The position numbers and the translations under genes were made by a program. DNA of 64,000 nt from Candidatus Sulfopaludibacter sp. (GTDB taxonomy: Bacteria > Acidobacteriota > Terriglobia > Bryobacterales > Bryobacteraceae), in contig JARLGM010000001.1 of the NCBI GenBank assembly GCA_031292755.1, forward strand, positions 1 to 64,000. Reading direction: 5' to 3'. Within the stretch, counting starts at the first letter, position 1. Every line of letters begins with the position of its first letter. Of the stretch, positions 1 to 64,000 are shown in pieces. The notes below the pieces were generated by a model that had not been told where the DNA came from, ran no database searches, and worked only from the letters and a program-made list of their open reading frames with translations.

Positions 1-69
1 CCCTAACCCCCCTTTCGACCGCCAGGTTTCCCACCTCATTCCACCACGAACGTCTTTCGTGGCTTAAAG

Positions 70-116
70 CTCCGTGCTTCCTCGGTGTCCTCCGTTTCTC
101 CGTGGTGAAGTCCCCC
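70..116. repeat. Copy 1 of dispersed CTCCGTG...GTGGTGAA repeat
   Basis: About 40 bases here match the segment at 4149-4194 in the same orientation with only three differences before the C-run. The unit is built of short CTCCGTG/TCCTCCG-like sub-repeats. Similar low-complexity intergenic elements are common in environmental bacterial genomes (general knowledge). It lies immediately upstream of the restriction-modification gene. Confidence 0.75.
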
Positions 117-139
117 GCTACCAGTTAAACTCTCAGTTC

Positions 140-3100
140 ATGCCGGCTGATGAATTCATAAGTCGGTGGCAGCATTCCGCCGCCGCCGAACGGGCGAACT
201 ACGCACTCTTCCTCTCCGAACTCTGCGATTACCTGGACATCCCGCGACCCAACCCAGCCGTCGCCGACCCCAGCCAGAATACCTACGTCTTCGAGCACCC
301 CGTAACCTTCCGTCACCCTACCGGCCTCTCCAGCGTGGGATTCATCGATCTTTACAAACGCGGCTGCTTCGTCCTCGAAGCCAAGCAGGGCAGCCCGGCT
401 CCGGAGCCATCGCTCCTTTTTGAGATGCCCCATCGCCGTGGAACCGCCATTCGCGGCACGGCCGGCTGGGATCAAGCCATGCTCCGCGCCCGCAACCAGG
501 CCGAGCAGTACGCCAAGGCGCTCCCCGCCGCCGAAGGTTGGCCTCCCTTCCTCATCACCGCGGATGTCGGCTACTCCATCGAGCTCTTTGCCGATTTTTC
601 GGGCACCGGAAAAGCCTACGTCCCTTTCCCCGATTCGCTCACTCACCGCATCCCACTCGAACAACTCAAGCTCCAGCTCATCCGCGACCGCCTCCGCGCC
701 ATCTGGCTCGACCCGCTCTCGCTCGACCCCAGCCGCATCTCCGCCATCGTCACTCGCGATGTCGCCTGGCACCTCGCCAACCTCGCCCGGTCCTTGGAAC
801 AGGACCACCCCGCCGAAGCCGTCACCCCGTTCCTGATGCGCTGCATCTTCACCTTCTTCGCGCAGAACATTCACCTCCTGCCGCCCGGTAGCTTCTCCCT
901 CCTCCTCCAAAGTCTTCGCGAAGATCTGGCCAATTTTACGCCCATGGTGGAATCCCTCTGGCGAACCATGGATTCCGGCGGCTTCTCCCCCATCCTCCGC
1001 GAACACGTCATCCGCTTCAACGGCGGTCTCTTCGAATCCGTCGAAGCCCTCCCGCTGAACCGCAAGCAGTTCGATATCCTCTGTCTCGCCGCCGCCGCCG
1101 AGTGGAAAGACGTCGAGCCCGCCATTTTCGGCACCCTGTTGGAGCGCGCCCTCGGCCAGCGCGAGCGCCACGCCCTCGGCGCTCATTACACGCCCCGCGC
1201 CTACGTCGAACGGCTCGTCATCCCCACCATCGTCGAACCGCTCCGCCAGGATTGGGCCGATGTCCAGGCCGCCGCCCTCACCCTGGATCGCGCCGGCAAG
1301 AATGCCGACGCCATCGCCGTCCTCGCCACCTTCCGCCGCCGCTTGTGCTCCCTCGAGATCCTCGACCCGGCCTGCGGCTCCGGCAATTTCCTCTACGTTG
1401 CCCTCGAACACCTCAAGCGCCTCGAGGCCGAAGTCAACGAACTGCTCGAAACCCTCGGCGAAACCCAGCAGGCCCTCCACGAAACCGGTCTCACCGTGGA
1501 CCCTCACCAGTTGAAAGGCCTCGAACTCAATCCCCGCGCCGCCGCCATCACCGACCTCGTCCTCTGGATCGGCTACCTCCAGTGGTATTTCCGCACCTGG
1601 GGCGCTTCCACCATGCCCCCCGAACCCGTCATCAAGCGTTTCCACAACATCGAGCACCGCGATGCGCTTCTCGCGTACGACAGCGTCGAACCGGCCGTCG
1701 AGGAACAGGGCAACGCCCGCACCACCTGGGACGGCGTCACCATGAAGCGGAATCCCATCACTGGCGAGGACGTTCCCGACGAATCGGCCCGCCGCCCTGT
1801 CCTGACCTATATCAACGCCCGCCCCGCCGAATGGCCCTCCGCCGACTTCATCGTCGGCAACCCGCCCTTCCTCGGCAATTGGAGAATGCGCGGCGAACTC
1901 GGCGATGGTTACGCCGAAACCCTCCGCTCCGTCTACAACGAAGTCCCGGAAACCGCCGACTACGTCATGTACTGGTGGCACCGCGCCGCCCAACGCGTCC
2001 GCGCCGGCAAAACCCGCCGCTTCGGCTTCATCACCACCAACAGTCTCCGCCAGACCTTCCAGCGCCGCGTCCTCACGCCGCACCTCACCGATCCTTCCAC
2101 GCCCGCCTCTCTGGTCTTCGCCATCCCCGACCACCCCTGGGTCGATTCCGCCGATGGCGCCGCCGTGCGCATTGCCATGACCGTCGCTCAGGCCGGCGCC
2201 CGCGAAGGCCGCCTCCTGCGTGTCGAGTCCGAAGAAGGCGGCGACGGCGAAGGCGCCGCCAAAGTCGAATTCTCCGAACGCCACGGCCTCATTCATTCCG
2301 ATTTGACCATCGGTCCGAATCTCACGACTACCGTCTCGCTCAAAGCCAATGAAGGTCTCAGTTGCCCGGGCGTAAAACTGCATGGTGCTGGCTTCATCGT
2401 GACGCCGGAGAAGGCGCGGGAACTCGGCTTGGGCTCGGTTCCCGAACTCGATCGCCACATCCGGCAATACCGAAACGGCCGCGATATCACCTCGCGCCCT
2501 CGTGGCGTCATGGTCATTGACCTCTTTGGCCTCTCCGCCGAGGAAGTGCGAAGCAGATTTCCCGCCGTTTATCAGCATGTAGCCGATCACGTGAAGCCCG
2601 AACGGGATCAGAACAATCGATCCTCGTACCGCGACAACTGGTGGATCTTCGGTGAGCCGCGCGCCGACTTCCGCCCTGCCTTGAAAGGTCTCCGTCGCTA
2701 CATCGCGACCGTCGAAACCGCAAAGCACCGCTTCTTTGTTTTCCTGGACGCAGCCATCCTCCCGGACAATATGCTCGTCAATATCGCCACCAGCGACGCT
2801 TACGTGCTCGGGGTGCTCTCCAGCCGTATCCACGTTGCGTGGGCTCTCGCGGCGGGCGGCCGACTCGGTTTCGGAAACGATCCTCGCTACAACAAGACCC
2901 GCTGCTTCGAGCCCTTTCCCTTTCCCGACCCCACCGAATCTCAGCGCGAACGCATCCGGTTCCTGGGCGAACAACTCGACGCCCACCGCAAACGCTGCCA
3001 GGAAGCGCATCCCAACCTGACCATGACCGAAATGTACAACGTCCTCGAAGAACTGCGCGCCGGCCAACCCCTCAGCGCCGCCAGCCAGCTCGTTCACGAT

Positions 3101-3553
3101 CTGGGACTCGTATCGGTTCTGCGCGGCCTCCACGACGATCTCGATTCCGCCGTCTCCGCCGCCTACGGCTGGCAGCCCGACCTCCCCACCGAGGACATCC
3201 TCTTCCGCCTGGTCGAACTCAACAATACCCGTGCCGCCGAAGAACGCTCGGGCCTGGTCCGCTGGCTCCGCCCGGAATTTCAAAAGACCTCCGGCACCCA
3301 GGCCGGCCTCGGCGTGGAAATGGAAGAGGAGGAGCAGGTGCCCGCCCGCACCGGCCGTCCCGCCTGGCCGCCTCATCTCCCCGAACGCGTCCGCGCCGTC
3401 CGCGATTATCTGATGCAGGCGCCCGCCCCGGTCGCGCCCGAAACCGTCGCCCGCAACTTCACCCGCGCCCGTACCCCGGAAGTCACCGCCATCCTGGAAA
3501 CTCTCGCCGCTCTGGGACAAGCCAAGCGGGACCAAGCCGGCTATCACGCGTAA
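140..3553 (+). CDS. MmeI-like single-chain type IIL restriction-modification enzyme
   Basis: A 1137-residue protein combining an N-terminal PD-ExK nuclease with an N6-adenine DNA methyltransferase. Counting from the ATG at 140, Asp70, Glu80 and Lys82 form D-x9-E-x-K, the spacing and numbering reported for MmeI, which supports this start over the upstream ATG at 74. The methyltransferase part shows the SAM motif [10 protein letters not shown] near residue 410 and the catalytic NPPF motif (VGNPPFLGN) near residue 570, preceded by [11 protein letters not shown]. The C-terminal part probably recognises the DNA target. At 1137 residues it is longer than MmeI (about 920), and DISARM-type or other class I DNA methyltransferases are related alternatives. 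No separate specificity or restriction subunit is adjacent, so it probably modifies and cuts alone. It is followed by an MNT/HEPN pair. Confidence 0.82.
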
Positions 3554-3591
3554 GATAGCCTCCTCTTCCGGTGCATAATATGAGAGATAGG

Positions 3592-3894
3592 ATGGAAATC
3601 AGCGATATCCAGGTGGATGAGATCAAGCTTACAGATCTCTGCCGGCAGTACCGGGTTCAGGAACTTTCCTTGTTCGGGTCAGCCGCTCGCGGAGAACTGC
3701 GCCCGGATAGCGACATCGACTTACTGGTCCAGTTTCTGCCCGTCGCCGGCATCGATCTGGTGGATTACGCCGGCCTGATGTTGGATCTGTCGCGTCTTCT
3801 CGGCCGCAAAGTAGATCTGGTGTCGAAGACCGGTCTCAAACCGCTAATCCGCGCTTCCGTGCTGGAAGAAGCGCGGCTCTTGTATGCGGCATGA
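3592..3894 (+). CDS. MNT-domain nucleotidyltransferase (MntA-like antitoxin)
   Basis: A minimal nucleotidyltransferase of about 100 residues. The signature is visible as GSAARGE followed by DSDIDLLV, i.e. the GS-x(n)-DxD metal-binding motif. In MNT/HEPN modules this protein neutralises the HEPN ribonuclease by adding nucleotides to it (family knowledge). In-frame starts are GTG 3571, ATG 3580 and ATG 3592; I chose 3592 because a purine-rich GAGAGATAGG stretch precedes it. The 3' end overlaps the HEPN reading frame by 11 bases, typical of the pair. The partner HEPN gene looks broken, so the antitoxin may be a leftover. Confidence 0.8.
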   Translation: MEISDIQVDEIKLTDLCRQYRVQELSLFGSAARGELRPDSDIDLLVQFLPVAGIDLVDYAGLMLDLSRLLGRKVDLVSKTGLKPLIRASVLEEARLLYAA

Positions 3895-4140
3895 CAGCTT
3901 GTTCCTCGCGGACATCCTTTCGGCTGTAGACCACATTGCCGACTTCACCTCTGGAGTCGATTTTCCAGCGTTCCAGAAATCGGAACTGCTTCGCAGCGCC
4001 GTAGTCCAGAAACTCGCCACCATCGGCGAGGCGGCCGCGCGAGTCTCCGAGGCACTGAAGGCTCGAATCGCTGCCCGGTCTTGCGAGAGCAGATCGCTGG
4101 CATCCTCGCAGCAGAATCCGGCGATCTGCCAGCACGATGA
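3884..4140 (+). pseudogene. Decayed HEPN (HepT/DUF86) toxin gene
   Basis: The first 60 or so codons read as a normal HepT N-terminus (MRHDSLFLADILSAVDHI, then SAVVQKLATIGEAAARVSE). After about base 4065 the similarity leaves this frame; another frame reads LREQIAG and ends with SGDLPAR and a stop at 4138-4140, as if the middle had been deleted with a frameshift. The R-x4-6-H ribonuclease motif, expected right after the QIAG-type segment, is absent in every frame I read. The open frame running on to 4357 through C-rich sequence is not believable protein. I infer an inactive toxin next to an intact MNT antitoxin. Confidence 0.7.
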
Positions 4141-4148
4141 ATTCCCCC

Positions 4149-4194
4149 CTCCGTGCTTTCTCCGTGTCCTCCGCTTCTCCGTGGTGAAACCCCC
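4149..4194. repeat. Copy 2 of dispersed CTCCGTG...GTGGTGAA repeat
   Basis: Second, same-orientation copy of the element at 70-116. Together the two copies bracket the restriction-modification/MNT/HEPN segment, and this one begins 9 bases past the last stop of the decayed HEPN gene. Confidence 0.75.
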
Positions 4195-4377
4195 ACCCCA
4201 TTCACACCGCAAACAGGGTTTTAATCCCCCCAACTCCAATCACTTCCCCTCCCAGTCCCAAAAGCCCACACGGCTTGGACCCCGGCCTGCAAAGCCGCCC
4301 CGGCCCCCGGCCCCCAGACCCTGGCCCCCCTCTTGTGCTCCTCCATCCCCCGCTTAAAAGATGTCCAGGTCCAAAAT
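4195..4377. other. C-rich, strand-biased intergenic stretch
   Basis: Between the repeat and the nifJ promoter the plus strand is strongly pyrimidine-rich with many runs of C (for example in 4222-4350). No gene with recognisable features is seen here; the open frames are products of low complexity. Confidence 0.5.
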
Positions 4378-4406
4378 ACTTGTGGATTTTTACGACAACA
4401 AGGTCT

Positions 4407-4412
4407 TATAAT
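4407..4412 (+). promoter_or_regulatory. -10 element (TATAAT) of the nifJ promoter
   Basis: A perfect TATAAT lies 44 bases upstream of the chosen nifJ start. A TTGTGG at 4380-4385 is a possible -35, but the 21-base spacing is long. The segment TACGACA...GGTC..ATAAT is closely shared with the promoter of the small cytochrome gene at 41672-41700. Confidence 0.5.
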
Positions 4413-4455
4413 ATGACTTAAGGAAGTGAATCCCATACTAGTAAGGAGGGGCGAG

Positions 4456-7400
4456 TTGAGTAGTCCAACCACCACCACCAGGCCCACTGTCACCATCGAC
4501 GGTAACGAAGCCGCCGCATACGTTGCGCATCAGATCAACGAAGTCATCGCTATATATCCCATTACACCTTCATCCAACATGGGCGAATGGGCGGACCAGT
4601 GGTCCGCCGAGGGTAAGGCTAACATCTGGGGCACCGTGCCAACGGTGGTTGAGATGCAAAGCGAAGGAGGAGCGGCCGGAGCTCTTCATGGCGCGTTGCA
4701 GGCCGGGTCCCTGTCCACTACCTTCACGGCATCCCAGGGCCTGTTGCTGATGATCCCCAACATGTTCAAGATCGCCGGGGAACTCACCAGCACCGTATTC
4801 CACATCGCTGCCCGCGCCCTGGCCACGCATGCCCTGTCCATCTTCGGCGACCATTCCGACGTGATGGCCGCCCGCTCTACGGGCTTCGGCATGTTGTCGT
4901 CCAACTCGGTCCAGGAAGTCATGGATATGGCGCTGATTGCGCAGGCCGCCAGCCTGGAATCGCGCATTCCCTTCGTCCACTTTTTTGACGGGTTCCGCAC
5001 TTCGCACGAAGTCGCCAAGGTCCAACAGCTCTCCCCGGACGATCTGCGCGCCCTGATCAGCGACGAGTTGGTGCAGGCCCACCGCGCCCGCGCCCTTTCG
5101 CCCGACCGGCCGCAACTCCGCGGCACCGCCCAGAATCCCGATGTCTATTTCCAGGCGCGCGAAGCCTGCAACTCCTACTACCTGGCCACTCCCACCATCG
5201 TGCAGAACGCCATGGATAAGTTCGCCAAGGTGGTGGGCCGCCAGTATCGCCTGTTCGATTACGTGGGCGCCGCGGATGCCGACCGCGTCATTATCATGAT
5301 GGGCTCGGGCGCCGAAGTGGCGCATGAAGCCGTGGAAGCGCTCAACACCGCCGGTCAGAAGGTGGGTCTGCTGAAGATTCGCCTGTTCCGGCCCTTCGCG
5401 GTGGAGACCTTTGTCGCTGCCCTGCCTGAATCGGTGAAGTCCATCGCCGTCCTCGATCGCACCAAGGAACCCGGCGCTACCGGGGAACCCCTGTACTGCG
5501 ATGTCGTCACCGCGCTATCCGAAATGGGCGTCAGCAAAAAGGTGATCGGCGGGCGCTACGGCCTGGCCTCCAAGGAATTCACCCCGGCCATGGTGAAGGG
5601 CGTGTATGACGAACTGCTCAAGCCGTCGCCCAAGAACCACTTCACCATCGGCATCAACGACGATGTTACGCATACCAGCCTGAACTACGATGCCGATTGG
5701 TCCACTGAAGAGCCCGGCACCGTCCGCGCCATGTTCTTCGGACTGGGCGCCGATGGCACCGTGGGCGCCAATAAGAATTCCATCAAGATCATCGGCGAGG
5801 AGACCCCCAACTACGCGCAGGGCTATTTCGTCTACGATTCCAAAAAATCCGGCGCCATCACCACGTCGCACCTGCGCTTCGGACCCCACCCCATCCACTC
5901 CAGCTATCTCATCAGCAAGGCGAATTTCGTGGCCTGCCACCAGTTCTCCTTCCTGGAACGCATCGATATGCTGAAGTACGCCGAGCCGGGCGCCACCTTC
6001 CTGCTCAACAGCACCTTCGGCGCCGATGAAGTCTGGGATCACCTGCCCCGCCTGGTGCAACGCCAGATCATCGAAAAGAAGCTGAAGTTTTACGTCATCG
6101 ATGGTTACGAAGTGGCCCGCGAAACCGGCATGGGCGGTCGCATCAACACCATTATGCAGACCTGCTTCTTCGCCATCAGCGGCGTGCTGCCGCGCGAAGA
6201 GGCCATCGAAGCCATCAAGTACACCATTAAGAAGACCTACGGGAAGCGCGGCGAAAGCGTGGTGCAGAAGAACTACGCCGCCGTCGATGCCGCCCTCAGC
6301 CATCTGCATGAAGTGAAGACCCACGCGCAAGTCACATCCACTTTCGATCTGCGCCCGTACGTGCCCGCCGCCGCCCCCGGGTTTGTCCAGAAGGTTACGG
6401 CCAAAATCATCGCCGGCGAAGGCGACGACCTGCCGGTGAGCGCCATGCCCATCGATGGCACCTTCCCCGTCGGCACCGCCCAGTGGGAGAAGCGCAACAT
6501 CGCCCTGGAAATCCCCGAGTGGGATCAGGACCTCTGCATCCAGTGCGGCAAATGCGTGCTGGTCTGCCCCCACAGCGTGATCCGCGCCAAAGTATACGAC
6601 GAACCGGCGCTCGCCGGCGCGCCTGCAACCTTCAAGTCCGTTCCGGCCCGCTGGAAGGACATGAAGGAGCGCAAGTACACCTTGCAGGTGGCGCCCGAAG
6701 ATTGCACCGGCTGCACCCTGTGCGTGCAGGTTTGCCCGGCCAAGAGCAAGAGCGAGGTCAAACACCGCGCCATCAACATGGTGGCCCAGCCGCCGCTGCG
6801 CGAAAGCGAAGCCGCCAATTGGGACTTCTTCCTGAAGATTGCCGAGACCGAGCGCACCGTGCTCTCGCTCAACCAGGTGAAGGACGTGCAGTTGCTCCAG
6901 CCCCTGTTTGAGTTCTCCGGCGCCTGCTCCGGCTGCGGCGAAACTCCCTACATCAAACTGATGACCCAGTTGTTCGGCGACCGTATGATGATCGCCAATG
7001 CCACCGGCTGTTCCTCCATTTACGGCGGTAACCTCCCCACCACGCCGTACTGCACCAACGACGAAGGCCGCGGCCCGGCCTGGTCCAACTCGTTGTTCGA
7101 AGACAACGCCGAGTTCGGCCTGGGCATGCGCCTGGCCGTGGATAAGCAGAACGAATACGCCCGTGAGCTGGTATGGCGGCTGGGCTTCACCATCGGTGAA
7201 GACCTGGCGCAGGCCATCATCCACGCCGATCAGAAGACCGAGCAGGGCATCTTCGCCCAGCGCGAACGCATCAAGACCCTCAAAGCCAAGCTCGCCGCCA
7301 TCGATAGCCCCGAAGCGCGCGACCTTCTCAGCATCGCCGATGCGCTCGTCAAAAAGAGCGTGTGGATCGTGGGCGGCGACGGTTGGGCGTACGATATCGG

Positions 7401-8018
7401 CTACGGCGGGCTGGATCACGTCCTCGCCTCCGGCCGCAACGTCAACGTCCTGGTGCTGGATACCGAAGTCTACTCCAACACCGGCGGGCAGGCCTCCAAG
7501 GCCACCCCGCGCGGCGCCGTGGCCAAGTTCGCCGCCGGCGGCAAACCGATGGGCAAGAAGGATCTCGCCATGATGGCGGTCAGCTATGGCAGCGTGTACG
7601 TGGCCCGTATCGCCATGGGCGCCGGCGATATGCAGACCATCAAGGCATTCCAGGAAGCCGAAGCCTTCAACGGGCCTTCCATCATCCTCGCTTACAGCCA
7701 TTGCATCGCTCACGGCTACGACCTGGCCTACGGCATGGACCAGCAGAAGGCAGCCGTGAATTCCGGCTACTGGCCGCTGTTCCGCTACAACCCGGACCTG
7801 GTGGCGCAAGACAAGAATCCCTTCCAGCTCGATTCGCGCGCACCCTCGATCGGCGTCAAGGACTTCATGTACAACGAGACCCGCTACACCATGCTGGTCA
7901 AGAGCAACCCCGAAGAGGCCAAGCGGCTCCTGGGTCTGGCGCAGGAAGATGTGGCCGCCCGCTGGAAGCTGTATGACTACATGGCTCACGAACCCGCTAA
8001 CGGCGCGGAGGTGAAAAA

Positions 8019-8022
<4 letters not shown>
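4456..8022 (+). CDS. nifJ: Pyruvate:ferredoxin (flavodoxin) oxidoreductase
   Basis: A single-chain PFOR of 1188 residues that converts pyruvate and CoA to acetyl-CoA and CO2 while reducing ferredoxin, in the cytoplasm. It contains the YPITPSS motif near residue 35, a two-cluster ferredoxin domain (CIQCGKCVLVCP near 693, CTGCTLCVQVCP near 751), the CSGCGETP cysteines near 824 that bind the proximal cluster, and the thiamine-diphosphate motif GDGWAYDIGYGG near 973 followed by YSNTGGQ. I chose TTG 4456 because AAGGAGGGG sits just before it; the in-frame GTG 4426 has a weaker site. The length is normal for the family. It overlaps the next gene by four bases (ATGA), so the two are translationally coupled. 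Confidence 0.96.
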
Positions 8023-9031
<1,009 letters not shown>

Positions 9032-9035
<4 letters not shown>

Positions 9036-9058
9036 GACAGGCCTCGGGCCTGTCCTAC
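9032..9058. terminator. Bidirectional hairpin between convergent genes (palindromic element)
   Basis: Arms of 11 bases (GTAGGACAGGC and GCCTGTCCTAC) pair perfectly around a 5-base loop. The left arm holds the TAG of the plus-strand flavoprotein gene and the right arm holds the TAG (minus strand) of the RND gene. A closely related palindrome lies at 20940-20967 and a degenerate one at 12239-12265. There is no U-run, so a terminator role is an inference from position. Confidence 0.65.
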
Positions 9059-12000
9059 GCCTGCGCCACCGCATCGGCGCGCCGGTATGCGACGAAGTAG
9101 GCCGCTGGAACCATGATCACCGTCATGACCAGCGACACGCTCATTCCGCCCAGTACCGCGCGCGCCAGCGGCGCATAGGATTCGCTGCCCGCCCCGAGTT
9201 TCAAGGCCATCGGCAGCAGCCCGATGATGGTCGCCAGCGAAGTCATCAGCACCGGGCGGAGCCGCACGCGCGCCGCCTTCACCACCGCTTCCCGGACAGT
9301 CAATCCCTCGTCGCGAAGGTGGCGCGTGAACTCCACAATCAGGATGCTGTCGGACACCGTCATGCCGATCAGAATCATCAGCCCCATCAGGGACATCACA
9401 TTCAGCGTCGTCCCGGTCAGATAGAGAATCAGCAGCGCTCCGGTGAGTCCGGGCGGCACCGCTGTCAGAATCAACAGGGGATCCAGGAACGACCGGAACT
9501 GCGCCACCAGAATCAGGTACAGCAGCACCACCGACAGCGTCAGGCCGATTCCGAACCGTTGGAAGCTCTGCTGCATTCCTTCTACCAGCCCGCGCAGCGT
9601 GACCGTGACTCCCGTGGGCTTCGCGGTCTGAGCAATCAGGCCGTCGATGCTTTTCTTGATGCGGCCCAGATCCTCGCCCACGGGTTGCACGTAGATGTCG
9701 ATCACCCGCCGCAGAGCGTAGTGGTCCACCTCCGTCGGCGATTTCATCCGGTGAATCGCCGAGACCATATCCAGCCGGGTCGAATCGGCTATATGATCGC
9801 CGTGAATCGGGATGGCTCTCAGGTCGTTGAAGCTCTGGATCTGCGTCTCCGGATACTGCACGGTCAGCATGTAGTCGTTGCCGGTCTTCGGGTCGATCCA
9901 GTAGCTCGGTGCGATCATGGTGTTCGACGTGAGCGCCGTGATCACGTTGTCGACCACTTCCTGTTGGGACAAGCCCAGCTCCGCCGCCCGCACGCGGTCG
10001 ATATTCAGTTGGATGGCGGGATAGTCCAGGTCCTGCGGGATGTAGATGTCGCCTACATTGGGAATCTTGCGGATTTGCCGGGCGAGTCGCAGAGCGGTAC
10101 CGTAGCTCGCTTCCATGTCGGACCCCGCCACCTGCACGTCAATCGGAGCCGGCATGCCCATACCCAGAACGGCGTCTACCAGCCCGCCCGCCTGGAAGTA
10201 AGCCGTGATCTCCGGCATCTCCTCGGCCAGGCGTTTGCGGACGCGCGCCATGTACTCGTAGCTGCCCACCTTGTGATCTTCCTTGAGGCTCACCTGCACG
10301 GTCGCCGTGTGCATGCCCGAGTTGGTGGTATAGATAGCCGAGAAATCCGGCGTGGACCCGATATTGGAAACGATCATCCCGAGGTCCGCCGGAGAGACCT
10401 CTTTGCGGATCAGGTCCTCTACCTTCGCCACCTCCTGCCCGGTGACGTTGATCCGTGTGCCGGACGGCAGCTTCACGTTCATCACAAACTGTCCCGGATC
10501 CGTGCGCGGGAAGAACGAAAGATCCAGCAGCGGGAAAATGAAGAGGCTCAGCACGATCAGCCCGCTCAGTCCAAACAGAACAGCCACCGGCCGCTTCAGC
10601 ACCACGCTGATCACCCGGTCGTAGAAATCCAGGAAGCCTTCGAATTTCGGGTTGAACCAGTCGTTGAAGACCTGTAACGGCCCGCGGCGGTGCTTAGGAG
10701 CCGGCGCAACGTGGAGCGGCGGTTCCAGCGTGTCGTCCAATTCCGGGTGCGGCCCGTGGTGGCCCACGTGCGACGCATTGATGAAGCGCGCGCAGAACAG
10801 CGGCACCACCGACATGGCCACTGAATACGAGGCCAGCAAAGATAGCACTACGGCCAGTGCCAGGGCGGAAAACAGGTACCGGCTGACTCCGTACAGCAGC
10901 GTTACCGGAAAGAACACCACGATGGTGGTCAGGGTCGAAGCCAGCACCGGAAGCGCCACTTCGTTGCCGCCCTTTTGCGCCGCGACCGCCGGATCTTCGC
11001 CCAATTCCAGGTGCCGGTAAATATTCTCCAGCACCACCACCGAATTATCGATCAGCCGCGAGAATGCCAGCGCCAGTCCGCCCAGCACCATGGCGTTGAT
11101 CGAACTGCCGCCCATCGAAAGCAGAATGAAGGCGGTGAGCGCGGAAAGCGGGATCGAGAAGAACACCGCCACCGTGGCACGCATGCTGCCCAGAAACACC
11201 AGAATCATGATCGACGTCAGGAACAGCCCGATGGCGCCCTCGTGGATCAGCGTATCGATAGCCGTCTTGACGAAGACGGATTGATCGAACACCACGCGGC
11301 TGACCAGCGCCTTGGGCACGTCCAGAAGATTGGCCACCGTCGACTTGACTCCGTCCACCACTTCGATGGTGTTGGTGTCGCCGCCCTGCTTCATCACCGG
11401 GATGAAGACCGAAGGCTGGCCGTCCACGCGCACCACGTTGGTCTGGATTTCGTGGCCGTCTTCGGCATAGCCGATGTCGGCGACACGTACGGGGTTCTGC
11501 CCCACGGTCTTGATGGGCAACTGGTCGATTTCGGGCACCGAGCTCAACTGGCTGTTGGTATAGATGTTGTAATCCAGTTGGCCCAGTTGCACATCGCCCG
11601 CGGGCAGAATCAGGTTGGCCGAATTCACCGCGCGCACCACATCCATCAGGCTCAACTGATGGGCCTCCAGCTTGTACGGGTCGGTGTAGACCATGATCTG
11701 GCGGTACTTGCCGCCGAATGGCTGCGGCACGCTGGCGCCGGGCACGCTGGCCACCTGGTTGCGGACCTGGAACTGAGCCAGGTCGCGCAATTGGGTTTCG
11801 TTCAGCCCTTCGCCCTGGAATGTCACCAGGCAGACCGGCAGGCTGGAAGCGTCGAACTTCAGGACCACCGGCGGCAGGGTGCCGGGCGGCAGGCGGCGTA
11901 ACTGCGCCATGGCCAGGTTGGAAATGGTGGTGACGGCGGAATCGGCGTTGGTGCCGGGCTGGAAAAATACCTTGATGATGCTCACGCCCGGCAGCGACCG

Positions 12001-12288
12001 CGATTCAATGTGCTCAATGCCGCTCCCCAGGGTGAAGAACCGCTCGAACCGGCTGGTGATATCGGTCTCGATCTGCTCCGGCGGCATGCCGGAATAGAAA
12101 GTGGCCACCACCACCACCGGGATATTCATCGCCGGGAACATGTCTACCGGCATGCGCACCAGGCTGGTGACCCCGACTACGGCAATGATCAGGCAAATGA
12201 CAACGATGAAATACGGGTTGCGGATGGCAAAGCCAGACGTAGGATAGGCCTCCCGGCCTGCTGGGACGTATCTGCCCCATTGCTCCAT
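9055..12288 (-). CDS. RND efflux transporter permease subunit (AcrB/HAE1-like)
   Basis: A 1077-residue inner-membrane permease, close to the usual 1000-1060. It has the duplicated RND plan: TM1 near the N-terminus (NPYFIVVICLIIAVVG), a large periplasmic loop, a hydrophobic block with LIDNSVVVLENIYRH, a second periplasmic loop and a C-terminal TM bundle (GLMILIGMTVSDSILIVEF). AcrB carries two aspartates in its TM4 relay; here the equivalent LIDNSVV has one, which may alter proton coupling. I start at ATG 12288; the longer frame to 12642 runs into a different gene and reads as noise. No membrane-fusion or outer-membrane partner is adjacent. The first codons derive from a palindrome-like segment. 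Confidence 0.92.
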   Translation of the reverse strand: MEQWGRYVPAGREAYPTSGFAIRNPYFIVVICLIIAVVGVTSLVRMPVDMFPAMNIPVVVVATFYSGMPPEQIETDITSRFERFFTLGSGIEHIESRSLPGVSIIKVFFQPGTNADSAVTTISNLAMAQLRRLPPGTLPPVVLKFDASSLPVCLVTFQGEGLNETQLRDLAQFQVRNQVASVPGASVPQPFGGKYRQIMVYTDPYKLEAHQLSLMDVVRAVNSANLILPAGDVQLGQLDYNIYTNSQLSSVPEIDQLPIKTVGQNPVRVADIGYAEDGHEIQTNVVRVDGQPSVFIPVMKQGGDTNTIEVVDGVKSTVANLLDVPKALVSRVVFDQSVFVKTAIDTLIHEGAIGLFLTSIMILVFLGSMRATVAVFFSIPLSALTAFILLSMGGSSINAMVLGGLALAFSRLIDNSVVVLENIYRHLELGEDPAVAAQKGGNEVALPVLASTLTTIVVFFPVTLLYGVSRYLFSALALAVVLSLLASYSVAMSVVPLFCARFINASHVGHHGPHPELDDTLEPPLHVAPAPKHRRGPLQVFNDWFNPKFEGFLDFYDRVISVVLKRPVAVLFGLSGLIVLSLFIFPLLDLSFFPRTDPGQFVMNVKLPSGTRINVTGQEVAKVEDLIRKEVSPADLGMIVSNIGSTPDFSAIYTTNSGMHTATVQVSLKEDHKVGSYEYMARVRKRLAEEMPEITAYFQAGGLVDAVLGMGMPAPIDVQVAGSDMEASYGTALRLARQIRKIPNVGDIYIPQDLDYPAIQLNIDRVRAAELGLSQQEVVDNVITALTSNTMIAPSYWIDPKTGNDYMLTVQYPETQIQSFNDLRAIPIHGDHIADSTRLDMVSAIHRMKSPTEVDHYALRRVIDIYVQPVGEDLGRIKKSIDGLIAQTAKPTGVTVTLRGLVEGMQQSFQRFGIGLTLSVVLLYLILVAQFRSFLDPLLILTAVPPGLTGALLILYLTGTTLNVMSLMGLMILIGMTVSDSILIVEFTRHLRDEGLTVREAVVKAARVRLRPVLMTSLATIIGLLPMALKLGAGSESYAPLARAVLGGMSVSLVMTVIMVPAAYFVAYRRADAVAQA
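12239..12265. repeat. Degenerate palindromic element inside the RND coding start
   Basis: The left arm GTAGGATAGGC differs by one base from the arm at 9032-9042, and a GGCCTCCCGGCCTG core follows. The right arm is no longer complementary. It encodes roughly codons 8-16 of the RND permease. Confidence 0.45.
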
Positions 12289-12356
12289 CGTAGAAACAAA
12301 AGGCGTTACCAACCATACCCGGCTTGGGGTATATTGCAGGGAAGCGTCCGGTACGG

Positions 12357-13280
12357 CTACCGTTCCGCCGCGTATTGCTTGTACAGGTCGGCTACGTGGC
12401 CTGTTTCGGCGTCGCCCGGATGCACCACCACGCGCCAGCGGAAGTGCAGTTTCTGCCCCTTCGGCAGCTTCCACTGGCTCTCTTCCTGCTTGGGGTCGAA
12501 CGCATTGCGGCCGAACGGGTTCAGCGCGAACAGGCCGTAATCCCGGGCGTGCCAGTACGTGGGATGGCGCGGATTCTGCGGATTGTCGAAGATCGCCACT
12601 CCCAGGCGCTCGCCTTCCAGTTCGGCGGTGTAATCCACCCAATTCGACCGCTTGCCCCAGATGTTGGCCATAGTGGCGCGGCCATCGGAATCCACCATCC
12701 GGCCGCCCTTCCTCTCAGTGAAGTTGTCGGCCAGGCGGATGGCGAAGGCGCCTTCCTTGGTATCGCCGAAAGTCAGATCCTCGGCCGCGGTCAGCGTGAT
12801 ATCGAAATCGATGGTGCGCAGTTTCGGGTCGGAGTAGAAAGTCATAATGCGATCCTCCACCACGAGCGTCTTACCGGCCGGGTCGCGCCACTCCATCGTG
12901 GCGGTGAGCGTGCCGGAGCGGTCGCCATCCTTGTACTGCGCATTGCGCACCACGATGCGCCCGATGTGCGGCTTGGTATACGACGGATCGTTCTCCCAGA
13001 ACTTAGTACCGTTGACGTCGTCGTAGGAGAACCACAAGCCCGTATGATGCAGGTGGTCGTGGCTCTCGCCCGCCACTTCCTCCATGGGGAAGCGGCGGGT
13101 CACAATCTTGCCGGACGCGCTCCGCAAGGGGGCCAGAAAGGGCCGCCCGTAATCCTCGCCGTAGTGGAAGGTGGTGAACGGCTTCTTGTCCACATCGATG
13201 CTGATCTGGTCGCGCGAGAACCGGACTTGCGCGGGTAGGCAGGCACACAGGGCAATGCCAAGAACAAGGGTGGATCGCAT
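12357..13280 (-). CDS. Secreted DUF6807 (PmoA-like) family protein
   Basis: A 307-residue protein with a short signal peptide (MRSTLVLGIALCACLPAQ). The body shows the family's His-rich HDHLHHTGLWFSYDDVNG segment, then a beta-rich region with GDTKEGAFAIRLAD and a C-terminal WRVVVHPGD. The family is abundant in Acidobacteriota and Planctomycetes, often near carbohydrate-use genes, and has no firmly assigned reaction. The 'methane oxygenase PmoA' label seen in databases does not imply methane oxidation. ATG 13280 is chosen for its signal peptide; the longer upstream frame overlaps the divergent gene. It lies 48 bases from that gene's start. Confidence 0.8.
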   Translation of the reverse strand: MRSTLVLGIALCACLPAQVRFSRDQISIDVDKKPFTTFHYGEDYGRPFLAPLRSASGKIVTRRFPMEEVAGESHDHLHHTGLWFSYDDVNGTKFWENDPSYTKPHIGRIVVRNAQYKDGDRSGTLTATMEWRDPAGKTLVVEDRIMTFYSDPKLRTIDFDITLTAAEDLTFGDTKEGAFAIRLADNFTERKGGRMVDSDGRATMANIWGKRSNWVDYTAELEGERLGVAIFDNPQNPRHPTYWHARDYGLFALNPFGRNAFDPKQEESQWKLPKGQKLHFRWRVVVHPGDAETGHVADLYKQYAAER

Positions 13281-13328
13281 GATTCGACCAGTGTACCGCT
13301 TGCGGCGGAAGGAGGATAATGGCTCTCT

Positions 13329-13976
13329 ATGACGCTGAAGATTCTGACCGCCGCTCTGCTTCTGGCGCAAGCTGCCCCGGCGGCGCAACCGCTGCCCGTA
13401 TTGCGCACCGAGCCTATCCCCGGAGGGTCCATTTTCTGGGTCAAAAATACCGGCACCCAGCCGGTCACCGCGTTCCTGATCGAACTGGTCAACTACCCCG
13501 GCAGCTACTATTCGCTCTGGCAGGATGAAGCCGCCGCCGTCCTGATCGCACCCGGCGCCGAAAAGCGAATCCAGGTGACCAACATGACCGTGGGCGCCGT
13601 TCCCGACTACGTCAAGCTCCAGGCAGCCCTCTTCGCCGACGGCAGTTCCGCCGGGATCCCGGAGAAGGTCACCCAAATGGTGGAGCGCCGCCGCTTTACA
13701 CTTGCCACCATCCGCGAACTGATCGCGCGGATCGAAAAGGCAAAGGCGTCATCGACCGCGCCCGCCGATCTGATTGCCGCGTTGAAACAATGGGCCGAAT
13801 CCCTCCTGCCGGCCCGCCGCGCCGACCCCACCGCGCAAACCACCATTAACAATGCCGCTGCCCGGGGCGCGATTTCGGAAGCCGCCGCCTTCCTGGAATC
13901 CCACTCGCCCGAAGAAACCCTGGCCCATCTGCGCGCGAACGAAAAATCCCTGGCCGCCGGCAAACCCGCGCTTTAG
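13329..13976 (+). CDS. Secreted protein of unknown function
   Basis: A 215-residue protein with a clear signal peptide (LKILTAALLLAQAAPAAQ). The middle (about 30-110) looks beta-rich and may be an immunoglobulin-like or CHRD-like fold; the C-terminal half is helical and charged (RRRFTLATIRELIARIEKAK). I do not recognise the family. A strong AAGGAGG lies at 13310-13316; it is closer to an out-of-frame ATG at 13319, but the signal peptide supports ATG 13329. Confidence 0.75.
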   Translation: MTLKILTAALLLAQAAPAAQPLPVLRTEPIPGGSIFWVKNTGTQPVTAFLIELVNYPGSYYSLWQDEAAAVLIAPGAEKRIQVTNMTVGAVPDYVKLQAALFADGSSAGIPEKVTQMVERRRFTLATIRELIARIEKAKASSTAPADLIAALKQWAESLLPARRADPTAQTTINNAAARGAISEAAAFLESHSPEETLAHLRANEKSLAAGKPAL

Positions 13977-14075
13977 CCTTGCGCCGGCACAGTACCTTCT
14001 TCATCGTTTGGTAATGATGACCCACATAGAAATTTTCAATTGGACTGTACTTCGGCAGAACGGTACGGTGAATAC

Positions 14076-14819
14076 ATGGGGACTGCTACGATGGCTTCTT
14101 CCGAATCCGTATCGATCTTCCACCGGATCAGCAACATCGTCAGCTCGGATTTGTCGCTGGACGAGATGCTGGGTGAAGTGATCGGTCTGACTGTTCAGGC
14201 AACCGGTTGCGATGCGTGCCTGGTTTACTTGATCGACCACGAATCCAATGAGGTCGTTCTGCGCGCGTCGCAGGTGCCGCACGTGACCGACCTGGGTATG
14301 CTGCGCATGAAGGTAGGCGAAGGCGTGACGGGCTGGGTCGCGGAACACAAATCCGTGGTCGCATTGAGTTCCAACGCCGCTCAGGATGCCCGTTTTAAGC
14401 GCTTCCAGGGGCTGATCGAAGATACCTACCAGGCATTCCTTTCGGTGCCGCTGGTGAGCGGCGGCGAACTGATCGGAGTGGTGAACGTTCACCATCGCGA
14501 GTCCCACGAACATACTACGGAAGAGACCGGCATCCTGGTGTTCATCGGGGAACAGTTGGGTGTCACGATTTCGAAATCGCTGTTGACCGAAGAAAATGCC
14601 CGTCTTCTGGAAGAGACCCAGGAGATGAAGCGGGAACTGCAAACGCGTAAGCTGGTGGAGCGGGCCAAAGGAATTCTTCAGCAGCGCCATGGCATCACCG
14701 AAGAAGAAGCCTACCTCCGCCTGCGCAACCAAAGCCGCCGGCTCCGTCGCCCCATGAAGGAACTGGCCGAGGCAATCATCCTGTCTGAAGATTTGAACCG
14801 CGAAGAACAGACCAATTAA
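14076..14819 (+). CDS. GAF-ANTAR domain response protein
   Basis: A cytoplasmic sensor-antiterminator of about 247 residues. Residues 20-165 form a GAF domain (GEGVTGWVAEHKSVV, FLSVPLVSGGELIGVVNVHH); the last 60 residues are an ANTAR domain (RKLVERAKGILQQRHGITEEEAY), which binds two-hairpin RNA targets to prevent termination (family knowledge). A helical linker joins them. In-frame starts are TTG 14040, ATG 14076 and ATG 14091; the last has a GGGGA at suitable spacing, so the start is uncertain by five codons. No kinase is adjacent, so the GAF ligand is probably the input. Its RNA targets are not evident here. Confidence 0.87.
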   Translation: MGTATMASSESVSIFHRISNIVSSDLSLDEMLGEVIGLTVQATGCDACLVYLIDHESNEVVLRASQVPHVTDLGMLRMKVGEGVTGWVAEHKSVVALSSNAAQDARFKRFQGLIEDTYQAFLSVPLVSGGELIGVVNVHHRESHEHTTEETGILVFIGEQLGVTISKSLLTEENARLLEETQEMKRELQTRKLVERAKGILQQRHGITEEEAYLRLRNQSRRLRRPMKELAEAIILSEDLNREEQTN

Positions 14820-14821
14820 TC

Positions 14822-14846
14822 AAGGGCCAAGCCCTTTCTGCTTTTA
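14822..14846 (+). terminator. Possible terminator after the GAF-ANTAR gene
   Basis: AAGGGC and GCCCTT form a six-base stem around a CAA loop, followed by the T-rich TTCTGCTTTT. The stem is short, so this is a weak prediction. Confidence 0.4.
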
Positions 14847-14927
14847 GAAACCCGCGCGGGTGAATTGCGCCCGCGCACGGCTTCTCCCCGCCTGAGAACC
14901 AACACCAAAAACATTCGGAGGTTTGCT

Positions 14928-15797
14928 GTGCAAAGAAAAGCTTTGCGCCTTTTGGGCGCAGTATCGCTGGTTCTCTGCGCCGTGGTGCCGGTCGGGGCGC
15001 AGGATTACGAATTGCCGGTTTTGCGAGTGGAATTGAAATGTGAAAACTGCGGCGTCAAACCCGAGTATACGCTCGAACTCCACGAACTCCGGGGACGCCA
15101 GAAGGTGGAGACCGCGGACCTCATGGCCGACGGCACTTTCACCCTGCGCCACGTTCCCTACGGCGATTACCAACTGATGGTTACAGACCCCGCGGGCAAC
15201 ATGGTGCACCAGGAATTCATCACCGTCAGCCAGATCATGCAGGCCATCACGGTTCATGTCACCGCCCCCTTGCGGCAGCGCCCTCCCGAAGGACCCGTAT
15301 CGATGGCGCAGTTGCAGCATCCGCCCACCCGGAAAGCGTTTCAGGCGGTTCTGGCGGCGCAGAAATTCTCCCGGGCAGGGAATCACGAAAAAGCGGCCGG
15401 GGAATTGCAAAAGGCTGTTGCACTCTCGCCCTACTACACCGATGCGTACATCAACCTGGCCGCGCAGCACATCCGCCTGCGCCGTTACGCGGAGGCCCGG
15501 GACGAATGCAAGCGCGCGCTGGAAGTGGGCGGCCCCACTCCGTTGCTGCTCACCAATCTGGCATCCGCGCAGTATGGTCTGAAGCAGCTCGACGATGCCG
15601 CCGGTTCCGCGCGCTGGGCCCTGAGGCTGGAGCCCGGCTATCCGCAGGCGCACTTCATTCTCGGACTCATCCTCTCCGTGGACACCCGCACGGTCCACGA
15701 GGGGCTCCAGCACCTTCAGAAGGCCGCGGAGACCATCTCCAGCGCCCAGGTTGAAGTCGAAAAGGTGCAGGACGTGCTGACCCGGACGGGAATGTAG
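14928..15797 (+). CDS. Secreted TPR-repeat protein
   Basis: A 289-residue exported protein with a signal peptide (QRKALRLLGAVSLVLCAVVPVGAQ). Residues 28-120 form a beta-rich carboxypeptidase-regulatory-like module (DGTFTLRHVPYGDYQLMV). Residues 150-280 hold about three TPR units (GNHEKAAGELQKAVALSPYY; AYINLAAQHIRLRRYAEARD). GTG 14928 is chosen because CGGAGG precedes it at the right distance and the signal peptide follows. It is probably a periplasmic or envelope scaffold; partner unknown. Confidence 0.82.
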   Translation: MQRKALRLLGAVSLVLCAVVPVGAQDYELPVLRVELKCENCGVKPEYTLELHELRGRQKVETADLMADGTFTLRHVPYGDYQLMVTDPAGNMVHQEFITVSQIMQAITVHVTAPLRQRPPEGPVSMAQLQHPPTRKAFQAVLAAQKFSRAGNHEKAAGELQKAVALSPYYTDAYINLAAQHIRLRRYAEARDECKRALEVGGPTPLLLTNLASAQYGLKQLDDAAGSARWALRLEPGYPQAHFILGLILSVDTRTVHEGLQHLQKAAETISSAQVEVEKVQDVLTRTGM

Positions 15798-15807
15798 CGG
15801 TGGATGG

Positions 15808-17043
15808 TTACCGGCTTACTGGCCGCTCGATCGCCTCGATCGCGGTGGCGAATTGACTGGGAGAGTCGATGTCCAGGGCCTTGCCTTTCAATTCGCCGAC
15901 GGCTTGGCTGACAGTGTCGGGCAACCGCTCGGGAGAATCCGGGATGACTAGCCGGTCCGATAGCAGATACCCGTCGAGTAGCTTGCCGGATGCGATATCC
16001 GATCCTTGATCCCCCGTGAGCCCGCCCTCTACCGGCTGGGGAGCCCGGCAAGACAGGTACAGAAAGAGCGGCGCCGCTCCGCTGTGAGGTTCCACTGACT
16101 TAGCTGGTAATTTGTCGTGAAAGCGCTCGCGCGGCCCCAGGAAGATCACCACATCGGACGGGGGATCTGCGCGCAGTTCCCCGTTGATCAGGCCCGCCAG
16201 CAGATCCACGTGTCCGGTGCGGCTCTGGAGGACCTGGACGTCCACCTTGCCCAGCTTGAGTTGGTTCAGCGTCCGGGCGACCTCGTCAATGGATTGGAGC
16301 GTGAACCCATCGCGTCGCAACAGTTCCTTCTGCTGCTCCAGGCTGAACACCACCAGCCGAACCGACGACGCCGGCACGCGCTCCAGCAGGGCGGAGAGCG
16401 CGCCCAACAGCATCACCTGGTCGCTGGAATCGATCATGCTCGTAGCCGAACGGCCGAACGTGAGCGGCGCGGCGCCCAACAGAATGGTGAGGCGCTTCGG
16501 CGGCACCGGATCGGGTTGTCGCGCCGGGCCGGCGCCCAAAGAGAGTTCGGTCACAGGGTCCGGCGGTATTGCCAGCTTGATATCGCGCCCTGCGTGACCC
16601 AGGCGGGCGTCGATTCACCAACTCTTCATGCACTTGCGCCCCTGGTCGTCGAACAGCAGCCAGTTGACCTGGTAGCGGCCTTCCCCCACGAAAAATCCGC
16701 CGCCCGACTCACCATCCATATCGGTCCGGGGAATCGCCGGCAATGCCAGACGATCGATCAGGTGAACCGGTTTCCGGGACCCCTCCGGCGTCACCGTAGT
16801 CAGCACGGTCAGGCTGTGACCGGGTCCGGCGAACTGACCCAGCGGAAACCGGAAAACGTAGCCGGCCTGGAGCCGGAGCCTGAAACTGAGCACGGGCTTG
16901 ATGGGACCGACAGCGCAGTCCAGCCACGGGTCCGTTTCATCCGCGGGAACTTGCGCCAGTGCGCCTCGAATCTGCTCCGCGGTGGTGAGCGTTTGCGCCC
17001 CAATCAGCGGCGATAGCATAAGGACCAGCAGGACGTAGCGCAT
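15808..17043 (-). pseudogene. Tandem copy of secreted protein, interrupted by a TGA stop
   Basis: This frame encodes the same protein as the gene at 17094-18356, at very high identity. The 5' part (16615-17043) has a signal peptide and ends ...GRKCMKSW followed by TGA at 16615-16617. The intact copy has GGA at the matching place (17928-17930), so one base change creates the stop. Reading resumes in the same frame to 15808. The C-terminal part also lacks about ten residues present in the intact copy. A fragment could restart at ATG 16554, but it would lack the signal peptide and first domain. Confidence 0.85.
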
Positions 17044-17093
17044 CTTCCCCTTCGCCCGGGTCCGACCCGAACGGGGATGTAAGGACCGGATAG

Positions 17094-18356
17094 TTACCGG
17101 CCGCCCGGCCCCTCGATCGCCTGGATCGCTTTGGCGAATTGACTCGGAGAGTCGATGTCCAGGGTTTTTCCTTTCAGTGTGCCGACGGCCAAGCTGACAG
17201 TGTCGGGCAGGCGCTCTGGAGCACCCGGAACCACGTTCCGCACAGGACGCTCATTTCCGTGAAGCCTGTCCCATATCGGCGTCTCGTCGAGCAGCACGCC
17301 GGATGCGATATCCGATCCTTGATCCCCCACGAGCCCGCCCTCTACCGGCTGGGGAGCCCGGCAAGCCAGATACAGAAAGAGCGGCGCCGCTCCACTGTGC
17401 GGCTCCAGCGCCTTTACCGGCACTTTGTCGTGAAAGCGCTCGCGCGGCCCCAGGAAGATCACCACATCGGACGGGGGATCTGCGCGCAGTTCCCCGTTGA
17501 TCAGGCCAGCCAGCAGATCCACGTGCCCGGTACGGCTTTGGAGGACCTGAACGTCCACCTTGCCCAGCTTGAGTTCGTTTAGCGTCCGGGCGACCTCGTC
17601 AATGGATTGGAGCGTGAATCCATCGCGTCGCAACAGTTCCTTCTGCTGCTCCAGGTTGAACACCACCAGCCGGACAGACGACGCCGGCACGCGTTCCAGC
17701 AGGGCGGAGAGCGCGCCCAACAGCATCACCTGGTCGCTGGAATCGATCATGCTCGTAGCCGAACGGCCGAACGTGAGCGGCGCGGCGCCCAACAGAATGG
17801 TGAGGCGCTTCGGCGGCACCGGATCGGGTTGTCGCGCCGGGCCGGCGCCCAAAGAGAGTTCGGTCACAGGGTCCGGCGGTATTGCCAGCTTGATATCGCG
17901 CCCTGCGTGACCCAGGCGGGCGTCGATTCCCCAACTCTTCATGCACTTGCGCCCCTGGTCGTCGAACAGCAACCAGTTGACCTGGTAGCGGCCTTCCCCC
18001 ACGAAAAATCCACCGCCCGACTCACCGTCCATATCGGTCCGGGGAATCGCCGGCAACGCCAGACGATCGATCAGGTGAACCGGCTCCCTGCCCCCCTCCG
18101 GCGTCACCGTAGTCAGCACGGTCAGGCTGTGACCCGGTCCGGCGAACTGACCCAGCGGGAACCGGAAAACATAGCCGGCCTGGAGACGGAGGCCGAAACT
18201 GAGCACCGGCTTGATGGGAGCCACCGCGCAGTCCAGCCATGGGTCCGTTTCATCCGCCGGAACTTGCGCCAGTGCGCGTCGAATCTGCTCCGCGGTGGTG
18301 AGCGTTTGCGCCCCAATCAGCGGCGATAGCATAAGGACCAGCAGGACGTAGCGCAT
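17094..18356 (-). CDS. Secreted protein of unknown function (intact tandem copy)
   Basis: A 420-residue protein with an N-terminal signal peptide (RYVLLVLMLSPLIGAQ). The first 170 residues look beta-rich with a 'GEGRYQVNWLLFDDQGR' segment. Residues 190-330 resemble the alpha/beta layout of a VWA-like fold (RLTILLGAAPLTFG, SSVRLVVFNLEQQKE, SDVVIFLGPRERFHD), but a clear DxSxS metal site is absent. I do not recognise a named family. It is the undamaged partner of the copy at 15808-17043; the repeat unit is about 1.3 kb. An AraC regulator lies just upstream, 8 bases away on the same strand. Confidence 0.8.
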   Translation of the reverse strand: MRYVLLVLMLSPLIGAQTLTTAEQIRRALAQVPADETDPWLDCAVAPIKPVLSFGLRLQAGYVFRFPLGQFAGPGHSLTVLTTVTPEGGREPVHLIDRLALPAIPRTDMDGESGGGFFVGEGRYQVNWLLFDDQGRKCMKSWGIDARLGHAGRDIKLAIPPDPVTELSLGAGPARQPDPVPPKRLTILLGAAPLTFGRSATSMIDSSDQVMLLGALSALLERVPASSVRLVVFNLEQQKELLRRDGFTLQSIDEVARTLNELKLGKVDVQVLQSRTGHVDLLAGLINGELRADPPSDVVIFLGPRERFHDKVPVKALEPHSGAAPLFLYLACRAPQPVEGGLVGDQGSDIASGVLLDETPIWDRLHGNERPVRNVVPGAPERLPDTVSLAVGTLKGKTLDIDSPSQFAKAIQAIEGPGGR

Positions 18357-18364
18357 CTTCCCCT

Positions 18365-19234
18365 TCAGGATACGATCTCCCGGGTCCGGTTGGCGTTCTC
18401 AAATCGCGGGTTGATGCAGACGTCTTTGCGAATCCCTTCGCGATAGCGCTGCCGCCATGCCCCGGGGCTCTTCCCCTCGGCGGCGGCGAACAGGCGGGTG
18501 AAGTGCTGCACGTTCTGGAAGCCCACCCGGACCGCGATTTCTTTGAGCGAATAGTCCGAATACTCGATCAGTTCCTTGGCGCGCGCCAGCCGGTACCGCT
18601 GTAGGTATTCAAGCGGCCGGACGCCGAGTGCGTTGCGGAAATGCAGCCGCAGCGAACGGTCGCAGCAACCCAGCGCATCGGCAATGTCGCTGACGCCCAG
18701 GGAGCCGGCATAGTTCTTCTGGATGTAGTCCAAACCCCTGCGCAACAGCGAATCCTGTACCAGTTCGTGCGAGTCCACGGGCGCCGCGGGCCGCTCATCG
18801 ACGCCGCTGTGATGACGCAGGTAAAGCAGCAGAATCTCCGCCATCAGTGCGCGGCACACGTCGCGGTACAGCGGCTTCTGGCGTTCGCCTTCAAAGCGAA
18901 TCCGCTCCAGCAATTCGGGGACGGGCGAATCGGCCATGTTGGCGCAACTCGGTGCACGCAGCAGCGCCGTCCGCAGCCTCGGGTTCCGCACGCAGAATTT
19001 GATATCCAGTGTCTTGATGACGGCGGACGCGGTGGCGCCGTGCACCACGCCGGGTTTTACCAGCAGCAACAGGCCGGGGCGCAGCGCAAAGGTGTGGTCT
19101 TCGAGCTGGAATGCTCCCTTGCCGCCGAGCACGTAGAGCATCTGGAAATAGTTATGGCGATGCGGCTCCAGTACCCAACCCGGCTGATAGTCATAGCGGG
19201 CCGTCCATAGCACGTCGATGGCGGAGCCCAGCAT
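18365..19234 (-). CDS. AraC family transcriptional regulator with cupin sensor domain
   Basis: A 289-residue cytoplasmic regulator. The N-terminal half is a cupin-like ligand domain (EPHRHNYFQMLYVLGGKG, then LLLLVKPGVVHG). The C-terminal 100 residues form the two-helix-turn-helix AraC DNA-binding domain (LGVSDIADALGCCDRSLRLH and FQNVQHFTRLFAAAEGKSPG). ATG 19234 follows the M28 peptidase stop by five bases with GGAG before it; the longer frame to 19489 overlaps that gene and is not convincing. It may control the neighbouring secreted proteins (inference from position). Confidence 0.9.
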   Translation of the reverse strand: MLGSAIDVLWTARYDYQPGWVLEPHRHNYFQMLYVLGGKGAFQLEDHTFALRPGLLLLVKPGVVHGATASAVIKTLDIKFCVRNPRLRTALLRAPSCANMADSPVPELLERIRFEGERQKPLYRDVCRALMAEILLLYLRHHSGVDERPAAPVDSHELVQDSLLRRGLDYIQKNYAGSLGVSDIADALGCCDRSLRLHFRNALGVRPLEYLQRYRLARAKELIEYSDYSLKEIAVRVGFQNVQHFTRLFAAAEGKSPGAWRQRYREGIRKDVCINPRFENANRTREIVS

Positions 19235-19239
19235 GGCTC

Positions 19240-20853
19240 CTACTCCACGCTGCGCGCGCGCCCTTCGAGGCGCGGGGGGTTCTGCCCGTCGGCGAATTCG
19301 AAGCCCGACAAATATGCCAGGCGCAGAATTTTGACCATCTTCTGAAAGTTGATTTTCTCCACTGTGTCGGTCACCTGGTGATAATCGGGATGAAAGCCCG
19401 TGAACCACCAGACGGCCGGAATATCGTGCATCAGGAACGGATACTGGTCGCTGCGAAAGAGCACCTGCTGGGTGGAATCGCGGTCCCATTTGTAAGTGAG
19501 GTTCAGGCCCACGATCTTGTTGTTACGCTCCACGGTTTCCCGGTAATCCGGGCTGTAGTGGGTGCCGATCAGGCCCAACTGGTTGGATGTGTCCGCGGAT
19601 ATCTCCGGCTGCGGCACGTCGGGATTGACCGGCGCTTCGTTGCGGCCGATCATATCGAAGTTGATCTCGGCGCGCGTAGTGGCCAGCGGCCGCAGCGGAT
19701 GCGCCACATAGTAATAGGCGCCCAGCAGTCCGCGCTCTTCGGCCGCAAAGACTACGAACAGGATCGAACGCCTGGGCTTCTGCGGATTGCGGGCAAAGGC
19801 ATGCGCCAGGGCGACCACGCCCACCGTCCCGGAGCCGTTATCGTCGGCGCCGTGCATGATGCCGAGCGGCCCCACGCCATCGTGATCGAAATGAGCGCTG
19901 AAGACGATGGTCTCCGCGCGCAGGGTGGAGTCGCTGCCTTCCAGCAGGCCCGCCACGTTGTACGAGTTGGCCCGCTTGCGGTCGGAGACCACGGTGTGCA
20001 GGTCCAACCGGACGCCTGGAATTTCGAAGGAGGCTGGAGCGGGCTTGCTATCGATGGCGCCCTGCACGGCGGCGGGAGTTTTGCCGGCGGCCGCGAACAG
20101 CCTGGCGGCCATGGCGCCGGAGAGGGCGAACGCCGGGATGGCCGTGCCGCCATCCGCCAGGGCTTCCGGCGGAATGCGCGGCCGCAACTGCTGCTGCGCG
20201 CCTCTTCCTGCCCGGCCTGCCCCGGCGCGCCCGTTGCCCGCATGGTTGGGGTCGGCCATGGTCATCACGGCCACCGCTCCATGGCGCTGCGCGTTTAGGA
20301 TTTTCGAGTAGTTATTGGCGTACCGCGTGTTGCCGCGGCCATTAAAAATCGAGTTGGCGTCAGACTCCTGCGGCTCGTGATTGAAGATCAGGACGATTTT
20401 GCCTTTGGCATCGATCCCGGCGTAATCGTCGTAGCCCAGTTCCGGAGCCGTGATGCCGAAACCCGCGAACACTACCGCGCCCGAGACCGTCGTCTCATTG
20501 GAGAAGGTTCCGGTGGCGTCCGGCGCGTAAAACGTTTCGGTCTGGCCTCCCTGCCGCACTGTGAGGGCGGTTTGGGCGCGGTCCATTTGATACTCGATCA
20601 GCGGTACCGGCTGGAGGTACGAATCCCCGGCGGCGGGTTTCAGCCCGGCCTTGGCAAACTCGCTGGCGATCCATTGGATGGCTACTTCCGATCCGCGCTC
20701 CAGAGAGCGGCGGCCCTCCAGCGCGTCGGACGAAAGGAAAGTCAGATCGGCCTTCAACGTCGCGGGCTGGATGGAATCATAACCCGCCTGCAGGCGCGAG
20801 GGCGTCTGGGAGAATAACAGGATCGAAACCAGAAACAGCGCGAACACCCGCAT
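19240..20853 (-). CDS. Secreted M28 family metallopeptidase (PA-domain containing)
   Basis: A 537-residue exported zinc aminopeptidase-like enzyme. A signal peptide (RVFALFLVSILLFSQ) is followed by a protease-associated domain (GYDDYAGIDAKGKIVLIFNH) and the M28 catalytic domain. The metal ligands are visible in order: FSAHFDHDG, GADDNGSGTVG, FAAEERGLLG, FDMIGRN and a late His in FHPDYHQVTDT. GGAGG lies a few bases before ATG 20853. It probably trims extracellular peptides; the substrate is unknown. It is upstream of the AraC gene in an apparent operon. Confidence 0.92.
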   Translation of the reverse strand: MRVFALFLVSILLFSQTPSRLQAGYDSIQPATLKADLTFLSSDALEGRRSLERGSEVAIQWIASEFAKAGLKPAAGDSYLQPVPLIEYQMDRAQTALTVRQGGQTETFYAPDATGTFSNETTVSGAVVFAGFGITAPELGYDDYAGIDAKGKIVLIFNHEPQESDANSIFNGRGNTRYANNYSKILNAQRHGAVAVMTMADPNHAGNGRAGAGRAGRGAQQQLRPRIPPEALADGGTAIPAFALSGAMAARLFAAAGKTPAAVQGAIDSKPAPASFEIPGVRLDLHTVVSDRKRANSYNVAGLLEGSDSTLRAETIVFSAHFDHDGVGPLGIMHGADDNGSGTVGVVALAHAFARNPQKPRRSILFVVFAAEERGLLGAYYYVAHPLRPLATTRAEINFDMIGRNEAPVNPDVPQPEISADTSNQLGLIGTHYSPDYRETVERNNKIVGLNLTYKWDRDSTQQVLFRSDQYPFLMHDIPAVWWFTGFHPDYHQVTDTVEKINFQKMVKILRLAYLSGFEFADGQNPPRLEGRARSVE

Positions 20854-20939
20854 GGAGAACCTCCTGAATGAATAGATGGTATCCGAGCGGCGGGGCCGGA
20901 GCAAGGTAGTGAAAGGCGGGTGAAAAGGGGGGAGGCAGG

Positions 20940-20967
20940 GCAGGACAGGCCGCGAAGCCTGTCCTGC
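20940..20967. repeat. Palindromic element, copy 2
   Basis: Arms of 11 bases (GCAGGACAGGC and GCCTGTCCTGC) pair perfectly around CGCGAA. The sequence differs by one compensated pair from the palindrome at 9032-9058, so the two belong to one family. It lies between two minus-strand genes and may stop transcription from the gene at 20989-21309. Confidence 0.65.
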
Positions 20968-20988
20968 ATCGCTGAGGAGAATGAGTAA

Positions 20989-21309
20989 CTAGAACTCGAT
21001 CTTGGTATTGGTGTCGCGCAGCTCGATGGATTGGATCTGGTCCACGCCGTTGTCGGTCTTGGTGTCGACGGCGGTGTAGCCGAACTTGGTCGAGCCGTTT
21101 TCGACCTTCACCGGCACGGTCGCAGTATGGCTGTTGTCCACATTGCGGAATTCCGCATTGGAGCCGTTGACCTTCACGGTGTAGTGGCCCGGGGCGAGCT
21201 TGGTCTGACCGGCCAAAGCCGGGTTGGTCAATACGATTTCATAGGTCTTGGCGCTGACAACGGACAGGCTGGCGATAGCGAGAGCGGCGACCATCAGAAT
21301 GGATTTCAT
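20989..21309 (-). CDS. Small secreted protein (acidobacterial type)
   Basis: A 106-residue protein with a signal peptide (KSILMVAALAIASLSVVSA). The mature part is a compact beta-rich domain (GHYTVKVNGSNAEFRNVDNS) without cysteines. The function is unknown; similar small exported proteins are common in Acidobacteriota. AAGAGGAG precedes ATG 21309. The open frame continues upstream to 21483 because a remnant of a paralog lies there in the same frame. Confidence 0.8.
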   Translation of the reverse strand: MKSILMVAALAIASLSVVSAKTYEIVLTNPALAGQTKLAPGHYTVKVNGSNAEFRNVDNSHTATVPVKVENGSTKFGYTAVDTKTDNGVDQIQSIELRDTNTKIEF

Positions 21310-21414
21310 GTAAGTTCTCCTCTTTGTTTTTAGGTTTGTCTTGCAAGCGCTTTGGCTTGCAATTATAAGGGCGAGGAAGGGTAGGAGCGGGTAACTACCG
21401 TCCAGAGGGTATAT

Positions 21415-21489
21415 TTGAAGCCTACGAGCAGTCACGTCGATGTCGATGTTCAGGAACTCGGCATAAGCTCCGTTCACTTTCACCAGGCA
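21415..21489 (-). pseudogene. Truncated paralog of the small secreted protein
   Basis: The minus strand reads VKVNGAYAEFLNIDIDVT, matching VKVNGSNAEFRNVDN of the intact gene. The signal-peptide region is missing: the leader is joined directly to the middle of the domain. The upstream leader (21490-21533) repeats that of the intact gene (21308-21350), including GAGGAGAACTTACAT and a TTGCAAGCGCTT box. This points to an old tandem duplication with a deletion. Confidence 0.65.
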
Positions 21490-21534
21490 ATGTAAGTTCT
21501 CCTCTTGTGTTTTGTGCGATTTGCAAGCGCTTTT

Positions 21535-21561
21535 ATTCCGTCAGCCTGATCTGCGCGATTT
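21535..21561. repeat. Half copy of the 26066-26140 inverted repeat
   Basis: These 27 bases, from ATTCCGTCAGCC to GCGCGATTT, are identical to the reverse complement of the right arm at 26112-26138. Only one arm is present here, just upstream of murQ. Confidence 0.75.
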
Positions 21562-21601
21562 TTCGGCCCTTTCGAGGTAGCCTGAAAGAGTACGGCTTAC
21601 G

Positions 21602-22492
21602 ATGCTGGAACAACTGCTGACGGAACAATCCAACCCCGCTTCCGCGTCGATTGACGCCCTGCCCACCGAGGAGGTTCTGCGCATCATCAATCGCGAGGAC
21701 CAGAAGGTGGCCTGCGCGGTGCAAGCCGAGATTTCCGCGATTGCGCGTGCCGTGGACGCCGTGGTCGCCGCGTTCCAACAGGGCGGCCGCCTGTTCTACA
21801 TCGGCGCCGGCACTAGCGGACGGCTCGGCGTGCTGGATGCCTCCGAGTGCCCGCCCACCTTCAGCGTGCCGCCGGACATGGTGCAGGGGATCATAGCCGG
21901 CGGTGAATCGGCCTTGAGCCGCGCCGCCGAGACCACCGAGGACGACCCGGCCATAGGACGGCACGACCTCACGGCGCGCGGCTTCACCGGACGCGACGTG
22001 CTGGTGGGCATCGCCGCCAGTGGCCGCACACCGTATGTGCTCGGCGCGGTAGCCGAGGCGCGCCGCCTGGGCGCGGTCACCGTCGGCATCAGTTGCACAC
22101 CGGATTCCGAGCTCTCGCGTGCGGTGGAGATCGCCATCACCCCCCTGGTAGGGCCGGAAGTGGTGGCCGGCTCGACGCGGCTGAAATCCGGTACCGCCCA
22201 GAAACTGGTATTGAACATGCTTAGTACAGGGGCGTTCATCCGTATGGGATATGTTTACGGAAACCTGATGGTGAATGTCCAGCCTAAAAACACGAAACTG
22301 GTGGACCGTGCGCGCCGCATCGTGGCCCTGGCGACGGGAGTGCCTTACCCACGCGCGGAAGAGTTGCTGGCATCATCGGGCAACAGCGTCCGCACGGCCA
22401 TTCTGATGGGCAAGTCCGGTATGAGCCGCGAAGAGGCCGAGCGGCGGCTGGCCGAGACGGGCGGACGCATTTCTAAAGCTCTGGCCGAATAG
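21602..22492 (+). CDS. murQ: N-acetylmuramic acid 6-phosphate etherase
   Basis: A 296-residue cytoplasmic SIS-domain enzyme that cleaves the lactyl ether of MurNAc-6-phosphate to give GlcNAc-6-phosphate in peptidoglycan recycling. Diagnostic stretches include GAGTSGRLGVLDASECPPTF, GGESALSRAAE, GIAASGRTPYV and the LVDRARRIV helix. The length matches the family. It is followed 12 bases later by murA, so recycling and synthesis of cell wall precursors appear co-transcribed. Confidence 0.95.
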   Translation: MLEQLLTEQSNPASASIDALPTEEVLRIINREDQKVACAVQAEISAIARAVDAVVAAFQQGGRLFYIGAGTSGRLGVLDASECPPTFSVPPDMVQGIIAGGESALSRAAETTEDDPAIGRHDLTARGFTGRDVLVGIAASGRTPYVLGAVAEARRLGAVTVGISCTPDSELSRAVEIAITPLVGPEVVAGSTRLKSGTAQKLVLNMLSTGAFIRMGYVYGNLMVNVQPKNTKLVDRARRIVALATGVPYPRAEELLASSGNSVRTAILMGKSGMSREEAERRLAETGGRISKALAE

Positions 22493-22504
22493 CTATCGAC
22501 AAAC

Positions 22505-23758
22505 ATGGATAAATTCGTGATTACGGGCGGGAACGCCCTGCAGGGCGAGATCCCTACCAACGGGTCCAAGAATTCGGCGCTGCCGGCGTTGGCCGCGGCG
22601 CTGCTCACCGATGAGCCGGTAACGCTGCACCGCATTCCCAAGGTGCGCGACATCCGCACCATGCAGCGGCTTTTGATAGACATCGGCAGCCAGGTGGAGG
22701 TGGATGGCGAAACCGTGCGCCTGCACACGCCGCGGATCGTATCGCCCGAAGCCCCCTACGAACTGGTGAAGACCATGCGAGCCTCCAGCCTGGTGCTGGG
22801 ACCGCTGGTGGCCCGCAGCGGTCGCGCCCGCGTCTCGCTGCCCGGCGGCTGCGCCATCGGCGCCAGGCCTATCAATCTCCACATCTTCGGACTGGAGCAA
22901 CTGGGCGCGCGCATCAACCAGGCATATGGTTATATAGAGGCCGAAGCGCCCGGGGGTCTGCGCGGCGCCACCGTGCAGTTCGAGCGCATCACCGTGACCG
23001 GCACCGAGGATCTGCTGATGGCAGCCGTGCTGGCCAAAGGGGAAACCGTGTTGCACAATGCGGCGCGCGAACCGGAAGTGGTGGACCTGGCGGATTTGCT
23101 GATCGCCATGGGAGCCCGCATCGAAGGCGCCGGCACGTCCACAATCACGATTCAGGGCGTGGAGAAACTGCGCGGAGCCGAACACACCATCATCCCCGAT
23201 CGCATCGAGGCCGGAACTTTCCTGATCGCCGGCGCGATCACAGGAGGCGATGTGACGGTGACCCGCTGCGAGCCCGCGCACCTGGAAGCGCTCGTGTCCA
23301 AGCTGCAACAATCCGGGGTGGTGGTGACACAGCCCGATGCCTGCACGCTCCGCGCGAAGAGCGGCGGTCTGCACTCCGTCGATATGACGACTGAAGAGTT
23401 TCCCGGCTTCGCCACGGATCTGCAGGCGCAGTATATGGCCCTGATGACGCAGGCCGAGGGCATCGCCATCATCGTGGAAACCATCTTCGAAAACCGCTTC
23501 ATGCATGCCCAGGAACTGGCGCGCATGGGGGCAAATATCCGGCTGGAAGGAAGGCAGGCCATCGTCGCGGGGAAACGTGACCTGACCGGCGCGGGAGTGA
23601 TCGCTTCCGACCTGCGCGCCAGCGCCTCGCTGGTGCTGGCCGCCCTGGTAGCCAAGGGTGAAACCGTTATCGACCGTGTGTACCATATTGACCGCGGCTA
23701 TGAGAAAATCGAGACGAAACTGGCGCAGGCCGGCGCCCAAATCCGCCGCGTGGAGTGA
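22505..23758 (+). CDS. murA: UDP-N-acetylglucosamine 1-carboxyvinyltransferase
   Basis: A 417-residue cytoplasmic enolpyruvyl transferase for the first committed step of peptidoglycan synthesis. It has the substrate motif NGSKNSALP near residue 20 and the [10 protein letters not shown] loop whose Cys is the catalytic, fosfomycin-reactive residue. The two inverse alpha/beta domains are of normal length. Its stop overlaps a possible GTG start of the rhodanese gene. Confidence 0.97.
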
Positions 23759-23766
23759 TTCGACCG

Positions 23767-24132
23767 ATGGTGCATAGTCAGGAGTTTCTAGATCTGGTGA
23801 AGGACGCGAAATCGCGCGTGAAAGAGACCGACGTTGCGGGCTATAAACAGTTGCGCGAAGCCGGCGCGCCGCACCTTCTGGTGGACACGCGCGAGGATCA
23901 CGAGTGGACCGCGGGGCACGTCGCCGGCGCCGTCCACATGAGCCGGGGCATCATCGAGCGGGATATCATCACCCAGGTTCCGGACAAAAACACCACCATG
24001 GTGCTCTACTGCGGCGGCGGGTTTCGATCCGCGCTGGTGGCCGATAATCTCCAGAAGATGGGCTACAAGAACGCCATCTCGCTGGACGGCGGCTGGCGAG
24101 CGTTGAAGGAATCGGGCCTGCCGCTGGAGTAA
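23767..24132 (+). CDS. Rhodanese-like domain protein
   Basis: A single rhodanese domain of 121 residues with the active-site loop LYCGGGFRS carrying the catalytic Cys; upstream is LLVDTREDHEWTAGHV. It may transfer sulfur or act as a redox protein. ATG 23767 is used; the in-frame GTG 23755 overlaps the murA stop and is an alternative. The coupling to murA looks positional rather than functional. Confidence 0.88.
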   Translation: MVHSQEFLDLVKDAKSRVKETDVAGYKQLREAGAPHLLVDTREDHEWTAGHVAGAVHMSRGIIERDIITQVPDKNTTMVLYCGGGFRSALVADNLQKMGYKNAISLDGGWRALKESGLPLE

Positions 24133-24217
24133 GGTGCTCCAGCCGGTTCGTCCCTGGTGCGGGCCTGCTCGTCCCTGGCATGTTGGCTTCTCTGACAAGA
24201 AGCCGCACAATCCAGGT

Positions 24218-26065
24218 ATGCGCTGTCTGTCTCTTCTGTTGCTGTTTGCATGCAATTCGATGGTGGCGTCCGATGCCGGTTGGTCCGCATACGGCCACGA
24301 CCTGGGGGGCACCCGCTACTCGCCGCTCAAACAGATCGATGCCCGCAACGTATCCCGGCTCCAGGCCGCCTGGACGTATCGCACCGGCGCGCTGGAACCG
24401 GCCACCGGTCTGAATAACAAGGCCGCCTTCGAAGCCACCCCGATCCTGATTGAAGGCACCCTCTACCTCACCACGCCGTTCAACAAAGTGATCGCACTCG
24501 ACCCCGGCACCGGCGCCGAGAAATGGACCTTCGATCCGCAAGTGGACCGTGAGGCCGATTACTCCGAAGTCTCCTCGCGCGGCGTGGCCGCCTGGGTCGA
24601 TGCCAAGGCGCCCCGCACCGCCGCCTGCGCCGTGCGCATCTTCGAAGGCACCATCGACGCCCGCCTGCTGGCCCTGGACGCAAAGACCGGCAAACTCTGC
24701 GCCGGCTTCGGACAGGGCGGCGCCATCGATCTCACGGCCAACGTGGATTACCACCACTGCTGCGATTACGAAGTCACCTCGGCGCCGGCGGTGGTGGGCG
24801 ATCTGGTGATTACAGGCTCTTCCATCGGCGATAATCGCGAAGTCAGCGTCGAGCGCGGCATCGTGCGCGCCTACGATGCGCGCAGCGGCAAACTCCGCTG
24901 GACGTGGGATCCCATCCCGTGGTCCAACAACCAGGCGCACCGCACCGGCGCGGCCAACGCGTGGTCCACCCTGGCGGCCGATCCGGCACGCGACCTGGTC
25001 TTCATTCCCACCGGCAGCGCCAGCCCCGACTACTACGGTGGAGAACGGCCGGGCAACAACCAGCACGCCAATAGTGTTGTGGCGCTCAAGGCGTCCACCG
25101 GAGCGGAGGTCTGGTCCTACCAGGTGGTCCACCACGACCTTTGGGATTACGACGTGGCCTCCCAGCCGGCGCTGATCCAGTTCCGCGGCAAGCCGGCCGT
25201 GGCTGTCACCACCAAAATGGGCAGCCTGTTCGTGCTTGACCGGCTCACCGGCAAGCCGCTCATGCAGGTGGACGAGAAGCCCGTGCCCAAAAGTGACATC
25301 CCCGGCGAGGCGGCGGCGCCTACCCAACCATTCCCGGCATGGTCCGCCATGGTGCCGCAGAAACTGACCGCTGACGACGCCTGGGGACCGACGCCCGAAG
25401 CCAAAGCGTGGTGCCAGGAGCACATTCGCGCGCTACGGAACGAAGGCATGTTCACGCCACCGAGTTTGCAAGGCACGCTCATATTCCCGGGCAACGTGGG
25501 GGGCGTGAACTGGGGCAGCGCCTCCTGGGATCCGGAACGCCAACTGCTATTCGCCGTCACCAACCGGCTGCCGGCCGTCGTCAAGCTGATTCCGCGGGCG
25601 GACTTCAAGTCCACCTACAACAATCGCGATGCCAACCGCATGACCGGCGAATACGCACGCCAGGGCGGAACGCCGTTCGCCGTGTACCGCGATTTCCTCA
25701 TCTCGCCAGCCGGCACGCCATGCAACGCTCCGCCGTGGAGCGCGCTGGTGGCGTTCGATCTCAATACGGGGAAACTGCGCTGGGAATCCGCCGTGGGCAA
25801 GTCCATCTCCATGGGTGGCGCAATCGCGACCGGGGGCGGCCTGGTCTTCGCCGGCGCGTCCCTGGAGCCCTACCTTCGCGCCTACAACACCGATACCGGC
25901 GCGGAGATCTGGAAGAGCGAACTCCCGGCCAGCGCCCAATCCACTCCCATGACGTACGAATGGCAAGGCCGGCAGTACATCGTGATTTGCGCCGGCGGCC
26001 ACGGCAAAGCCAGGGACTTCGGCGCCAAAATGGGCGACTCCGTAGTCGCCTTCCGCCTGCCATAA
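24218..26065 (+). CDS. PQQ-dependent (quinoprotein) dehydrogenase
   Basis: A 615-residue exported quinoprotein of the glucose/alcohol dehydrogenase superfamily with a short signal peptide (RCLSLLLLFACNSMVAS). It has repeated propeller-blade motifs (ALDPGTGAEKWTFDP, AYDARSGKLRWTWDP, AFDLNTGKLRWESAVGKS) and QVVHHDLWDYDVASQPAL. No cytochrome c domain is seen at the C-terminus. A vicinal Cys pair (HHCCDYE) occurs; in methanol dehydrogenases such a pair sits over PQQ, but the position here is not shown to be equivalent. No PQQ biosynthesis genes are in the window. ATG 24218 is chosen for its signal peptide. Confidence 0.9.
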   Translation: MRCLSLLLLFACNSMVASDAGWSAYGHDLGGTRYSPLKQIDARNVSRLQAAWTYRTGALEPATGLNNKAAFEATPILIEGTLYLTTPFNKVIALDPGTGAEKWTFDPQVDREADYSEVSSRGVAAWVDAKAPRTAACAVRIFEGTIDARLLALDAKTGKLCAGFGQGGAIDLTANVDYHHCCDYEVTSAPAVVGDLVITGSSIGDNREVSVERGIVRAYDARSGKLRWTWDPIPWSNNQAHRTGAANAWSTLAADPARDLVFIPTGSASPDYYGGERPGNNQHANSVVALKASTGAEVWSYQVVHHDLWDYDVASQPALIQFRGKPAVAVTTKMGSLFVLDRLTGKPLMQVDEKPVPKSDIPGEAAAPTQPFPAWSAMVPQKLTADDAWGPTPEAKAWCQEHIRALRNEGMFTPPSLQGTLIFPGNVGGVNWGSASWDPERQLLFAVTNRLPAVVKLIPRADFKSTYNNRDANRMTGEYARQGGTPFAVYRDFLISPAGTPCNAPPWSALVAFDLNTGKLRWESAVGKSISMGGAIATGGGLVFAGASLEPYLRAYNTDTGAEIWKSELPASAQSTPMTYEWQGRQYIVICAGGHGKARDFGAKMGDSVVAFRLP

Positions 26066-26140
26066 AAATTCCGTCAGCCTGATGTGCGCGATTTTTTGGG
26101 GCGCCGGAAATAAATCGCGCAGATCAGGCTGACGGAATTT
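26066..26140. repeat. 29-bp inverted repeat (hairpin, possible MITE-like element)
   Basis: The left arm 26066-26094 and right arm 26112-26140 are complementary over 29 bases with one mismatch, around a 17-base loop. It begins right after the stop of the PQQ dehydrogenase gene, so it could act as a terminator, but an arm-length copy at 21535-21561 indicates a dispersed element. Confidence 0.8.
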
Positions 26141-26184
26141 AAGCTCCTAAAATCTGTTACCATGTGGATTCCAGGAGGGGTGTA

Positions 26185-28563
26185 GTGTTTCTCATCACCC
26201 GTAGAGTGCAATTCGGTCCTCAGACCTTTCTCTGGGACGTGCAAGCGCCAGATGTGGCGCGGGCGGCGCGACCAGGACACTTTGTAATGGCTCGCATTGA
26301 CGAGCGTGGCGAACGAATCCCACTGACTGTTGCGGATTTCAACATTGATCGCGGCACCGTTACCGTCGTGATCCAGGCGGTGGGAAAAACCACACACGAG
26401 ATGATGACGCTCCGCCAGGGCGATGCCATCCTCGACTTCATCGGCCCCCTCGGTCTTCCCAGCCATATTCAGAAGCTGGACGGCACCGTCGTGCTGGTCG
26501 GCGGCGGACTTGGCGTGGCGCCCATTTACCCGCAACTTCGTGAATACAAACAGCGCGGGAACCGCACTATCTCCATCATCGGCTTCCGCACCCGCGACCT
26601 GGTGTTCTGGGAGGAGCAGTTCCGCGACTATAGCGACGAACTGATCGTCGCCACCGACGACGGCAGCTACGGGCGCAAAGGCTTCGTCACGCACGCCTTG
26701 GCCGATGTCCTGGGCCGCGAAAAGGACGTGCGCGAAGTGGTCGCCATCGGCCCCATTCCCATGATGAAAGCCTGTTCGGAAACCACCCGGCCCTTCGCCG
26801 TTCCTACCGTGGTCAGCCTGAACTCCATCATGGTGGATGGCACCGGCATGTGCGGATCCTGCCGCGTCACGGTGGGCGGCAAAATGAAGTTCGCCTGCGT
26901 GGATGGCGCGGATTTCGACGGCCACCTGGTGAATTTCGACGAACTGTCATTGCGCCAGAAGCGCTTCGAGCGCGAAGAGAAGGCAGCCATGGAGCGGTTC
27001 CGCTCGGAATCGGCCAAACTGGCAAGCATGACGGTGGATGCCGATTCGAACGGCATGCTGCATCCCACCTGCGAACTGCCCGTGCCGGTGACCACCGTAC
27101 CCGGGCCGCGCATCCCCAAGAACATCAAGACCATTCCACCCGAACGCGCGCCCATGCCGCACCAGCCGCCGGAAGTGCGCGCGCACAATTTCCAGGAAGT
27201 GGCGCTCGGATTGGACCTCGCGGGCGCCCTGCACGAGGCCGAGCGCTGCCTGCGCTGCAAAAAGCCCCGCTGCGTGCCGGGCTGCCCCGTGGGAATCGAC
27301 ATACCCGCCTTCGTCGCCGCCATTCAGGAACGGGATATCAAGCGCTCCTACCAGATTCTCAAGAGCACCAACGCGCTGCCGGCAGTCTGCGGCCGCGTCT
27401 GCCCGCAGGAGTCGCAATGCGAAGCCACCTGCGTGGTGGGCGCCAAGTTCAAGCCGGTCGCCATCGGCCGCCTGGAGCGTTTCGTCGCCGATGCCGCCCG
27501 TGGCCGCGGCTGGGATGAAAACACGCAAGTGGAAATGGCCGCGCCTAAGCGCGCCGCCATCATCGGCTCCGGGCCCTCCGGACTTGCCTGCGCGGGGGAA
27601 CTGGCCCGCCACGGTGTGAAGGTCACGATTTTCGAGGCGCTCCACGTGGCCGGAGGGGTGCTGAAATACGGCATCCCGGAGTTCCGCCTGCCGGATGTAA
27701 TCATCGACGCTGAGATCGACAACCTGAAGAAAATGGGCGTCGAGATCCGGCTCGACACCATCATCGGTAAGCTGTTCACCATCCCGCAATTGCTCACCGA
27801 CATGGGCTACGACGCGGCCTTCGTCGGCACCGGCGCGGGTTCGCCGAAATTCGCCGAGATCCCCGGGGAGGCGTTCAACGGCGTCTTCTCGGCCAACGAA
27901 TTCCTGACGCGCGTCAACCTGATGCGCGGCTACCGCCAGCCGCTCTACGATACTCCGGTGGGCATGGGAAAACGGGTGGCCGTGGTAGGCGCCGGCAATA
28001 CCGCCATGGATGCCTGCCGCGTGGCGCTGCGCATGGGAGCCGAATCGGTAACTTGCGTGTATCGCCGTTCGCGCCGCGAATCGCCCGCCCGCGCCGAGGA
28101 ACTCGAACACGCCATTGAAGAAGGCATTCAGTTTCAGTGGCTCACCGCGCCGGTGGAAATCCTCGGGAATTCCTCGGGCTGGGTCACCGGCATGCGCTGT
28201 CAGAGAATGGAACTGGGCGAACCGGATGCCTCCGGCCGCCGTCGGCCCGTGGCCGTTGCGGGTTCGGATTTCCTGCTCGATGTCGATACCGTCATCTATG
28301 CCCTGGGCACTACCGCCAACCCCATCATTGCCCAGACGACTCCAGGGCTGAAGAACAACAAGTGGGGCTACATCGAAATTGACGAGCGCACCGGTATGAC
28401 CTCGATCCCGGGCCTCTTCGCGGGCGGCGACATCGTCACCGGCGCGGCCACCGTGATCTTGGCCATGGGCGCCGGAAAGCGGGCCGCCCAGGGCATGCTG
28501 GAGTTCATGGGAATCTTATCGCCCGACGCCCCGAAAGAACTGGCGCCGGCAGGGAGAGTGTGA
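26185..28563 (+). CDS. Fused NfnAB-type ferredoxin:NADP+ transhydrogenase / glutamate synthase small-subunit-like protein
   Basis: A 792-residue fusion. Residues 1-275 resemble the NfnA/PyrK/SudB family: an FAD/NAD reductase with a [2Fe-2S] site (CGSC near residue 223 and another Cys in MKFACVDG). Residues 300-792 resemble NfnB/SudA/GltD: Fe-S cysteines CLRCKKPRCVPGCPVG, then CGRVCPQESQCEATC, an FAD motif (IIGSGPSGLACAGE) near 460 and an NADP motif (VVGAGNTAMDACRVA) near 600. NfnAB couples NADH, NADPH and ferredoxin by electron bifurcation. GTG 26185 is chosen because AGGAGGGG precedes it. With PFOR in the same window it could balance reduced ferredoxin (inference). A sulfide dehydrogenase-like role cannot be excluded. 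Confidence 0.88.
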   Translation: MFLITRRVQFGPQTFLWDVQAPDVARAARPGHFVMARIDERGERIPLTVADFNIDRGTVTVVIQAVGKTTHEMMTLRQGDAILDFIGPLGLPSHIQKLDGTVVLVGGGLGVAPIYPQLREYKQRGNRTISIIGFRTRDLVFWEEQFRDYSDELIVATDDGSYGRKGFVTHALADVLGREKDVREVVAIGPIPMMKACSETTRPFAVPTVVSLNSIMVDGTGMCGSCRVTVGGKMKFACVDGADFDGHLVNFDELSLRQKRFEREEKAAMERFRSESAKLASMTVDADSNGMLHPTCELPVPVTTVPGPRIPKNIKTIPPERAPMPHQPPEVRAHNFQEVALGLDLAGALHEAERCLRCKKPRCVPGCPVGIDIPAFVAAIQERDIKRSYQILKSTNALPAVCGRVCPQESQCEATCVVGAKFKPVAIGRLERFVADAARGRGWDENTQVEMAAPKRAAIIGSGPSGLACAGELARHGVKVTIFEALHVAGGVLKYGIPEFRLPDVIIDAEIDNLKKMGVEIRLDTIIGKLFTIPQLLTDMGYDAAFVGTGAGSPKFAEIPGEAFNGVFSANEFLTRVNLMRGYRQPLYDTPVGMGKRVAVVGAGNTAMDACRVALRMGAESVTCVYRRSRRESPARAEELEHAIEEGIQFQWLTAPVEILGNSSGWVTGMRCQRMELGEPDASGRRRPVAVAGSDFLLDVDTVIYALGTTANPIIAQTTPGLKNNKWGYIEIDERTGMTSIPGLFAGGDIVTGAATVILAMGAGKRAAQGMLEFMGILSPDAPKELAPAGRV

Positions 28564-28564
28564 A

Positions 28565-29191
28565 ATGCCATCCTCTTGTCCGAAGTGCCGCAGGGTGCTG
28601 GAAGAAGACGAGATCTGCTGCGCGCAAATCCGGTATTCCTGGCGCTGCCGCAGTTGCTTTAAACTCACCTCAGGGTTCGCTATCCCGTACGGAAAGTGCT
28701 TCCTGTGCGGCGGGGATCTGGAAGTGATCCCAGGGCGGGAGCTGGGCGATTCCATGCGCTTTCAGGCCATTCGCGATGCCGTTCAGTTTGAGCTGAACTC
28801 GTTCCATTTCTATAAGCTGGCACGCGATAAGGCGAAGAATCTGGACCAGCGGGCGGTGCTCGAAAGGCTATACGAGGCCGAACTGGACCACCTGCACGAA
28901 CTGGAAGAGAAATACCACGCTCACCTGGATCGCGAAGTCGTCGAGTTGAGCCGTGACGAAGAGAACCTGCTCTCCAACTGGCTGTTCCGCGGGATTCACT
29001 TCACCGCCGATTCGGGAGTTGCCGATCTGTACCACGCCGCCCTGGAAATGGAGCGGCGCACGCGGGATCACTTCCGCAAGCTGGCTACCGATTTACCACC
29101 CGGGCTGGAACGGGACCTTTGCGCCGAACTGGCGGCCGAAGAGGAAGAACATGTAGCTTTGCTCGAGGGCGAGCTGGAGCAGTTGGCTTAG
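28565..29191 (+). CDS. Zinc-ribbon plus ferritin-like (rubrerythrin-like) protein
   Basis: A 208-residue protein beginning one base after the upstream stop, so co-translated with the NfnAB-like gene. Residues 5-55 contain four Cys pairs or near pairs (CPKC, CC, CRSC, CFLC) that fit a zinc-ribbon or rubredoxin-like knuckle. The rest is a helical bundle with Glu and His at spacings of a di-iron ferritin fold (VQFELNSFHFY, EAELDHLHELEEKYH, EEEEHVALLEGE). It may be an oxygen or peroxide detoxifying protein fed with electrons by the neighbouring reductase (inference). Confidence 0.75.
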   Translation: MPSSCPKCRRVLEEDEICCAQIRYSWRCRSCFKLTSGFAIPYGKCFLCGGDLEVIPGRELGDSMRFQAIRDAVQFELNSFHFYKLARDKAKNLDQRAVLERLYEAELDHLHELEEKYHAHLDREVVELSRDEENLLSNWLFRGIHFTADSGVADLYHAALEMERRTRDHFRKLATDLPPGLERDLCAELAAEEEEHVALLEGELEQLA

Positions 29192-29339
29192 TCCCGGTCG
29201 CCATCCGCAGTGCCAGGGACAGGCTCCGCGCGACCCGTTCCTCCTGCTTCCGCCGATTGCGCACGAGTCTCAGATAAACGATGAGGGCGAAGTCGGCGAG
29301 GGCCAAGAACCCTAAAAGAAGCCCGTCAACGCCGTTCAT
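29085..29339 (-). CDS. Possible small membrane protein antisense to the ferritin-like gene end
   Basis: An 84-residue frame from ATG 29339 begins NGVDGLLLGFLALADFALIV, a good single transmembrane helix followed by positive charges (RNRRKQEERVARS). The first 49 codons lie outside other genes, but the last 35 are antisense to the ferritin-like gene, so the frame could be fortuitous. Confidence 0.3.
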   Translation of the reverse strand: MNGVDGLLLGFLALADFALIVYLRLVRNRRKQEERVARSLSLALRMATGTKPTAPARPRAKLHVLPLRPPVRRKGPVPARVVNR

Positions 29340-29538
29340 GCCTTGATTGGACCACGAACCACTCACCTTGGGAATGGTCTAAACCATGCCAAAAGTAAGG
29401 GTTGGGTAATAGGACTTTTTGTGCGTTTTCCGTGGCTCTTTTTCACAAGATTTGTGTGGCGCACGCCGCAACCCCGAGCGGCCAGCGCACTTCGCCCTTT
29501 GTTTCCAGCGTGGAACCTGAACTGCCTTAACCCGCGCC
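29340..29538. other. Intergenic region without recognised gene
   Basis: A T-rich patch (around 29400-29460) differs from its GC-rich surroundings and may hold the promoter of the next gene. The open frame here has no family features. Confidence 0.4.
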
Positions 29539-30654
29539 GTGAAGCGGATCCTCTGGCTCTATGCGATGGCCTTCTGTTGCGCCGCCCAAACGCGCTCCGG
29601 CCAGATAGCTGACCGCATGCTCGCAGCCGTTGGGGGCGAGGACTGGGAGCGCCCGTATCCGGCGGCAGCGTCCTGCGCCAACCGGGTGCCCATCCAGATC
29701 GAAATCTATGCCACGGTGCAATGGACCCAACACTGTAGCCAGACCAGCGGCGGCCTGATCCACGAATCGTTCTACTACGTTTTCGGCGAACCGGCCCGCA
29801 CGGCCGAATTGCGCGTGGACCTGAGGCCCGTGGACGAATCGCCCCAATTCACCGCCGATCTGCTGGCAGCGCTGAGAAGCCGGCTGACCGCCCGTCTCGG
29901 GGCGCCCGGCCACGCTCCCGAGATGATGGAGATCGGATTCCGCCACCTCCGCTTCGGCCAGCCGGTAAACGGCGACCATTGGAAGGACGGGCCGCTGGAT
30001 TACTTCCTCCATGCCAACCAGAGCAGCCACTCGCCCATGGGAATGCGCAAAGGCGTGGAACTGATCGTCCTGCACGACCGTTTGATGCGGGAGTGGGCCA
30101 AAGACGGCGTGATTACGCAACTCGAAGGGATGGGAGTAATGCCCCTCCCCGACGACGCCGTGCCGGAAGCTCCCGTCCACAATCCCGAGCTGCTGTGGCG
30201 CACCTGGAGAGACTCTCCGAACACCAGGGCCGGGGAGGCGGCGTTCGTCGCGCTGGAAAATCGAGGCTGGAACACCGACACCCGCGAGGGTTGCCCCGCC
30301 AATCCCGATCTGTTCCGCGAGGTCATCCAAAGGGGCGAAGCGTTTCTCGCCTCGCACCCGCAGACCGCATTCCGCAAGCAGGTGCTCTACGCCTTGGCCG
30401 TAGCCAACGAAAGCTGGTGGTCCATCGCGCGCGCGCCGGCGGACGACCCGATCGTGAGCGCGCCGCCGTACCCCCGGCGCGAAATCAACGCCAGACAGGC
30501 CGGCGCCGCCCGATCGCTGGCGATCCAGTATTACCGCCAGGTGGTGCAACTGGCGCCGGATAGTCCCGAAGCTCTCTCCGCCTTGCGCCGCCTGCCGCGC
30601 CTGGAACTCGGGTTCGACACCGGACAACGACGGTTCTTTTGCTCTTACTGCTGA
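29539..30654 (+). CDS. Secreted protein of unknown function with TPR-like C-terminus
   Basis: A 371-residue protein starting at GTG with a signal-peptide-like N-terminus (KRILWLYAMAFCCAAQ). The middle has no recognised motif (LDYFLHANQSSHSP, LEGMGVMPLPDDAVPE). The C-terminal third is helical and repeat-like (FREVIQRGEAFLASHPQTAF; SLAIQYYRQVVQLAPDSPEA), consistent with TPR units. The end RRFFCSYC is Cys-rich, and its last ten bases overlap the convergent kinase gene. Confidence 0.7.
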   Translation: MKRILWLYAMAFCCAAQTRSGQIADRMLAAVGGEDWERPYPAAASCANRVPIQIEIYATVQWTQHCSQTSGGLIHESFYYVFGEPARTAELRVDLRPVDESPQFTADLLAALRSRLTARLGAPGHAPEMMEIGFRHLRFGQPVNGDHWKDGPLDYFLHANQSSHSPMGMRKGVELIVLHDRLMREWAKDGVITQLEGMGVMPLPDDAVPEAPVHNPELLWRTWRDSPNTRAGEAAFVALENRGWNTDTREGCPANPDLFREVIQRGEAFLASHPQTAFRKQVLYALAVANESWWSIARAPADDPIVSAPPYPRREINARQAGAARSLAIQYYRQVVQLAPDSPEALSALRRLPRLELGFDTGQRRFFCSYC

Positions 30655-31982
30655 GTGCCGGCAGGAAGCCCCTGCCCCTGCACCACGGGAATTTCCAGCT
30701 CCACTTCCAGCCCCGGGTGGACGTTGCGAGCGCGGATCGTGCCCTTGTGCAGTTCGATGGCGCGGCGCGCGATGGAGAGCCCCAGTCCGATGCCGCCGCT
30801 GTTGCGATTGCGGTCCGAATCTACCCGGTAGAAGGCGTCGAAGAGCCGCGGCAGGGCTTCTTCGGGGACGCCGGGACCCTGGTCGCGGACGTCCACCACC
30901 GCGGTACCGTTGCGGCGCGCCGTGGCGACCTCCACACTGGATTCCGGCGGGGCATAGCGGATGGCATTGCGGATCACGTTTTCAATCGCACGGCGCAACA
31001 GTTCCGGATCCCCCTCCACCAGGGCGGGCTCGCGCCTGGCGTACGTGACCGTGCAGCCGTGCGCCGCGGCCTCCAGCCCGGACTCCTCCACCAGTTGCTG
31101 CACCAGCTCATCCAGGCGCATAGGATCGCGCCGCAGGGAATTGGGATCGCCCTCCGCCCGGGTGACTTGCAGAAGCTGGCCGACCAGGGCATTCAAGCGA
31201 TCCGATTCTTTCTGGATCCGGTTCAGGGCCGAGTCGAGATTTTCGCCGGACCGCGCCAGTTCCACGGCCACTCCGAGCCGCGCCAACGGGGAGCGCAGCT
31301 CGTGCGAAATATCCAGCAGCAGGCGGCGTTCGGCCGCCAGGAGAGTCTCGATGCGCCCGGCCATGCGGTCGAAGGTGCGGGCAAGCTGCCCCAGTTCATC
31401 GCGGCGCGTCGAGCCGGCGCGCGCCGAAAGATCGCCACGGCCGAATCGCTCGACCGCCTTCTGAAGCTTGCGCACCGGACGCGTCAGGTGATAGGCCAGC
31501 CAATAGCACAGCAGCACCGCCACAGCCATCACAAAGATATGCTCGGGCGCAAGGAACCACGGCCCCACGTTGGGGCGCGGGGTGATGAAGAAGAACCAGT
31601 AGCGGCCATCGTCGGCATGACGGGCAATCAAAGCGGAGCCCACGCGGATGAACGGCATGGTCTGCGACTGACCGGCGCGCCGTACCAGGTCGGACCGGTC
31701 CACGCCGGTGAGGACGTCGCGCCCCCGCTCGTCGGTGAGCACGCCCTGCGCCCGGTAGACGCGCTGCAGCGTGTCCAGGAATGCCTGGAGGGCGGGCCGC
31801 CCGCCGGTCTCGTAGGCCGAGCGCGCCTCCTCCAGCTCAAACATTACCAGCCGGGCGGCAGGTGCTTCCGTGTCGGAATAATTGCGGTTCACGCTGAGTG
31901 CGGAAATGAACGCCGAGCCTACCACGGTAATCGCCAGAGTGCACCAGAACCAGAGCAGGATCTTGGCGAAGAGCGTTCTCAT
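30645..31982 (-). CDS. Membrane sensor histidine kinase (CpxA-like)
   Basis: A 445-residue inner-membrane kinase. There is a TM helix at residues 7-29, a periplasmic sensor of about 120 residues, a second TM near 150-168, a HAMP linker, the dimerisation box DISHELRSPLARLG with the phosphorylated His, and an ATPase domain with N (NVIRNAIRYAPP), G1 (DQGPGVPEE) and G2 (GGIGLGLSIAR) boxes. It overlaps the response regulator upstream by four bases (ATGA), so the pair is coupled. The signal is unknown; CpxA-type kinases sense envelope stress. Confidence 0.92.
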   Translation of the reverse strand: MRTLFAKILLWFWCTLAITVVGSAFISALSVNRNYSDTEAPAARLVMFELEEARSAYETGGRPALQAFLDTLQRVYRAQGVLTDERGRDVLTGVDRSDLVRRAGQSQTMPFIRVGSALIARHADDGRYWFFFITPRPNVGPWFLAPEHIFVMAVAVLLCYWLAYHLTRPVRKLQKAVERFGRGDLSARAGSTRRDELGQLARTFDRMAGRIETLLAAERRLLLDISHELRSPLARLGVAVELARSGENLDSALNRIQKESDRLNALVGQLLQVTRAEGDPNSLRRDPMRLDELVQQLVEESGLEAAAHGCTVTYARREPALVEGDPELLRRAIENVIRNAIRYAPPESSVEVATARRNGTAVVDVRDQGPGVPEEALPRLFDAFYRVDSDRNRNSGGIGLGLSIARRAIELHKGTIRARNVHPGLEVELEIPVVQGQGLPAGTQQ

Positions 31983-32671
31983 TCTATGCCCGTGTCTTCC
32001 GGCGAGCGGCTGAACTGGTAGCCCACGCCGCGAATGGTCTTAATGAGCGAATCGCCGGCCTCCAGCTTCTTGCGCAAATGGCTGATGTGCATGTCGATGG
32101 AGCGGTCATACGGAGTCGCTTTGCGATTGAAGAATTTCTCCATCAGGGCATCGCGCGATAACACGCGGCCCGCCGAGCGCATCAGCATTTCCAGAATATC
32201 GAATTCGAAGGTGGTCAGTTCCACGCGCTTGCCGGCGGCCAGCACTTCGCGCGTGCCGGGGTCGAGGGCGATGCCGTTCAGTTCCAGGCGCGCGTTGGGC
32301 TCGGCCGGACGCGCTTCATAACGGCGCAGGATGGCGCGAATGCGCGCCGCCAGTTCCCGCGGATTGAAGGGCTTGGGCAGGTAGTCGTCGGCGCCCAGTT
32401 CCAACCCAACGATGCGATCCACATCTTCGCCGCGCGCGGTGAGCATGATGACCGGGACCTTGCTCTGGGCGCGCAGCCGGCGGAGAATCTCGAAGCCATC
32501 GATGCCCGGCAGCATGACGTCGAGCACCACCAGGTCGATTCCCGATTCCAAAGCCTTCGCCAGGCCCCGATTGCCCTCGTGCTCGCTACTCACGGTGAAA
32601 CCCTCCCGCTGCAGGAACTCCCGCAATAAGGAGCAAAGTTCGGCATCGTCATCCACCAATAAGATGTGCAC
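31979..32671 (-). CDS. OmpR/CpxR-family response regulator
   Basis: A 230-residue regulator with a receiver domain (acid pocket VDDDAEL, phospho-acceptor Asp in VVLDVMLPGIDG, Lys in DYLPKPF) and a C-terminal winged helix (SIDMHISHLRKKL, TIRGVGYQF). It is the cognate partner of the kinase encoded immediately downstream. Confidence 0.95.
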   Translation of the reverse strand: MHILLVDDDAELCSLLREFLQREGFTVSSEHEGNRGLAKALESGIDLVVLDVMLPGIDGFEILRRLRAQSKVPVIMLTARGEDVDRIVGLELGADDYLPKPFNPRELAARIRAILRRYEARPAEPNARLELNGIALDPGTREVLAAGKRVELTTFEFDILEMLMRSAGRVLSRDALMEKFFNRKATPYDRSIDMHISHLRKKLEAGDSLIKTIRGVGYQFSRSPEDTGIE

Positions 32672-32732
32672 GGCTAAAAGTTATCACACCTGAAATTGGA
32701 TGGCCGTAAGAGATTGTAAGGTAGCGGGGGTC

Positions 32733-35135
32733 TTACTCCTCTCGCAGAGCAGTCATTGGGTCGGTGCGCATGGCCCGGAGCGCGGGGAAAAACGCTGCCG
32801 CGGCCGCCACCAGCAGCAGTACCCCCACTGCAGCCGCGATTGTCACGGGATCGCTGGGACCAATGCCGAATAGCAGGGCCGCTAACACTCGCCGGAGCGC
32901 GACACATCCCAGCGCGCCCAGCGCCACACCCGCGGCGGCCAACGCGAGCGCACGGCCGGTAATCATGCGGAACACGGTGGAAGGCCGCGCGCCCAGCGCC
33001 AGCCGGATGCCGATCTGCGTCCGGCTCGCCGTCACGGTGTAAGAAAGGACTCCGTAGAGCCCCACCGCCGCCAGCAGCAGCGCCAGCACCGCGAAGGCCC
33101 CCAGAATCTGCATCTGGAATCGCTGCCGCGCCAGAGACTCCGCCACCACGGATACCATCGTGCGCGGTGTCGGGGCGGAATCCGGATTCACCGCGCGGAT
33201 GGCGCTGCGCACTGCGCCGGCGACGCCGGCCGGGTCGATCCTGGTGCGCACTACCAGGTTGCCGTCCGCGAGTTCTTCCGTGTACGTCTGCTGCGTGTAT
33301 AAGACGTATGCCAGGGAATCGACCGACCTCGTAAGGCTCGACTGGCGCGTGTCGCCCGCCAGCCCGACGATGGTCAGCCAGTTCTCCTTGGCGTTGAAAC
33401 TGTCGAACCAGATCCGCCGGCCGATCGGATCGGCCCCGGGGAAGTATTCACGGGCCATCTCCTGGTTGATCACCGCGACGTGCCGGCCGTTTTCCGTGTC
33501 GCCGTCGTTGAAGTCGCGGCCACGGAGCAGCGGAATGCGCATCGCGCTCAGGTACCCGGGGCTGACGATCGCGTAATCGGCGTCAGCCGATTTCGACTCT
33601 TCCTGCCTGCCTTCGATATTGAAATGGCCATCGGGATGAGAGCCGGTAATGGGGAGAATGGAGGCCGTGCCGGCGGCTGCGACACCCGGAATCGCGCGGA
33701 TGCGGGCCAGCAGCTCCCCATACTGCGCAATGGTTGCCGGCATCTCGCCGCTGGGGAACGAAGTACCCGCAACCAGCACGTGATCGGAACGGAACCCGGG
33801 GTCGATCGAGCGCAGGTTCCAGAAACTGCGCGCCAACAGCGCGGCGCCGGCGACGAGCACCAATGACAGGCATACCTCCGAGACCACCAGCGCCGACTGC
33901 GTCCGCCTGGACGCGCGGCTTGCGGTCGCCGAACGCGAACCCGACTTCAGCGCGTCGTTGACATTCATGGCGGAGGCGCGCCAGGCGGGCAAAAGCCCGA
34001 ACAGCAGTCCAGCGGCAGCCGCCATCGCGAGCGCGAACGCCACCACCCCGCCATCGATCTGGATTTGGTCCAGTCGCGGCAACTCAGCCGGGAGCAACAC
34101 GCGCAGCAATTCCATGGATAGCGACGCCAGCAGCAAGCCGGCAGCACCACCGGCAGCGCCGAGCAGCAGGCTTTCGGTGAGCATCTGCCGGATCAGGTGG
34201 CGCCGTCCCGCTCCCATCGCCGCGCGCACCGCCAATTCGCGCGACCGCGCCGTAACCCGCACGAGCAGGAGATTGGCCACGTTTACGCAGACGATTAGCA
34301 GCAGGAATCCCACCGCCCCGAACAGCATCAGCAGCGCCGGCCGTACCTGACCTACCAGGTGCTCCTGTAGCGCGACGACGGCCGCATCCTTCGCCTGGAA
34401 CGGCGACGGGTACTGCTGCTTGATCCGCCGCTCGATCAAGCCTACTTCGGCCTGCGCCTGTGCCACCGTGGATCCGGGCCGCAGGCGTCCCATCACGCGC
34501 CAGTTGTGGCCGGTACGGGACATAGTTCCCGGATCGCCGGTCGCGGTGATCGGCACCCAGATCTCCGTCTTCTCGGGCCACGCAAAGCCGGGAGGCATGA
34601 CGCCGATGACGGTGGCCGCCACACCGGACACGCGCAACCGGCGGCCGATCGCCGCGGGGTTGCCGCCGAACGCACTCTGCCATAGCCCGTACGCGATCAC
34701 GGCGACGGGCGCCACCCCCACCTTCACCTCATCCGCTGTGAAGGTGCGGCCGAGATGCGCGGATACCCCCAGTGTGGTGAAGAAACTCTCGTCCGCCAGT
34801 GCGCCGCGCGTGCTCAGTGGCAGTTCGCCTCCCGCCACGATCACCGGGAAGTCCGCGAAGGCGGTCATGGAGGTGAAGCTGTGGCTCTGCTCGCGCCAGT
34901 CGAGGAAGTTGCGATACGCCACCTGGATCTGGTGGCCCTTCTCGTTCACTTCAGCTACCCAGGTGAGCCGCCCGGAATCCGGGTAGGGCAGCGGATTGAG
35001 CAGGACGGCCTTCACTACGCTGAAAAGTGAGGTGCCGGCGCCCACACCGAGCGCTACCGTGAGAATCGAAATCGCGGTCAGGCTGGGGGCGCGCAAAAGG
35101 GCGCGGAATCCCTGGCGAAGTTCCTGGAACAGCAT
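32733..35135 (-). CDS. ADOP-type ABC permease (MacB-like core plus two FtsX domains)
   Basis: An 800-residue inner-membrane protein of the acidobacterial duplicated orphan permease family. It has an N-terminal TM (LTAISILTVALGVGAG), a MacB-like periplasmic core, an FtsX bundle near residues 270-420 (LLIVCVNVANLLLVRVTARS), a second periplasmic domain and a second FtsX bundle at the C-terminus (SYTVTASRTQIGIRLALGAR). No ATPase is adjacent, as is usual for these orphans. ATG 35135 is used because the conserved start LFQELRQGFRALLRAP follows; the frame extends 16 codons further without support. The transported substrate is unknown. Confidence 0.92.
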   Translation of the reverse strand: MLFQELRQGFRALLRAPSLTAISILTVALGVGAGTSLFSVVKAVLLNPLPYPDSGRLTWVAEVNEKGHQIQVAYRNFLDWREQSHSFTSMTAFADFPVIVAGGELPLSTRGALADESFFTTLGVSAHLGRTFTADEVKVGVAPVAVIAYGLWQSAFGGNPAAIGRRLRVSGVAATVIGVMPPGFAWPEKTEIWVPITATGDPGTMSRTGHNWRVMGRLRPGSTVAQAQAEVGLIERRIKQQYPSPFQAKDAAVVALQEHLVGQVRPALLMLFGAVGFLLLIVCVNVANLLLVRVTARSRELAVRAAMGAGRRHLIRQMLTESLLLGAAGGAAGLLLASLSMELLRVLLPAELPRLDQIQIDGGVVAFALAMAAAAGLLFGLLPAWRASAMNVNDALKSGSRSATASRASRRTQSALVVSEVCLSLVLVAGAALLARSFWNLRSIDPGFRSDHVLVAGTSFPSGEMPATIAQYGELLARIRAIPGVAAAGTASILPITGSHPDGHFNIEGRQEESKSADADYAIVSPGYLSAMRIPLLRGRDFNDGDTENGRHVAVINQEMAREYFPGADPIGRRIWFDSFNAKENWLTIVGLAGDTRQSSLTRSVDSLAYVLYTQQTYTEELADGNLVVRTRIDPAGVAGAVRSAIRAVNPDSAPTPRTMVSVVAESLARQRFQMQILGAFAVLALLLAAVGLYGVLSYTVTASRTQIGIRLALGARPSTVFRMITGRALALAAAGVALGALGCVALRRVLAALLFGIGPSDPVTIAAAVGVLLLVAAAAAFFPALRAMRTDPMTALREE

Positions 35136-35469
35136 GGCTTCCGAAATGCAATCGCCGTGCCACGCCAAATATTCGATTTTCAAAGTTTAGGATCCCAACC
35201 GGTGTCCGGTTTTGGGATCAGCTGCCCGCTGCTGTTCGCGGCAGCGGGGTGGTAGAGCAGCTCAAATTGCGGGCAATGCCCGGACCAATTCCAGCAGGAG
35301 AAGCCGCGCAATGGCGAGCCTGTTACCTTTGAAATACAGAAACCCCATTATCCCATCCAGGCTCTGTTACAATACTTACCAAACACTGGTCGCGCCGGGT
35401 CATCTATTCTTTTTATCCCGCCGATCCAAGTTTTGATTCGACGGCCGGAGCCCGGGTGGGCGAACCGGC
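35136..35469. other. Intergenic region with two consecutive hairpins
   Basis: Between the divergent permease and LysR genes, 35190-35219 folds with GATCCCAA/TTGGGATC and CCGG/CCGG stems, and 35222-35252 folds with CCCGCTGC/GCAGCGGG. Further on, TGTTACAAT (about 35366) looks like an extended -10 for the LysR gene. No coding sequence is recognised. Confidence 0.5.
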
Positions 35470-36411
35470 ATGGCTATGGATTTCGATCAGCTCCATACGT
35501 TTCTGGAAATCGTTCGCTTGAAGAGCTTTTCCAAGGCTGCTCAGACGTGCTATCGGACGCAGCCGGCGATCAGCGCGCAGGTGCGTCAACTGGAACAGGA
35601 ACTGCGGACGGAACTGTTCGAACGCTTCGGCAGCCGCATTTCGCTGACGACGGCCGGCAAGATTTTCGCCGACTACGCCGAGCAGATGCTGGACCTGAGG
35701 CGCCGGACGCAGGACACCATCGCGGAACTGGAAAGCAACCCACGGGGCGAACTGGTCATCGCGGCCAACGAAGCCACCTGTATCTACGTGCTGCCGAAGG
35801 TCTTCTCGCAATACCGGCAGCTTTTTCCGGCGGTGCAACTGCAGGTGGACCGGTCGTATGCGGCTCACGTGGTGGAATCCGTAATGGACAATTCGGCCGA
35901 TTTCGGCCTGACCCAACTGCCGGTGGATGAAAAACGCCTGCAGGTGGTGAGCATCCACCGCGATGAGATCCGCCTGATCGTGCCGGCGGGTCATGCGCTG
36001 GCCAAACGGAACACAGTCACGCCGCAGGACCTGGTGGAAGACTACCTTCTGCTCCCCAAACAGGGTAAGACGCGCGCCCGCTTAAACGCCTGGCTGGAGC
36101 CGGTGGAGGGCGACATCCGCATCTCCATGGAACTGGATTCCACCGAGATGATGAAGCGCTTTGTGATTGCCGGACTGGGTTTGAGCTTTCTGGCGGCATC
36201 CAATTGCCAGATTGAAATTGCGGGGGGCGAACTGGCGGCGATTGCGCTGGCGCCGGAACCCATGGTTCGCAGGTTGGGTTTGATCTATCGAAAAGACAAG
36301 GCATTATCGAAAGCAGCCTTGGGTTTTATCCAGGTTGTGCTGGATAATGTTGGGGACGAGACAGTAGGCAAGCCGAAAGGGAAGCCCAAAGTTCCACAGG
36401 TAATGGCGTGA
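35470..36411 (+). CDS. LysR family transcriptional regulator
   Basis: A 313-residue regulator. The N-terminal winged HTH is clear (LHTFLEIVRLKSFSKAA, TQPAISAQVRQLEQEL, LTTAGK), followed by the two-lobed effector domain (GELVIAANEATCIYVLPKVF). It belongs to the CbbR/CysB-like branch by general appearance. Another in-frame ATG at 35476 is possible. Its stop overlaps the start of the next gene (GTGATG), so the two are cotranscribed; targets are unknown. Confidence 0.92.
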   Translation: MAMDFDQLHTFLEIVRLKSFSKAAQTCYRTQPAISAQVRQLEQELRTELFERFGSRISLTTAGKIFADYAEQMLDLRRRTQDTIAELESNPRGELVIAANEATCIYVLPKVFSQYRQLFPAVQLQVDRSYAAHVVESVMDNSADFGLTQLPVDEKRLQVVSIHRDEIRLIVPAGHALAKRNTVTPQDLVEDYLLLPKQGKTRARLNAWLEPVEGDIRISMELDSTEMMKRFVIAGLGLSFLAASNCQIEIAGGELAAIALAPEPMVRRLGLIYRKDKALSKAALGFIQVVLDNVGDETVGKPKGKPKVPQVMA

Positions 36412-36848
36412 TGAATTGCAAGAAATGCCGGAAGCGGTTTGAAGTCGAAGAGGTGCGCTGCCCCTACTGCGGCGAACCGAACCCGGAGGCGTCCGGGATG
36501 TTTCGCACCTCGAGTGTGCTGATTTCCGCGGGCGGCGCCGACCTGGTATACCGCTCGGTGGACGAGGTGCCGGCGCAGTTGCGGAACAAGCTTCTGAAGT
36601 CCACCAACGGAGCCAATTCGGCCACCATTCTGATTGCCGACCGCCGCGGGCGCAAAGAAATCACGCGAGCCATGCGCAGGCTGCCGGGTCCGGCGCAGCG
36701 GCGATTGATGCAGTCGGTGTTGGGCGTGGAGGCATCTTCCACCTTGCTGGAATGGCTGACGCCGCCCCGCAAGCGGGCCATACTGGCCGGCGTCCTGTTG
36801 GTCACACTGGCGCTGATCGGCTTCGTTTTCACCCATCACTGGCAGTAA
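36411..36848 (+). CDS. Zinc-ribbon membrane protein of unknown function
   Basis: A 145-residue protein with an N-terminal four-Cys zinc ribbon (NCKKCRKRF ... RCPYCGEPN), a central charged helical region, and a C-terminal TM anchor (AILAGVLLVTLALIGFVF). It is translationally coupled to the LysR gene. No reaction can be assigned. Confidence 0.75.
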   Translation: MNCKKCRKRFEVEEVRCPYCGEPNPEASGMFRTSSVLISAGGADLVYRSVDEVPAQLRNKLLKSTNGANSATILIADRRGRKEITRAMRRLPGPAQRRLMQSVLGVEASSTLLEWLTPPRKRAILAGVLLVTLALIGFVFTHHWQ

Positions 36849-36930
36849 AGCGAACGAGGCTCGGGCAAATATTCAATTGTCAAAGATCGTTTGGGGCGGA
36901 CGCCCGTGTGGCGCGACTGCGTTCCGGCGG

Positions 36931-37587
36931 TTATGCGGCCATGCGGAGTGGCTTGGGGGGCTTCCGGAAGAGCTTTCGGGCCGCGGCGAGACGTTGCGCG
37001 TGAACGACCAATCCTGCGATTTCGGGGTTCGAAAAATCAAATTGGGGGTAGTGGGCGAGGCGCGGGAGGTCGCGCTGGATGTCGAAGTCTTCGCCTCTGC
37101 TTGCCGCCAGTTGGGCCAGCAGGGCGGCTTCTTCGACGGCCTGCTTGAGAGCCTCGCGGCGCTCCTGCTGCAACTGGCGCAGCACGGCCGTGGTCTGTAC
37201 TTCCTTGCGTTTGATGCGCTGCTCGTAGAGGCTCAGCAAGGTCCGATTCTTAGGGTCGCCGAGCCAGATGCGGGCTTTGGCGAAGGCGGTGTCGATTTCC
37301 GGGTGGTGGGCGGTGATGGTATCGGGTTGGGTGAGGCCGAGGGAGTAGATGTTGTTGTCCAGTGCGGCGGCGAGCTTGAGCCGCCAGCGATCGTCCGCGA
37401 TTTCCTGGGCGAGTTCGACTTCCATGCCGCCGACGGGGGCCAGGGTTTGGTGGATGGTTTGGCAGTGGGCCTTGTAAGCTACTTCGTCTTCAGGCGTGAG
37501 GATGAGGACCTGGCCTGTGAGACCGTGCCGGTACGCGTTCAGGGCGCGCGGGTCGCGCGGTTTGGATTCCGTTAATGGTTCTTCCAT
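36931..37587 (-). CDS. Conserved hypothetical protein of a multicopy acidobacterial family
   Basis: A 218-residue helical, charged protein. The start DPRALNAYRHGLTGQVLIL resembles the N(A/E)xRHGL region of a repetitive family found in many copies in Acidobacteriota genomes, often near mobile or broken genes. The C-terminal half is a likely coiled coil (LRQLQQERREALKQAVEEAA). The function is unknown. Confidence 0.7.
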   Translation of the reverse strand: MEEPLTESKPRDPRALNAYRHGLTGQVLILTPEDEVAYKAHCQTIHQTLAPVGGMEVELAQEIADDRWRLKLAAALDNNIYSLGLTQPDTITAHHPEIDTAFAKARIWLGDPKNRTLLSLYEQRIKRKEVQTTAVLRQLQQERREALKQAVEEAALLAQLAASRGEDFDIQRDLPRLAHYPQFDFSNPEIAGLVVHAQRLAAARKLFRKPPKPLRMAA

Positions 37588-37988
37588 CGATCTATCTCCA
37601 GTTTCATTGGATCATACGGAGTTAGGGATTCCGGGGGCGAGTGAGAGTAAGTGGTTTGCCGTAAGGGGGAAGGAAAATTTTGAAACGCGTGACTGAAAAA
37701 GTCTCACTCGACCAGCGTCCCAGATCGGTTGAGCACTGCCCTACCGGTATTGCCGCCAGGATGAGCGGCTCATACGTTCCTGGTTCTGTCGCCGAAAGTC
37801 GCTAAACTCAATCCTTACCCAGCGAGCCACATGGCAACGCCACTATTCCGCAAGTCGATCACAAGCACAAGCCTTCAAAGGGTTCCCGTTTTCCCGTCGG
37901 CGGAGGGCGCCAAGGTCAGTGCTTTCCACTCTCGCATCTCTCGGATTCGGCTCTCGAACTTTTCCGGAAGCGCTGCGGCCGCCCAACA
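37588..37988. other. Intergenic/decayed region upstream of a restriction remnant
   Basis: No intact gene is seen. Short open frames here have no family features; some of the segment may be degraded 5' sequence of the type ISP gene whose end follows. Confidence 0.4.
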
Positions 37989-38495
37989 CTGCCGAAGCGT
38001 CGCATTTTCGAGTACCTCTACGGAATGCTGCACCATTCAGGGTACCGCGAACGCTATGCGGAAGTGTTAAAGAAGGAACTGCCGCGCATCCCGCTCGCGC
38101 CGGACTTTGACGCCTTCGCCGATGCCGGCGCCCGGCTCATGGACTTGCACCTGCACTACGAGCGGCAGCCGCCCTACCCGCTGCGGCACATCGAGAAAGC
38201 GCCGTTCACTTGGGAACTGAGCGGCAGGATGAAGCTTGCCAAAGACCGCGGCAGCCTCGTTTACAACGATTCGCTAACCTTGGCCGGTATCCCGGAAGGA
38301 ACCTTCGACTACCGCCTCGGCCACCGCTCGGCACTCGAATGGGTCATCGATCAGTATCGGCGGACGGAGAACTCCAACCCGAACCGGTCAGATGATCCGG
38401 AGTACATTGTGCGCCTCGTCAAACAGGTGGTTGCGGTCTCACTGGAGACAGTGTCAATCACGCAGTCACTACCGGCCATCGCTCCGGGGCGTTGA
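37989..38495 (+). pseudogene. C-terminal remnant of a type ISP restriction-modification enzyme
   Basis: The frame reads IFEYLYGMLHHSGYRERY, then LKKELPRIPLAPDF, LMDLHLHYE, LVYNDSLTLAGIPE, ALEWVIDQYR and DDPEYIVRLVKQVV. These match the C-terminal specificity end of LlaBIII-like type ISP enzymes (helicase-nuclease-methyltransferase fusions of about 1500 residues). Similarity starts before the first ATG (38025), and nothing upstream resembles the missing 1300 residues, so this is a 5'-truncated fragment. Confidence 0.7.
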
Positions 38496-38727
38496 AAGTC
38501 CCCGCCGTTCGCTCAAAGACGGCGAGTTCTTGGGGCCGCGAATCGCTTGAAAGCTTAAGGGAACGGGATCGAGATCATTCCCGTGATGTTGTGGGAAGTG
38601 TGCCGATTTCTCCCGCGATAGGCCGTTCCGGGAAGTGTCCGTACCGGTTTCGGGCGGTCCGGGGATCGGGAGACGATATGGCGCGTTTCGCCCTACAGCT
38701 TTTTCCCTGTCAGCCGATTAGTCCAGT

Positions 38728-39063
38728 ATGGACAAGCGGCGCGAACCCCGTTTCGCGGCGGAGCAATGCGTCACCATCGTCACGTTGGGGGAACGCCAGC
38801 TCCGGCAAACAGCCATCGTCCGGAACGCTTCCGGGACCGGCCTGGGCCTTTTCGTGAAAACAGAAATAGGGTCCGGCACGGTGCTGCGGATCGAGTTGGA
38901 AGACGCCATCGTCCTGGGGGAGGCGATGTACTGCCGGGCTATGGAAAGCGGCTACTTCGTGGGTGTGCAGTTGGAGCAGGTACTGCGGGGATTGGGCGAA
39001 CTGCATCGCTGCTTCCGCGAATTCCGGGAGGAGGAAAAAGAGGATCCTGTCAAGCCGCGCTGA
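38728..39063 (+). CDS. PilZ domain protein
   Basis: A single 111-residue PilZ domain, probably a cyclic-di-GMP receptor. The RRxxR-type motif (DKRREPRF) is at the N-terminus, and the second motif, normally (D/N)xSxxG, appears as VRNASGTGLGL. The C-terminus is a charged helix. It lies 28 bases before rfbD, a context of surface polysaccharide. Confidence 0.8.
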   Translation: MDKRREPRFAAEQCVTIVTLGERQLRQTAIVRNASGTGLGLFVKTEIGSGTVLRIELEDAIVLGEAMYCRAMESGYFVGVQLEQVLRGLGELHRCFREFREEEKEDPVKPR

Positions 39064-39091
39064 GTGCCATGCGCTATCCTGTGGAGTTCCT

Positions 39092-39967
39092 ATGGACCGA
39101 AGAGCGGTTGTGTTTGGTGCTGCCGGGCAGCTTGGCGTGGAACTGGTGCGAGAGCTGCGCGCGCGCCATTACGAGGTGAAGGCTTGGGACCGGGCGCAGG
39201 TGGATATCGCCGATCCGGCCGCCGTAGAGAGCGCTCTGGCTCAGTTCGACGCCCAGATTGTCTTCAATTCGGCGGCCTACAACCAGGTGGACGTGGCCGA
39301 AAAGGAACCGCAGGCAGCGTTTCTGGTGAATGCGCTGGCGGTACGGAATCTGGCCCTGGCGTGCCGCCAGGTGGATGCCCTGCTGGTGCATTTTTCTACC
39401 GATTATGTGTTCGATGGCGAGGCGCGCCATCCCTATGTGGAAGAGGATCCCACCCACCCTCTGGGCGCCTATGCGGTGTCCAAACTGGCGGGAGAACTCT
39501 ACGCCCAGGCCTATCTGGACCAGGTACTGGTGATCCGGACCTCGGGAGTCTTCGGGCCGGGCGGGCTGAATACCGCACGCGGCAATTTCGTCGAGCTGAT
39601 GCTGCGCCTGGCCAAATCCGGCCAGCCGATTCGCGTGGTGGAAGATCACGTGGCTTCGCCCACCTTCGCACCCGCGCTGGCTGCCCGCACGGTCGATCTG
39701 GTGGAGCGGGATCAGTATGGCGTCTTCCACATAGGCGGCGGCATACCCACCTCCTGGTTCCAATTCGCGCGCCTGATTTTCGAAGCCGCGGGGGTTCAGC
39801 CGCAGCTCGTGGCCACCAACGAGCGCGAGTACCGGACCACGGCCCGCCGGCCGCGCTATTCCGCTCTTTCCAATGCCAAAATGGAGCGCGTGGGCCTGAA
39901 CCCTATACCGCCGCTGGCTGAAGTGCTGAAGAGCTATTTCGAGGAGCGCAACAGGAAGGGAAAATAA
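39092..39967 (+). CDS. rfbD: dTDP-4-dehydrorhamnose reductase
   Basis: A 291-residue short-chain dehydrogenase-like enzyme for the last step of dTDP-L-rhamnose synthesis. It shows the NAD(P) motif FGAAGQLGVEL, HFSTDYVFDG, the catalytic YAVSKLAGE (Tyr-x3-Lys) and the substrate loop IRTSGVFGPGG. The remaining rml genes are not in the window. ATG 39092 has GGAG upstream; the longer frame overlaps the PilZ gene. Confidence 0.92.
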   Translation: MDRRAVVFGAAGQLGVELVRELRARHYEVKAWDRAQVDIADPAAVESALAQFDAQIVFNSAAYNQVDVAEKEPQAAFLVNALAVRNLALACRQVDALLVHFSTDYVFDGEARHPYVEEDPTHPLGAYAVSKLAGELYAQAYLDQVLVIRTSGVFGPGGLNTARGNFVELMLRLAKSGQPIRVVEDHVASPTFAPALAARTVDLVERDQYGVFHIGGGIPTSWFQFARLIFEAAGVQPQLVATNEREYRTTARRPRYSALSNAKMERVGLNPIPPLAEVLKSYFEERNRKGK

Positions 39968-39968
39968 G

Positions 39969-40961
39969 CTACCTGGCGGGCTCCGGCTTGATGGCGTAGT
40001 ATCCCTTGCGAGCCTGCGCCTTATAGTCCTTGTTGGACAGTTTGACATCGAGCTTGCGGTAGGAGCCGTCCTTGCGATCGTTGATCGGGGTATAGGCGAT
40101 GGAATACTGGCTGCGCATTTCGTCCTGCAGTTCCTTGAAAACCTCATCGAGGGTCATTTTGCGATCCACCTTGAAGACGTGGCCGCCGGTCTCGTCGGAC
40201 ATCTTTCGCAGAGCCGATTCTCCGCCGCCGCCAAAGCCGCCAAAAGGCCCGTAGAAGCGCGCGTCCTGATAATCGATGCTGTAGATCACGGCATCGGCCT
40301 TTTGCGCCGCCTCGACCGCCTGGTTGATGGTCAGGCGGCTGCCTTCATCGACACCGTCGGTGATGACTACAATCACCTTGCGGCCGACTTCCGTCCGCAG
40401 TTTCTCGGTGGCCGCCAGATAGATCGCGTCATACAGCACCGTGCCGCGAGGCCCGCCGGCGGTAGGAACCGGTCCTGGACCGAGGCCCCCTACTCCGGAA
40501 CTGACCCGCAGACCGCGCAGCCCATCCTGCAACAGACGGGGGCTGCTGGTGTAATCCTGGAGCAGTTCGGACTCCTCCCCGAAACTGATGAGGAACGCCT
40601 CATCCTTCTTGCGCAGCACCTGGGTGAAAAACTGGGTGGCGGCGTTCTGCTCGATGCCGATCAGATTCTCCTGGCTGCGGCTCACGTCGATCAGCAGGCC
40701 GATCGTTAGCGGGAGGTCCGATTCCTTGGTGAAGTATTTGATTTCCTGGGGCTTACCGTCTTCCAGAATAGTGAAATCGTTTTTCTCCAGGTTGGGAATC
40801 AGGGTGCCTTTCTTATCGCGCACGCTGGCCAGCACGTTGACCAGATCCACGTCGACTTTGATCGACGGAAGTTCTTCCTCGGCAGGCTTTTGGGGAGTCT
40901 GCTTAGGCGGTGTCTGGGCGCAAAGCGCGAGAGTCAGAATCAAACCGAGGAGAATTCGCAT
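39969..40961 (-). CDS. Secreted VWFA-related protein (acidobacterial TIGR03436 type)
   Basis: A 330-residue exported protein with signal peptide (RILLGLILTLALCAQ). After a proline-rich linker comes SIKVDVDLVNVLASVRDKKG, typical of this family, then a VWA domain with the MIDAS motif DVSRS, a Thr/Asp-rich ITDGVDEG and a C-terminal beta segment. It converges on rfbD with one base between the stops. Role: probably extracytoplasmic protein binding; partner unknown. Confidence 0.9.
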   Translation of the reverse strand: MRILLGLILTLALCAQTPPKQTPQKPAEEELPSIKVDVDLVNVLASVRDKKGTLIPNLEKNDFTILEDGKPQEIKYFTKESDLPLTIGLLIDVSRSQENLIGIEQNAATQFFTQVLRKKDEAFLISFGEESELLQDYTSSPRLLQDGLRGLRVSSGVGGLGPGPVPTAGGPRGTVLYDAIYLAATEKLRTEVGRKVIVVITDGVDEGSRLTINQAVEAAQKADAVIYSIDYQDARFYGPFGGFGGGGESALRKMSDETGGHVFKVDRKMTLDEVFKELQDEMRSQYSIAYTPINDRKDGSYRKLDVKLSNKDYKAQARKGYYAIKPEPAR

Positions 40962-41004
40962 GCCGGTACAATAGGGACGTGCCTTCCGGGGCGGATGTTT
41001 CAAC

Positions 41005-41607
41005 ATGAAAGACGCCATTTTGCACCTCAGGCGGCAGGACCCCATCCTGGGGGAAATCATCGACCGCGTTGGAGAATATGGTATCCAATTTCGCGACCCG
41101 GTTTTTGAAACCCTGGTGCGGTCTATAGTCTACCAGCAGTTAAGCGGGCGGGTCGCCTCGGTCATTTACGGGCGCCTGGACCGGGCTGTAGCCGGAAACG
41201 TGACCCCGGCGAGCATCCTCAAGCTGCGCCCGGGCCGCATGCGCAAACTGGGACTTTCCACCCAGAAGACGGCTTACATCCGCGACTTGGCCCGTCATAC
41301 GCGGGACGGCGTGGTGGTGTTTGAGGATCTGCCGGCTTTGAGCGATGGCGAGGTAATCGAGCGGCTCACTCAGGTGAAGGGTATCGGCGTGTGGACCGCC
41401 CACATGTTCCTGATGTTCGCCTTGCAGCGGGCCGATGTTCTACCCACGGGCGATTTGGGAATCCGTACCGCGATGCGCAAGGCGTACGGCCTGAAAGAGA
41501 TGCCGCAGCCCGCCGAGATGGAGCGGATTGCCAGTTGCTGGCGCCCGTACTGTAGCGTGGCGAGTTGGTACCTTTGGCGCAGTCTGGAATCGGCTGCGGC
41601 CATTTGA
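41005..41607 (+). CDS. DNA-3-methyladenine glycosylase II-like (AlkA family)
   Basis: A 200-residue HhH-GPD DNA repair glycosylase. The helix-hairpin-helix reads LTQVKGIGVWTAHMFLMF and the catalytic Asp is in LPTGDLGIRTA. The upstream SIVYQQLSGRVA helix is characteristic of the family. It is the short form without the AlkA N-terminal domain. No Fe-S cluster cysteines are seen. Confidence 0.93.
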   Translation: MKDAILHLRRQDPILGEIIDRVGEYGIQFRDPVFETLVRSIVYQQLSGRVASVIYGRLDRAVAGNVTPASILKLRPGRMRKLGLSTQKTAYIRDLARHTRDGVVVFEDLPALSDGEVIERLTQVKGIGVWTAHMFLMFALQRADVLPTGDLGIRTAMRKAYGLKEMPQPAEMERIASCWRPYCSVASWYLWRSLESAAAI

Positions 41608-41671
41608 TTAACGGATCTGCGGAATTTGCCCCACAAATTCAGAGATTTAACTCTTTTTTTATTAAAGTCCG

Positions 41672-41700
41672 TTGTGTATTACGACACTCTGGTCCATAAT
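41672..41700 (+). promoter_or_regulatory. Sigma-70-like promoter of the small cytochrome gene
   Basis: TTGTGT (41672-41677) and CATAAT (41695-41700) are separated by 17 bases. The gene starts 55 bases downstream. A CCTCAG/CTGAGG hairpin (41717-41739) lies in the leader, just before AGGAGA. Confidence 0.6.
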
Positions 41701-41755
41701 CAAATCATAAATACGACCTCAGGATGCGGTACTCTGAGGAAATTAGGAGATACTC

Positions 41756-41989
41756 ATGCGCACGTTGAAACTCGCCCTTCCGGCGGCGATCCTCACAGCC
41801 GGCTTCCTGGTTTGCAATATTTCAAGCTACGGAAAACCCGCCTACGCGGCCAAAGAGAAGAAGCAGTGCGTGTTCTGCCACGAGAAGGCGGATCCCACGC
41901 ATAAAGACGTCATGGCCAAGAACCTGAACGATGCCGGCAAGTACTACGCCGCGCACGACCATTCGCTCGACGGTTACAAAGGCAAATAG
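41756..41989 (+). CDS. Small exported cytochrome c-like protein (one CXXCH)
   Basis: A 77-residue protein with a signal peptide (LALPAAILTAGFLVCNI) and one heme-binding motif, CVFCH, followed by KADPTHKDVM. The mature chain of about 45 residues is very short for a monoheme cytochrome, so it might be a peptide-sized heme or metal protein. GGAGA precedes the ATG. A strong hairpin region follows the stop. Confidence 0.7.
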   Translation: MRTLKLALPAAILTAGFLVCNISSYGKPAYAAKEKKQCVFCHEKADPTHKDVMAKNLNDAGKYYAAHDHSLDGYKGK

Positions 41990-41997
41990 TTCTTCGC

Positions 41998-42078
41998 AGC
42001 CCGGCATGGCGGGCGTTCGTACCCGCCAGCCGTTAGTTCGGTAGCGAACCGGCCTGGGCTGCTCTTCTTCTTTTTTCT
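41998..42078 (+). terminator. Nested hairpins with T-rich tail
   Basis: TGGCGGG/CCCGCCA pair at 42007-42028, and an outer AGCCCGG/CCTGGGCT stem encloses them together with a GTTCGGTAGCGAAC hairpin. A run TCTTCTTCTTTTTTCT follows, making a credible terminator for the small cytochrome gene. Confidence 0.6.
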
Positions 42079-42091
42079 CCTCAAGGCTCCC

Positions 42092-43273
42092 TCACGACGA
42101 ATAGGTCTGCTTCCACCGCGTGATATCGGCCGTCAACCGCGTCCTGACATCCAGATACTCGGGAGCGTCGTACAGATTGACTTTTTCCACCAGATCCTTG
42201 GTCATGTCGTACAACTCGTTGGCGCCTTTTCCGCCGTCGCGCAGCACCACCTTGTAATCCTCCTCACGGGCCATATCGGTGTTTTGAGTGTGGGCGCAGA
42301 TGGCTTTGCGCCAAGGTTGCTTCTTGGGCAGTTTTTTCTGCTGGGCCACCGGCAGATAGCTCCTGCCGCATAAGTTCCGGCCGGGGACGGCGAGAGACAG
42401 CAGATCGCAGAGGCTGGGGATCAGGTCGTACGCGCTGGTCATTTCGATCACCAGGCCCTGCGGCGGCATGCGATGCGGCCAACTCCAGATGAGGGGGATC
42501 TGCACTACCTCGTCGTACATGTTGACCGGGTCGGATGCCTGGCCGGCATCCCACAGGCCGTGGCGGCCATAAAGAGCCCCGCAGGTGGAAGCGAATAATA
42601 CCAGGCTGTTATCCAGCAGTTGCTTCTGGGTGAGCTTGTCCAGGAGGGCGCCCACCTGGCCGTCGATGGCAGTAATGGTAGCCGCCACTTTGCGCAGACT
42701 GGCGGTGCGGTTGAGCAGCATCTCTTTGCCGGCGCGCGCGTTGGGCGCCACCGGGTCGGCGGCGTAACTTTCGAAGCGTTCCTGGGCGTACATATCCAGG
42801 TACTTCTGGGGTGCCGTATCGTACGGCGGCTTCAGGTCACCGAAGCTCACGGTGAGCGCGAAGGACTTGCCGGCGGTCTGTCCGTCGAGGAACTTCTGGG
42901 CTTCGGCGGGCACGGCCGTGGCATGCGTGGCGTATCCTGCGTCAGACAGAATCTTATCGAACGTGACGTCTGCCGCCCCGGGTGCGGCGGCATCTCCGAT
43001 CTGCATCGGGGTGCGCCCGGTGAGCAGCGTGGCGCGATTCATCTCCGGCACCGCCGCGGCGGCGTAGTGATTCAGAAAGCGCGTCCCGGTATCGCTGAGG
43101 CGCTGGATATTCGGAGATTTCACCTCCTTATTGCCGTAGCATGCCAGCATCCAGCCGGGCAGGTTGTCCACCAGGATGAGGACGACGTTGGGCCGCTCAA
43201 CGGCGGGCTTTTTAGCGGCCAGCGCCGGCAGGGCGAGGCTGCCGAAAACGATGTGTCGGCGTGAGACGAGCAT
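42092..43273 (-). CDS. Sulfatase-fold protein lacking the catalytic residues
   Basis: A 393-residue protein with the arylsulfatase/phosphatase-like fold: NVVLILVDNLPGWMLACYGN at the start, SPNIQRLSDTGTRFLNHYAA, and LLTGRTP. In sulfatases the nucleophile lies in C/S-x-P-x-R before the LLTG segment; here the matching residues are PEMNR, so the Cys/Ser and Pro are missing. The first metal pair (usually DD) is DN, and the usual D-N/H-G metal motif is replaced by STCGALYGRHG. It is therefore probably a non-catalytic or re-purposed member. A signal or Tat-like sequence (SRRHIVFGSLALPALA) suggests export. Confidence 0.8.
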   Translation of the reverse strand: MLVSRRHIVFGSLALPALAAKKPAVERPNVVLILVDNLPGWMLACYGNKEVKSPNIQRLSDTGTRFLNHYAAAAVPEMNRATLLTGRTPMQIGDAAAPGAADVTFDKILSDAGYATHATAVPAEAQKFLDGQTAGKSFALTVSFGDLKPPYDTAPQKYLDMYAQERFESYAADPVAPNARAGKEMLLNRTASLRKVAATITAIDGQVGALLDKLTQKQLLDNSLVLFASTCGALYGRHGLWDAGQASDPVNMYDEVVQIPLIWSWPHRMPPQGLVIEMTSAYDLIPSLCDLLSLAVPGRNLCGRSYLPVAQQKKLPKKQPWRKAICAHTQNTDMAREEDYKVVLRDGGKGANELYDMTKDLVEKVNLYDAPEYLDVRTRLTADITRWKQTYSS

Positions 43274-43369
43274 GGGTGAAATACAAGTATAAGCGCTGTG
43301 GGACGTTGCACCGCTACAGCCAAGAGTTGTTGGCGGACCGTGTTCCGCATTATAGTTGGGTTTGGACCG

Positions 43370-44062
43370 ATGAACCTTCCGAACGCCCTGACCATTCTTC
43401 GGATCTTCTTCGTGCCGCTCCTGGTAGCGGCGCTGGTTCAGGAGAATGTGGTTGTCCATCTCGGTCCGTACCTGGTCACCAACGAGTGGCTTTCGCTGGC
43501 TATCTTCCTGACCGCGGCGGCGACAGATCTGCTGGATGGTTACCTGGCGCGGCGCTGGAGACAGGTGACCACGATCGGGACACTGCTCGACCCGATCGCC
43601 GATAAGTTGCTGATTTCGGCGGCCTTGATCTCACTGGTGCAGGTACGGGCACTGCCCGGCTGGATGGCGATTCTGATTATCGGCCGCGAGTTTGCGGTGT
43701 CCGGCCTGCGGAGCATCGCGGCGGTCGAGGGGTACACCATCAAGGCCAGCGACCTGGGCAAGACGAAGATGTTTTCCCAAGTGGTGGCTATCTCCTGCAT
43801 GCTGCTGGCGGTCCGCCACAAGGCGCTGCTGCTACCCGCAAAGGCGCTCATGTGGGTCGTGATTTTCTTCGCCATTCTCTCGGCCATCAGTTATTTCCGC
43901 AAATTCTGGCGCAAAGTCGATGAGCGGATCAAAAAGAGGCGCCGCAATGAGTTGCTGCAACTGGAACGGAAGCGCCAGCGGGCGCTGATGCGTCAGAGGG
44001 GATCGATCAAAGGCACGGGTTTGGGCGCGGCCACAATCTGGAAGCCGCCCGAAGTGAACTGA
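43370..44062 (+). CDS. pgsA: CDP-diacylglycerol--glycerol-3-phosphate 3-phosphatidyltransferase
   Basis: A 230-residue inner-membrane enzyme for phosphatidylglycerol phosphate synthesis. The CDP-alcohol phosphotransferase signature is complete (DLLDGYLARRW, then GTLLDPIADK). Several TM helices follow. The C-terminal tail (about 35 residues, rich in Arg) overlaps the 3' end of the convergent rodZ-like gene by 70 bases. ATG 43370 fits the conserved start NLPNALTILRI. Confidence 0.93.
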   Translation: MNLPNALTILRIFFVPLLVAALVQENVVVHLGPYLVTNEWLSLAIFLTAAATDLLDGYLARRWRQVTTIGTLLDPIADKLLISAALISLVQVRALPGWMAILIIGREFAVSGLRSIAAVEGYTIKASDLGKTKMFSQVVAISCMLLAVRHKALLLPAKALMWVVIFFAILSAISYFRKFWRKVDERIKKRRRNELLQLERKRQRALMRQRGSIKGTGLGAATIWKPPEVN

Positions 44063-44991
44063 ACCGTGCGCACCTGGCCTTTGGGGCCCATGGCGCCAAT
44101 GGCCTTTCCGTTCAACACCACGGTGACCCCGCCGGCATTACCCAAGCGGAGTTCCAGGTTTTTGGAAGCCTCCACGGTGCGAGTCTGATTGGCTTCCATG
44201 GTGCCCGAAAACAGAAACTTGCCATCGGTCCGCACGAGCACCCAGCTTGGCTCTTCGGCGGTAATCTGGACGCGCACCGTAATCGCGCCGGTGGGGGCAG
44301 TCACAGGTGCGACTGGAGGGGCGGCGGCCGCACGCGGCGGCGGCGGATTCTGCGCCGATGTACCTGGAGCGGGCGCACCCGGCACCGCAGGTGTATGGGC
44401 GGGCTGAGTCTGTGGCGGCGCGGCCGGCGGGCTAGCCTCGGATTGCGGAACCTGTGGTTGCTGAACCGGTGCCGGTGGCAATGCGGGAGGAACGGATTGC
44501 GTCCCGGGCGCGGGCTCAGTGACGGCGGTATTCTGGGCCAGCACCGGGTGGCGCGTCCGCTGATACCAGGCGTACACTCCGGAGCAGACCAGCATCGCCA
44601 CCACGAACAGCGCAAGGGCTGGCAGGGGCGATCCCCACGAAAAGCCGCGATCGCCGGTGGATTCCCATTGCTCCACTCTCGGAAGATGGATCGGCGTCAC
44701 CTGAATGGGCACAGGCGCCGCTTTTCCGCTCTCGGCGAAGCGCGGGATCTCGCTTGGCGGCTGTAAGGCGCGTTGCACCTCGGCGGCCATTTCGTCCTCG
44801 TCCAGCCCCAGCAGGTGCGCGTATTGCCGCACGAAATTTTTGGCGAAAATCGTGCCCGGGAGTTTGTCGAATTCTTCGGCTTCGATGGCCTCCAGCATCT
44901 TCGCGTTGATCTTGAGCTCACGCGAGATCTGGTCCAAAGCCAGATTGCGCCTTAATCTTTCACGGCGCAAAGTCTCGCCAACGGAGGTCAT
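43993..44991 (-). CDS. rodZ: RodZ-like cytoskeletal protein (HTH_25, TM, DUF4115)
   Basis: A 332-residue bitopic membrane protein. Residues 1-70 are a RodZ-type helix-turn-helix (GETLRRERLRRNLALDQIS, FVRQYAHLLGLDEDEM); one TM lies near 123-143 (LPALALFVVAMLVCSGVYAW); a long Pro/Ala/Gln-rich periplasmic linker follows; and the C-terminal beta domain is DUF4115-like (EEPSWVLVRTDGKFLFSG, LRLGNAGGVTVVLNG). RodZ links MreB to the membrane in rod-shaped cells. The linker is of low complexity. Confidence 0.85.
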   Translation of the reverse strand: MTSVGETLRRERLRRNLALDQISRELKINAKMLEAIEAEEFDKLPGTIFAKNFVRQYAHLLGLDEDEMAAEVQRALQPPSEIPRFAESGKAAPVPIQVTPIHLPRVEQWESTGDRGFSWGSPLPALALFVVAMLVCSGVYAWYQRTRHPVLAQNTAVTEPAPGTQSVPPALPPAPVQQPQVPQSEASPPAAPPQTQPAHTPAVPGAPAPGTSAQNPPPPRAAAAPPVAPVTAPTGAITVRVQITAEEPSWVLVRTDGKFLFSGTMEANQTRTVEASKNLELRLGNAGGVTVVLNGKAIGAMGPKGQVRTVQFTSGGFQIVAAPKPVPLIDPL

Positions 44992-45069
44992 ACGGGCGGG
45001 GTCCTAACCCTCTAAATCTATATTACAACAGGAAATACCCGGGATCCGTGAACCTGTTAGCATAATCGG

Positions 45070-46068
45070 TTGATCTCCGTGGTGGTGGTGAACTGGAACC
45101 GGAAGGAGCTGTTGCGCTCCTGTCTGCTTTCCTTGCAGCGGCAGAACGGCATCTCTTTCGAAACGATCGTGATCGACAATGGTTCCACCGACGGATCCGC
45201 GGATCTGGCCGAAACCGAATTTGGAGCGCGCGTGATCCGCAATGCGGAGAACCGCGGCTTTTGCGCGGCCAACAACCAGGGAATCGCGTGCGCGCGCGGC
45301 GAGTTCATCGCCCTGCTGAACAACGACGCCGAAGCCGAGCCAGGCTGGCTGGCAGCGCTTCACGCGGCATGTTCCCGCGCGCCTGACGTGGGGATGGCTG
45401 CCAGCAAGGTCCTGGTATGGGAAGAACCCAGCCGCATCGATAAGGTGGGGCACCTGATTTTTCCGGACGGGCAGAATCGAGGGCGCGGCAGCGGGGCGAA
45501 GGATTGCGGTCAGTTCGATCGCGAAGAGGAAGTGCTGTGGCCGGACGGCTGCGCGGCTCTTTACCGCAAGTCGATGCTGGACCGGATCGGCGGCTTCGAC
45601 GAAGATTTTTTTGCGTACGGCGATGACGCCGAACTCGGCCTGCGCGCCCGCATCGCGGGCTGGAAATGCATCTACACGCCCCTGGCGGTAGTGCGCCACC
45701 ATCGCGGCTCCACCATGGGTAAAGGCTCGCCGCGGCGGCTGGAGTTGATCGAACGCAATCGCGTCCTGCTGGCTTTGAAGCTCTTCCCCTGGAGCCTGCT
45801 CTGGCTCAATCCGCTTTTCTTCGCCGTCCGGGTGGGCGCGGGAATGGCTATGGCTGGCCGCGGCGCCGGCGATACGGCGCACTTTCAGGGATGGCGCGGT
45901 AAACTGGCCATGGCTGGCGCTCTGATCAGCGGCGACGTGGCGGCCCTGCGCCTGGCGCCCCGCATTCTGCGCAAGCGCGCGGCCATAGCCCGCATGGCGC
46001 GTCTCTCGCCGGGCGATGTGCGGCGCCTGATTCTGTCGCATCGTTTGAGTTTGAGGGAAGTGGCATGA
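45070..46068 (+). CDS. Glycosyltransferase family 2
   Basis: A 332-residue GT-A glycosyltransferase of the rhamnosyltransferase-like (WbbL) type. It begins ISVVVVNWNRKELLRSC, has the DNGSTDGSADLA nucleotide-sugar motif, LLNNDAEAEPGW (DxD-like) and GDDAELGLRARIAGW (acceptor site). The start is a TTG at 45070 because the fold requires the first strand from this point. It overlaps the next gene by four bases. The operon probably assembles a surface glycan together with rfbD-derived rhamnose (inference). Confidence 0.88.
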   Translation: MISVVVVNWNRKELLRSCLLSLQRQNGISFETIVIDNGSTDGSADLAETEFGARVIRNAENRGFCAANNQGIACARGEFIALLNNDAEAEPGWLAALHAACSRAPDVGMAASKVLVWEEPSRIDKVGHLIFPDGQNRGRGSGAKDCGQFDREEEVLWPDGCAALYRKSMLDRIGGFDEDFFAYGDDAELGLRARIAGWKCIYTPLAVVRHHRGSTMGKGSPRRLELIERNRVLLALKLFPWSLLWLNPLFFAVRVGAGMAMAGRGAGDTAHFQGWRGKLAMAGALISGDVAALRLAPRILRKRAAIARMARLSPGDVRRLILSHRLSLREVA

Positions 46069-47009
46069 GCGCATGCCTGATCTGTGGGTCGGCCACCACG
46101 GTCATGCTGTTCGAAGCCTCGGACAGGCTGTATCGCACCACGCAGAAGAAATTCTCCGTGGTCCGCTGCGCGGAGTGCGGCCTGGTGCGGCTCGATCCCG
46201 TTCCGCGGCCCGGGGAACTGCCCCGTTACTACCCGGACAACTACTGGTTCACGCCCGACGCGAGTCCCGCCAGCCGCATGGAGGAAGCATACCGGCGCCT
46301 GGTGTTGCGCGACCACGTGCAATTCGTGGCGCAGGCGGCGCGCCGGACGCGCGCCCGCGGCCCCCTGCTGGATGTAGGATGCGGCGGCGGCCTGTTCCTC
46401 GGCATGATGCGGGAGCGCGGCTTCCGCGTGCTGGGCCTGGACAACTCGCGCGAGGCCGCTGCCATTGCGTGGCGCCGCCAGCAGGCGCCGGCCGTCTGCG
46501 CCATGCTGGAGAAGGCGCCGTTCCGGGCCGGATCGGTCGCCGTACTCACCATGTTCCACGTGCTGGAGCACCTTTACGATCCGCGCGCCTACCTGACGGC
46601 GGCGTACCAGCTTCTGGAGCCGGATGGCCGCCTGGTAGTCCAGGTGCCCAACGCCGGCTGCTGGCAATTTCGCCTGCTGGGTCCCGCGTGGAACGGTGTG
46701 GACGTGCCGCGCCATCTGTTCGATTTCCGCGCCGGCGATGTGGAAAAGCTGGTGCAATCCTGCGGGTTCGAAGTGGTGCGCCGCAAATTCTTTTCCCTTC
46801 GCGACAATCCGGCCGGACTGGCCAGCAGCCTGGCGCCTTCGCTGGACCCCATGGCGCGGCGCGTGCGGCGCATCGAGGAAACGGGCGGCGCGCGCATCGT
46901 CAAGGATCTGGCGTATCTCGCGCTGGTGGCCGGCGCGCTGCCGTTCACCATGCTGGAAGCGGCCTGCGGCGCCGGCTCCACGGTAATGATCGAGGCGCGG
47001 CGCCCGTGA
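46065..47009 (+). CDS. Class I SAM-dependent methyltransferase with zinc-binding N-terminus
   Basis: A 314-residue protein. The N-terminus has two Cys pairs (ACLICG and CAECG) typical of sugar or lipid C-methyltransferase-type proteins; the SAM motif is LLDVGCGGGLFLG near residue 103, followed by LTMFHVLEHLYDPR. A hydrophobic segment lies near the end. It overlaps both neighbours (ATGA and GTGA), so the three proteins are translated in a coupled way. Confidence 0.87.
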   Translation: MSACLICGSATTVMLFEASDRLYRTTQKKFSVVRCAECGLVRLDPVPRPGELPRYYPDNYWFTPDASPASRMEEAYRRLVLRDHVQFVAQAARRTRARGPLLDVGCGGGLFLGMMRERGFRVLGLDNSREAAAIAWRRQQAPAVCAMLEKAPFRAGSVAVLTMFHVLEHLYDPRAYLTAAYQLLEPDGRLVVQVPNAGCWQFRLLGPAWNGVDVPRHLFDFRAGDVEKLVQSCGFEVVRRKFFSLRDNPAGLASSLAPSLDPMARRVRRIEETGGARIVKDLAYLALVAGALPFTMLEAACGAGSTVMIEARRP

Positions 47010-47710
47010 GCTACACCTCGCTGGCCTACCGGCTGCCGCGCCCGCTGCGCCGCCACATTCTGCACTTCGAAGTGGAAATCCAAGACGCGGTGGCGGCCTT
47101 TGCGCGAAAGCTTCCGGATGGCGCGCGAGTGCTCGATGCCGGCGCGGGCGAAGGCCAATATCGCGGCCATTTCGCCCGCCAGCGATACTGCGGCGTGGAC
47201 CTGGCGGTGGGCGACCGCTCCTGGAACTACAGCCGCCTGGATGCCCTGGCCGACCTGCGGGCGCTGCCGTTCCGCTCCGGCGCGTTCGATGCCGCGATTC
47301 ACATCGTCACCATCGAGCACCTGTGCGAGCCCGGCGAGGCGCTGCGGGAAATGGCGCGAGCTATGGCGCCCGGCGCCATGCTGCTGATAGCCGCTCCGCA
47401 TGAGTGGGAAGTCCACCAGGCGCCGCACGATTACTTCCGCTACACGCGCTATGGGCTGGCGTACCTGCTGGAAAAGGCCGGTTTCGAAATCTGCGAAATG
47501 CGCGCGGCCGGCGGCTATTTCCGGCTGCTCGCGCGCCGCCTGCTCAACGGGCTACAATTCTTTACGGGGGGAATTCGCTGGCTCTGCTTCATTCCGGCCG
47601 CGATCCTGTTGGTCCCGCCGGCAATGATCCTGCCTCTTCTGGATTCTCTCGACGGAGACCGCAACTTCACAGTCGGATACATTTGCACGGCGCGCACCCG
47701 CGCGCAGTAA
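47006..47710 (+). CDS. Class I SAM-dependent methyltransferase
   Basis: A 234-residue methyltransferase with motif I VLDAGAGEGQYRGHF near residue 48, IHIVTIEHLCEPGE, and APHEWEVHQAPHDYFRYT, which fits the family acting on glycan or lipid intermediates. The start is GTG 47006, which shares its TGA with the end of the previous gene. A hydrophobic C-terminal stretch (PAAILLVPPAMILPLL) may anchor it to the membrane. Confidence 0.85.
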   Translation: MSYTSLAYRLPRPLRRHILHFEVEIQDAVAAFARKLPDGARVLDAGAGEGQYRGHFARQRYCGVDLAVGDRSWNYSRLDALADLRALPFRSGAFDAAIHIVTIEHLCEPGEALREMARAMAPGAMLLIAAPHEWEVHQAPHDYFRYTRYGLAYLLEKAGFEICEMRAAGGYFRLLARRLLNGLQFFTGGIRWLCFIPAAILLVPPAMILPLLDSLDGDRNFTVGYICTARTRAQ

Positions 47711-47718
47711 GGAAACCA

Positions 47719-48597
47719 TTGAACGGAGTCATCGTAGTCGACAAACCGGAAGGCTGGACCTCGCACGACGTGGTGAATAAGATGCGCCGCCTGACCGGCG
47801 CCAAGGCCGGTCACCTGGGGACGCTGGACCCGATCGCCACCGGCGTGCTGCCTCTGGTGCTCGGCAAAGCCACCCGGCTGGCGCAGTTCTACACGCGGAG
47901 CGGCAAAATCTACGACGCGCAGGTGCGCTTTGGCTGGTCCACGACAACTTACGACCGCGCCGGCGAGGCGACCAGCGAGAAGCGCGAGGTTTCTCTCACT
48001 GCCGCTGAACTGGAACCGCAACTGGAGCGCTTTCGCGGCGAGTTTCTGCAGACGCCGCCGCCGGTCTCCGCCAAGAAGGTGGATGGCAAGCGCGCTTACC
48101 AACTGGCCCGCCAGTCCATCGCGGTGGAACTCGCACCAGTGAAGGTGGAAGTCTACGAGTTGGAACTGCTGGAGGTAAACGGCTCGCTGGCGCGGATTCG
48201 CGCGCACTGCTCCGGCGGCACCTATATGCGCTCCATTGCGCACGACCTGGGGCAGGCGCTAGGCTGCGGCGCGCACCTGGAACAACTGCGCCGCACCCTG
48301 AGCGGCGAGTTCGAACTGGCAATGGCGCGCACCATTCCTCAGATCCAGGACCTGATCGCCAGCGAGCGGCTGGTGGATGCGCTGCTCCCCGCGGCCAGCC
48401 TTCTGCCCGGCTTCCCCGCGGTGTTCGTGGACGACCTCACGATCGCGCAGATCCGTAACGGCCGCAACTTCCCGGCATCGCCGTTCCGCTCCGGCCCGGC
48501 CGCGAAGCACGTGAAGGCCGTTTCGCGCCTCGGAGAACTGGTGGCCATCGGCGAAGCGGTGCTGCCGAACCTGTACCATCCCATTGTGGTGTTGTGA
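47719..48597 (+). CDS. truB: tRNA pseudouridine(55) synthase
   Basis: A 292-residue enzyme that forms pseudouridine 55 in the T-loop of tRNAs. The catalytic Asp lies in HLGTLDPIATGVLP; KATRLAQFY, QTPPPVSAKKVDGKRAY and CSGGTYMRSIAHDLG are further family stretches. It starts at TTG 47719 just after the previous stop with AAGGAA upstream. The C-terminal PUA-like part is short. Confidence 0.95.
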   Translation: MNGVIVVDKPEGWTSHDVVNKMRRLTGAKAGHLGTLDPIATGVLPLVLGKATRLAQFYTRSGKIYDAQVRFGWSTTTYDRAGEATSEKREVSLTAAELEPQLERFRGEFLQTPPPVSAKKVDGKRAYQLARQSIAVELAPVKVEVYELELLEVNGSLARIRAHCSGGTYMRSIAHDLGQALGCGAHLEQLRRTLSGEFELAMARTIPQIQDLIASERLVDALLPAASLLPGFPAVFVDDLTIAQIRNGRNFPASPFRSGPAAKHVKAVSRLGELVAIGEAVLPNLYHPIVVL

Positions 48598-48849
48598 CAT
48601 GAGAGCATGGCCGGCCGGCCTGTTTTTGTGGCCTTCATAGTCCCGGTGAATCAGGGGGTGCGGCTGGCGGCCGCGGCGTTTTGCCGGGAACACCGTGTCC
48701 CGCGAGGGAATGCGGTTTCAGTCCCCTGTGGAATGCGATTTATGAGACAGCACGCCTGAAGCTGGGCGTGATCCCCGCGGCTCCGCAGAAGGGACAGTGA
48801 ACAGCGCGCGCCGCCTGTTACAATCCGTTCAGGATCTGAAATACCTTCT
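48598..48849. other. Intergenic region upstream of the kinase operon
   Basis: GGCCGGCCGGCC followed by TTTTT near 48608-48625 may terminate truB. TGTTACAAT at about 48826-48834 resembles an extended -10 element; the kinase gene starts shortly after. No gene is recognised. Confidence 0.45.
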
Positions 48850-50433
48850 ATGCCGCGCCGTCTGGGCCGGAAGCTGATGCTTTCGATCACGGTGATTGTC
48901 ATCATCGTGGCCGCAGTTTCAGGCTTGGTCAACGTCAAAACCGAGGAGCAGCAACTCCTCAAAACCATGATTCTGGGGGCGGACCAACTCTCCAAGGGAA
49001 TCACCAGCGCCACCTGGCACGCCATGCTCGACGACAATCGGGAGGCCGCCTACCAGGTGATGCAGACCATTGCGCTGAAGCAGGGAATCGATCGTATCCG
49101 CATCTACAACAGCGCCGGCCAGGTGATGTTCTCCACCAATAGCCAGGACACCCGCAAGGCTGCCGCCACCAAGCTGGATCTGGCTCACCCGGTGCGCTCC
49201 AGCCGCGGCGCCGACGGGTACCGCCGTCTGGAGATGCTCACCCCCATATATAACGAGCGTTCGTGCAGCCAGGCGGCCTGCCACGCACATCCCGCCGACG
49301 TGAAGGTATTGGGCGTGCTGAACCTGGCGCTCAACCTGGAAAGCGTCGATCACGAAGTGGACAGCATGAAGTTTCGCGTGCTGCTGGTGACCGGTGTCGA
49401 AATCACCCTGATCAGCCTGTGCATTATCTTCTTCACGCGCCGGTTCCTGGGGCGGCCCATCGAAAAGCTGATCGAAGGCAGCAAAGCGATCAGCCACATG
49501 GAACTGGACAAGCCGCTCGATCTCGCCGGCAGCAGCGAAGAGCTGGACGATCTGGCGCGCTCTTTCGAAGTGATGCGCCGCCGTCTGCAAACCGCGCTCG
49601 GTGAGATCAATCAATTCACGCAGAACCTGGAAAGCAAGGTGGCCGAACGCACGCAGCAACTCCAGGCCGCGCAGAAGAAGCTGCTGCACAGCGACCGCCT
49701 GGCGTCCCTGGGGCAACTTTCGGCCAGCGTGGCGCACGAGATCAATAATCCCGTCTCCGGCGTACTCAACCTTTCCATGCTGCTGCAGCGCATGCTGAAG
49801 GACGATGGCATTCCGCCGGATCGCATCGAAGAGTTCCGCAAATACCTGGCGCAGGTGGTGAATGAGACCGCCCGTGTGGGCCGCATTGTCTCAGACCTGC
49901 TGGCCTTTTCGCGCCGTTCCAAGCCGCAGCGCACGCCGGCCGACCTGAACAAGATCGTCAGGATGACGCTCTCCCTGGTGCAGCACAAGATGAAGCTCAG
50001 CAATGTGACGGTGGAGCAGGATCTCCGCGAAGACCTGCCGCTGGCGGCCTGCGATGCCTCACAGGTGCAGCAGGTGGTGTTGAACCTGCTGCTGAACGCG
50101 GCCGAGGCCACGCAAAGCAAAGCGGACCGCCGTGTCATGGTTTCCACCGAAGCCGGGAGTGGAGAGGTGCGATTGCTGGTGGCCGACAACGGCGAAGGCA
50201 TCCAGCCGGAAAACCTTGCGAAAATCTTCGACCCTTTCTTCACCACCAAGGCCGAAGGAAAAGGTGTGGGGCTCGGGCTGGCCGTCTCTTACGGAATTAT
50301 CCAGGCGCACGGCGGAGATATTGAAGTGAAGAGCGAGGCCGGCAAGGGCGCCACATTCATCGTCTCATTGCCCCTGGAGCAGTCCGTACCGGCGGGCGAG
50401 GCGCCGCTGGCGGAGCCGGCTGCAAAGGGATGA
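48850..50433 (+). CDS. Membrane sensor histidine kinase with C-x4-C-H sensor motif
   Basis: A 527-residue kinase. TM1 is near residues 10-30 and TM2 near 177-198, enclosing a periplasmic sensor of about 145 residues. That sensor holds ERSCSQAACHAHP at about 136-148, a C-x4-C-H signature that could bind heme or metal. HAMP and a coiled coil (SKVAERTQQLQAAQKKLL) follow, then the His box SVAHEINNPVSG near 296 and an ATPase domain (NLLLNAAEA, DNGEGIQ, GKGVGLGLAVSYG). It belongs to the NtrB/AtoS class that partners with sigma-54 activators. Its stop overlaps the archaemetzincin start. Confidence 0.92.
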   Translation: MPRRLGRKLMLSITVIVIIVAAVSGLVNVKTEEQQLLKTMILGADQLSKGITSATWHAMLDDNREAAYQVMQTIALKQGIDRIRIYNSAGQVMFSTNSQDTRKAAATKLDLAHPVRSSRGADGYRRLEMLTPIYNERSCSQAACHAHPADVKVLGVLNLALNLESVDHEVDSMKFRVLLVTGVEITLISLCIIFFTRRFLGRPIEKLIEGSKAISHMELDKPLDLAGSSEELDDLARSFEVMRRRLQTALGEINQFTQNLESKVAERTQQLQAAQKKLLHSDRLASLGQLSASVAHEINNPVSGVLNLSMLLQRMLKDDGIPPDRIEEFRKYLAQVVNETARVGRIVSDLLAFSRRSKPQRTPADLNKIVRMTLSLVQHKMKLSNVTVEQDLREDLPLAACDASQVQQVVLNLLLNAAEATQSKADRRVMVSTEAGSGEVRLLVADNGEGIQPENLAKIFDPFFTTKAEGKGVGLGLAVSYGIIQAHGGDIEVKSEAGKGATFIVSLPLEQSVPAGEAPLAEPAAKG

Positions 50434-50969
50434 AGTACTTCTACGTCGGCGCGACTCCCGAGGTGGAGCGGCCGCCGTTGGAAGCAGTCCGCCAGCGCAT
50501 GGCGGCGGAATACGGCGCGCCGGTGAAGGAGATTGTTCTGCCCAGCGTCGAGTTCGCGTTCGACACGGGACGGCAGCAGTACCGGTCGATGGATGTGCTG
50601 GAGATGCTGGCCCGGATTTGCCCGGCGGACGCCGCGAAATTGCTGGCGCTTACGGGGCGGGATCTGTTCGTGCCGGTGCTGACGTTTGTCTTCGGGCAGG
50701 CGCAATTGGGCGGCCGCGTGGCCGTGGTATCGCTGGCGCGCCTGCGGCAGGAGTTTTACGGCATGGCGCCCAACCAGGAGATTTTTCTGGAGCGCGCCGT
50801 CAAGGAAGCGCTGCACGAAACCGGCCATACATTCGGGCTGGTGCATTGCTCCGGCCAGCGGTGCGCCATGTCTCTGGCGACCAATGTCCGGCAGATCGAT
50901 GGAAAAAGCGCAGCCTGGTGCGCGGCATGTACGTCGCAGTTACGGCGGGCAAAGGGAGTAATTCGATGA
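50430..50969 (+). CDS. Archaemetzincin-like zinc metalloprotease
   Basis: A 179-residue cytoplasmic metalloprotease-like protein. The extended zinc motif HETGHTFGLVHC, followed by SGQRCAM, matches the HExxHxxGxxH-C-x4-C-x-M signature of archaemetzincins; two more Cys (WCAACTS) are near the end. No signal peptide is visible. It overlaps both the kinase before it and the response regulator after it by four bases. The position between a kinase and its regulator suggests a part in signalling, perhaps cleavage of a component (inference). Confidence 0.9.
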   Translation: MKYFYVGATPEVERPPLEAVRQRMAAEYGAPVKEIVLPSVEFAFDTGRQQYRSMDVLEMLARICPADAAKLLALTGRDLFVPVLTFVFGQAQLGGRVAVVSLARLRQEFYGMAPNQEIFLERAVKEALHETGHTFGLVHCSGQRCAMSLATNVRQIDGKSAAWCAACTSQLRRAKGVIR

Positions 50970-52324
50970 AGACTCACTGGCAGATTCTGGTGGTGGATGA
51001 CGAAGAGGTGATGTGCGAGTCGCTCGCGGCGTGGCTGCGCGAGGACGGCTACCACGTGGACACCGCCGCATCCGGCCGCGAGGCGCTGGAAAAGGCCCAG
51101 CAACGGGATTACGCCATCTATTTCGTCGATCTGAAAATGCCGGGCGGCATGGACGGCATCGAAACCATGATGCAGGTGCGGCGCCTGCACCCCGATGCCT
51201 CCATCATCATCATCACGGCATACGCCACGGTGGACACGGCCATCACGGCAATGAAGGAGGGCGCGCAGGAATACATCGTCAAGCCATGCAATCCGGAGGA
51301 GATATCGCTGCTGGTCAGCCGCATCATCAAGGTGAAGAACCTACAGCGCGAGAACACCATCCTGCGCAAGAAGCTGACGCGGCAGTATCGCGTGCAGGAC
51401 GTGATCAGCAAGAATCCCAAAATGCAGGAGATCCTGGCGCTGGCCCACCAGGTCTCCAGCCTGCGCAGCACCGTGCTGATTCAGGGTGAGAGCGGCACCG
51501 GCAAGGAGATGGTGGCGCGGGCCGTTCATTTTTCGGGCGACCGCGCGTCGAAGCCATTCGTCGCCGTCTCCTGCGCGGCGCTGGCCGAAACCCTGCTGGA
51601 AAGCGAACTGTTCGGCCACGAGAAGGGCGCGTTCACGGGAGCAGGGCAGCAGAAGCAGGGCAAATTCGAAATGGCCGACGGAGGCACCATCTTCCTGGAC
51701 GAAATCGGCGACATCTCTCCCAAGCTGCAGGTGGATCTGTTGCGCGTGCTGCAGGACCGCAGCTTTTACCGGGTGGGCGGATCCCAGGTGGTGAAGGTGG
51801 ATGTGCGGGTGATTGCAGCCACCCATGTAAATCTGCAGCAGGCGGTGGCCGACGGCGACTTTCGCGACGACTTGTTTTACCGGCTGAACGTGATTGAAAT
51901 TCGTATTCCGCCGCTGCGCGACCGGCGCGAGGATATCCCGCTGCTGGCCGCGCACTTCGTGGAAAAACTCGCGCACGAGCTAGGACGCGATGCCGGAGAG
52001 ATCTCCGAAGGCGCCCTCAAAGTGCTGATGGCCCACGACTGGCCAGGCAATGTGCGGGAACTGGAGAATGCCGTGGAGCGGGCCATCGTGACCTGCCACT
52101 CCCGCACGCTGACGGAAGAAGATTTCTCCTTCCTCATGGAGATTCGGGAATCCGCCAAACCTGTGACGATTCCAGCGGGGATGACCATGCAGGAGATGGA
52201 GCGGTTGCTGATCGTCGAGACGCTGCGCCGTGCGAGTGGCAACATCAAAGAGTCCGCCGCCACCCTGGGAATCGACCGCTCGACGCTCTACGAAAAGATC
52301 AAGAAGTATGAGATTCCGCGGTGA
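50966..52324 (+). CDS. Sigma-54-dependent NtrC/AtoC-family response regulator
   Basis: A 452-residue regulator: a receiver domain (VVDDEE, phospho-Asp in FVDLKMPGGMDG, Lys in VKPCNP), an AAA+ domain with Walker A GESGTGKE, the sigma-54 contact loop GAFTGA, Walker B GGTIFLDEIGD and the arginine finger region, and a Fis-type HTH at the end (GNIKESAATLGIDRSTLYEK). AAAGGGAG precedes ATG 50966, which overlaps the archaemetzincin stop. It is the likely partner of the kinase at 48850 and may act on the sigma-54 promoter at 59786. Confidence 0.96.
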   Translation: MKTHWQILVVDDEEVMCESLAAWLREDGYHVDTAASGREALEKAQQRDYAIYFVDLKMPGGMDGIETMMQVRRLHPDASIIIITAYATVDTAITAMKEGAQEYIVKPCNPEEISLLVSRIIKVKNLQRENTILRKKLTRQYRVQDVISKNPKMQEILALAHQVSSLRSTVLIQGESGTGKEMVARAVHFSGDRASKPFVAVSCAALAETLLESELFGHEKGAFTGAGQQKQGKFEMADGGTIFLDEIGDISPKLQVDLLRVLQDRSFYRVGGSQVVKVDVRVIAATHVNLQQAVADGDFRDDLFYRLNVIEIRIPPLRDRREDIPLLAAHFVEKLAHELGRDAGEISEGALKVLMAHDWPGNVRELENAVERAIVTCHSRTLTEEDFSFLMEIRESAKPVTIPAGMTMQEMERLLIVETLRRASGNIKESAATLGIDRSTLYEKIKKYEIPR

Positions 52325-52337
52325 TGGCGGCCCGTCG

Positions 52338-52598
52338 TCACACGAGGCGATCGTATTCGGTGTGACTGCCGATCCAATACCAGACGATACGATCTTTTTT
52401 CATGACTGCCAGGGCACGGTGGTCAAGACCGATGCGAGCCGAGTAGATGTCGTCTTCGCCCTCCAGTTTCTTGAATTGTAAACCGGGGTGTGCCGGGTTG
52501 TTGCGGAAGAGACGGTAGGCGCGTTTTGCGTCCCGTTGCGCGTCGAGGGGAAGATCCGAAAACAGACGCCAGAACTTCCGAGTAGTCCGAGATTGCAT
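52338..52598 (-). CDS. RelE/ParE-family toxin
   Basis: An 86-residue basic protein of the RelE/ParE fold (KFWRLFSDLPLDAQRDA, PGLQFKKLEGEDDIYSARI, DHRALAVMKKDRIVWYWIG). Such proteins cleave mRNA on the ribosome or poison gyrase; the subfamily is not decided. It starts directly at the base after the antitoxin stop. The 3' end faces the response regulator with 13 bases between stops. Confidence 0.82.
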   Translation of the reverse strand: MQSRTTRKFWRLFSDLPLDAQRDAKRAYRLFRNNPAHPGLQFKKLEGEDDIYSARIGLDHRALAVMKKDRIVWYWIGSHTEYDRLV

Positions 52599-52814
52599 TT
52601 AGAGCAAATCGTCCAACAAAAGCGTTTCGCCCCGCTCGTCTTCCTCAAGGGCTTCTCGCGCCATTCGACGAATTACATCGCGTTTCTCGGCAAAGCGCTT
52701 CTTCCAGGCGTCTTCGTCGGCAAGCGACGCCAAAATTTGGGACGCAATTGCATCCTGCTCATCCTGTGGTAGCGCCGTGACTTTTTCCAACGCCTTTTCG
52801 AGCAGCGTCGACAT
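52599..52814 (-). CDS. Antitoxin of the RelE/ParE-type pair
   Basis: A 71-residue acidic protein (TLLEKALEKVTALPQDEQDA, EDERGETLLLDDLL) preceding the toxin. Its composition and order (antitoxin first) fit a type II module. No clear DNA-binding fold is visible, so repression by the pair is only inferred. Confidence 0.78.
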   Translation of the reverse strand: MSTLLEKALEKVTALPQDEQDAIASQILASLADEDAWKKRFAEKRDVIRRMAREALEEDERGETLLLDDLL

Positions 52815-52870
52815 GCATTCATCTTAGCAGCGAAGACTGCCTTACGAGATTCCCGGGTAGCGAAGGCCAC

Positions 52871-53109
52871 TCACAGCAGTTCCGTAATTGACTCCACACC
52901 GATTGACCGGTTCTGCGCTACTTCAGAGAGAATGCCTTGCAGCGTCCCGGTCTTCAATGGGTTATGTCTGGGGACCGTAACGCTGTGCGTTGGAGGCCCG
53001 TCATGCCGAAGCCTTACATGGCTCCCCTTCTGGCGAATTACCTTGTATAGCCCAAGTGTTCCAGCGCTCGTACGAGGACATCAGCAGATACGTCTCGCGG
53101 CAACTTCAT
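52871..53109 (-). pseudogene. hicA: Frameshifted HicA toxin gene
   Basis: From ATG 53109 the frame reads KLPRDVSADVLVRALEHLGY, a HicA start, then stops at TAA after 23 codons. Shifting by two bases just after GY continues the family perfectly (KVIRQKGSHVRL, then HSVTVPRHNPLKTGTLQGIL) to a TGA at 52871. The total is 239 bases, two more than 79 codons. A duplicated TA near 53045-53049 explains it. It is either an inactivated toxin or a sequencing error. Confidence 0.85.
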
Positions 53110-53321
53110 GCGGCTTCGACCGGGATCAGTTCGTCTTTTACGTAGTGCAGTTGCACGAGGCGGGACTGTACCTCGCTATCTTCGAAGTGAAGGGAAGTGG
53201 CTTCCAGAACATTGGCCCGAAGTTCTTCCCAGGTGTCAGCTTGGATGAATATGCCGTGGCCCAGGGCTCGTGCGCAGTAGCCGCCTTCTTCCGCGTCGCG
53301 AACTTCGAAGATCAACTCCAT
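53106..53321 (-). CDS. hicB: HicB-like antitoxin
   Basis: A 71-residue protein with the partial RNase H-like HicB fold (IFEVRDAEEGGYCARALGHG, FIQADTWEELRANVLEAT). Its stop overlaps the ATG of the frameshifted hicA (ATGA). It follows the last gene of the electron-transfer operon by 12 bases on the same strand. Confidence 0.8.
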   Translation of the reverse strand: MELIFEVRDAEEGGYCARALGHGIFIQADTWEELRANVLEATSLHFEDSEVQSRLVQLHYVKDELIPVEAA

Positions 53322-53333
53322 GCCCTTAGGTTA

Positions 53334-54161
53334 CTACCCCTCCAGGAACATCTCGCCGCAGACCGCATCCCAATCCGCCTGGGGATAAGCCTGGGACATA
53401 TCCGCGATGGGGACGCCGCCGTCGGCCAATGCCGGAGCCGCGCCTTCGGCGGTGAGAGTCAGTTGCAGCCGTTCCAGTTCCCGCATGAGCCACGGGCGCA
53501 CTTCCGCCCCGCGCAGCAGGTGACGAAACGCGGGTTCGCCGGAGGCCGCGGGCCGCACTCTCAGGTACCATCCGGCGCCGGGAGCGCCCGCTTCGAGCAC
53601 CTCCCCCTCCACGGGGGAAAGCACGCGCACATCCGCGCCGTGCTTGTGAACGCGGAACGCCGTGCCGTTCACCTCGATCTGCGAGCCCACCGGCGGCAGC
53701 GCCACCTGGCCGGGAGTTCCCAACAGCCTGGAGCCTAAGTCGTCCAGCCCCACCGTCACCGTGCCGTCGCTCTCAGGGCGCACCCAGGTGTGCCCGCGAT
53801 GGTACAGGCGATCCAGCGGAAATGACATCCCGAAGATCTCCTCTTCCTCACCCGCGGCCACCGGGTGGCCCTCCACGAGCCGGGCATGCGTTTCGCACTC
53901 CCGGCAGTCGAAGGAATGCGGGCACTCACGGCTTTCCAACTCCCCGGTGAGTACGTGGCGGCAGGCGCGATCGCGAGCCGGCAGGTCGTTAAATTCCGAA
54001 TGCCAGCGGATGCGCTCCAGTTTGCGCGAGCGCAGGTCCTGGCGCGAGCGCAGGGCCGCACTCACCAGTGTGGTGGCGACAATCACCAGCACCGTATAGA
54101 ACGCTCCCAGAAACACGATGTGTCCGGCATCCAGATGAAATCCATAATTCCAAGGCAACAT
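53334..54161 (-). CDS. Membrane-anchored, GcvH-like protein (degenerate lipoyl domain)
   Basis: A 275-residue protein. A TM helix (GHIVFLGAFYTVLVIVATTL, residues 12-34) is followed by Arg/Lys-rich sequence, so the rest should face the cytoplasm. A Cys cluster (CRHVLTGELESRECPH, then DCREC) may hold a metal. Residues 130-215 resemble glycine cleavage H protein (YHRGHTWVRPESDGTVTVGL, LSPVEGEVLEAG), but in the alignment the lipoyl-lysine position is Gly, with a Lys two residues earlier. It is the last gene of the Qrc-like operon. GGAGATACGC precedes ATG 54161. Confidence 0.8.
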   Translation of the reverse strand: MLPWNYGFHLDAGHIVFLGAFYTVLVIVATTLVSAALRSRQDLRSRKLERIRWHSEFNDLPARDRACRHVLTGELESRECPHSFDCRECETHARLVEGHPVAAGEEEEIFGMSFPLDRLYHRGHTWVRPESDGTVTVGLDDLGSRLLGTPGQVALPPVGSQIEVNGTAFRVHKHGADVRVLSPVEGEVLEAGAPGAGWYLRVRPAASGEPAFRHLLRGAEVRPWLMRELERLQLTLTAEGAAPALADGGVPIADMSQAYPQADWDAVCGEMFLEG

Positions 54162-54172
54162 ATGCGTATCTC

Positions 54173-55426
54173 CTAACGCTCCCTGACGGCCGCGGCTCCG
54201 AATTTCAGTTCCCGCTCCGAGGGAAAGAGCTGGAAGTACCGGAACGAGAACGAGTAGACCAGAACGCCGAACGCCACCACCGCCAAAAACGTGCCGGTTT
54301 CCTGCCAGCTTGGGAAGTAGGAAAGGTACCGGTCGAAGGAAAGCGTGGGCAGCGCCAGTGTCTGCACCGTCATCACGAATCGATTGAGCGCCACTCCGGC
54401 GCATGCCATGGCCGCGGCGGCGACCAGCCATCCGGTGCGCGCCCGCAACTGCGGCGCGAGCAGAATCAATGCGGGGACCAGGCCGAACAAGACGATTTCG
54501 GCAAACAGGATCCAGGTGCCGAACGGCTGCCACGAGTAGTATTGCGCCGCCGGAAATCCGATCTCCGGCGAGGTGCGATTGATCCAGATGAGCGTGTCTA
54601 CCGTTTTGGCCAGTACATAGACCGCCAGCAGCAGTCCGGAAATCCGGCCCAGCAGACCGAACACTTCCGGCCGCACCAGGTTCTTGCGGCTGATCTTTTC
54701 CACCAGCCAGGTAGTCAGCAAAATAAAGCTGGGACCCACCGCCGCCGCCGAAAGAATGAACAGGAAGAACGTGGACGGCCACACCGCAAAGCCTTCCCGA
54801 AACGCGAAGGGCCGGCCGCGCAGCACGCCATACAATCCGCCGAGCGAGCCCTGGTGGAAGAACGAAAGGAACGTGCCCACGCCCGCCAGCACGTAGACCA
54901 GCTTGTGCAGTTCGAATTCGAATACCAGGAATGAAGGCACCTGGCGCAGTTTCCGATTCTTCAGCACGATGGGCACATACTCGATGGCCAGTACGGTGAG
55001 GTAGCAACTGATGCAGAAGGTGACTTCGGTCAGCATGGAATGCACGTTCGGATACCAGAAGGTGAACCACGCGCGCAGCGGCTGGCCGACATCCACTGCC
55101 AGCACGCAGACCGCGCCGGTATAGCAGACCAGCCCGATCACCACGGCGCTGTTGATGACCGCCCGCAGTTCCTTCAGCTTCAGAATGTACAGGAGGAAGC
55201 CGGTGAAGAACGCACCCGCTCCCAGCGCGATCACGGTGAGGTCCAGGAAAATCCACAGGCCGAACGCAAAGCGGTTGTCCATATTGGTCTGGTTCAGGCC
55301 TTTCACCAGGCAGAGACCCGCCGAATAGAGGCCGAACGCCAGCAGGGCGGCCCAGGGAAGGATCCACAGCAGGAACTTTCCGGTAGAGCAGCGCTTCACG
55401 CCGCGAGGGATGAGTTGCCTATCCAC
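54173..55426 (-). CDS. NrfD-family quinone-interacting membrane subunit (QrcD-like)
   Basis: A 417-residue integral membrane protein with about ten TM helices of the NrfD/PsrC/ActC type (FGLWIFLDLTVIALGAGAFF, YTGAVCVLAVDVGQPLRAW). It is expected to exchange electrons or protons with the quinone pool. GTG 55426 follows AAAGGAG and overlaps the ferredoxin gene end by 8 bases. Its order after MopB and Fe-S genes fits QrcD or ActC/F. Confidence 0.9.
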   Translation of the reverse strand: MDRQLIPRGVKRCSTGKFLLWILPWAALLAFGLYSAGLCLVKGLNQTNMDNRFAFGLWIFLDLTVIALGAGAFFTGFLLYILKLKELRAVINSAVVIGLVCYTGAVCVLAVDVGQPLRAWFTFWYPNVHSMLTEVTFCISCYLTVLAIEYVPIVLKNRKLRQVPSFLVFEFELHKLVYVLAGVGTFLSFFHQGSLGGLYGVLRGRPFAFREGFAVWPSTFFLFILSAAAVGPSFILLTTWLVEKISRKNLVRPEVFGLLGRISGLLLAVYVLAKTVDTLIWINRTSPEIGFPAAQYYSWQPFGTWILFAEIVLFGLVPALILLAPQLRARTGWLVAAAAMACAGVALNRFVMTVQTLALPTLSFDRYLSYFPSWQETGTFLAVVAFGVLVYSFSFRYFQLFPSERELKFGAAAVRER

Positions 55427-56213
55427 GGTGGTTCTCCTTTCCGGCTTCGTGCTGCCCGGCGAAGGGATGCGGCGCATTGGCGCTCGCGCGCACCCAGTCG
55501 CGTTTCGACCGGTAATAAATCTTGGGATCGGTATGGAGCTTTTCCAGCAGGCGGAAACTGCCGCCGCTCTGCGCGGCACGTGCCGGCGCGCCGGCGGGGT
55601 CGTTGAGATCGCCGAACTGAATGGCTTTGATGGGGCAGGCTTCGGCGCAGGCGGGCAGGTACTGCACCGGCTCGGTGTCCGGCTTTCCCTCGGCCGCGGC
55701 CTGCTGCTTGGCGGCGTGCCAGCGGCCGTGACAGAAGTTGCACTTTTCCACCACGCCGCGCATTCTCGGTGTCACGTCGGGATTCAGCGTCTTCTCCATG
55801 CCTTTGGGCCACGCCGGATCCCACCAGTTGAAATAGCGCGCATGATAGGGGCAGGCGGCCATGCAATAGCGGCATCCCAGACAGCGCTGCGGCATCTCTC
55901 CCACCACGCCGGTGGCCGGGTCCACGTCCACCGCCTGCTGCGGGCAAACATGGACGCAGGGCGTTTCATTGCCACAGTGCTGGCACATCACCGGAATAAA
56001 TGCCGACCGGGTTTCCGGATACGGCAGGCCGTTATCGATCTTATACACGCGGATCCACGTAATGCCGTTGCGATCCGTCGCGCCCGCGTGCGCCGGCGGC
56101 ACGTTATTTTCGACCGCGCACGCCACCATGCAGGCGCCGCAGCCCGTGCAGCGATCCACGTCGATGGTCATGCCGTAGCGCGCGGCCCGAATCTGTTTGT
56201 TTGGTCCAATCAT
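55419..56213 (-). CDS. Four-cluster ferredoxin-like Fe-S subunit (QrcC/HybA-like)
   Basis: A 264-residue protein with several [4Fe-4S] binding motifs: CTGCGACMVAC, CQHCGNETPCVHVC, CLGCRYCMAACP, and CNFCHGRW with CAEACP. It has no signal peptide and is probably exported together with the Tat substrate encoded just upstream. ATG 56213 overlaps the MopB stop by 4 bases (ATGA). It should pass electrons between the MopB subunit and NrfD. Confidence 0.92.
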   Translation of the reverse strand: MIGPNKQIRAARYGMTIDVDRCTGCGACMVACAVENNVPPAHAGATDRNGITWIRVYKIDNGLPYPETRSAFIPVMCQHCGNETPCVHVCPQQAVDVDPATGVVGEMPQRCLGCRYCMAACPYHARYFNWWDPAWPKGMEKTLNPDVTPRMRGVVEKCNFCHGRWHAAKQQAAAEGKPDTEPVQYLPACAEACPIKAIQFGDLNDPAGAPARAAQSGGSFRLLEKLHTDPKIYYRSKRDWVRASANAPHPFAGQHEAGKENHRG

Positions 56214-58018
56214 GCCCGTACCACCTTTGCCCGCGGCGAAGAGCCGCACAAATCCAACGTGCGCGGCCCGGCCGCCACCTGCACCACGCCCTGCGGAGAG
56301 CCCGGGTCCTCACAGACCAGCACGTCGAGCCGGCCGCAACCGGCCTCCAGGATGGCCCTGCCGCCATCTTCAACTCCGCATTCCCTGGCGACCGTGGGAT
56401 GAAGCACCACGCGGTCCTCCGCGAGCCGCAGGTTGGATTCCTGATACATTTTGGAAAGAATCGGCGAACCCAGCCCGGCCGGCGCTTCGGCCATCACCAC
56501 CGCCAGCGGAAGATTGTCCGCCGTGAGTGTCGCGGCCGGCGGCCCGAACGCCAGCTTGGGGATCTCCTGCCGTTCCGGTACCGCGTCCATCCAGCATCCG
56601 CCTTCATTCAGCGCCTTCCAGAAGCCGTCCGCCTTAACGTCTTTCAGGGCGGTCGATTTCGCGTCGGCATAGGTGAATAAGGTTCCCCGGCCGGATTTGT
56701 GGATGGCATCGGCGCGTTCCCGCAGAGTGTTCGTTGCGGAGATCTGAGCCAGGGCGGCAACGAACTCCGCCGGATTCACCACATCGGCCGGCGGCGGCAC
56801 CAACGCAGCCGAAAGCCGGAACATGGCGGCCGGCGAATCCACCGCGGCCGGGATGTCATCCACCATTTCCGGATACACCGCGGTGGGCAGGACGAATTGC
56901 GCGTGCCGCCCGTACCCTTCGCCCGACCAGGCGAATGCCACCACCACCGGATTCTCCGCAACCAGCTTCTTTTCGACGGCGCTCCAGGGCAGGTACGGTC
57001 CCGGCGCCGATTCGTCGATCAGCAGGACGCGCACCGAACCATCCGGCACCGCACTCAGTTCCGTTGCGGCCACGGCATTTTTCCACTCGGCGGGGACCGG
57101 CGCTTCGCGGCGCATCACAATAGTGTGCCCCAGGCTGCCCACCAATTGATTCAGCGCCAGAATTTCGGGCCGCTCCCGGGCATCCAACACCAACGCCGGA
57201 CCGTTATCGGCCAATTCCCGTGCCGCGGCGACAATCTGCGCCTCGGTCAGTCCGGTTTCGAGGGCCGCGTCATGCAGAGGCTGGTTGCCCAGCACGTTCG
57301 CGATGGCGCGCGCCAGTGCCGGTTCCGACCCGGGCCGAATGGGGAGCCACTGGTCCGCCATGACGGCGGTTCGCGATTCCACCGTCTCGGCCTGAATCAG
57401 CCGGAAGCCTTCGCGCGCCGCGATCACGTTGCCCGGCGTGCCCCAGCCGTCCAGCAGGGGAGTCCCGAAGCTGAGGACCGTCTTAGCCGCCGCCAGGTTC
57501 ACCGCCAGATTCCCGCCCAAGGTGCGCGGCGGCGTCAGGTACGTGCCGTTCTTCCACTGCGCCAGCGCGCGCCGGTAGGTCCACGAAGCCGTGCGCCCGG
57601 GCCGCAGATCCAACACGGCGATTCGTTCGTTCGCAGCGCAGCGCGCCAGGGCACTCGCAATTGCCGCGGCTGCCTGTTTCACGGGACCCTGTGCGATCCG
57701 CGCGGGATGGTACGGAAGATGATGCCCCGCCAGGCCAAACGGGCACAGCGCGCCGTGCGTAAACGGGTGCTCCAGAACTCCCATCAGCGCCACAGGCTGC
57801 TCGCCGACGCAGCGGGCGCGCACCGCGCACCCCGCCGGACAGAGCGAGCAATTGGTGTACTTGGCGCGAATTTCCCCGCGCGCCGGGCGCGGCACTCCGG
57901 GCCAGGTTTCCGACCAGAGCGCGGTATCCGTGACCAGCCGCCACGGAGCCGGCGTAAACAGGGCGCCCACTGCCGCGCCGCCGGCTAACTTGAAAAGATC
58001 TCTTCGGGTGGATGTCAT
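56210..58018 (-). CDS. Tat-exported molybdopterin oxidoreductase-fold protein (QrcB-like)
   Basis: A 602-residue protein with a twin-arginine signal (STRRDLFKLAGGAAVGAL), an N-terminal [4Fe-4S] motif (CSLCPAGCAVRARC) and a MopB-type body. At 602 residues it is shorter than formate or nitrate oxidoreductases; in Qrc and ACIII the corresponding subunit carries no Mo cofactor, and I see no clear metal ligand here, so it may only relay electrons (inference). A strong AGGAGG lies just before ATG 58018. Confidence 0.88.
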   Translation of the reverse strand: MTSTRRDLFKLAGGAAVGALFTPAPWRLVTDTALWSETWPGVPRPARGEIRAKYTNCSLCPAGCAVRARCVGEQPVALMGVLEHPFTHGALCPFGLAGHHLPYHPARIAQGPVKQAAAAIASALARCAANERIAVLDLRPGRTASWTYRRALAQWKNGTYLTPPRTLGGNLAVNLAAAKTVLSFGTPLLDGWGTPGNVIAAREGFRLIQAETVESRTAVMADQWLPIRPGSEPALARAIANVLGNQPLHDAALETGLTEAQIVAAARELADNGPALVLDARERPEILALNQLVGSLGHTIVMRREAPVPAEWKNAVAATELSAVPDGSVRVLLIDESAPGPYLPWSAVEKKLVAENPVVVAFAWSGEGYGRHAQFVLPTAVYPEMVDDIPAAVDSPAAMFRLSAALVPPPADVVNPAEFVAALAQISATNTLRERADAIHKSGRGTLFTYADAKSTALKDVKADGFWKALNEGGCWMDAVPERQEIPKLAFGPPAATLTADNLPLAVVMAEAPAGLGSPILSKMYQESNLRLAEDRVVLHPTVARECGVEDGGRAILEAGCGRLDVLVCEDPGSPQGVVQVAAGPRTLDLCGSSPRAKVVRA

Positions 58019-58028
58019 GGTGGGCCTC

Positions 58029-58601
58029 CTATTTGTGGCAGTCCAGGCAACTGTGTTCCAGCCCCTGCTGCCGGTGGCATTCCACGCAGGCGCTCATGGT
58101 CATGGCCGCGCGCGTGGTCTTCACGCGGTCCGCCGTCTGCCAGATGTTGCGGGAGTAGCCGCTCACGCGGTCTTCCTGGTACGGCAGCAGATGGTCGGAC
58201 GCGCCGTGATCGCCATGGCAGGTGTCGCACGTAAGTTGCGCCCGCTTCACATGCGCGATGTGGCTGAAGAAGACGTTCTCCGGCTGCCGCGCGTACACCG
58301 CCCATTGCGGTTCGCGCGCGGGCGTAACGTACTGCTCGACAAAATTCTTTTCCGCCACCGTGGCGCCCATTACCGCGGCATGACAGCCGGCGCATTTGTC
58401 CAGAGTGGGGATGCCGGCGAACGTTCCATCGGGACGAAACGCGTGACAATCCTCGCATTTCTGGCCAGCCTTATCGGCGTGGACCTTGTGACTGAAATCC
58501 ACCGGCTGAGGCCGGCTCTTGTAAATGGCGCGGGGAAACCCCGCCCACCCTGCCACCAGCATGATTGCCGCGCCGGCCGCAAATGGGAATATTCCGCGCA
58601 T
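58029..58601 (-). CDS. Pentaheme cytochrome c (QrcA/cytochrome c7-like)
   Basis: A 190-residue exported or membrane-anchored cytochrome. An N-terminal hydrophobic segment (FPFAAGAAIMLVAGWAGF) is followed by five CXXCH motifs (CEDCH, CAGCH, CDTCH, CVECH, CLDCH) and several distal His (SHKVHADK, SHIAHVKR). It would exchange electrons with periplasmic carriers. The ATG follows the previous stop without a gap, and the MopB gene begins 10 bases after its stop. Confidence 0.9.
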   Translation of the reverse strand: MRGIFPFAAGAAIMLVAGWAGFPRAIYKSRPQPVDFSHKVHADKAGQKCEDCHAFRPDGTFAGIPTLDKCAGCHAAVMGATVAEKNFVEQYVTPAREPQWAVYARQPENVFFSHIAHVKRAQLTCDTCHGDHGASDHLLPYQEDRVSGYSRNIWQTADRVKTTRAAMTMSACVECHRQQGLEHSCLDCHK

Positions 58602-59495
58602 TCAGACTCTCTTTCCGCTCGCGTAGGGCGAGAAAAATTCATGAAACAGCACGCGCAGCCAGTCGCCATCCAGATGGTGCGCCAGGCCTTCCGCAAACAG
58701 GCCGCCGTCGGACATGGTGCCCGAGCGTGCCGCCTGCTCCTGCTGGAGAAACTCGTTCATGCGCCGCTGTTCGGTTTCCATCCAATGCCGCGCCGCCGGG
58801 CCTTGCATCAGGTTCTCCGCGGTCTCCGGCAGAGGCCGGCCTTCGAACAGCCACCCCGTGGTGTAAGGGTCGCAGGTGATGCGCGAGGGATTGGCCCGCA
58901 GGTAGAGATTGCAGCCGGTCAGCAGGATGGCATTGGGGAACATCACTTCCAGGTCCACGCCGTTTACGGTCAGCACCGCGGCCGGCCGGGTGCGCCCTTT
59001 CAATTGCACGAAGGTGAGCCGGTCGACCGGCCCCAACACGCGGCTGAGAAACGCATCGATGCCGACGTGGCACATGCCGTCTTCGCCCATGTCCAGCCAC
59101 ATGTGATTGGCGGTGTAGCGGAGCCGCTCCGGCATGGCGAGCCCTTCCACTTCCTCCGAAGGAACGCCGGGCTGAGCCATCGAAAGGTACAGTTCGCAAT
59201 AGCGGAAGCTATCGTTGCCGCAGCGCGAGAGCAACGATTCGCTATAGGGCACCAGCTTCGCCACCGGCGCCGCCGCGCAATACTGCATCAGCGATTCCCG
59301 CAGGAACGGGCAGGGCCCCTGGTCCGCCGATTCTTCGAGCGGCTGCGTTTGAAACACCTTACAGGTGCGATATTCCCCGGACGAGCATTTCTCTTCGGTC
59401 CGGCCGGCCTGCGCCAGGGGAATCAGCTTCCGGACAGCAGCAGTCCGGCAGTACTTGACCTGGGCTTCTCTGAGGAAGGGGCAGGTCATACGCAT
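58602..59495 (-). CDS. Cys-rich, GcvH-like protein
   Basis: A 297-residue cytoplasmic protein. Residues 5-100 contain two copies of a module C-x10-C-x(n)-C-x7-C (CPFLREAQVKYC with KCSSGEYRTC; CPFLRESLMQYC with RCGNDSFRYC), a plausible metal or Fe-S site. Residues 120-215 resemble GcvH (MPERLRYTANHMWLDMGEDG, GIDAFLSRVLGPV) but the usual lipoyl-lysine region lacks Lys. No known activity. It overlaps the previous gene by one base (TAATG). Confidence 0.75.
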   Translation of the reverse strand: MRMTCPFLREAQVKYCRTAAVRKLIPLAQAGRTEEKCSSGEYRTCKVFQTQPLEESADQGPCPFLRESLMQYCAAAPVAKLVPYSESLLSRCGNDSFRYCELYLSMAQPGVPSEEVEGLAMPERLRYTANHMWLDMGEDGMCHVGIDAFLSRVLGPVDRLTFVQLKGRTRPAAVLTVNGVDLEVMFPNAILLTGCNLYLRANPSRITCDPYTTGWLFEGRPLPETAENLMQGPAARHWMETEQRRMNEFLQQEQAARSGTMSDGGLFAEGLAHHLDGDWLRVLFHEFFSPYASGKRV

Positions 59496-59758
59496 TACCG
59501 CTCCTCTTCTTTGTCGAGCTTCTCGCCGCCGTCCGCCATGGTGAGGCCAAGCCCGGGAGTGTGAAACGCGTGTCCATCCTGGAAGGACGCCACCAAGTCA
59601 GCCACCTCGCGGTCCAACTGCGACAACGCGACCCGCTTCTTGCGCCTCGCGGAGACTTCCTGCAGGACACCGATGCCCACCGCAATGCAGCAAATCAGGA
59701 CTACAACGCCTAACGCCGCATTGGTGAGAGTCAGCCAATAAGTCGAAGGATCATTCAC
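59495..59758 (-). CDS. Small single-TM protein, first gene of the Qrc-like operon
   Basis: An 87-residue protein with one TM helix (LGVVVLICCIAVGIGVL) and a cytoplasmic charged tail (EVSARRKKRVALSQLDREVA). GTG 59758 is used because GGAAAGGAG precedes it; the longer frame upstream is unsupported. Role unknown; probably a complex assembly or anchoring subunit. Confidence 0.7.
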   Translation of the reverse strand: MNDPSTYWLTLTNAALGVVVLICCIAVGIGVLQEVSARRKKRVALSQLDREVADLVASFQDGHAFHTPGLGLTMADGGEKLDKEEER

Positions 59759-59785
59759 GAAACTTCTCCTTTCCACGCATGAAGG

Positions 59786-59801
59786 TGCACGGCGGGGGCC
59801 A
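59786..59801 (-). promoter_or_regulatory. Candidate sigma-54 promoter of the Qrc-like operon
   Basis: On the minus strand TGGCCCCCGCCGTGCA matches the -24/-12 pattern: GG and GC are exactly 10 bases apart, with TGGC and TGCA context. Transcription would begin near 59775, giving a 17-base leader that contains the Shine-Dalgarno. A sigma-54 activator is encoded at 50966-52324. Confidence 0.55.
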
Positions 59802-59862
59802 TGCACACGGGAAAGGAGTTAGCGGTTGCGCGGCAGTGGCTTGTGCGGGATTATCGGATTAT

Positions 59863-60705
59863 TTAGTCTGAAATTCCGGCAGTCCGGCGGTTTGCCTGCG
59901 GGTTCCGGGCCAGTTCCCGTAAAGGCAGAGGCTCGATCTCTCCGTCCACGCCGCCGAGCACGCGAGCTGTGTGGGCGAATGCCAGAGGGTCGCCGGTGAC
60001 GAAGTGCAGGACGCGGCCTTGTACGAAGCAGGCGGGCGGCGTGCCGAGCGTGGCCTCGACACATTCCGCCGTCACCTCCGCGCTGTCCACCAGTTTCACG
60101 CCTTTTCCAGCGACCCGCTGCAGAACGTTTCGCAGCAGTGGATAGTGCGTGCACCCCAACACGAGGGTGTCGATTTCGGGATGCCCGCTTAAGTAATGCC
60201 GCGCGAGCAGTTCCGCTTCCGGCGAATCGGCCAGGCCTTCTTCCACCAGGTGCACCAGCATGGGGCATGCCTGCGCCCACACGCGGAGGCCGCGAGCTTC
60301 GAGCCGCCGTTGATAAGCGCCGCTGGCGATGGTCGCCTTGGTTCCGATCACTCCGACGCTGCCCGAGCGGGTGACGCGTGTCGCGGTTTCCACACCGGGG
60401 TCGATGACTCCCCACACCGGGACCGGGCAGCTTTCGGCCAGTCCGGGGAGCGCCACGGCGGAGGCAGTGTTGCACGCTACCACCAGGCCGTCCAGCCCCA
60501 TTTCACACAGGAAGCGGGCGATGCCGCCGGCGAATTCGACTACCATTTCCGGGGGTTTACGGCCATAGGGCACGCGTGCCGTGTCGCCCAGGTACACGAA
60601 ATCGCGGTGGGGCATGCGGCGGCGTAAGGCCTGAAGAACGGTGAGCCCTCCCACTCCGGAATCGAACACGCCGATAGCGCGGCGTAACTGCGGCTTCAAG
60701 GTCAT
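59863..60705 (-). CDS. murI: Glutamate racemase
   Basis: A 280-residue enzyme making D-glutamate for peptidoglycan. Both catalytic cysteines are visible (VVACNTASAVALPG and LGCTHYPLLRN), with the FDSGVGGLTVLQ and YLGDTARVPYG stretches. ATG 60705 is chosen by alignment of this start; the longer frame overlaps the divergent purS gene region. Confidence 0.95.
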   Translation of the reverse strand: MTLKPQLRRAIGVFDSGVGGLTVLQALRRRMPHRDFVYLGDTARVPYGRKPPEMVVEFAGGIARFLCEMGLDGLVVACNTASAVALPGLAESCPVPVWGVIDPGVETATRVTRSGSVGVIGTKATIASGAYQRRLEARGLRVWAQACPMLVHLVEEGLADSPEAELLARHYLSGHPEIDTLVLGCTHYPLLRNVLQRVAGKGVKLVDSAEVTAECVEATLGTPPACFVQGRVLHFVTGDPLAFAHTARVLGGVDGEIEPLPLRELARNPQANRRTAGISD

Positions 60706-60761
60706 TGCCGTTGATAATGCACGTTCCGGGCCGTTTGGCGTGCGATAATCGGAATTCCACA

Positions 60762-61007
60762 ATGAAAGCCCGCGTTTTTGTCTCCTTGAAATCCACGGTG
60801 CTCGACCCGCAAGGGCAGACCGTCTGTTCCGCGCTGCACGGACTCGGCCACCAAGGCATTGCCTCCGTGCGCCAAGGTAAGTTTTTCGATATCGCCATTG
60901 CCGACGGCGTCACGCGCGAGCAGGCGCAGAGGGAAATCGAAACTATTGCCCACGAAGTACTGGCCAATCCGGTAATCGAAGAGTACCAGGTCGAACTGCT
61001 GGACTAA
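60762..61007 (+). CDS. purS: Phosphoribosylformylglycinamidine synthase subunit PurS
   Basis: An 81-residue subunit that bridges PurL and PurQ in purine synthesis (KARVFVSLKSTVLDPQG, SVRQGKFFDI). The partner genes purQ and purL are not in this window. ATG 60762 is chosen because the family starts KARVFV. It lies 24 bases upstream of glmS. Confidence 0.9.
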   Translation: MKARVFVSLKSTVLDPQGQTVCSALHGLGHQGIASVRQGKFFDIAIADGVTREQAQREIETIAHEVLANPVIEEYQVELLD

Positions 61008-61031
61008 ATTGGCCGCCCCTATAATAAGGGG

Positions 61032-62885
61032 ATGTGCGGAATCGTGGGCTACATCGGCCGGCACAAAGCCGTGCCGATTATTCTCGAGGGGTTGAAAAAG
61101 CTGGAATACCGGGGATACGACTCCGCCGGTATCGCAGTTTATTGTGACGACCAGCAACTGGCGGTACGGCGAGCCAAGGGCAAGCTGCGCAACCTGGAAG
61201 AAGCTATCCGCATGGTTCCGGTGGATGGCACTTACGGAATCGGGCACACGCGCTGGGCCACGCACGGCCGGCCAACCGAAGAGAACGCGCACCCGCATAG
61301 CGACTGCAAGGGCGATATTGTGGTGGTGCATAACGGCATCGTCGAAAACTACCTGTCGCTGAAGCACCAGTTGGAATCCGAAGGGCACATCTTCAAGACG
61401 GAGACCGATACCGAGATCATCGCCCACCTGGTGGAGAAGCATTTCCGCGGCAACCTGGAAGAAGCCGTGCGCGCAGCCGTGAAAGAGCTTACAGGCGTGT
61501 TTGCGCTGGTGTTCATCGCGCGGTCGGATCCGAACAAGATCGTCGCGGCGCGCAATGGACCGCCGGTAGTGATCGGGTTGGGCGATAACGAATACTTCGT
61601 AGCCTCCGACGTTCCCGCCATTCTGAGTCACACGCGCGACATGTTTTTCCTGGCCGATGGCGATATGGCGGTGCTGACGCCGGAGGGCGTGCGGCTCAGC
61701 GACTTCGACGGGCGCCCGGTGAACCGGCAGGTGACGCGGGTGTTGTGGGACCCCATCATGGCGGAAAAGGGCGGTTACAAGCATTTCATGCTCAAGGAGA
61801 TTTACGAGCAGCCGCGGGCCGTCCGCGACACCATGTTGGGGCGCGTGGGGCAGGAGACGGGGCGCATTTTCCTGGATGAGATGGATATCACGCCGGCGGA
61901 ATTCGCGCGTTTCCGCCAGGTGCGCATCATCGCGTGCGGCACCAGTTGGCATGCGGGTTTGGCCGGCAAGTTCATGATCGAAAAGCTGGCGCGCATTCCA
62001 GTGGAGGTGGATTACGGCAGCGAATTCCGGTACCGCGACCCGATCGTGACCGCGGACACGCTGACCGTGGTGATTTCGCAATCCGGTGAAACGGCGGACA
62101 CGCTGGCGGCGCAGCGCGAGGCCAAGCAAAAGGGCTCCAAAACACTGGCCATCTGCAACGTAGTAGGCAGCATGATCACGCGCGAAGCCGCCGGCACGCT
62201 GATTACGCACGCCGGTCCCGAGATCGGCGTGGCTTCCACCAAGGCGTTCACCTGCCAGTTGACGGCGCTTTTCATTCTGGCGATGTACCTGGGGCAGACC
62301 AGTGGCTATCTGGATGAGAGCGCGTCCCGCTGCCTCATGCAGGAACTGATGCGCATCCCCGGCAAGATGGAGACCGTGCTTTCGAACGATGCCATTTACG
62401 AAGGCCTGGCGCGCGAACTGTCTCACTCCAGCGACGCTCTGTACCTGGGGCGCGGCATTCATTTTCCGATCGCGCTCGAAGGCGCGCTCAAACTGAAAGA
62501 GATTTCCTATATTCATGCCGAAGGGTATCCGGCCGGCGAGATGAAGCACGGTCCCAATGCCCTGATCGACGAGAAACTTCCGGTGGTAGTGCTGGCCACG
62601 CACGACGAGTCCAGCCATGAGAGCCGCGTGCTTTACGAAAAGACCCTGTCGAATATCCAGGAGGTGAAGGCGCGCGAAGGCATCGTAATCGCAGTGGCCA
62701 CACAGGGCGACGAGACGGTGCGTAAGGTGGCAAACCACGTTATCGAGATTCCGTCGAGCCTGGAAGTGCTGAGCCCGCTGCTGGAGATTGTGCCGCTGCA
62801 ACTGCTGGCGTACCATATCTCGGTGCGCCGTGGCTGCGACGTGGATCAACCGCGCAATCTGGCCAAGAGTGTGACGGTTGAGTAG
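61032..62885 (+). CDS. glmS: Glutamine--fructose-6-phosphate aminotransferase (isomerizing)
   Basis: A 617-residue enzyme giving glucosamine-6-phosphate for cell wall synthesis. The N-terminal glutaminase starts CGIVGYIG with nucleophilic Cys2; [16 protein letters not shown] and [10 protein letters not shown] follow. The two SIS domains show [13 protein letters not shown] and [18 protein letters not shown]; the end [13 protein letters not shown] is the conserved C-terminal tail. No glmS ribozyme was recognised in the 24-base leader. It overlaps the next gene by 8 bases. Confidence 0.97.
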
Positions 62886-63312
62886 TCCCGGGCTGCGACA
62901 GTTTTCGCACCGCCTGCAAGTGTCCACCAACGGGCAAGGATTGTACGACATCACCGGACAGGTGGCGCAGTGGCTCTCCGGCCGTGGTGTGCGCACCGGC
63001 CTGTTGACGGTCTTCGTGCAGCACACCTCGGCATCGCTGACCATTCAGGAAAATGCCGACCCGGATGTGGTGTACGATCTCAATGAGTTTTTCCGGCGCC
63101 TGGTTTCCGAGGATACGCGGCTGTACCGTCACACGATCGAGGGGCCGGACGACATGCCGGCGCATATCCGCGCGGCCCTGACGCTGACTGAGATCTCCAT
63201 TCCGGTGGAACAGGGACGGCTGGCGCTGGGAACATGGCAGGGCATTTACGTTTTCGAGCACCGGGCCGCGCACCATCGCCGCAGCGTGGTGCTACATCTG
63301 TTGGGCGAATAG
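62878..63312 (+). CDS. yjbQ: YjbQ/UPF0047 family protein
   Basis: A 144-residue protein with the family's [16 protein letters not shown] and [12 protein letters not shown]. The family has weak thiamin-phosphate synthase activity but the true function is open. A TTG start at 62878 overlaps the end of glmS. Confidence 0.88.
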
Positions 63313-63342
63313 TGCCACAATGAAGCCTCGGGAGGCTACTCA

Positions 63343-63702
63343 ATGAGTACTCATGCATCGGTCCGCCATGCGGGCGGTGTGGCGATTGTCGACGTGTCCG
63401 GTCCCATTACGTTGGGGGAGGGCTGCGGGTTGATTCGCAGCACGATCAAGGACCTGGTAGCGAGCGGTGACAAAAACATTCTGGTGAATCTGCAGAATGT
63501 CGGTTACATCGATAGCGCCGGTTTGGGCGAATTGGTGGGTTCCTACGCGAGCATCTCCAACCTGGGCGGCCAAATCAAACTGTTGCATGTGACCGGCAGG
63601 GTGAACGACCTGTTGCAGGTTACCAAACTGTATACGGTTTTTCTCACGTTTGCCGACGAAGCAGAGGCACTGCGGAGTTTTACGGCTACGGCGAGCGCCT
63701 AG
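63343..63702 (+). CDS. STAS-domain anti-sigma factor antagonist
   Basis: A 119-residue SpoIIAA-like protein with the phosphorylatable Ser in YIDSAGLGELVGSY. It would control a partner-switching anti-sigma kinase not present here. It lies 30 bases downstream of the YjbQ gene. Confidence 0.92.
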   Translation: MSTHASVRHAGGVAIVDVSGPITLGEGCGLIRSTIKDLVASGDKNILVNLQNVGYIDSAGLGELVGSYASISNLGGQIKLLHVTGRVNDLLQVTKLYTVFLTFADEAEALRSFTATASA

Positions 63703-63800
63703 GGTGATATCCTGATCTGAGCCGCTCCGGTGTAGAATTGGAGTATCTTCTTAGGGCAAGGCTTGTCCGGCCACCGCGGCGGACCTCGCCTCTGAAGTTG

Positions 63801-64000
63801 ATGCGCCCTCCAACGGATAAGGATTGGTATTTGCTGAAGACCGCGTCCGTCTTGTGCCTGATCACGCTCACGGGGGGTGGGGTGTGCCTGGCACAGGAGA
63901 CTCCGGTTCCCGCGACTGCCGGACAGACGGAGGCGGCACCCGCGGCGCCGGGTGCGTCTACTCCGCAGAACAGTCAAGCCCACAAGAAATCATTCCTGAA
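63801..64000 (+). CDS. Secreted protein, truncated by window end
   Basis: The first 66 codons show a signal-peptide-like helix (LKTASVLCLITLTGGGVCLA) then a Pro/Ala/Thr-rich linker (AGQTEAAPAAPGASTPQ). The remainder lies beyond the window, so no family is assigned. ATG 63801 is the first start in this frame after the STAS gene. Confidence 0.5.
   Translation, partial: MRPPTDKDWYLLKTASVLCLITLTGGGVCLAQETPVPATAGQTEAAPAAPGASTPQNSQAHKKSFL

Follow-up and report, generated by a model that had tools for sequence, protein, structure and literature searches.

A variant of the Qrc quinone reductase operon with lipoyl-free GcvH-like proteins, a candidate cytoplasmic module of NrfD-type complexes

What proteins resembling GcvH, the glycine cleavage system protein H, are doing in an operon for a membrane quinone reductase is the question raised by seven genes of the window, by which we mean the whole 64,000-nucleotide stretch of DNA from Candidatus Sulfopaludibacter sp. 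that was analysed here. The initial annotation had described these genes as tightly packed on the minus strand, with the middle four in the order QrcA-QrcB-QrcC-QrcD, and both points were confirmed: all seven are present, either overlapping slightly or separated by no more than 11 bases, and the products of the middle four match the NCBIfam Qrc families in that order, QrcA and QrcD above and QrcB and QrcC below the equivalog cut-offs (Table 1). Five CxxCH motifs are found in the window QrcA and in all 62 QrcA relatives in which they were counted, and the 16 Cys of QrcC fall into four groups of four. The start of QrcB is of the Tat type (TSTRRDLFKLA), its match to Pfam Molybdop_Fe4S4 is weak, and its putative MopB fold rests on the family match. 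On either side of these four genes lie those of the GcvH-like proteins, here called GcvL1 and GcvL2, and the operon begins with SmTM, a small protein with one transmembrane (TM) helix and no match in Pfam or NCBIfam.

Table 1. Features of the window discussed in the text, with positions counted from its first nucleotide.
Feature	Position	Strand	Properties
Operon of seven genes	53334-59758	-	Order SmTM, GcvL1, QrcA, QrcB, QrcC, QrcD, GcvL2
SmTM, first operon gene	59495..59758	-	87 aa; one TM; GTG start after AGGAGAAG; C-terminal LTMADGGE
GcvL1	58602..59495	-	Soluble; two four-Cys modules; GcvH-like domain ~119-242; DGG 263-265
GcvL1 Cys modules			C5 C16 C37 C45; C62 C73 C92 C100
QrcA-like pentaheme cytochrome c	58029..58601	-	NF041781, 208 bits (cut-off 180)
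QrcB-like, Tat-signal, molybdopterin-oxidoreductase-like protein	56210..58018	-	NF041783, 148.5 bits (cut-off 440); Molybdop_Fe4S4, 22.9 bits
QrcC-like four-cluster ferredoxin	55419..56213	-	16 Cys; NF041782, 348.8 bits (cut-off 400)
QrcD, NrfD-family integral membrane quinone-reactive subunit	54173..55426	-	NF041784, 581.8 bits (cut-off 570)
GcvL2	53334..54161	-	N-terminal TM; one four-Cys module; GcvH-like domain ~114-230; ADGG 246-249
GcvL2 Cys module			C67 C80 C86 C89
Sensor histidine kinase, c-heme-like sensor region	48850..50433	+	Pfam HATPase_c, HisKA, HAMP, Mcp40H-20_sensor
Archaemetzincin-family protein	50430..50969	+	PF07998; NF033823, 150.7 bits (cut-off 145)
Sigma-54-type response regulator	50966..52324	+	ORF; homologous regulator of Hmc-like locus identified by Pfam

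Sequence profiles and predicted structures both indicate that GcvL1 and GcvL2 have the fold of GcvH. The two proteins exceed the Pfam GCV_H cut-off of 22.2 bits (26.7 bits for GcvL1 and 34 bits for GcvL2) and miss the NCBI GcvH cut-off of 115.85 or 117 bits, their best scores being 34.6 and 38.3 bits, respectively. AlphaFold (AF2) models built from alignments of 47 GcvL1 and 51 GcvL2 sequences had mean pLDDT values of 91.0 and 90.8, and the top Foldseek match of each was a solved GcvH: 3a8i_E for GcvL1 (E 6.7e-9, TM-score 0.84 by target) and 1onl_A for GcvL2 (E 4.7e-9, TM-score 0.78). VIA-align gave a Z of 14.9 for GcvL1 with an rmsd of 1.8 over 123 residues, and profile searches against PDB sequences agreed on GcvH (E 1.1e-11 for GcvL1 and 1.4e-15 for GcvL2). 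Besides GcvH and lipoyl-type proteins, the whole models had no notable matches in the PDB, and a new fold is not claimed for the Cys modules. It had also been claimed that neither protein has a Lys at the lipoyl site, and this stands. Both window proteins have Gly where GcvH carries the lipoyl Lys of its ESVKAxS hairpin, and no Lys is conserved at the site across relatives, where it occupies the column in one of 58 GcvL1 and five of 80 GcvL2 sequences. A lipoylated GcvH was rejected on the basis of this alignment.

Loci related to that of the window were collected by searching genome contigs with a profile made from a QrcD alignment, and the 80 loci named here are the best 80 of 456 relatives, so that they sample the closer members of the family. 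They come from Bryobacterales and other Acidobacteriota, from MAGs of Ignavibacteria and other Bacteroidota, and from KSB1, Eisenbacteria, Kryptoniota and Myxococcota, and they do not include the Qrc of Desulfobacterota. Among these best 80, GcvL2 follows QrcD at all 76 loci where the contig leaves room for it, and SmTM and GcvL1 are present in a fixed order at 48 of the 50 testable loci. The median gap between QrcD and GcvL2 is 10 bases, with the open reading frames of relatives called by simple rules and their start codons guessed. GcvL2 was also found beside QrcD in 18 of 18 cases in 119 genomes of one class, in 3 of 3 in 141 genomes from the phylum of a Myxococcota MAG and in 5 of 5 in 247 genomes of the window's phylum, samples that overlap in part and whose counts are not summed. 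The two testable loci without SmTM and GcvL1 are L107 and L126, and no GcvL1 was seen at L134 and L135, which lie outside the count of 50; GcvL1 is therefore dispensable in some loci. L126 and L134 belong to Myxococcota. Dozens of genomes, spread over several phyla, share this gene order, and chance or an annotation artefact was therefore rejected as its explanation; the Qrc variant with three extra proteins is found in no fewer than four bacterial phyla besides that of the window. QrcD had earlier been reported only in Deltaproteobacteria (PMC8076601), and one acidobacterial MAG with QrcD has been reported since (PMC10564751).

The GcvL family extends to a second kind of locus. NrfD genes that score 134-200 bits against the QrcD model, termed Hmc-like here, have a GcvL gene on the same strand within 3 kb in 40 of 44 cases in the class sample, and two or more in 28. 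The window's own genome has a second GcvL locus, which is Hmc-like. The tie of the GcvH-like proteins to an NrfD/multiheme gene context, which had been proposed from the window sequence, was borne out by the survey of one class, where 118 of 143 GcvL matches have an NrfD gene within 6.5 kb and 25 do not. In the window's phylum, an NrfD gene is found within 5 kb of 42 of 54 GcvL genes of the type with a C-terminal DGG motif, compared with 1 of 11 canonical GcvH genes, fractions that reflect the choice of these loci from best matches. On both sets of counts, the idea that DGG-type GcvL proteins occur mostly outside the NrfD context was rejected. Those relatives that lack a DGG tail are frequently found in other places, 6 of 15 being near NrfD, and one GcvL type adjoins an FeFe-hydrogenase-like sensor kinase. 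No GcvH-like protein associated with Qrc, NrfD or Hmc was found in the literature searched, which excluded most subscription papers.

All eight Cys of GcvL1, in two modules, are invariant in 47 sequences, and the four Cys of the single GcvL2 module are invariant as well. These quartets suggest that GcvL proteins may bind metal, with which their pattern is compatible. Both module types also occur at other GcvL loci, either as small free-standing proteins or fused, and for the free-standing proteins there was no Pfam family and only a sub-cut-off NCBIfam match (13.3 vs 70 bits). A C-terminal DGG, typically (L/M/A)ADGG, is common to the relatives of SmTM (56 of 57), GcvL1 (57 of 57) and GcvL2 (76 of 79). 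At the same loci, DGG occurs in the last 60 residues of QrcB, QrcC and QrcD in one case each and of QrcA in none, and it was not found in the canonical GcvH of the sample. Lys and Arg together are more numerous on the C-terminal than on the N-terminal side of the TM helix in all 78 GcvL2 and all 57 SmTM sequences; positive charges after the helix would therefore put the GcvH domain, the Cys module and the ADGG tails on the cytoplasmic side, across the membrane from QrcA-C. This charge bias supports the cytoplasmic location suggested earlier for the GcvH-like proteins, and SmTM would be a third cytoplasm-facing member, one that had not been counted in the proposed arm. The initial annotation likewise did not include the ADGG motif that the three proteins have in common, the branch of Hmc-like loci, or the linked genes for a kinase, an archaemetzincin and a regulator.

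The operon is suggested here to specify a variant Qrc complex that reacts with menaquinone. QrcA, QrcB and QrcC would lie on the periplasmic side of the membrane that holds QrcD, as in characterised Qrc, and SmTM, GcvL1 and GcvL2 would be added as a module at the cytoplasmic face. The module would be anchored by GcvL2 and SmTM, each through one TM helix, with GcvL1 docking from the cytosol. The GcvH folds, having no lipoyl arm, might act as non-catalytic protein-docking domains, and the ADGG-type tail could be the docking motif common to all three proteins. In characterised Qrc, QrcCD reduces menaquinone on the periplasmic side, using cytoplasmic protons, and Qrc is the one NrfD-type system with direct evidence of electrogenicity (PMC13059093). 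The module would most likely hold or gate this cytoplasmic, proton-uptake side of QrcD, or report the state of QrcD. It is unlikely to be an electron path through QrcD because NrfD-like subunits have no redox cofactors that would bridge the membrane (PMC8076601), and a transmembrane path from the Cys modules through QrcD was set aside on these grounds. We give roughly even odds, a probability of about 0.5, to a lipoyl-free GcvH-fold cytoplasmic cap or docking module on the complex, whose role would be structural or regulatory and in which the ADGG tail would serve all three proteins for docking; the physical association of the module, its docking role and its gating or reporting function are inferred here. 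The gene order and its conservation are also compatible with a role in signalling or maturation.

In the case of signalling, GcvL would be an adaptor that reads the redox or quinone state and relays it to a heme-sensor kinase or sigma-54 regulator, with the archaemetzincin as a processing or binding partner. The genes for these three proteins are convergent beside the window operon, and the sensor motif of the kinase is CSQAACH in the window and CxxCH in most relatives. Since a kinase, an archaemetzincin and a sigma-54 regulator often adjoin the operon, signalling is a serious rival, if a rather unlikely one. Around the 54 DGG-type GcvL genes of the window's phylum, again a best-match selection, a kinase is found near 35, a regulator near 38 and an archaemetzincin near 33, compared with 3, 0 and 0, respectively, of the 11 canonical GcvH genes. 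A GcvL that has both Cys modules stands beside a kinase, an archaemetzincin and a regulator at two loci, L053 and L154, where no NrfD gene was found; the L053 kinase is fused to an FeFe-hydrogenase-like domain. However, at the 54 Qrc loci with enough downstream sequence the kinase and the regulator are each present in only 28 and the archaemetzincin in 25, whereas GcvL2 accompanies QrcD at 76 of 76, and the trio may merely control expression of the operon. A search of the literature, most subscription papers lying outside it, gave nothing relevant on an archaemetzincin with a histidine kinase.

A role in maturation, which we consider quite unlikely, would make these proteins cytoplasmic chaperones for cofactor insertion or Tat export of QrcB and QrcC (and HmcB), in the manner of redox-enzyme maturation proteins. 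The Tat-type signal of QrcB and the four Fe-S cluster motifs of QrcC would fit such a role, as would a soluble, Cys-rich GcvL1 and the cytoplasmic orientation of GcvL2 and SmTM, but the latter two are anchored in the membrane by conserved TM helices, and characterised Qrc has been described without GcvH-like proteins (PMC8076601, PMC13059093). Least probable by far is that the GcvL proteins are active lipoyl carriers with a modified, shifted lysine and a dithiol relay: K173 of the window GcvL2 does lie two positions before the usual site, but a conserved modified lysine is unlikely because Lys is found there in only 28 of 51 relatives, the other 23 having Arg (11), Thr or other residues, and 56 of 58 GcvL1 sequences lack a Lys at the site and in the two columns to either side.

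Returning to the cytoplasmic docking module, a broader and more tentative proposal, which we regard as somewhat doubtful, is that ADGG-tailed, lipoyl-free GcvH-fold proteins with undescribed four-Cys modules may be a general cytoplasmic accessory of Qrc- and Hmc-like NrfD quinone complexes in many phyla, linking the state of the complex to a heme-sensor kinase, archaemetzincin and sigma-54 circuit. The putative cytoplasmic module, which accompanies the Qrc variant in several phyla, is absent from the literature searched, outside which most subscription papers lie. Should it act as a cap, gate or reader of the proton-uptake side, the module would provide a handle on the control of NrfD complexes. 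The findings also caution that the annotation 'glycine cleavage system protein H' is wrong for some proteins.

Comparison with known systems helps to place both the GcvL proteins and the complex. GcvH itself resembles GcvL in fold and sequence profile, but GcvL proteins differ by the absent lipoyl Lys, the added Cys modules, TM helix and DGG tail, and scores far below the NCBI cut-offs. A GcvH-related protein of Desulfobacterota, NF045810, is matched weakly by other GcvL proteins (22.1-45 bits; cut-off 150) and by neither window GcvL at E 0.001. LbpA of Hdr-like sulfur oxidation is also a GcvH-like protein in energy metabolism outside glycine cleavage; it binds lipoate (PMC6067878), whereas GcvL proteins are without the lysine. 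NqrA of Na+-NQR offers a lipoyl-like domain in a membrane quinone reductase, to which the GcvL2 match is weak and partial (8a1y_A, E 0.046), and no homology is claimed. Among membrane complexes, the subunit set of alternative complex III (ActA-F, with two NrfD subunits) does not agree with the window operon, which has one NrfD gene and a Qrc-type set. The Hmc (HmcABC) transmembrane complex is closer in that HmcB/HmcC-like genes are flanked by the same GcvL family, one member of which has an N-terminal sub-cut-off match to HmcD (30.4 bits; cut-off 34), but the window complex carries QrcD and not HmcC. With the QrcABCD menaquinone reductase of sulfate-reducing Desulfobacterota the window operon shares the A-B-C-D gene order and a QrcA and QrcD above the cut-offs. 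A hallmark of that enzyme is the electrogenic reduction of menaquinone with periplasmic cytochrome c3 as the electron donor, and in its way of working the window complex would be a Qrc. The window operon differs in that QrcA has five heme motifs compared with six hemes in characterised Qrc (PMC8076601), QrcB and QrcC are below their cut-offs, and three proteins predicted to face the cytoplasm have been added. These departures in QrcA, QrcB and QrcC, together with the three extra proteins, lead us to regard the operon as a new variant of Qrc, one that occurs in Acidobacteriota, Ignavibacteria and other Bacteroidota, KSB1, Eisenbacteria and Myxococcota MAGs.

Loci encoding GcvL proteins, whether Qrc-like or Hmc-like, are often adjoined by a conserved trio of genes for a sensor histidine kinase, an archaemetzincin and a sigma-54 regulator; a literature search did not find archaemetzincin paired with a histidine kinase. 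At locus L053 of the compared sequences, the neighbours of a kinase with an FeFe-hydrogenase-like domain include a GcvL that has both Cys modules, together with an archaemetzincin and a sigma-54 regulator, and no NrfD gene was found near this set. The small ORF beside the operon of the window resembles RelE-type toxins, as judged by eye.

Cys modules also occur in small free-standing proteins at three loci (L045, L041 and L165); none of these proteins matched a Pfam family, and that of L165 ends in LQDGG. A second GcvL2, adjoining the first and closely related to it, is present in four genomes (G289:C452, G308:C84, G258:C85 and G269:C51), the copy in G258 containing two in-frame stops. The window's own genome has a normal GcvH at L001 as well as the L002 frame, whose GcvH domain keeps the lysine (ESAKAVFEII).

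Coordinates of features in the window and compared loci
Feature	Location	Strand	Remark
86-aa ORF	window 52338-52598	-	between operon and sigma-54 regulator
Set with GcvL and kinase fused to FeFe-hydrogenase-like domain	L053 2328-4355 and 6583-7731		archaemetzincin and sigma-54 regulator nearby
352-aa open frame with GcvH domain	L002 817-1872		own genome
Kinase, archaemetzincin and sigma-54 regulator trio	window 48850-52324	+	conserved gene neighbourhood
Small free-standing proteins with Cys modules	L045 5122-5424; L041 3876-4172; L165 7437-7955		

One CxxCH is found at the corresponding place in 28 of 36 related kinase frames, where the window kinase (48850-50433) carries CSQAACH, a CX4CH motif that, judged from its sequence, could possibly be an unusual heme site.
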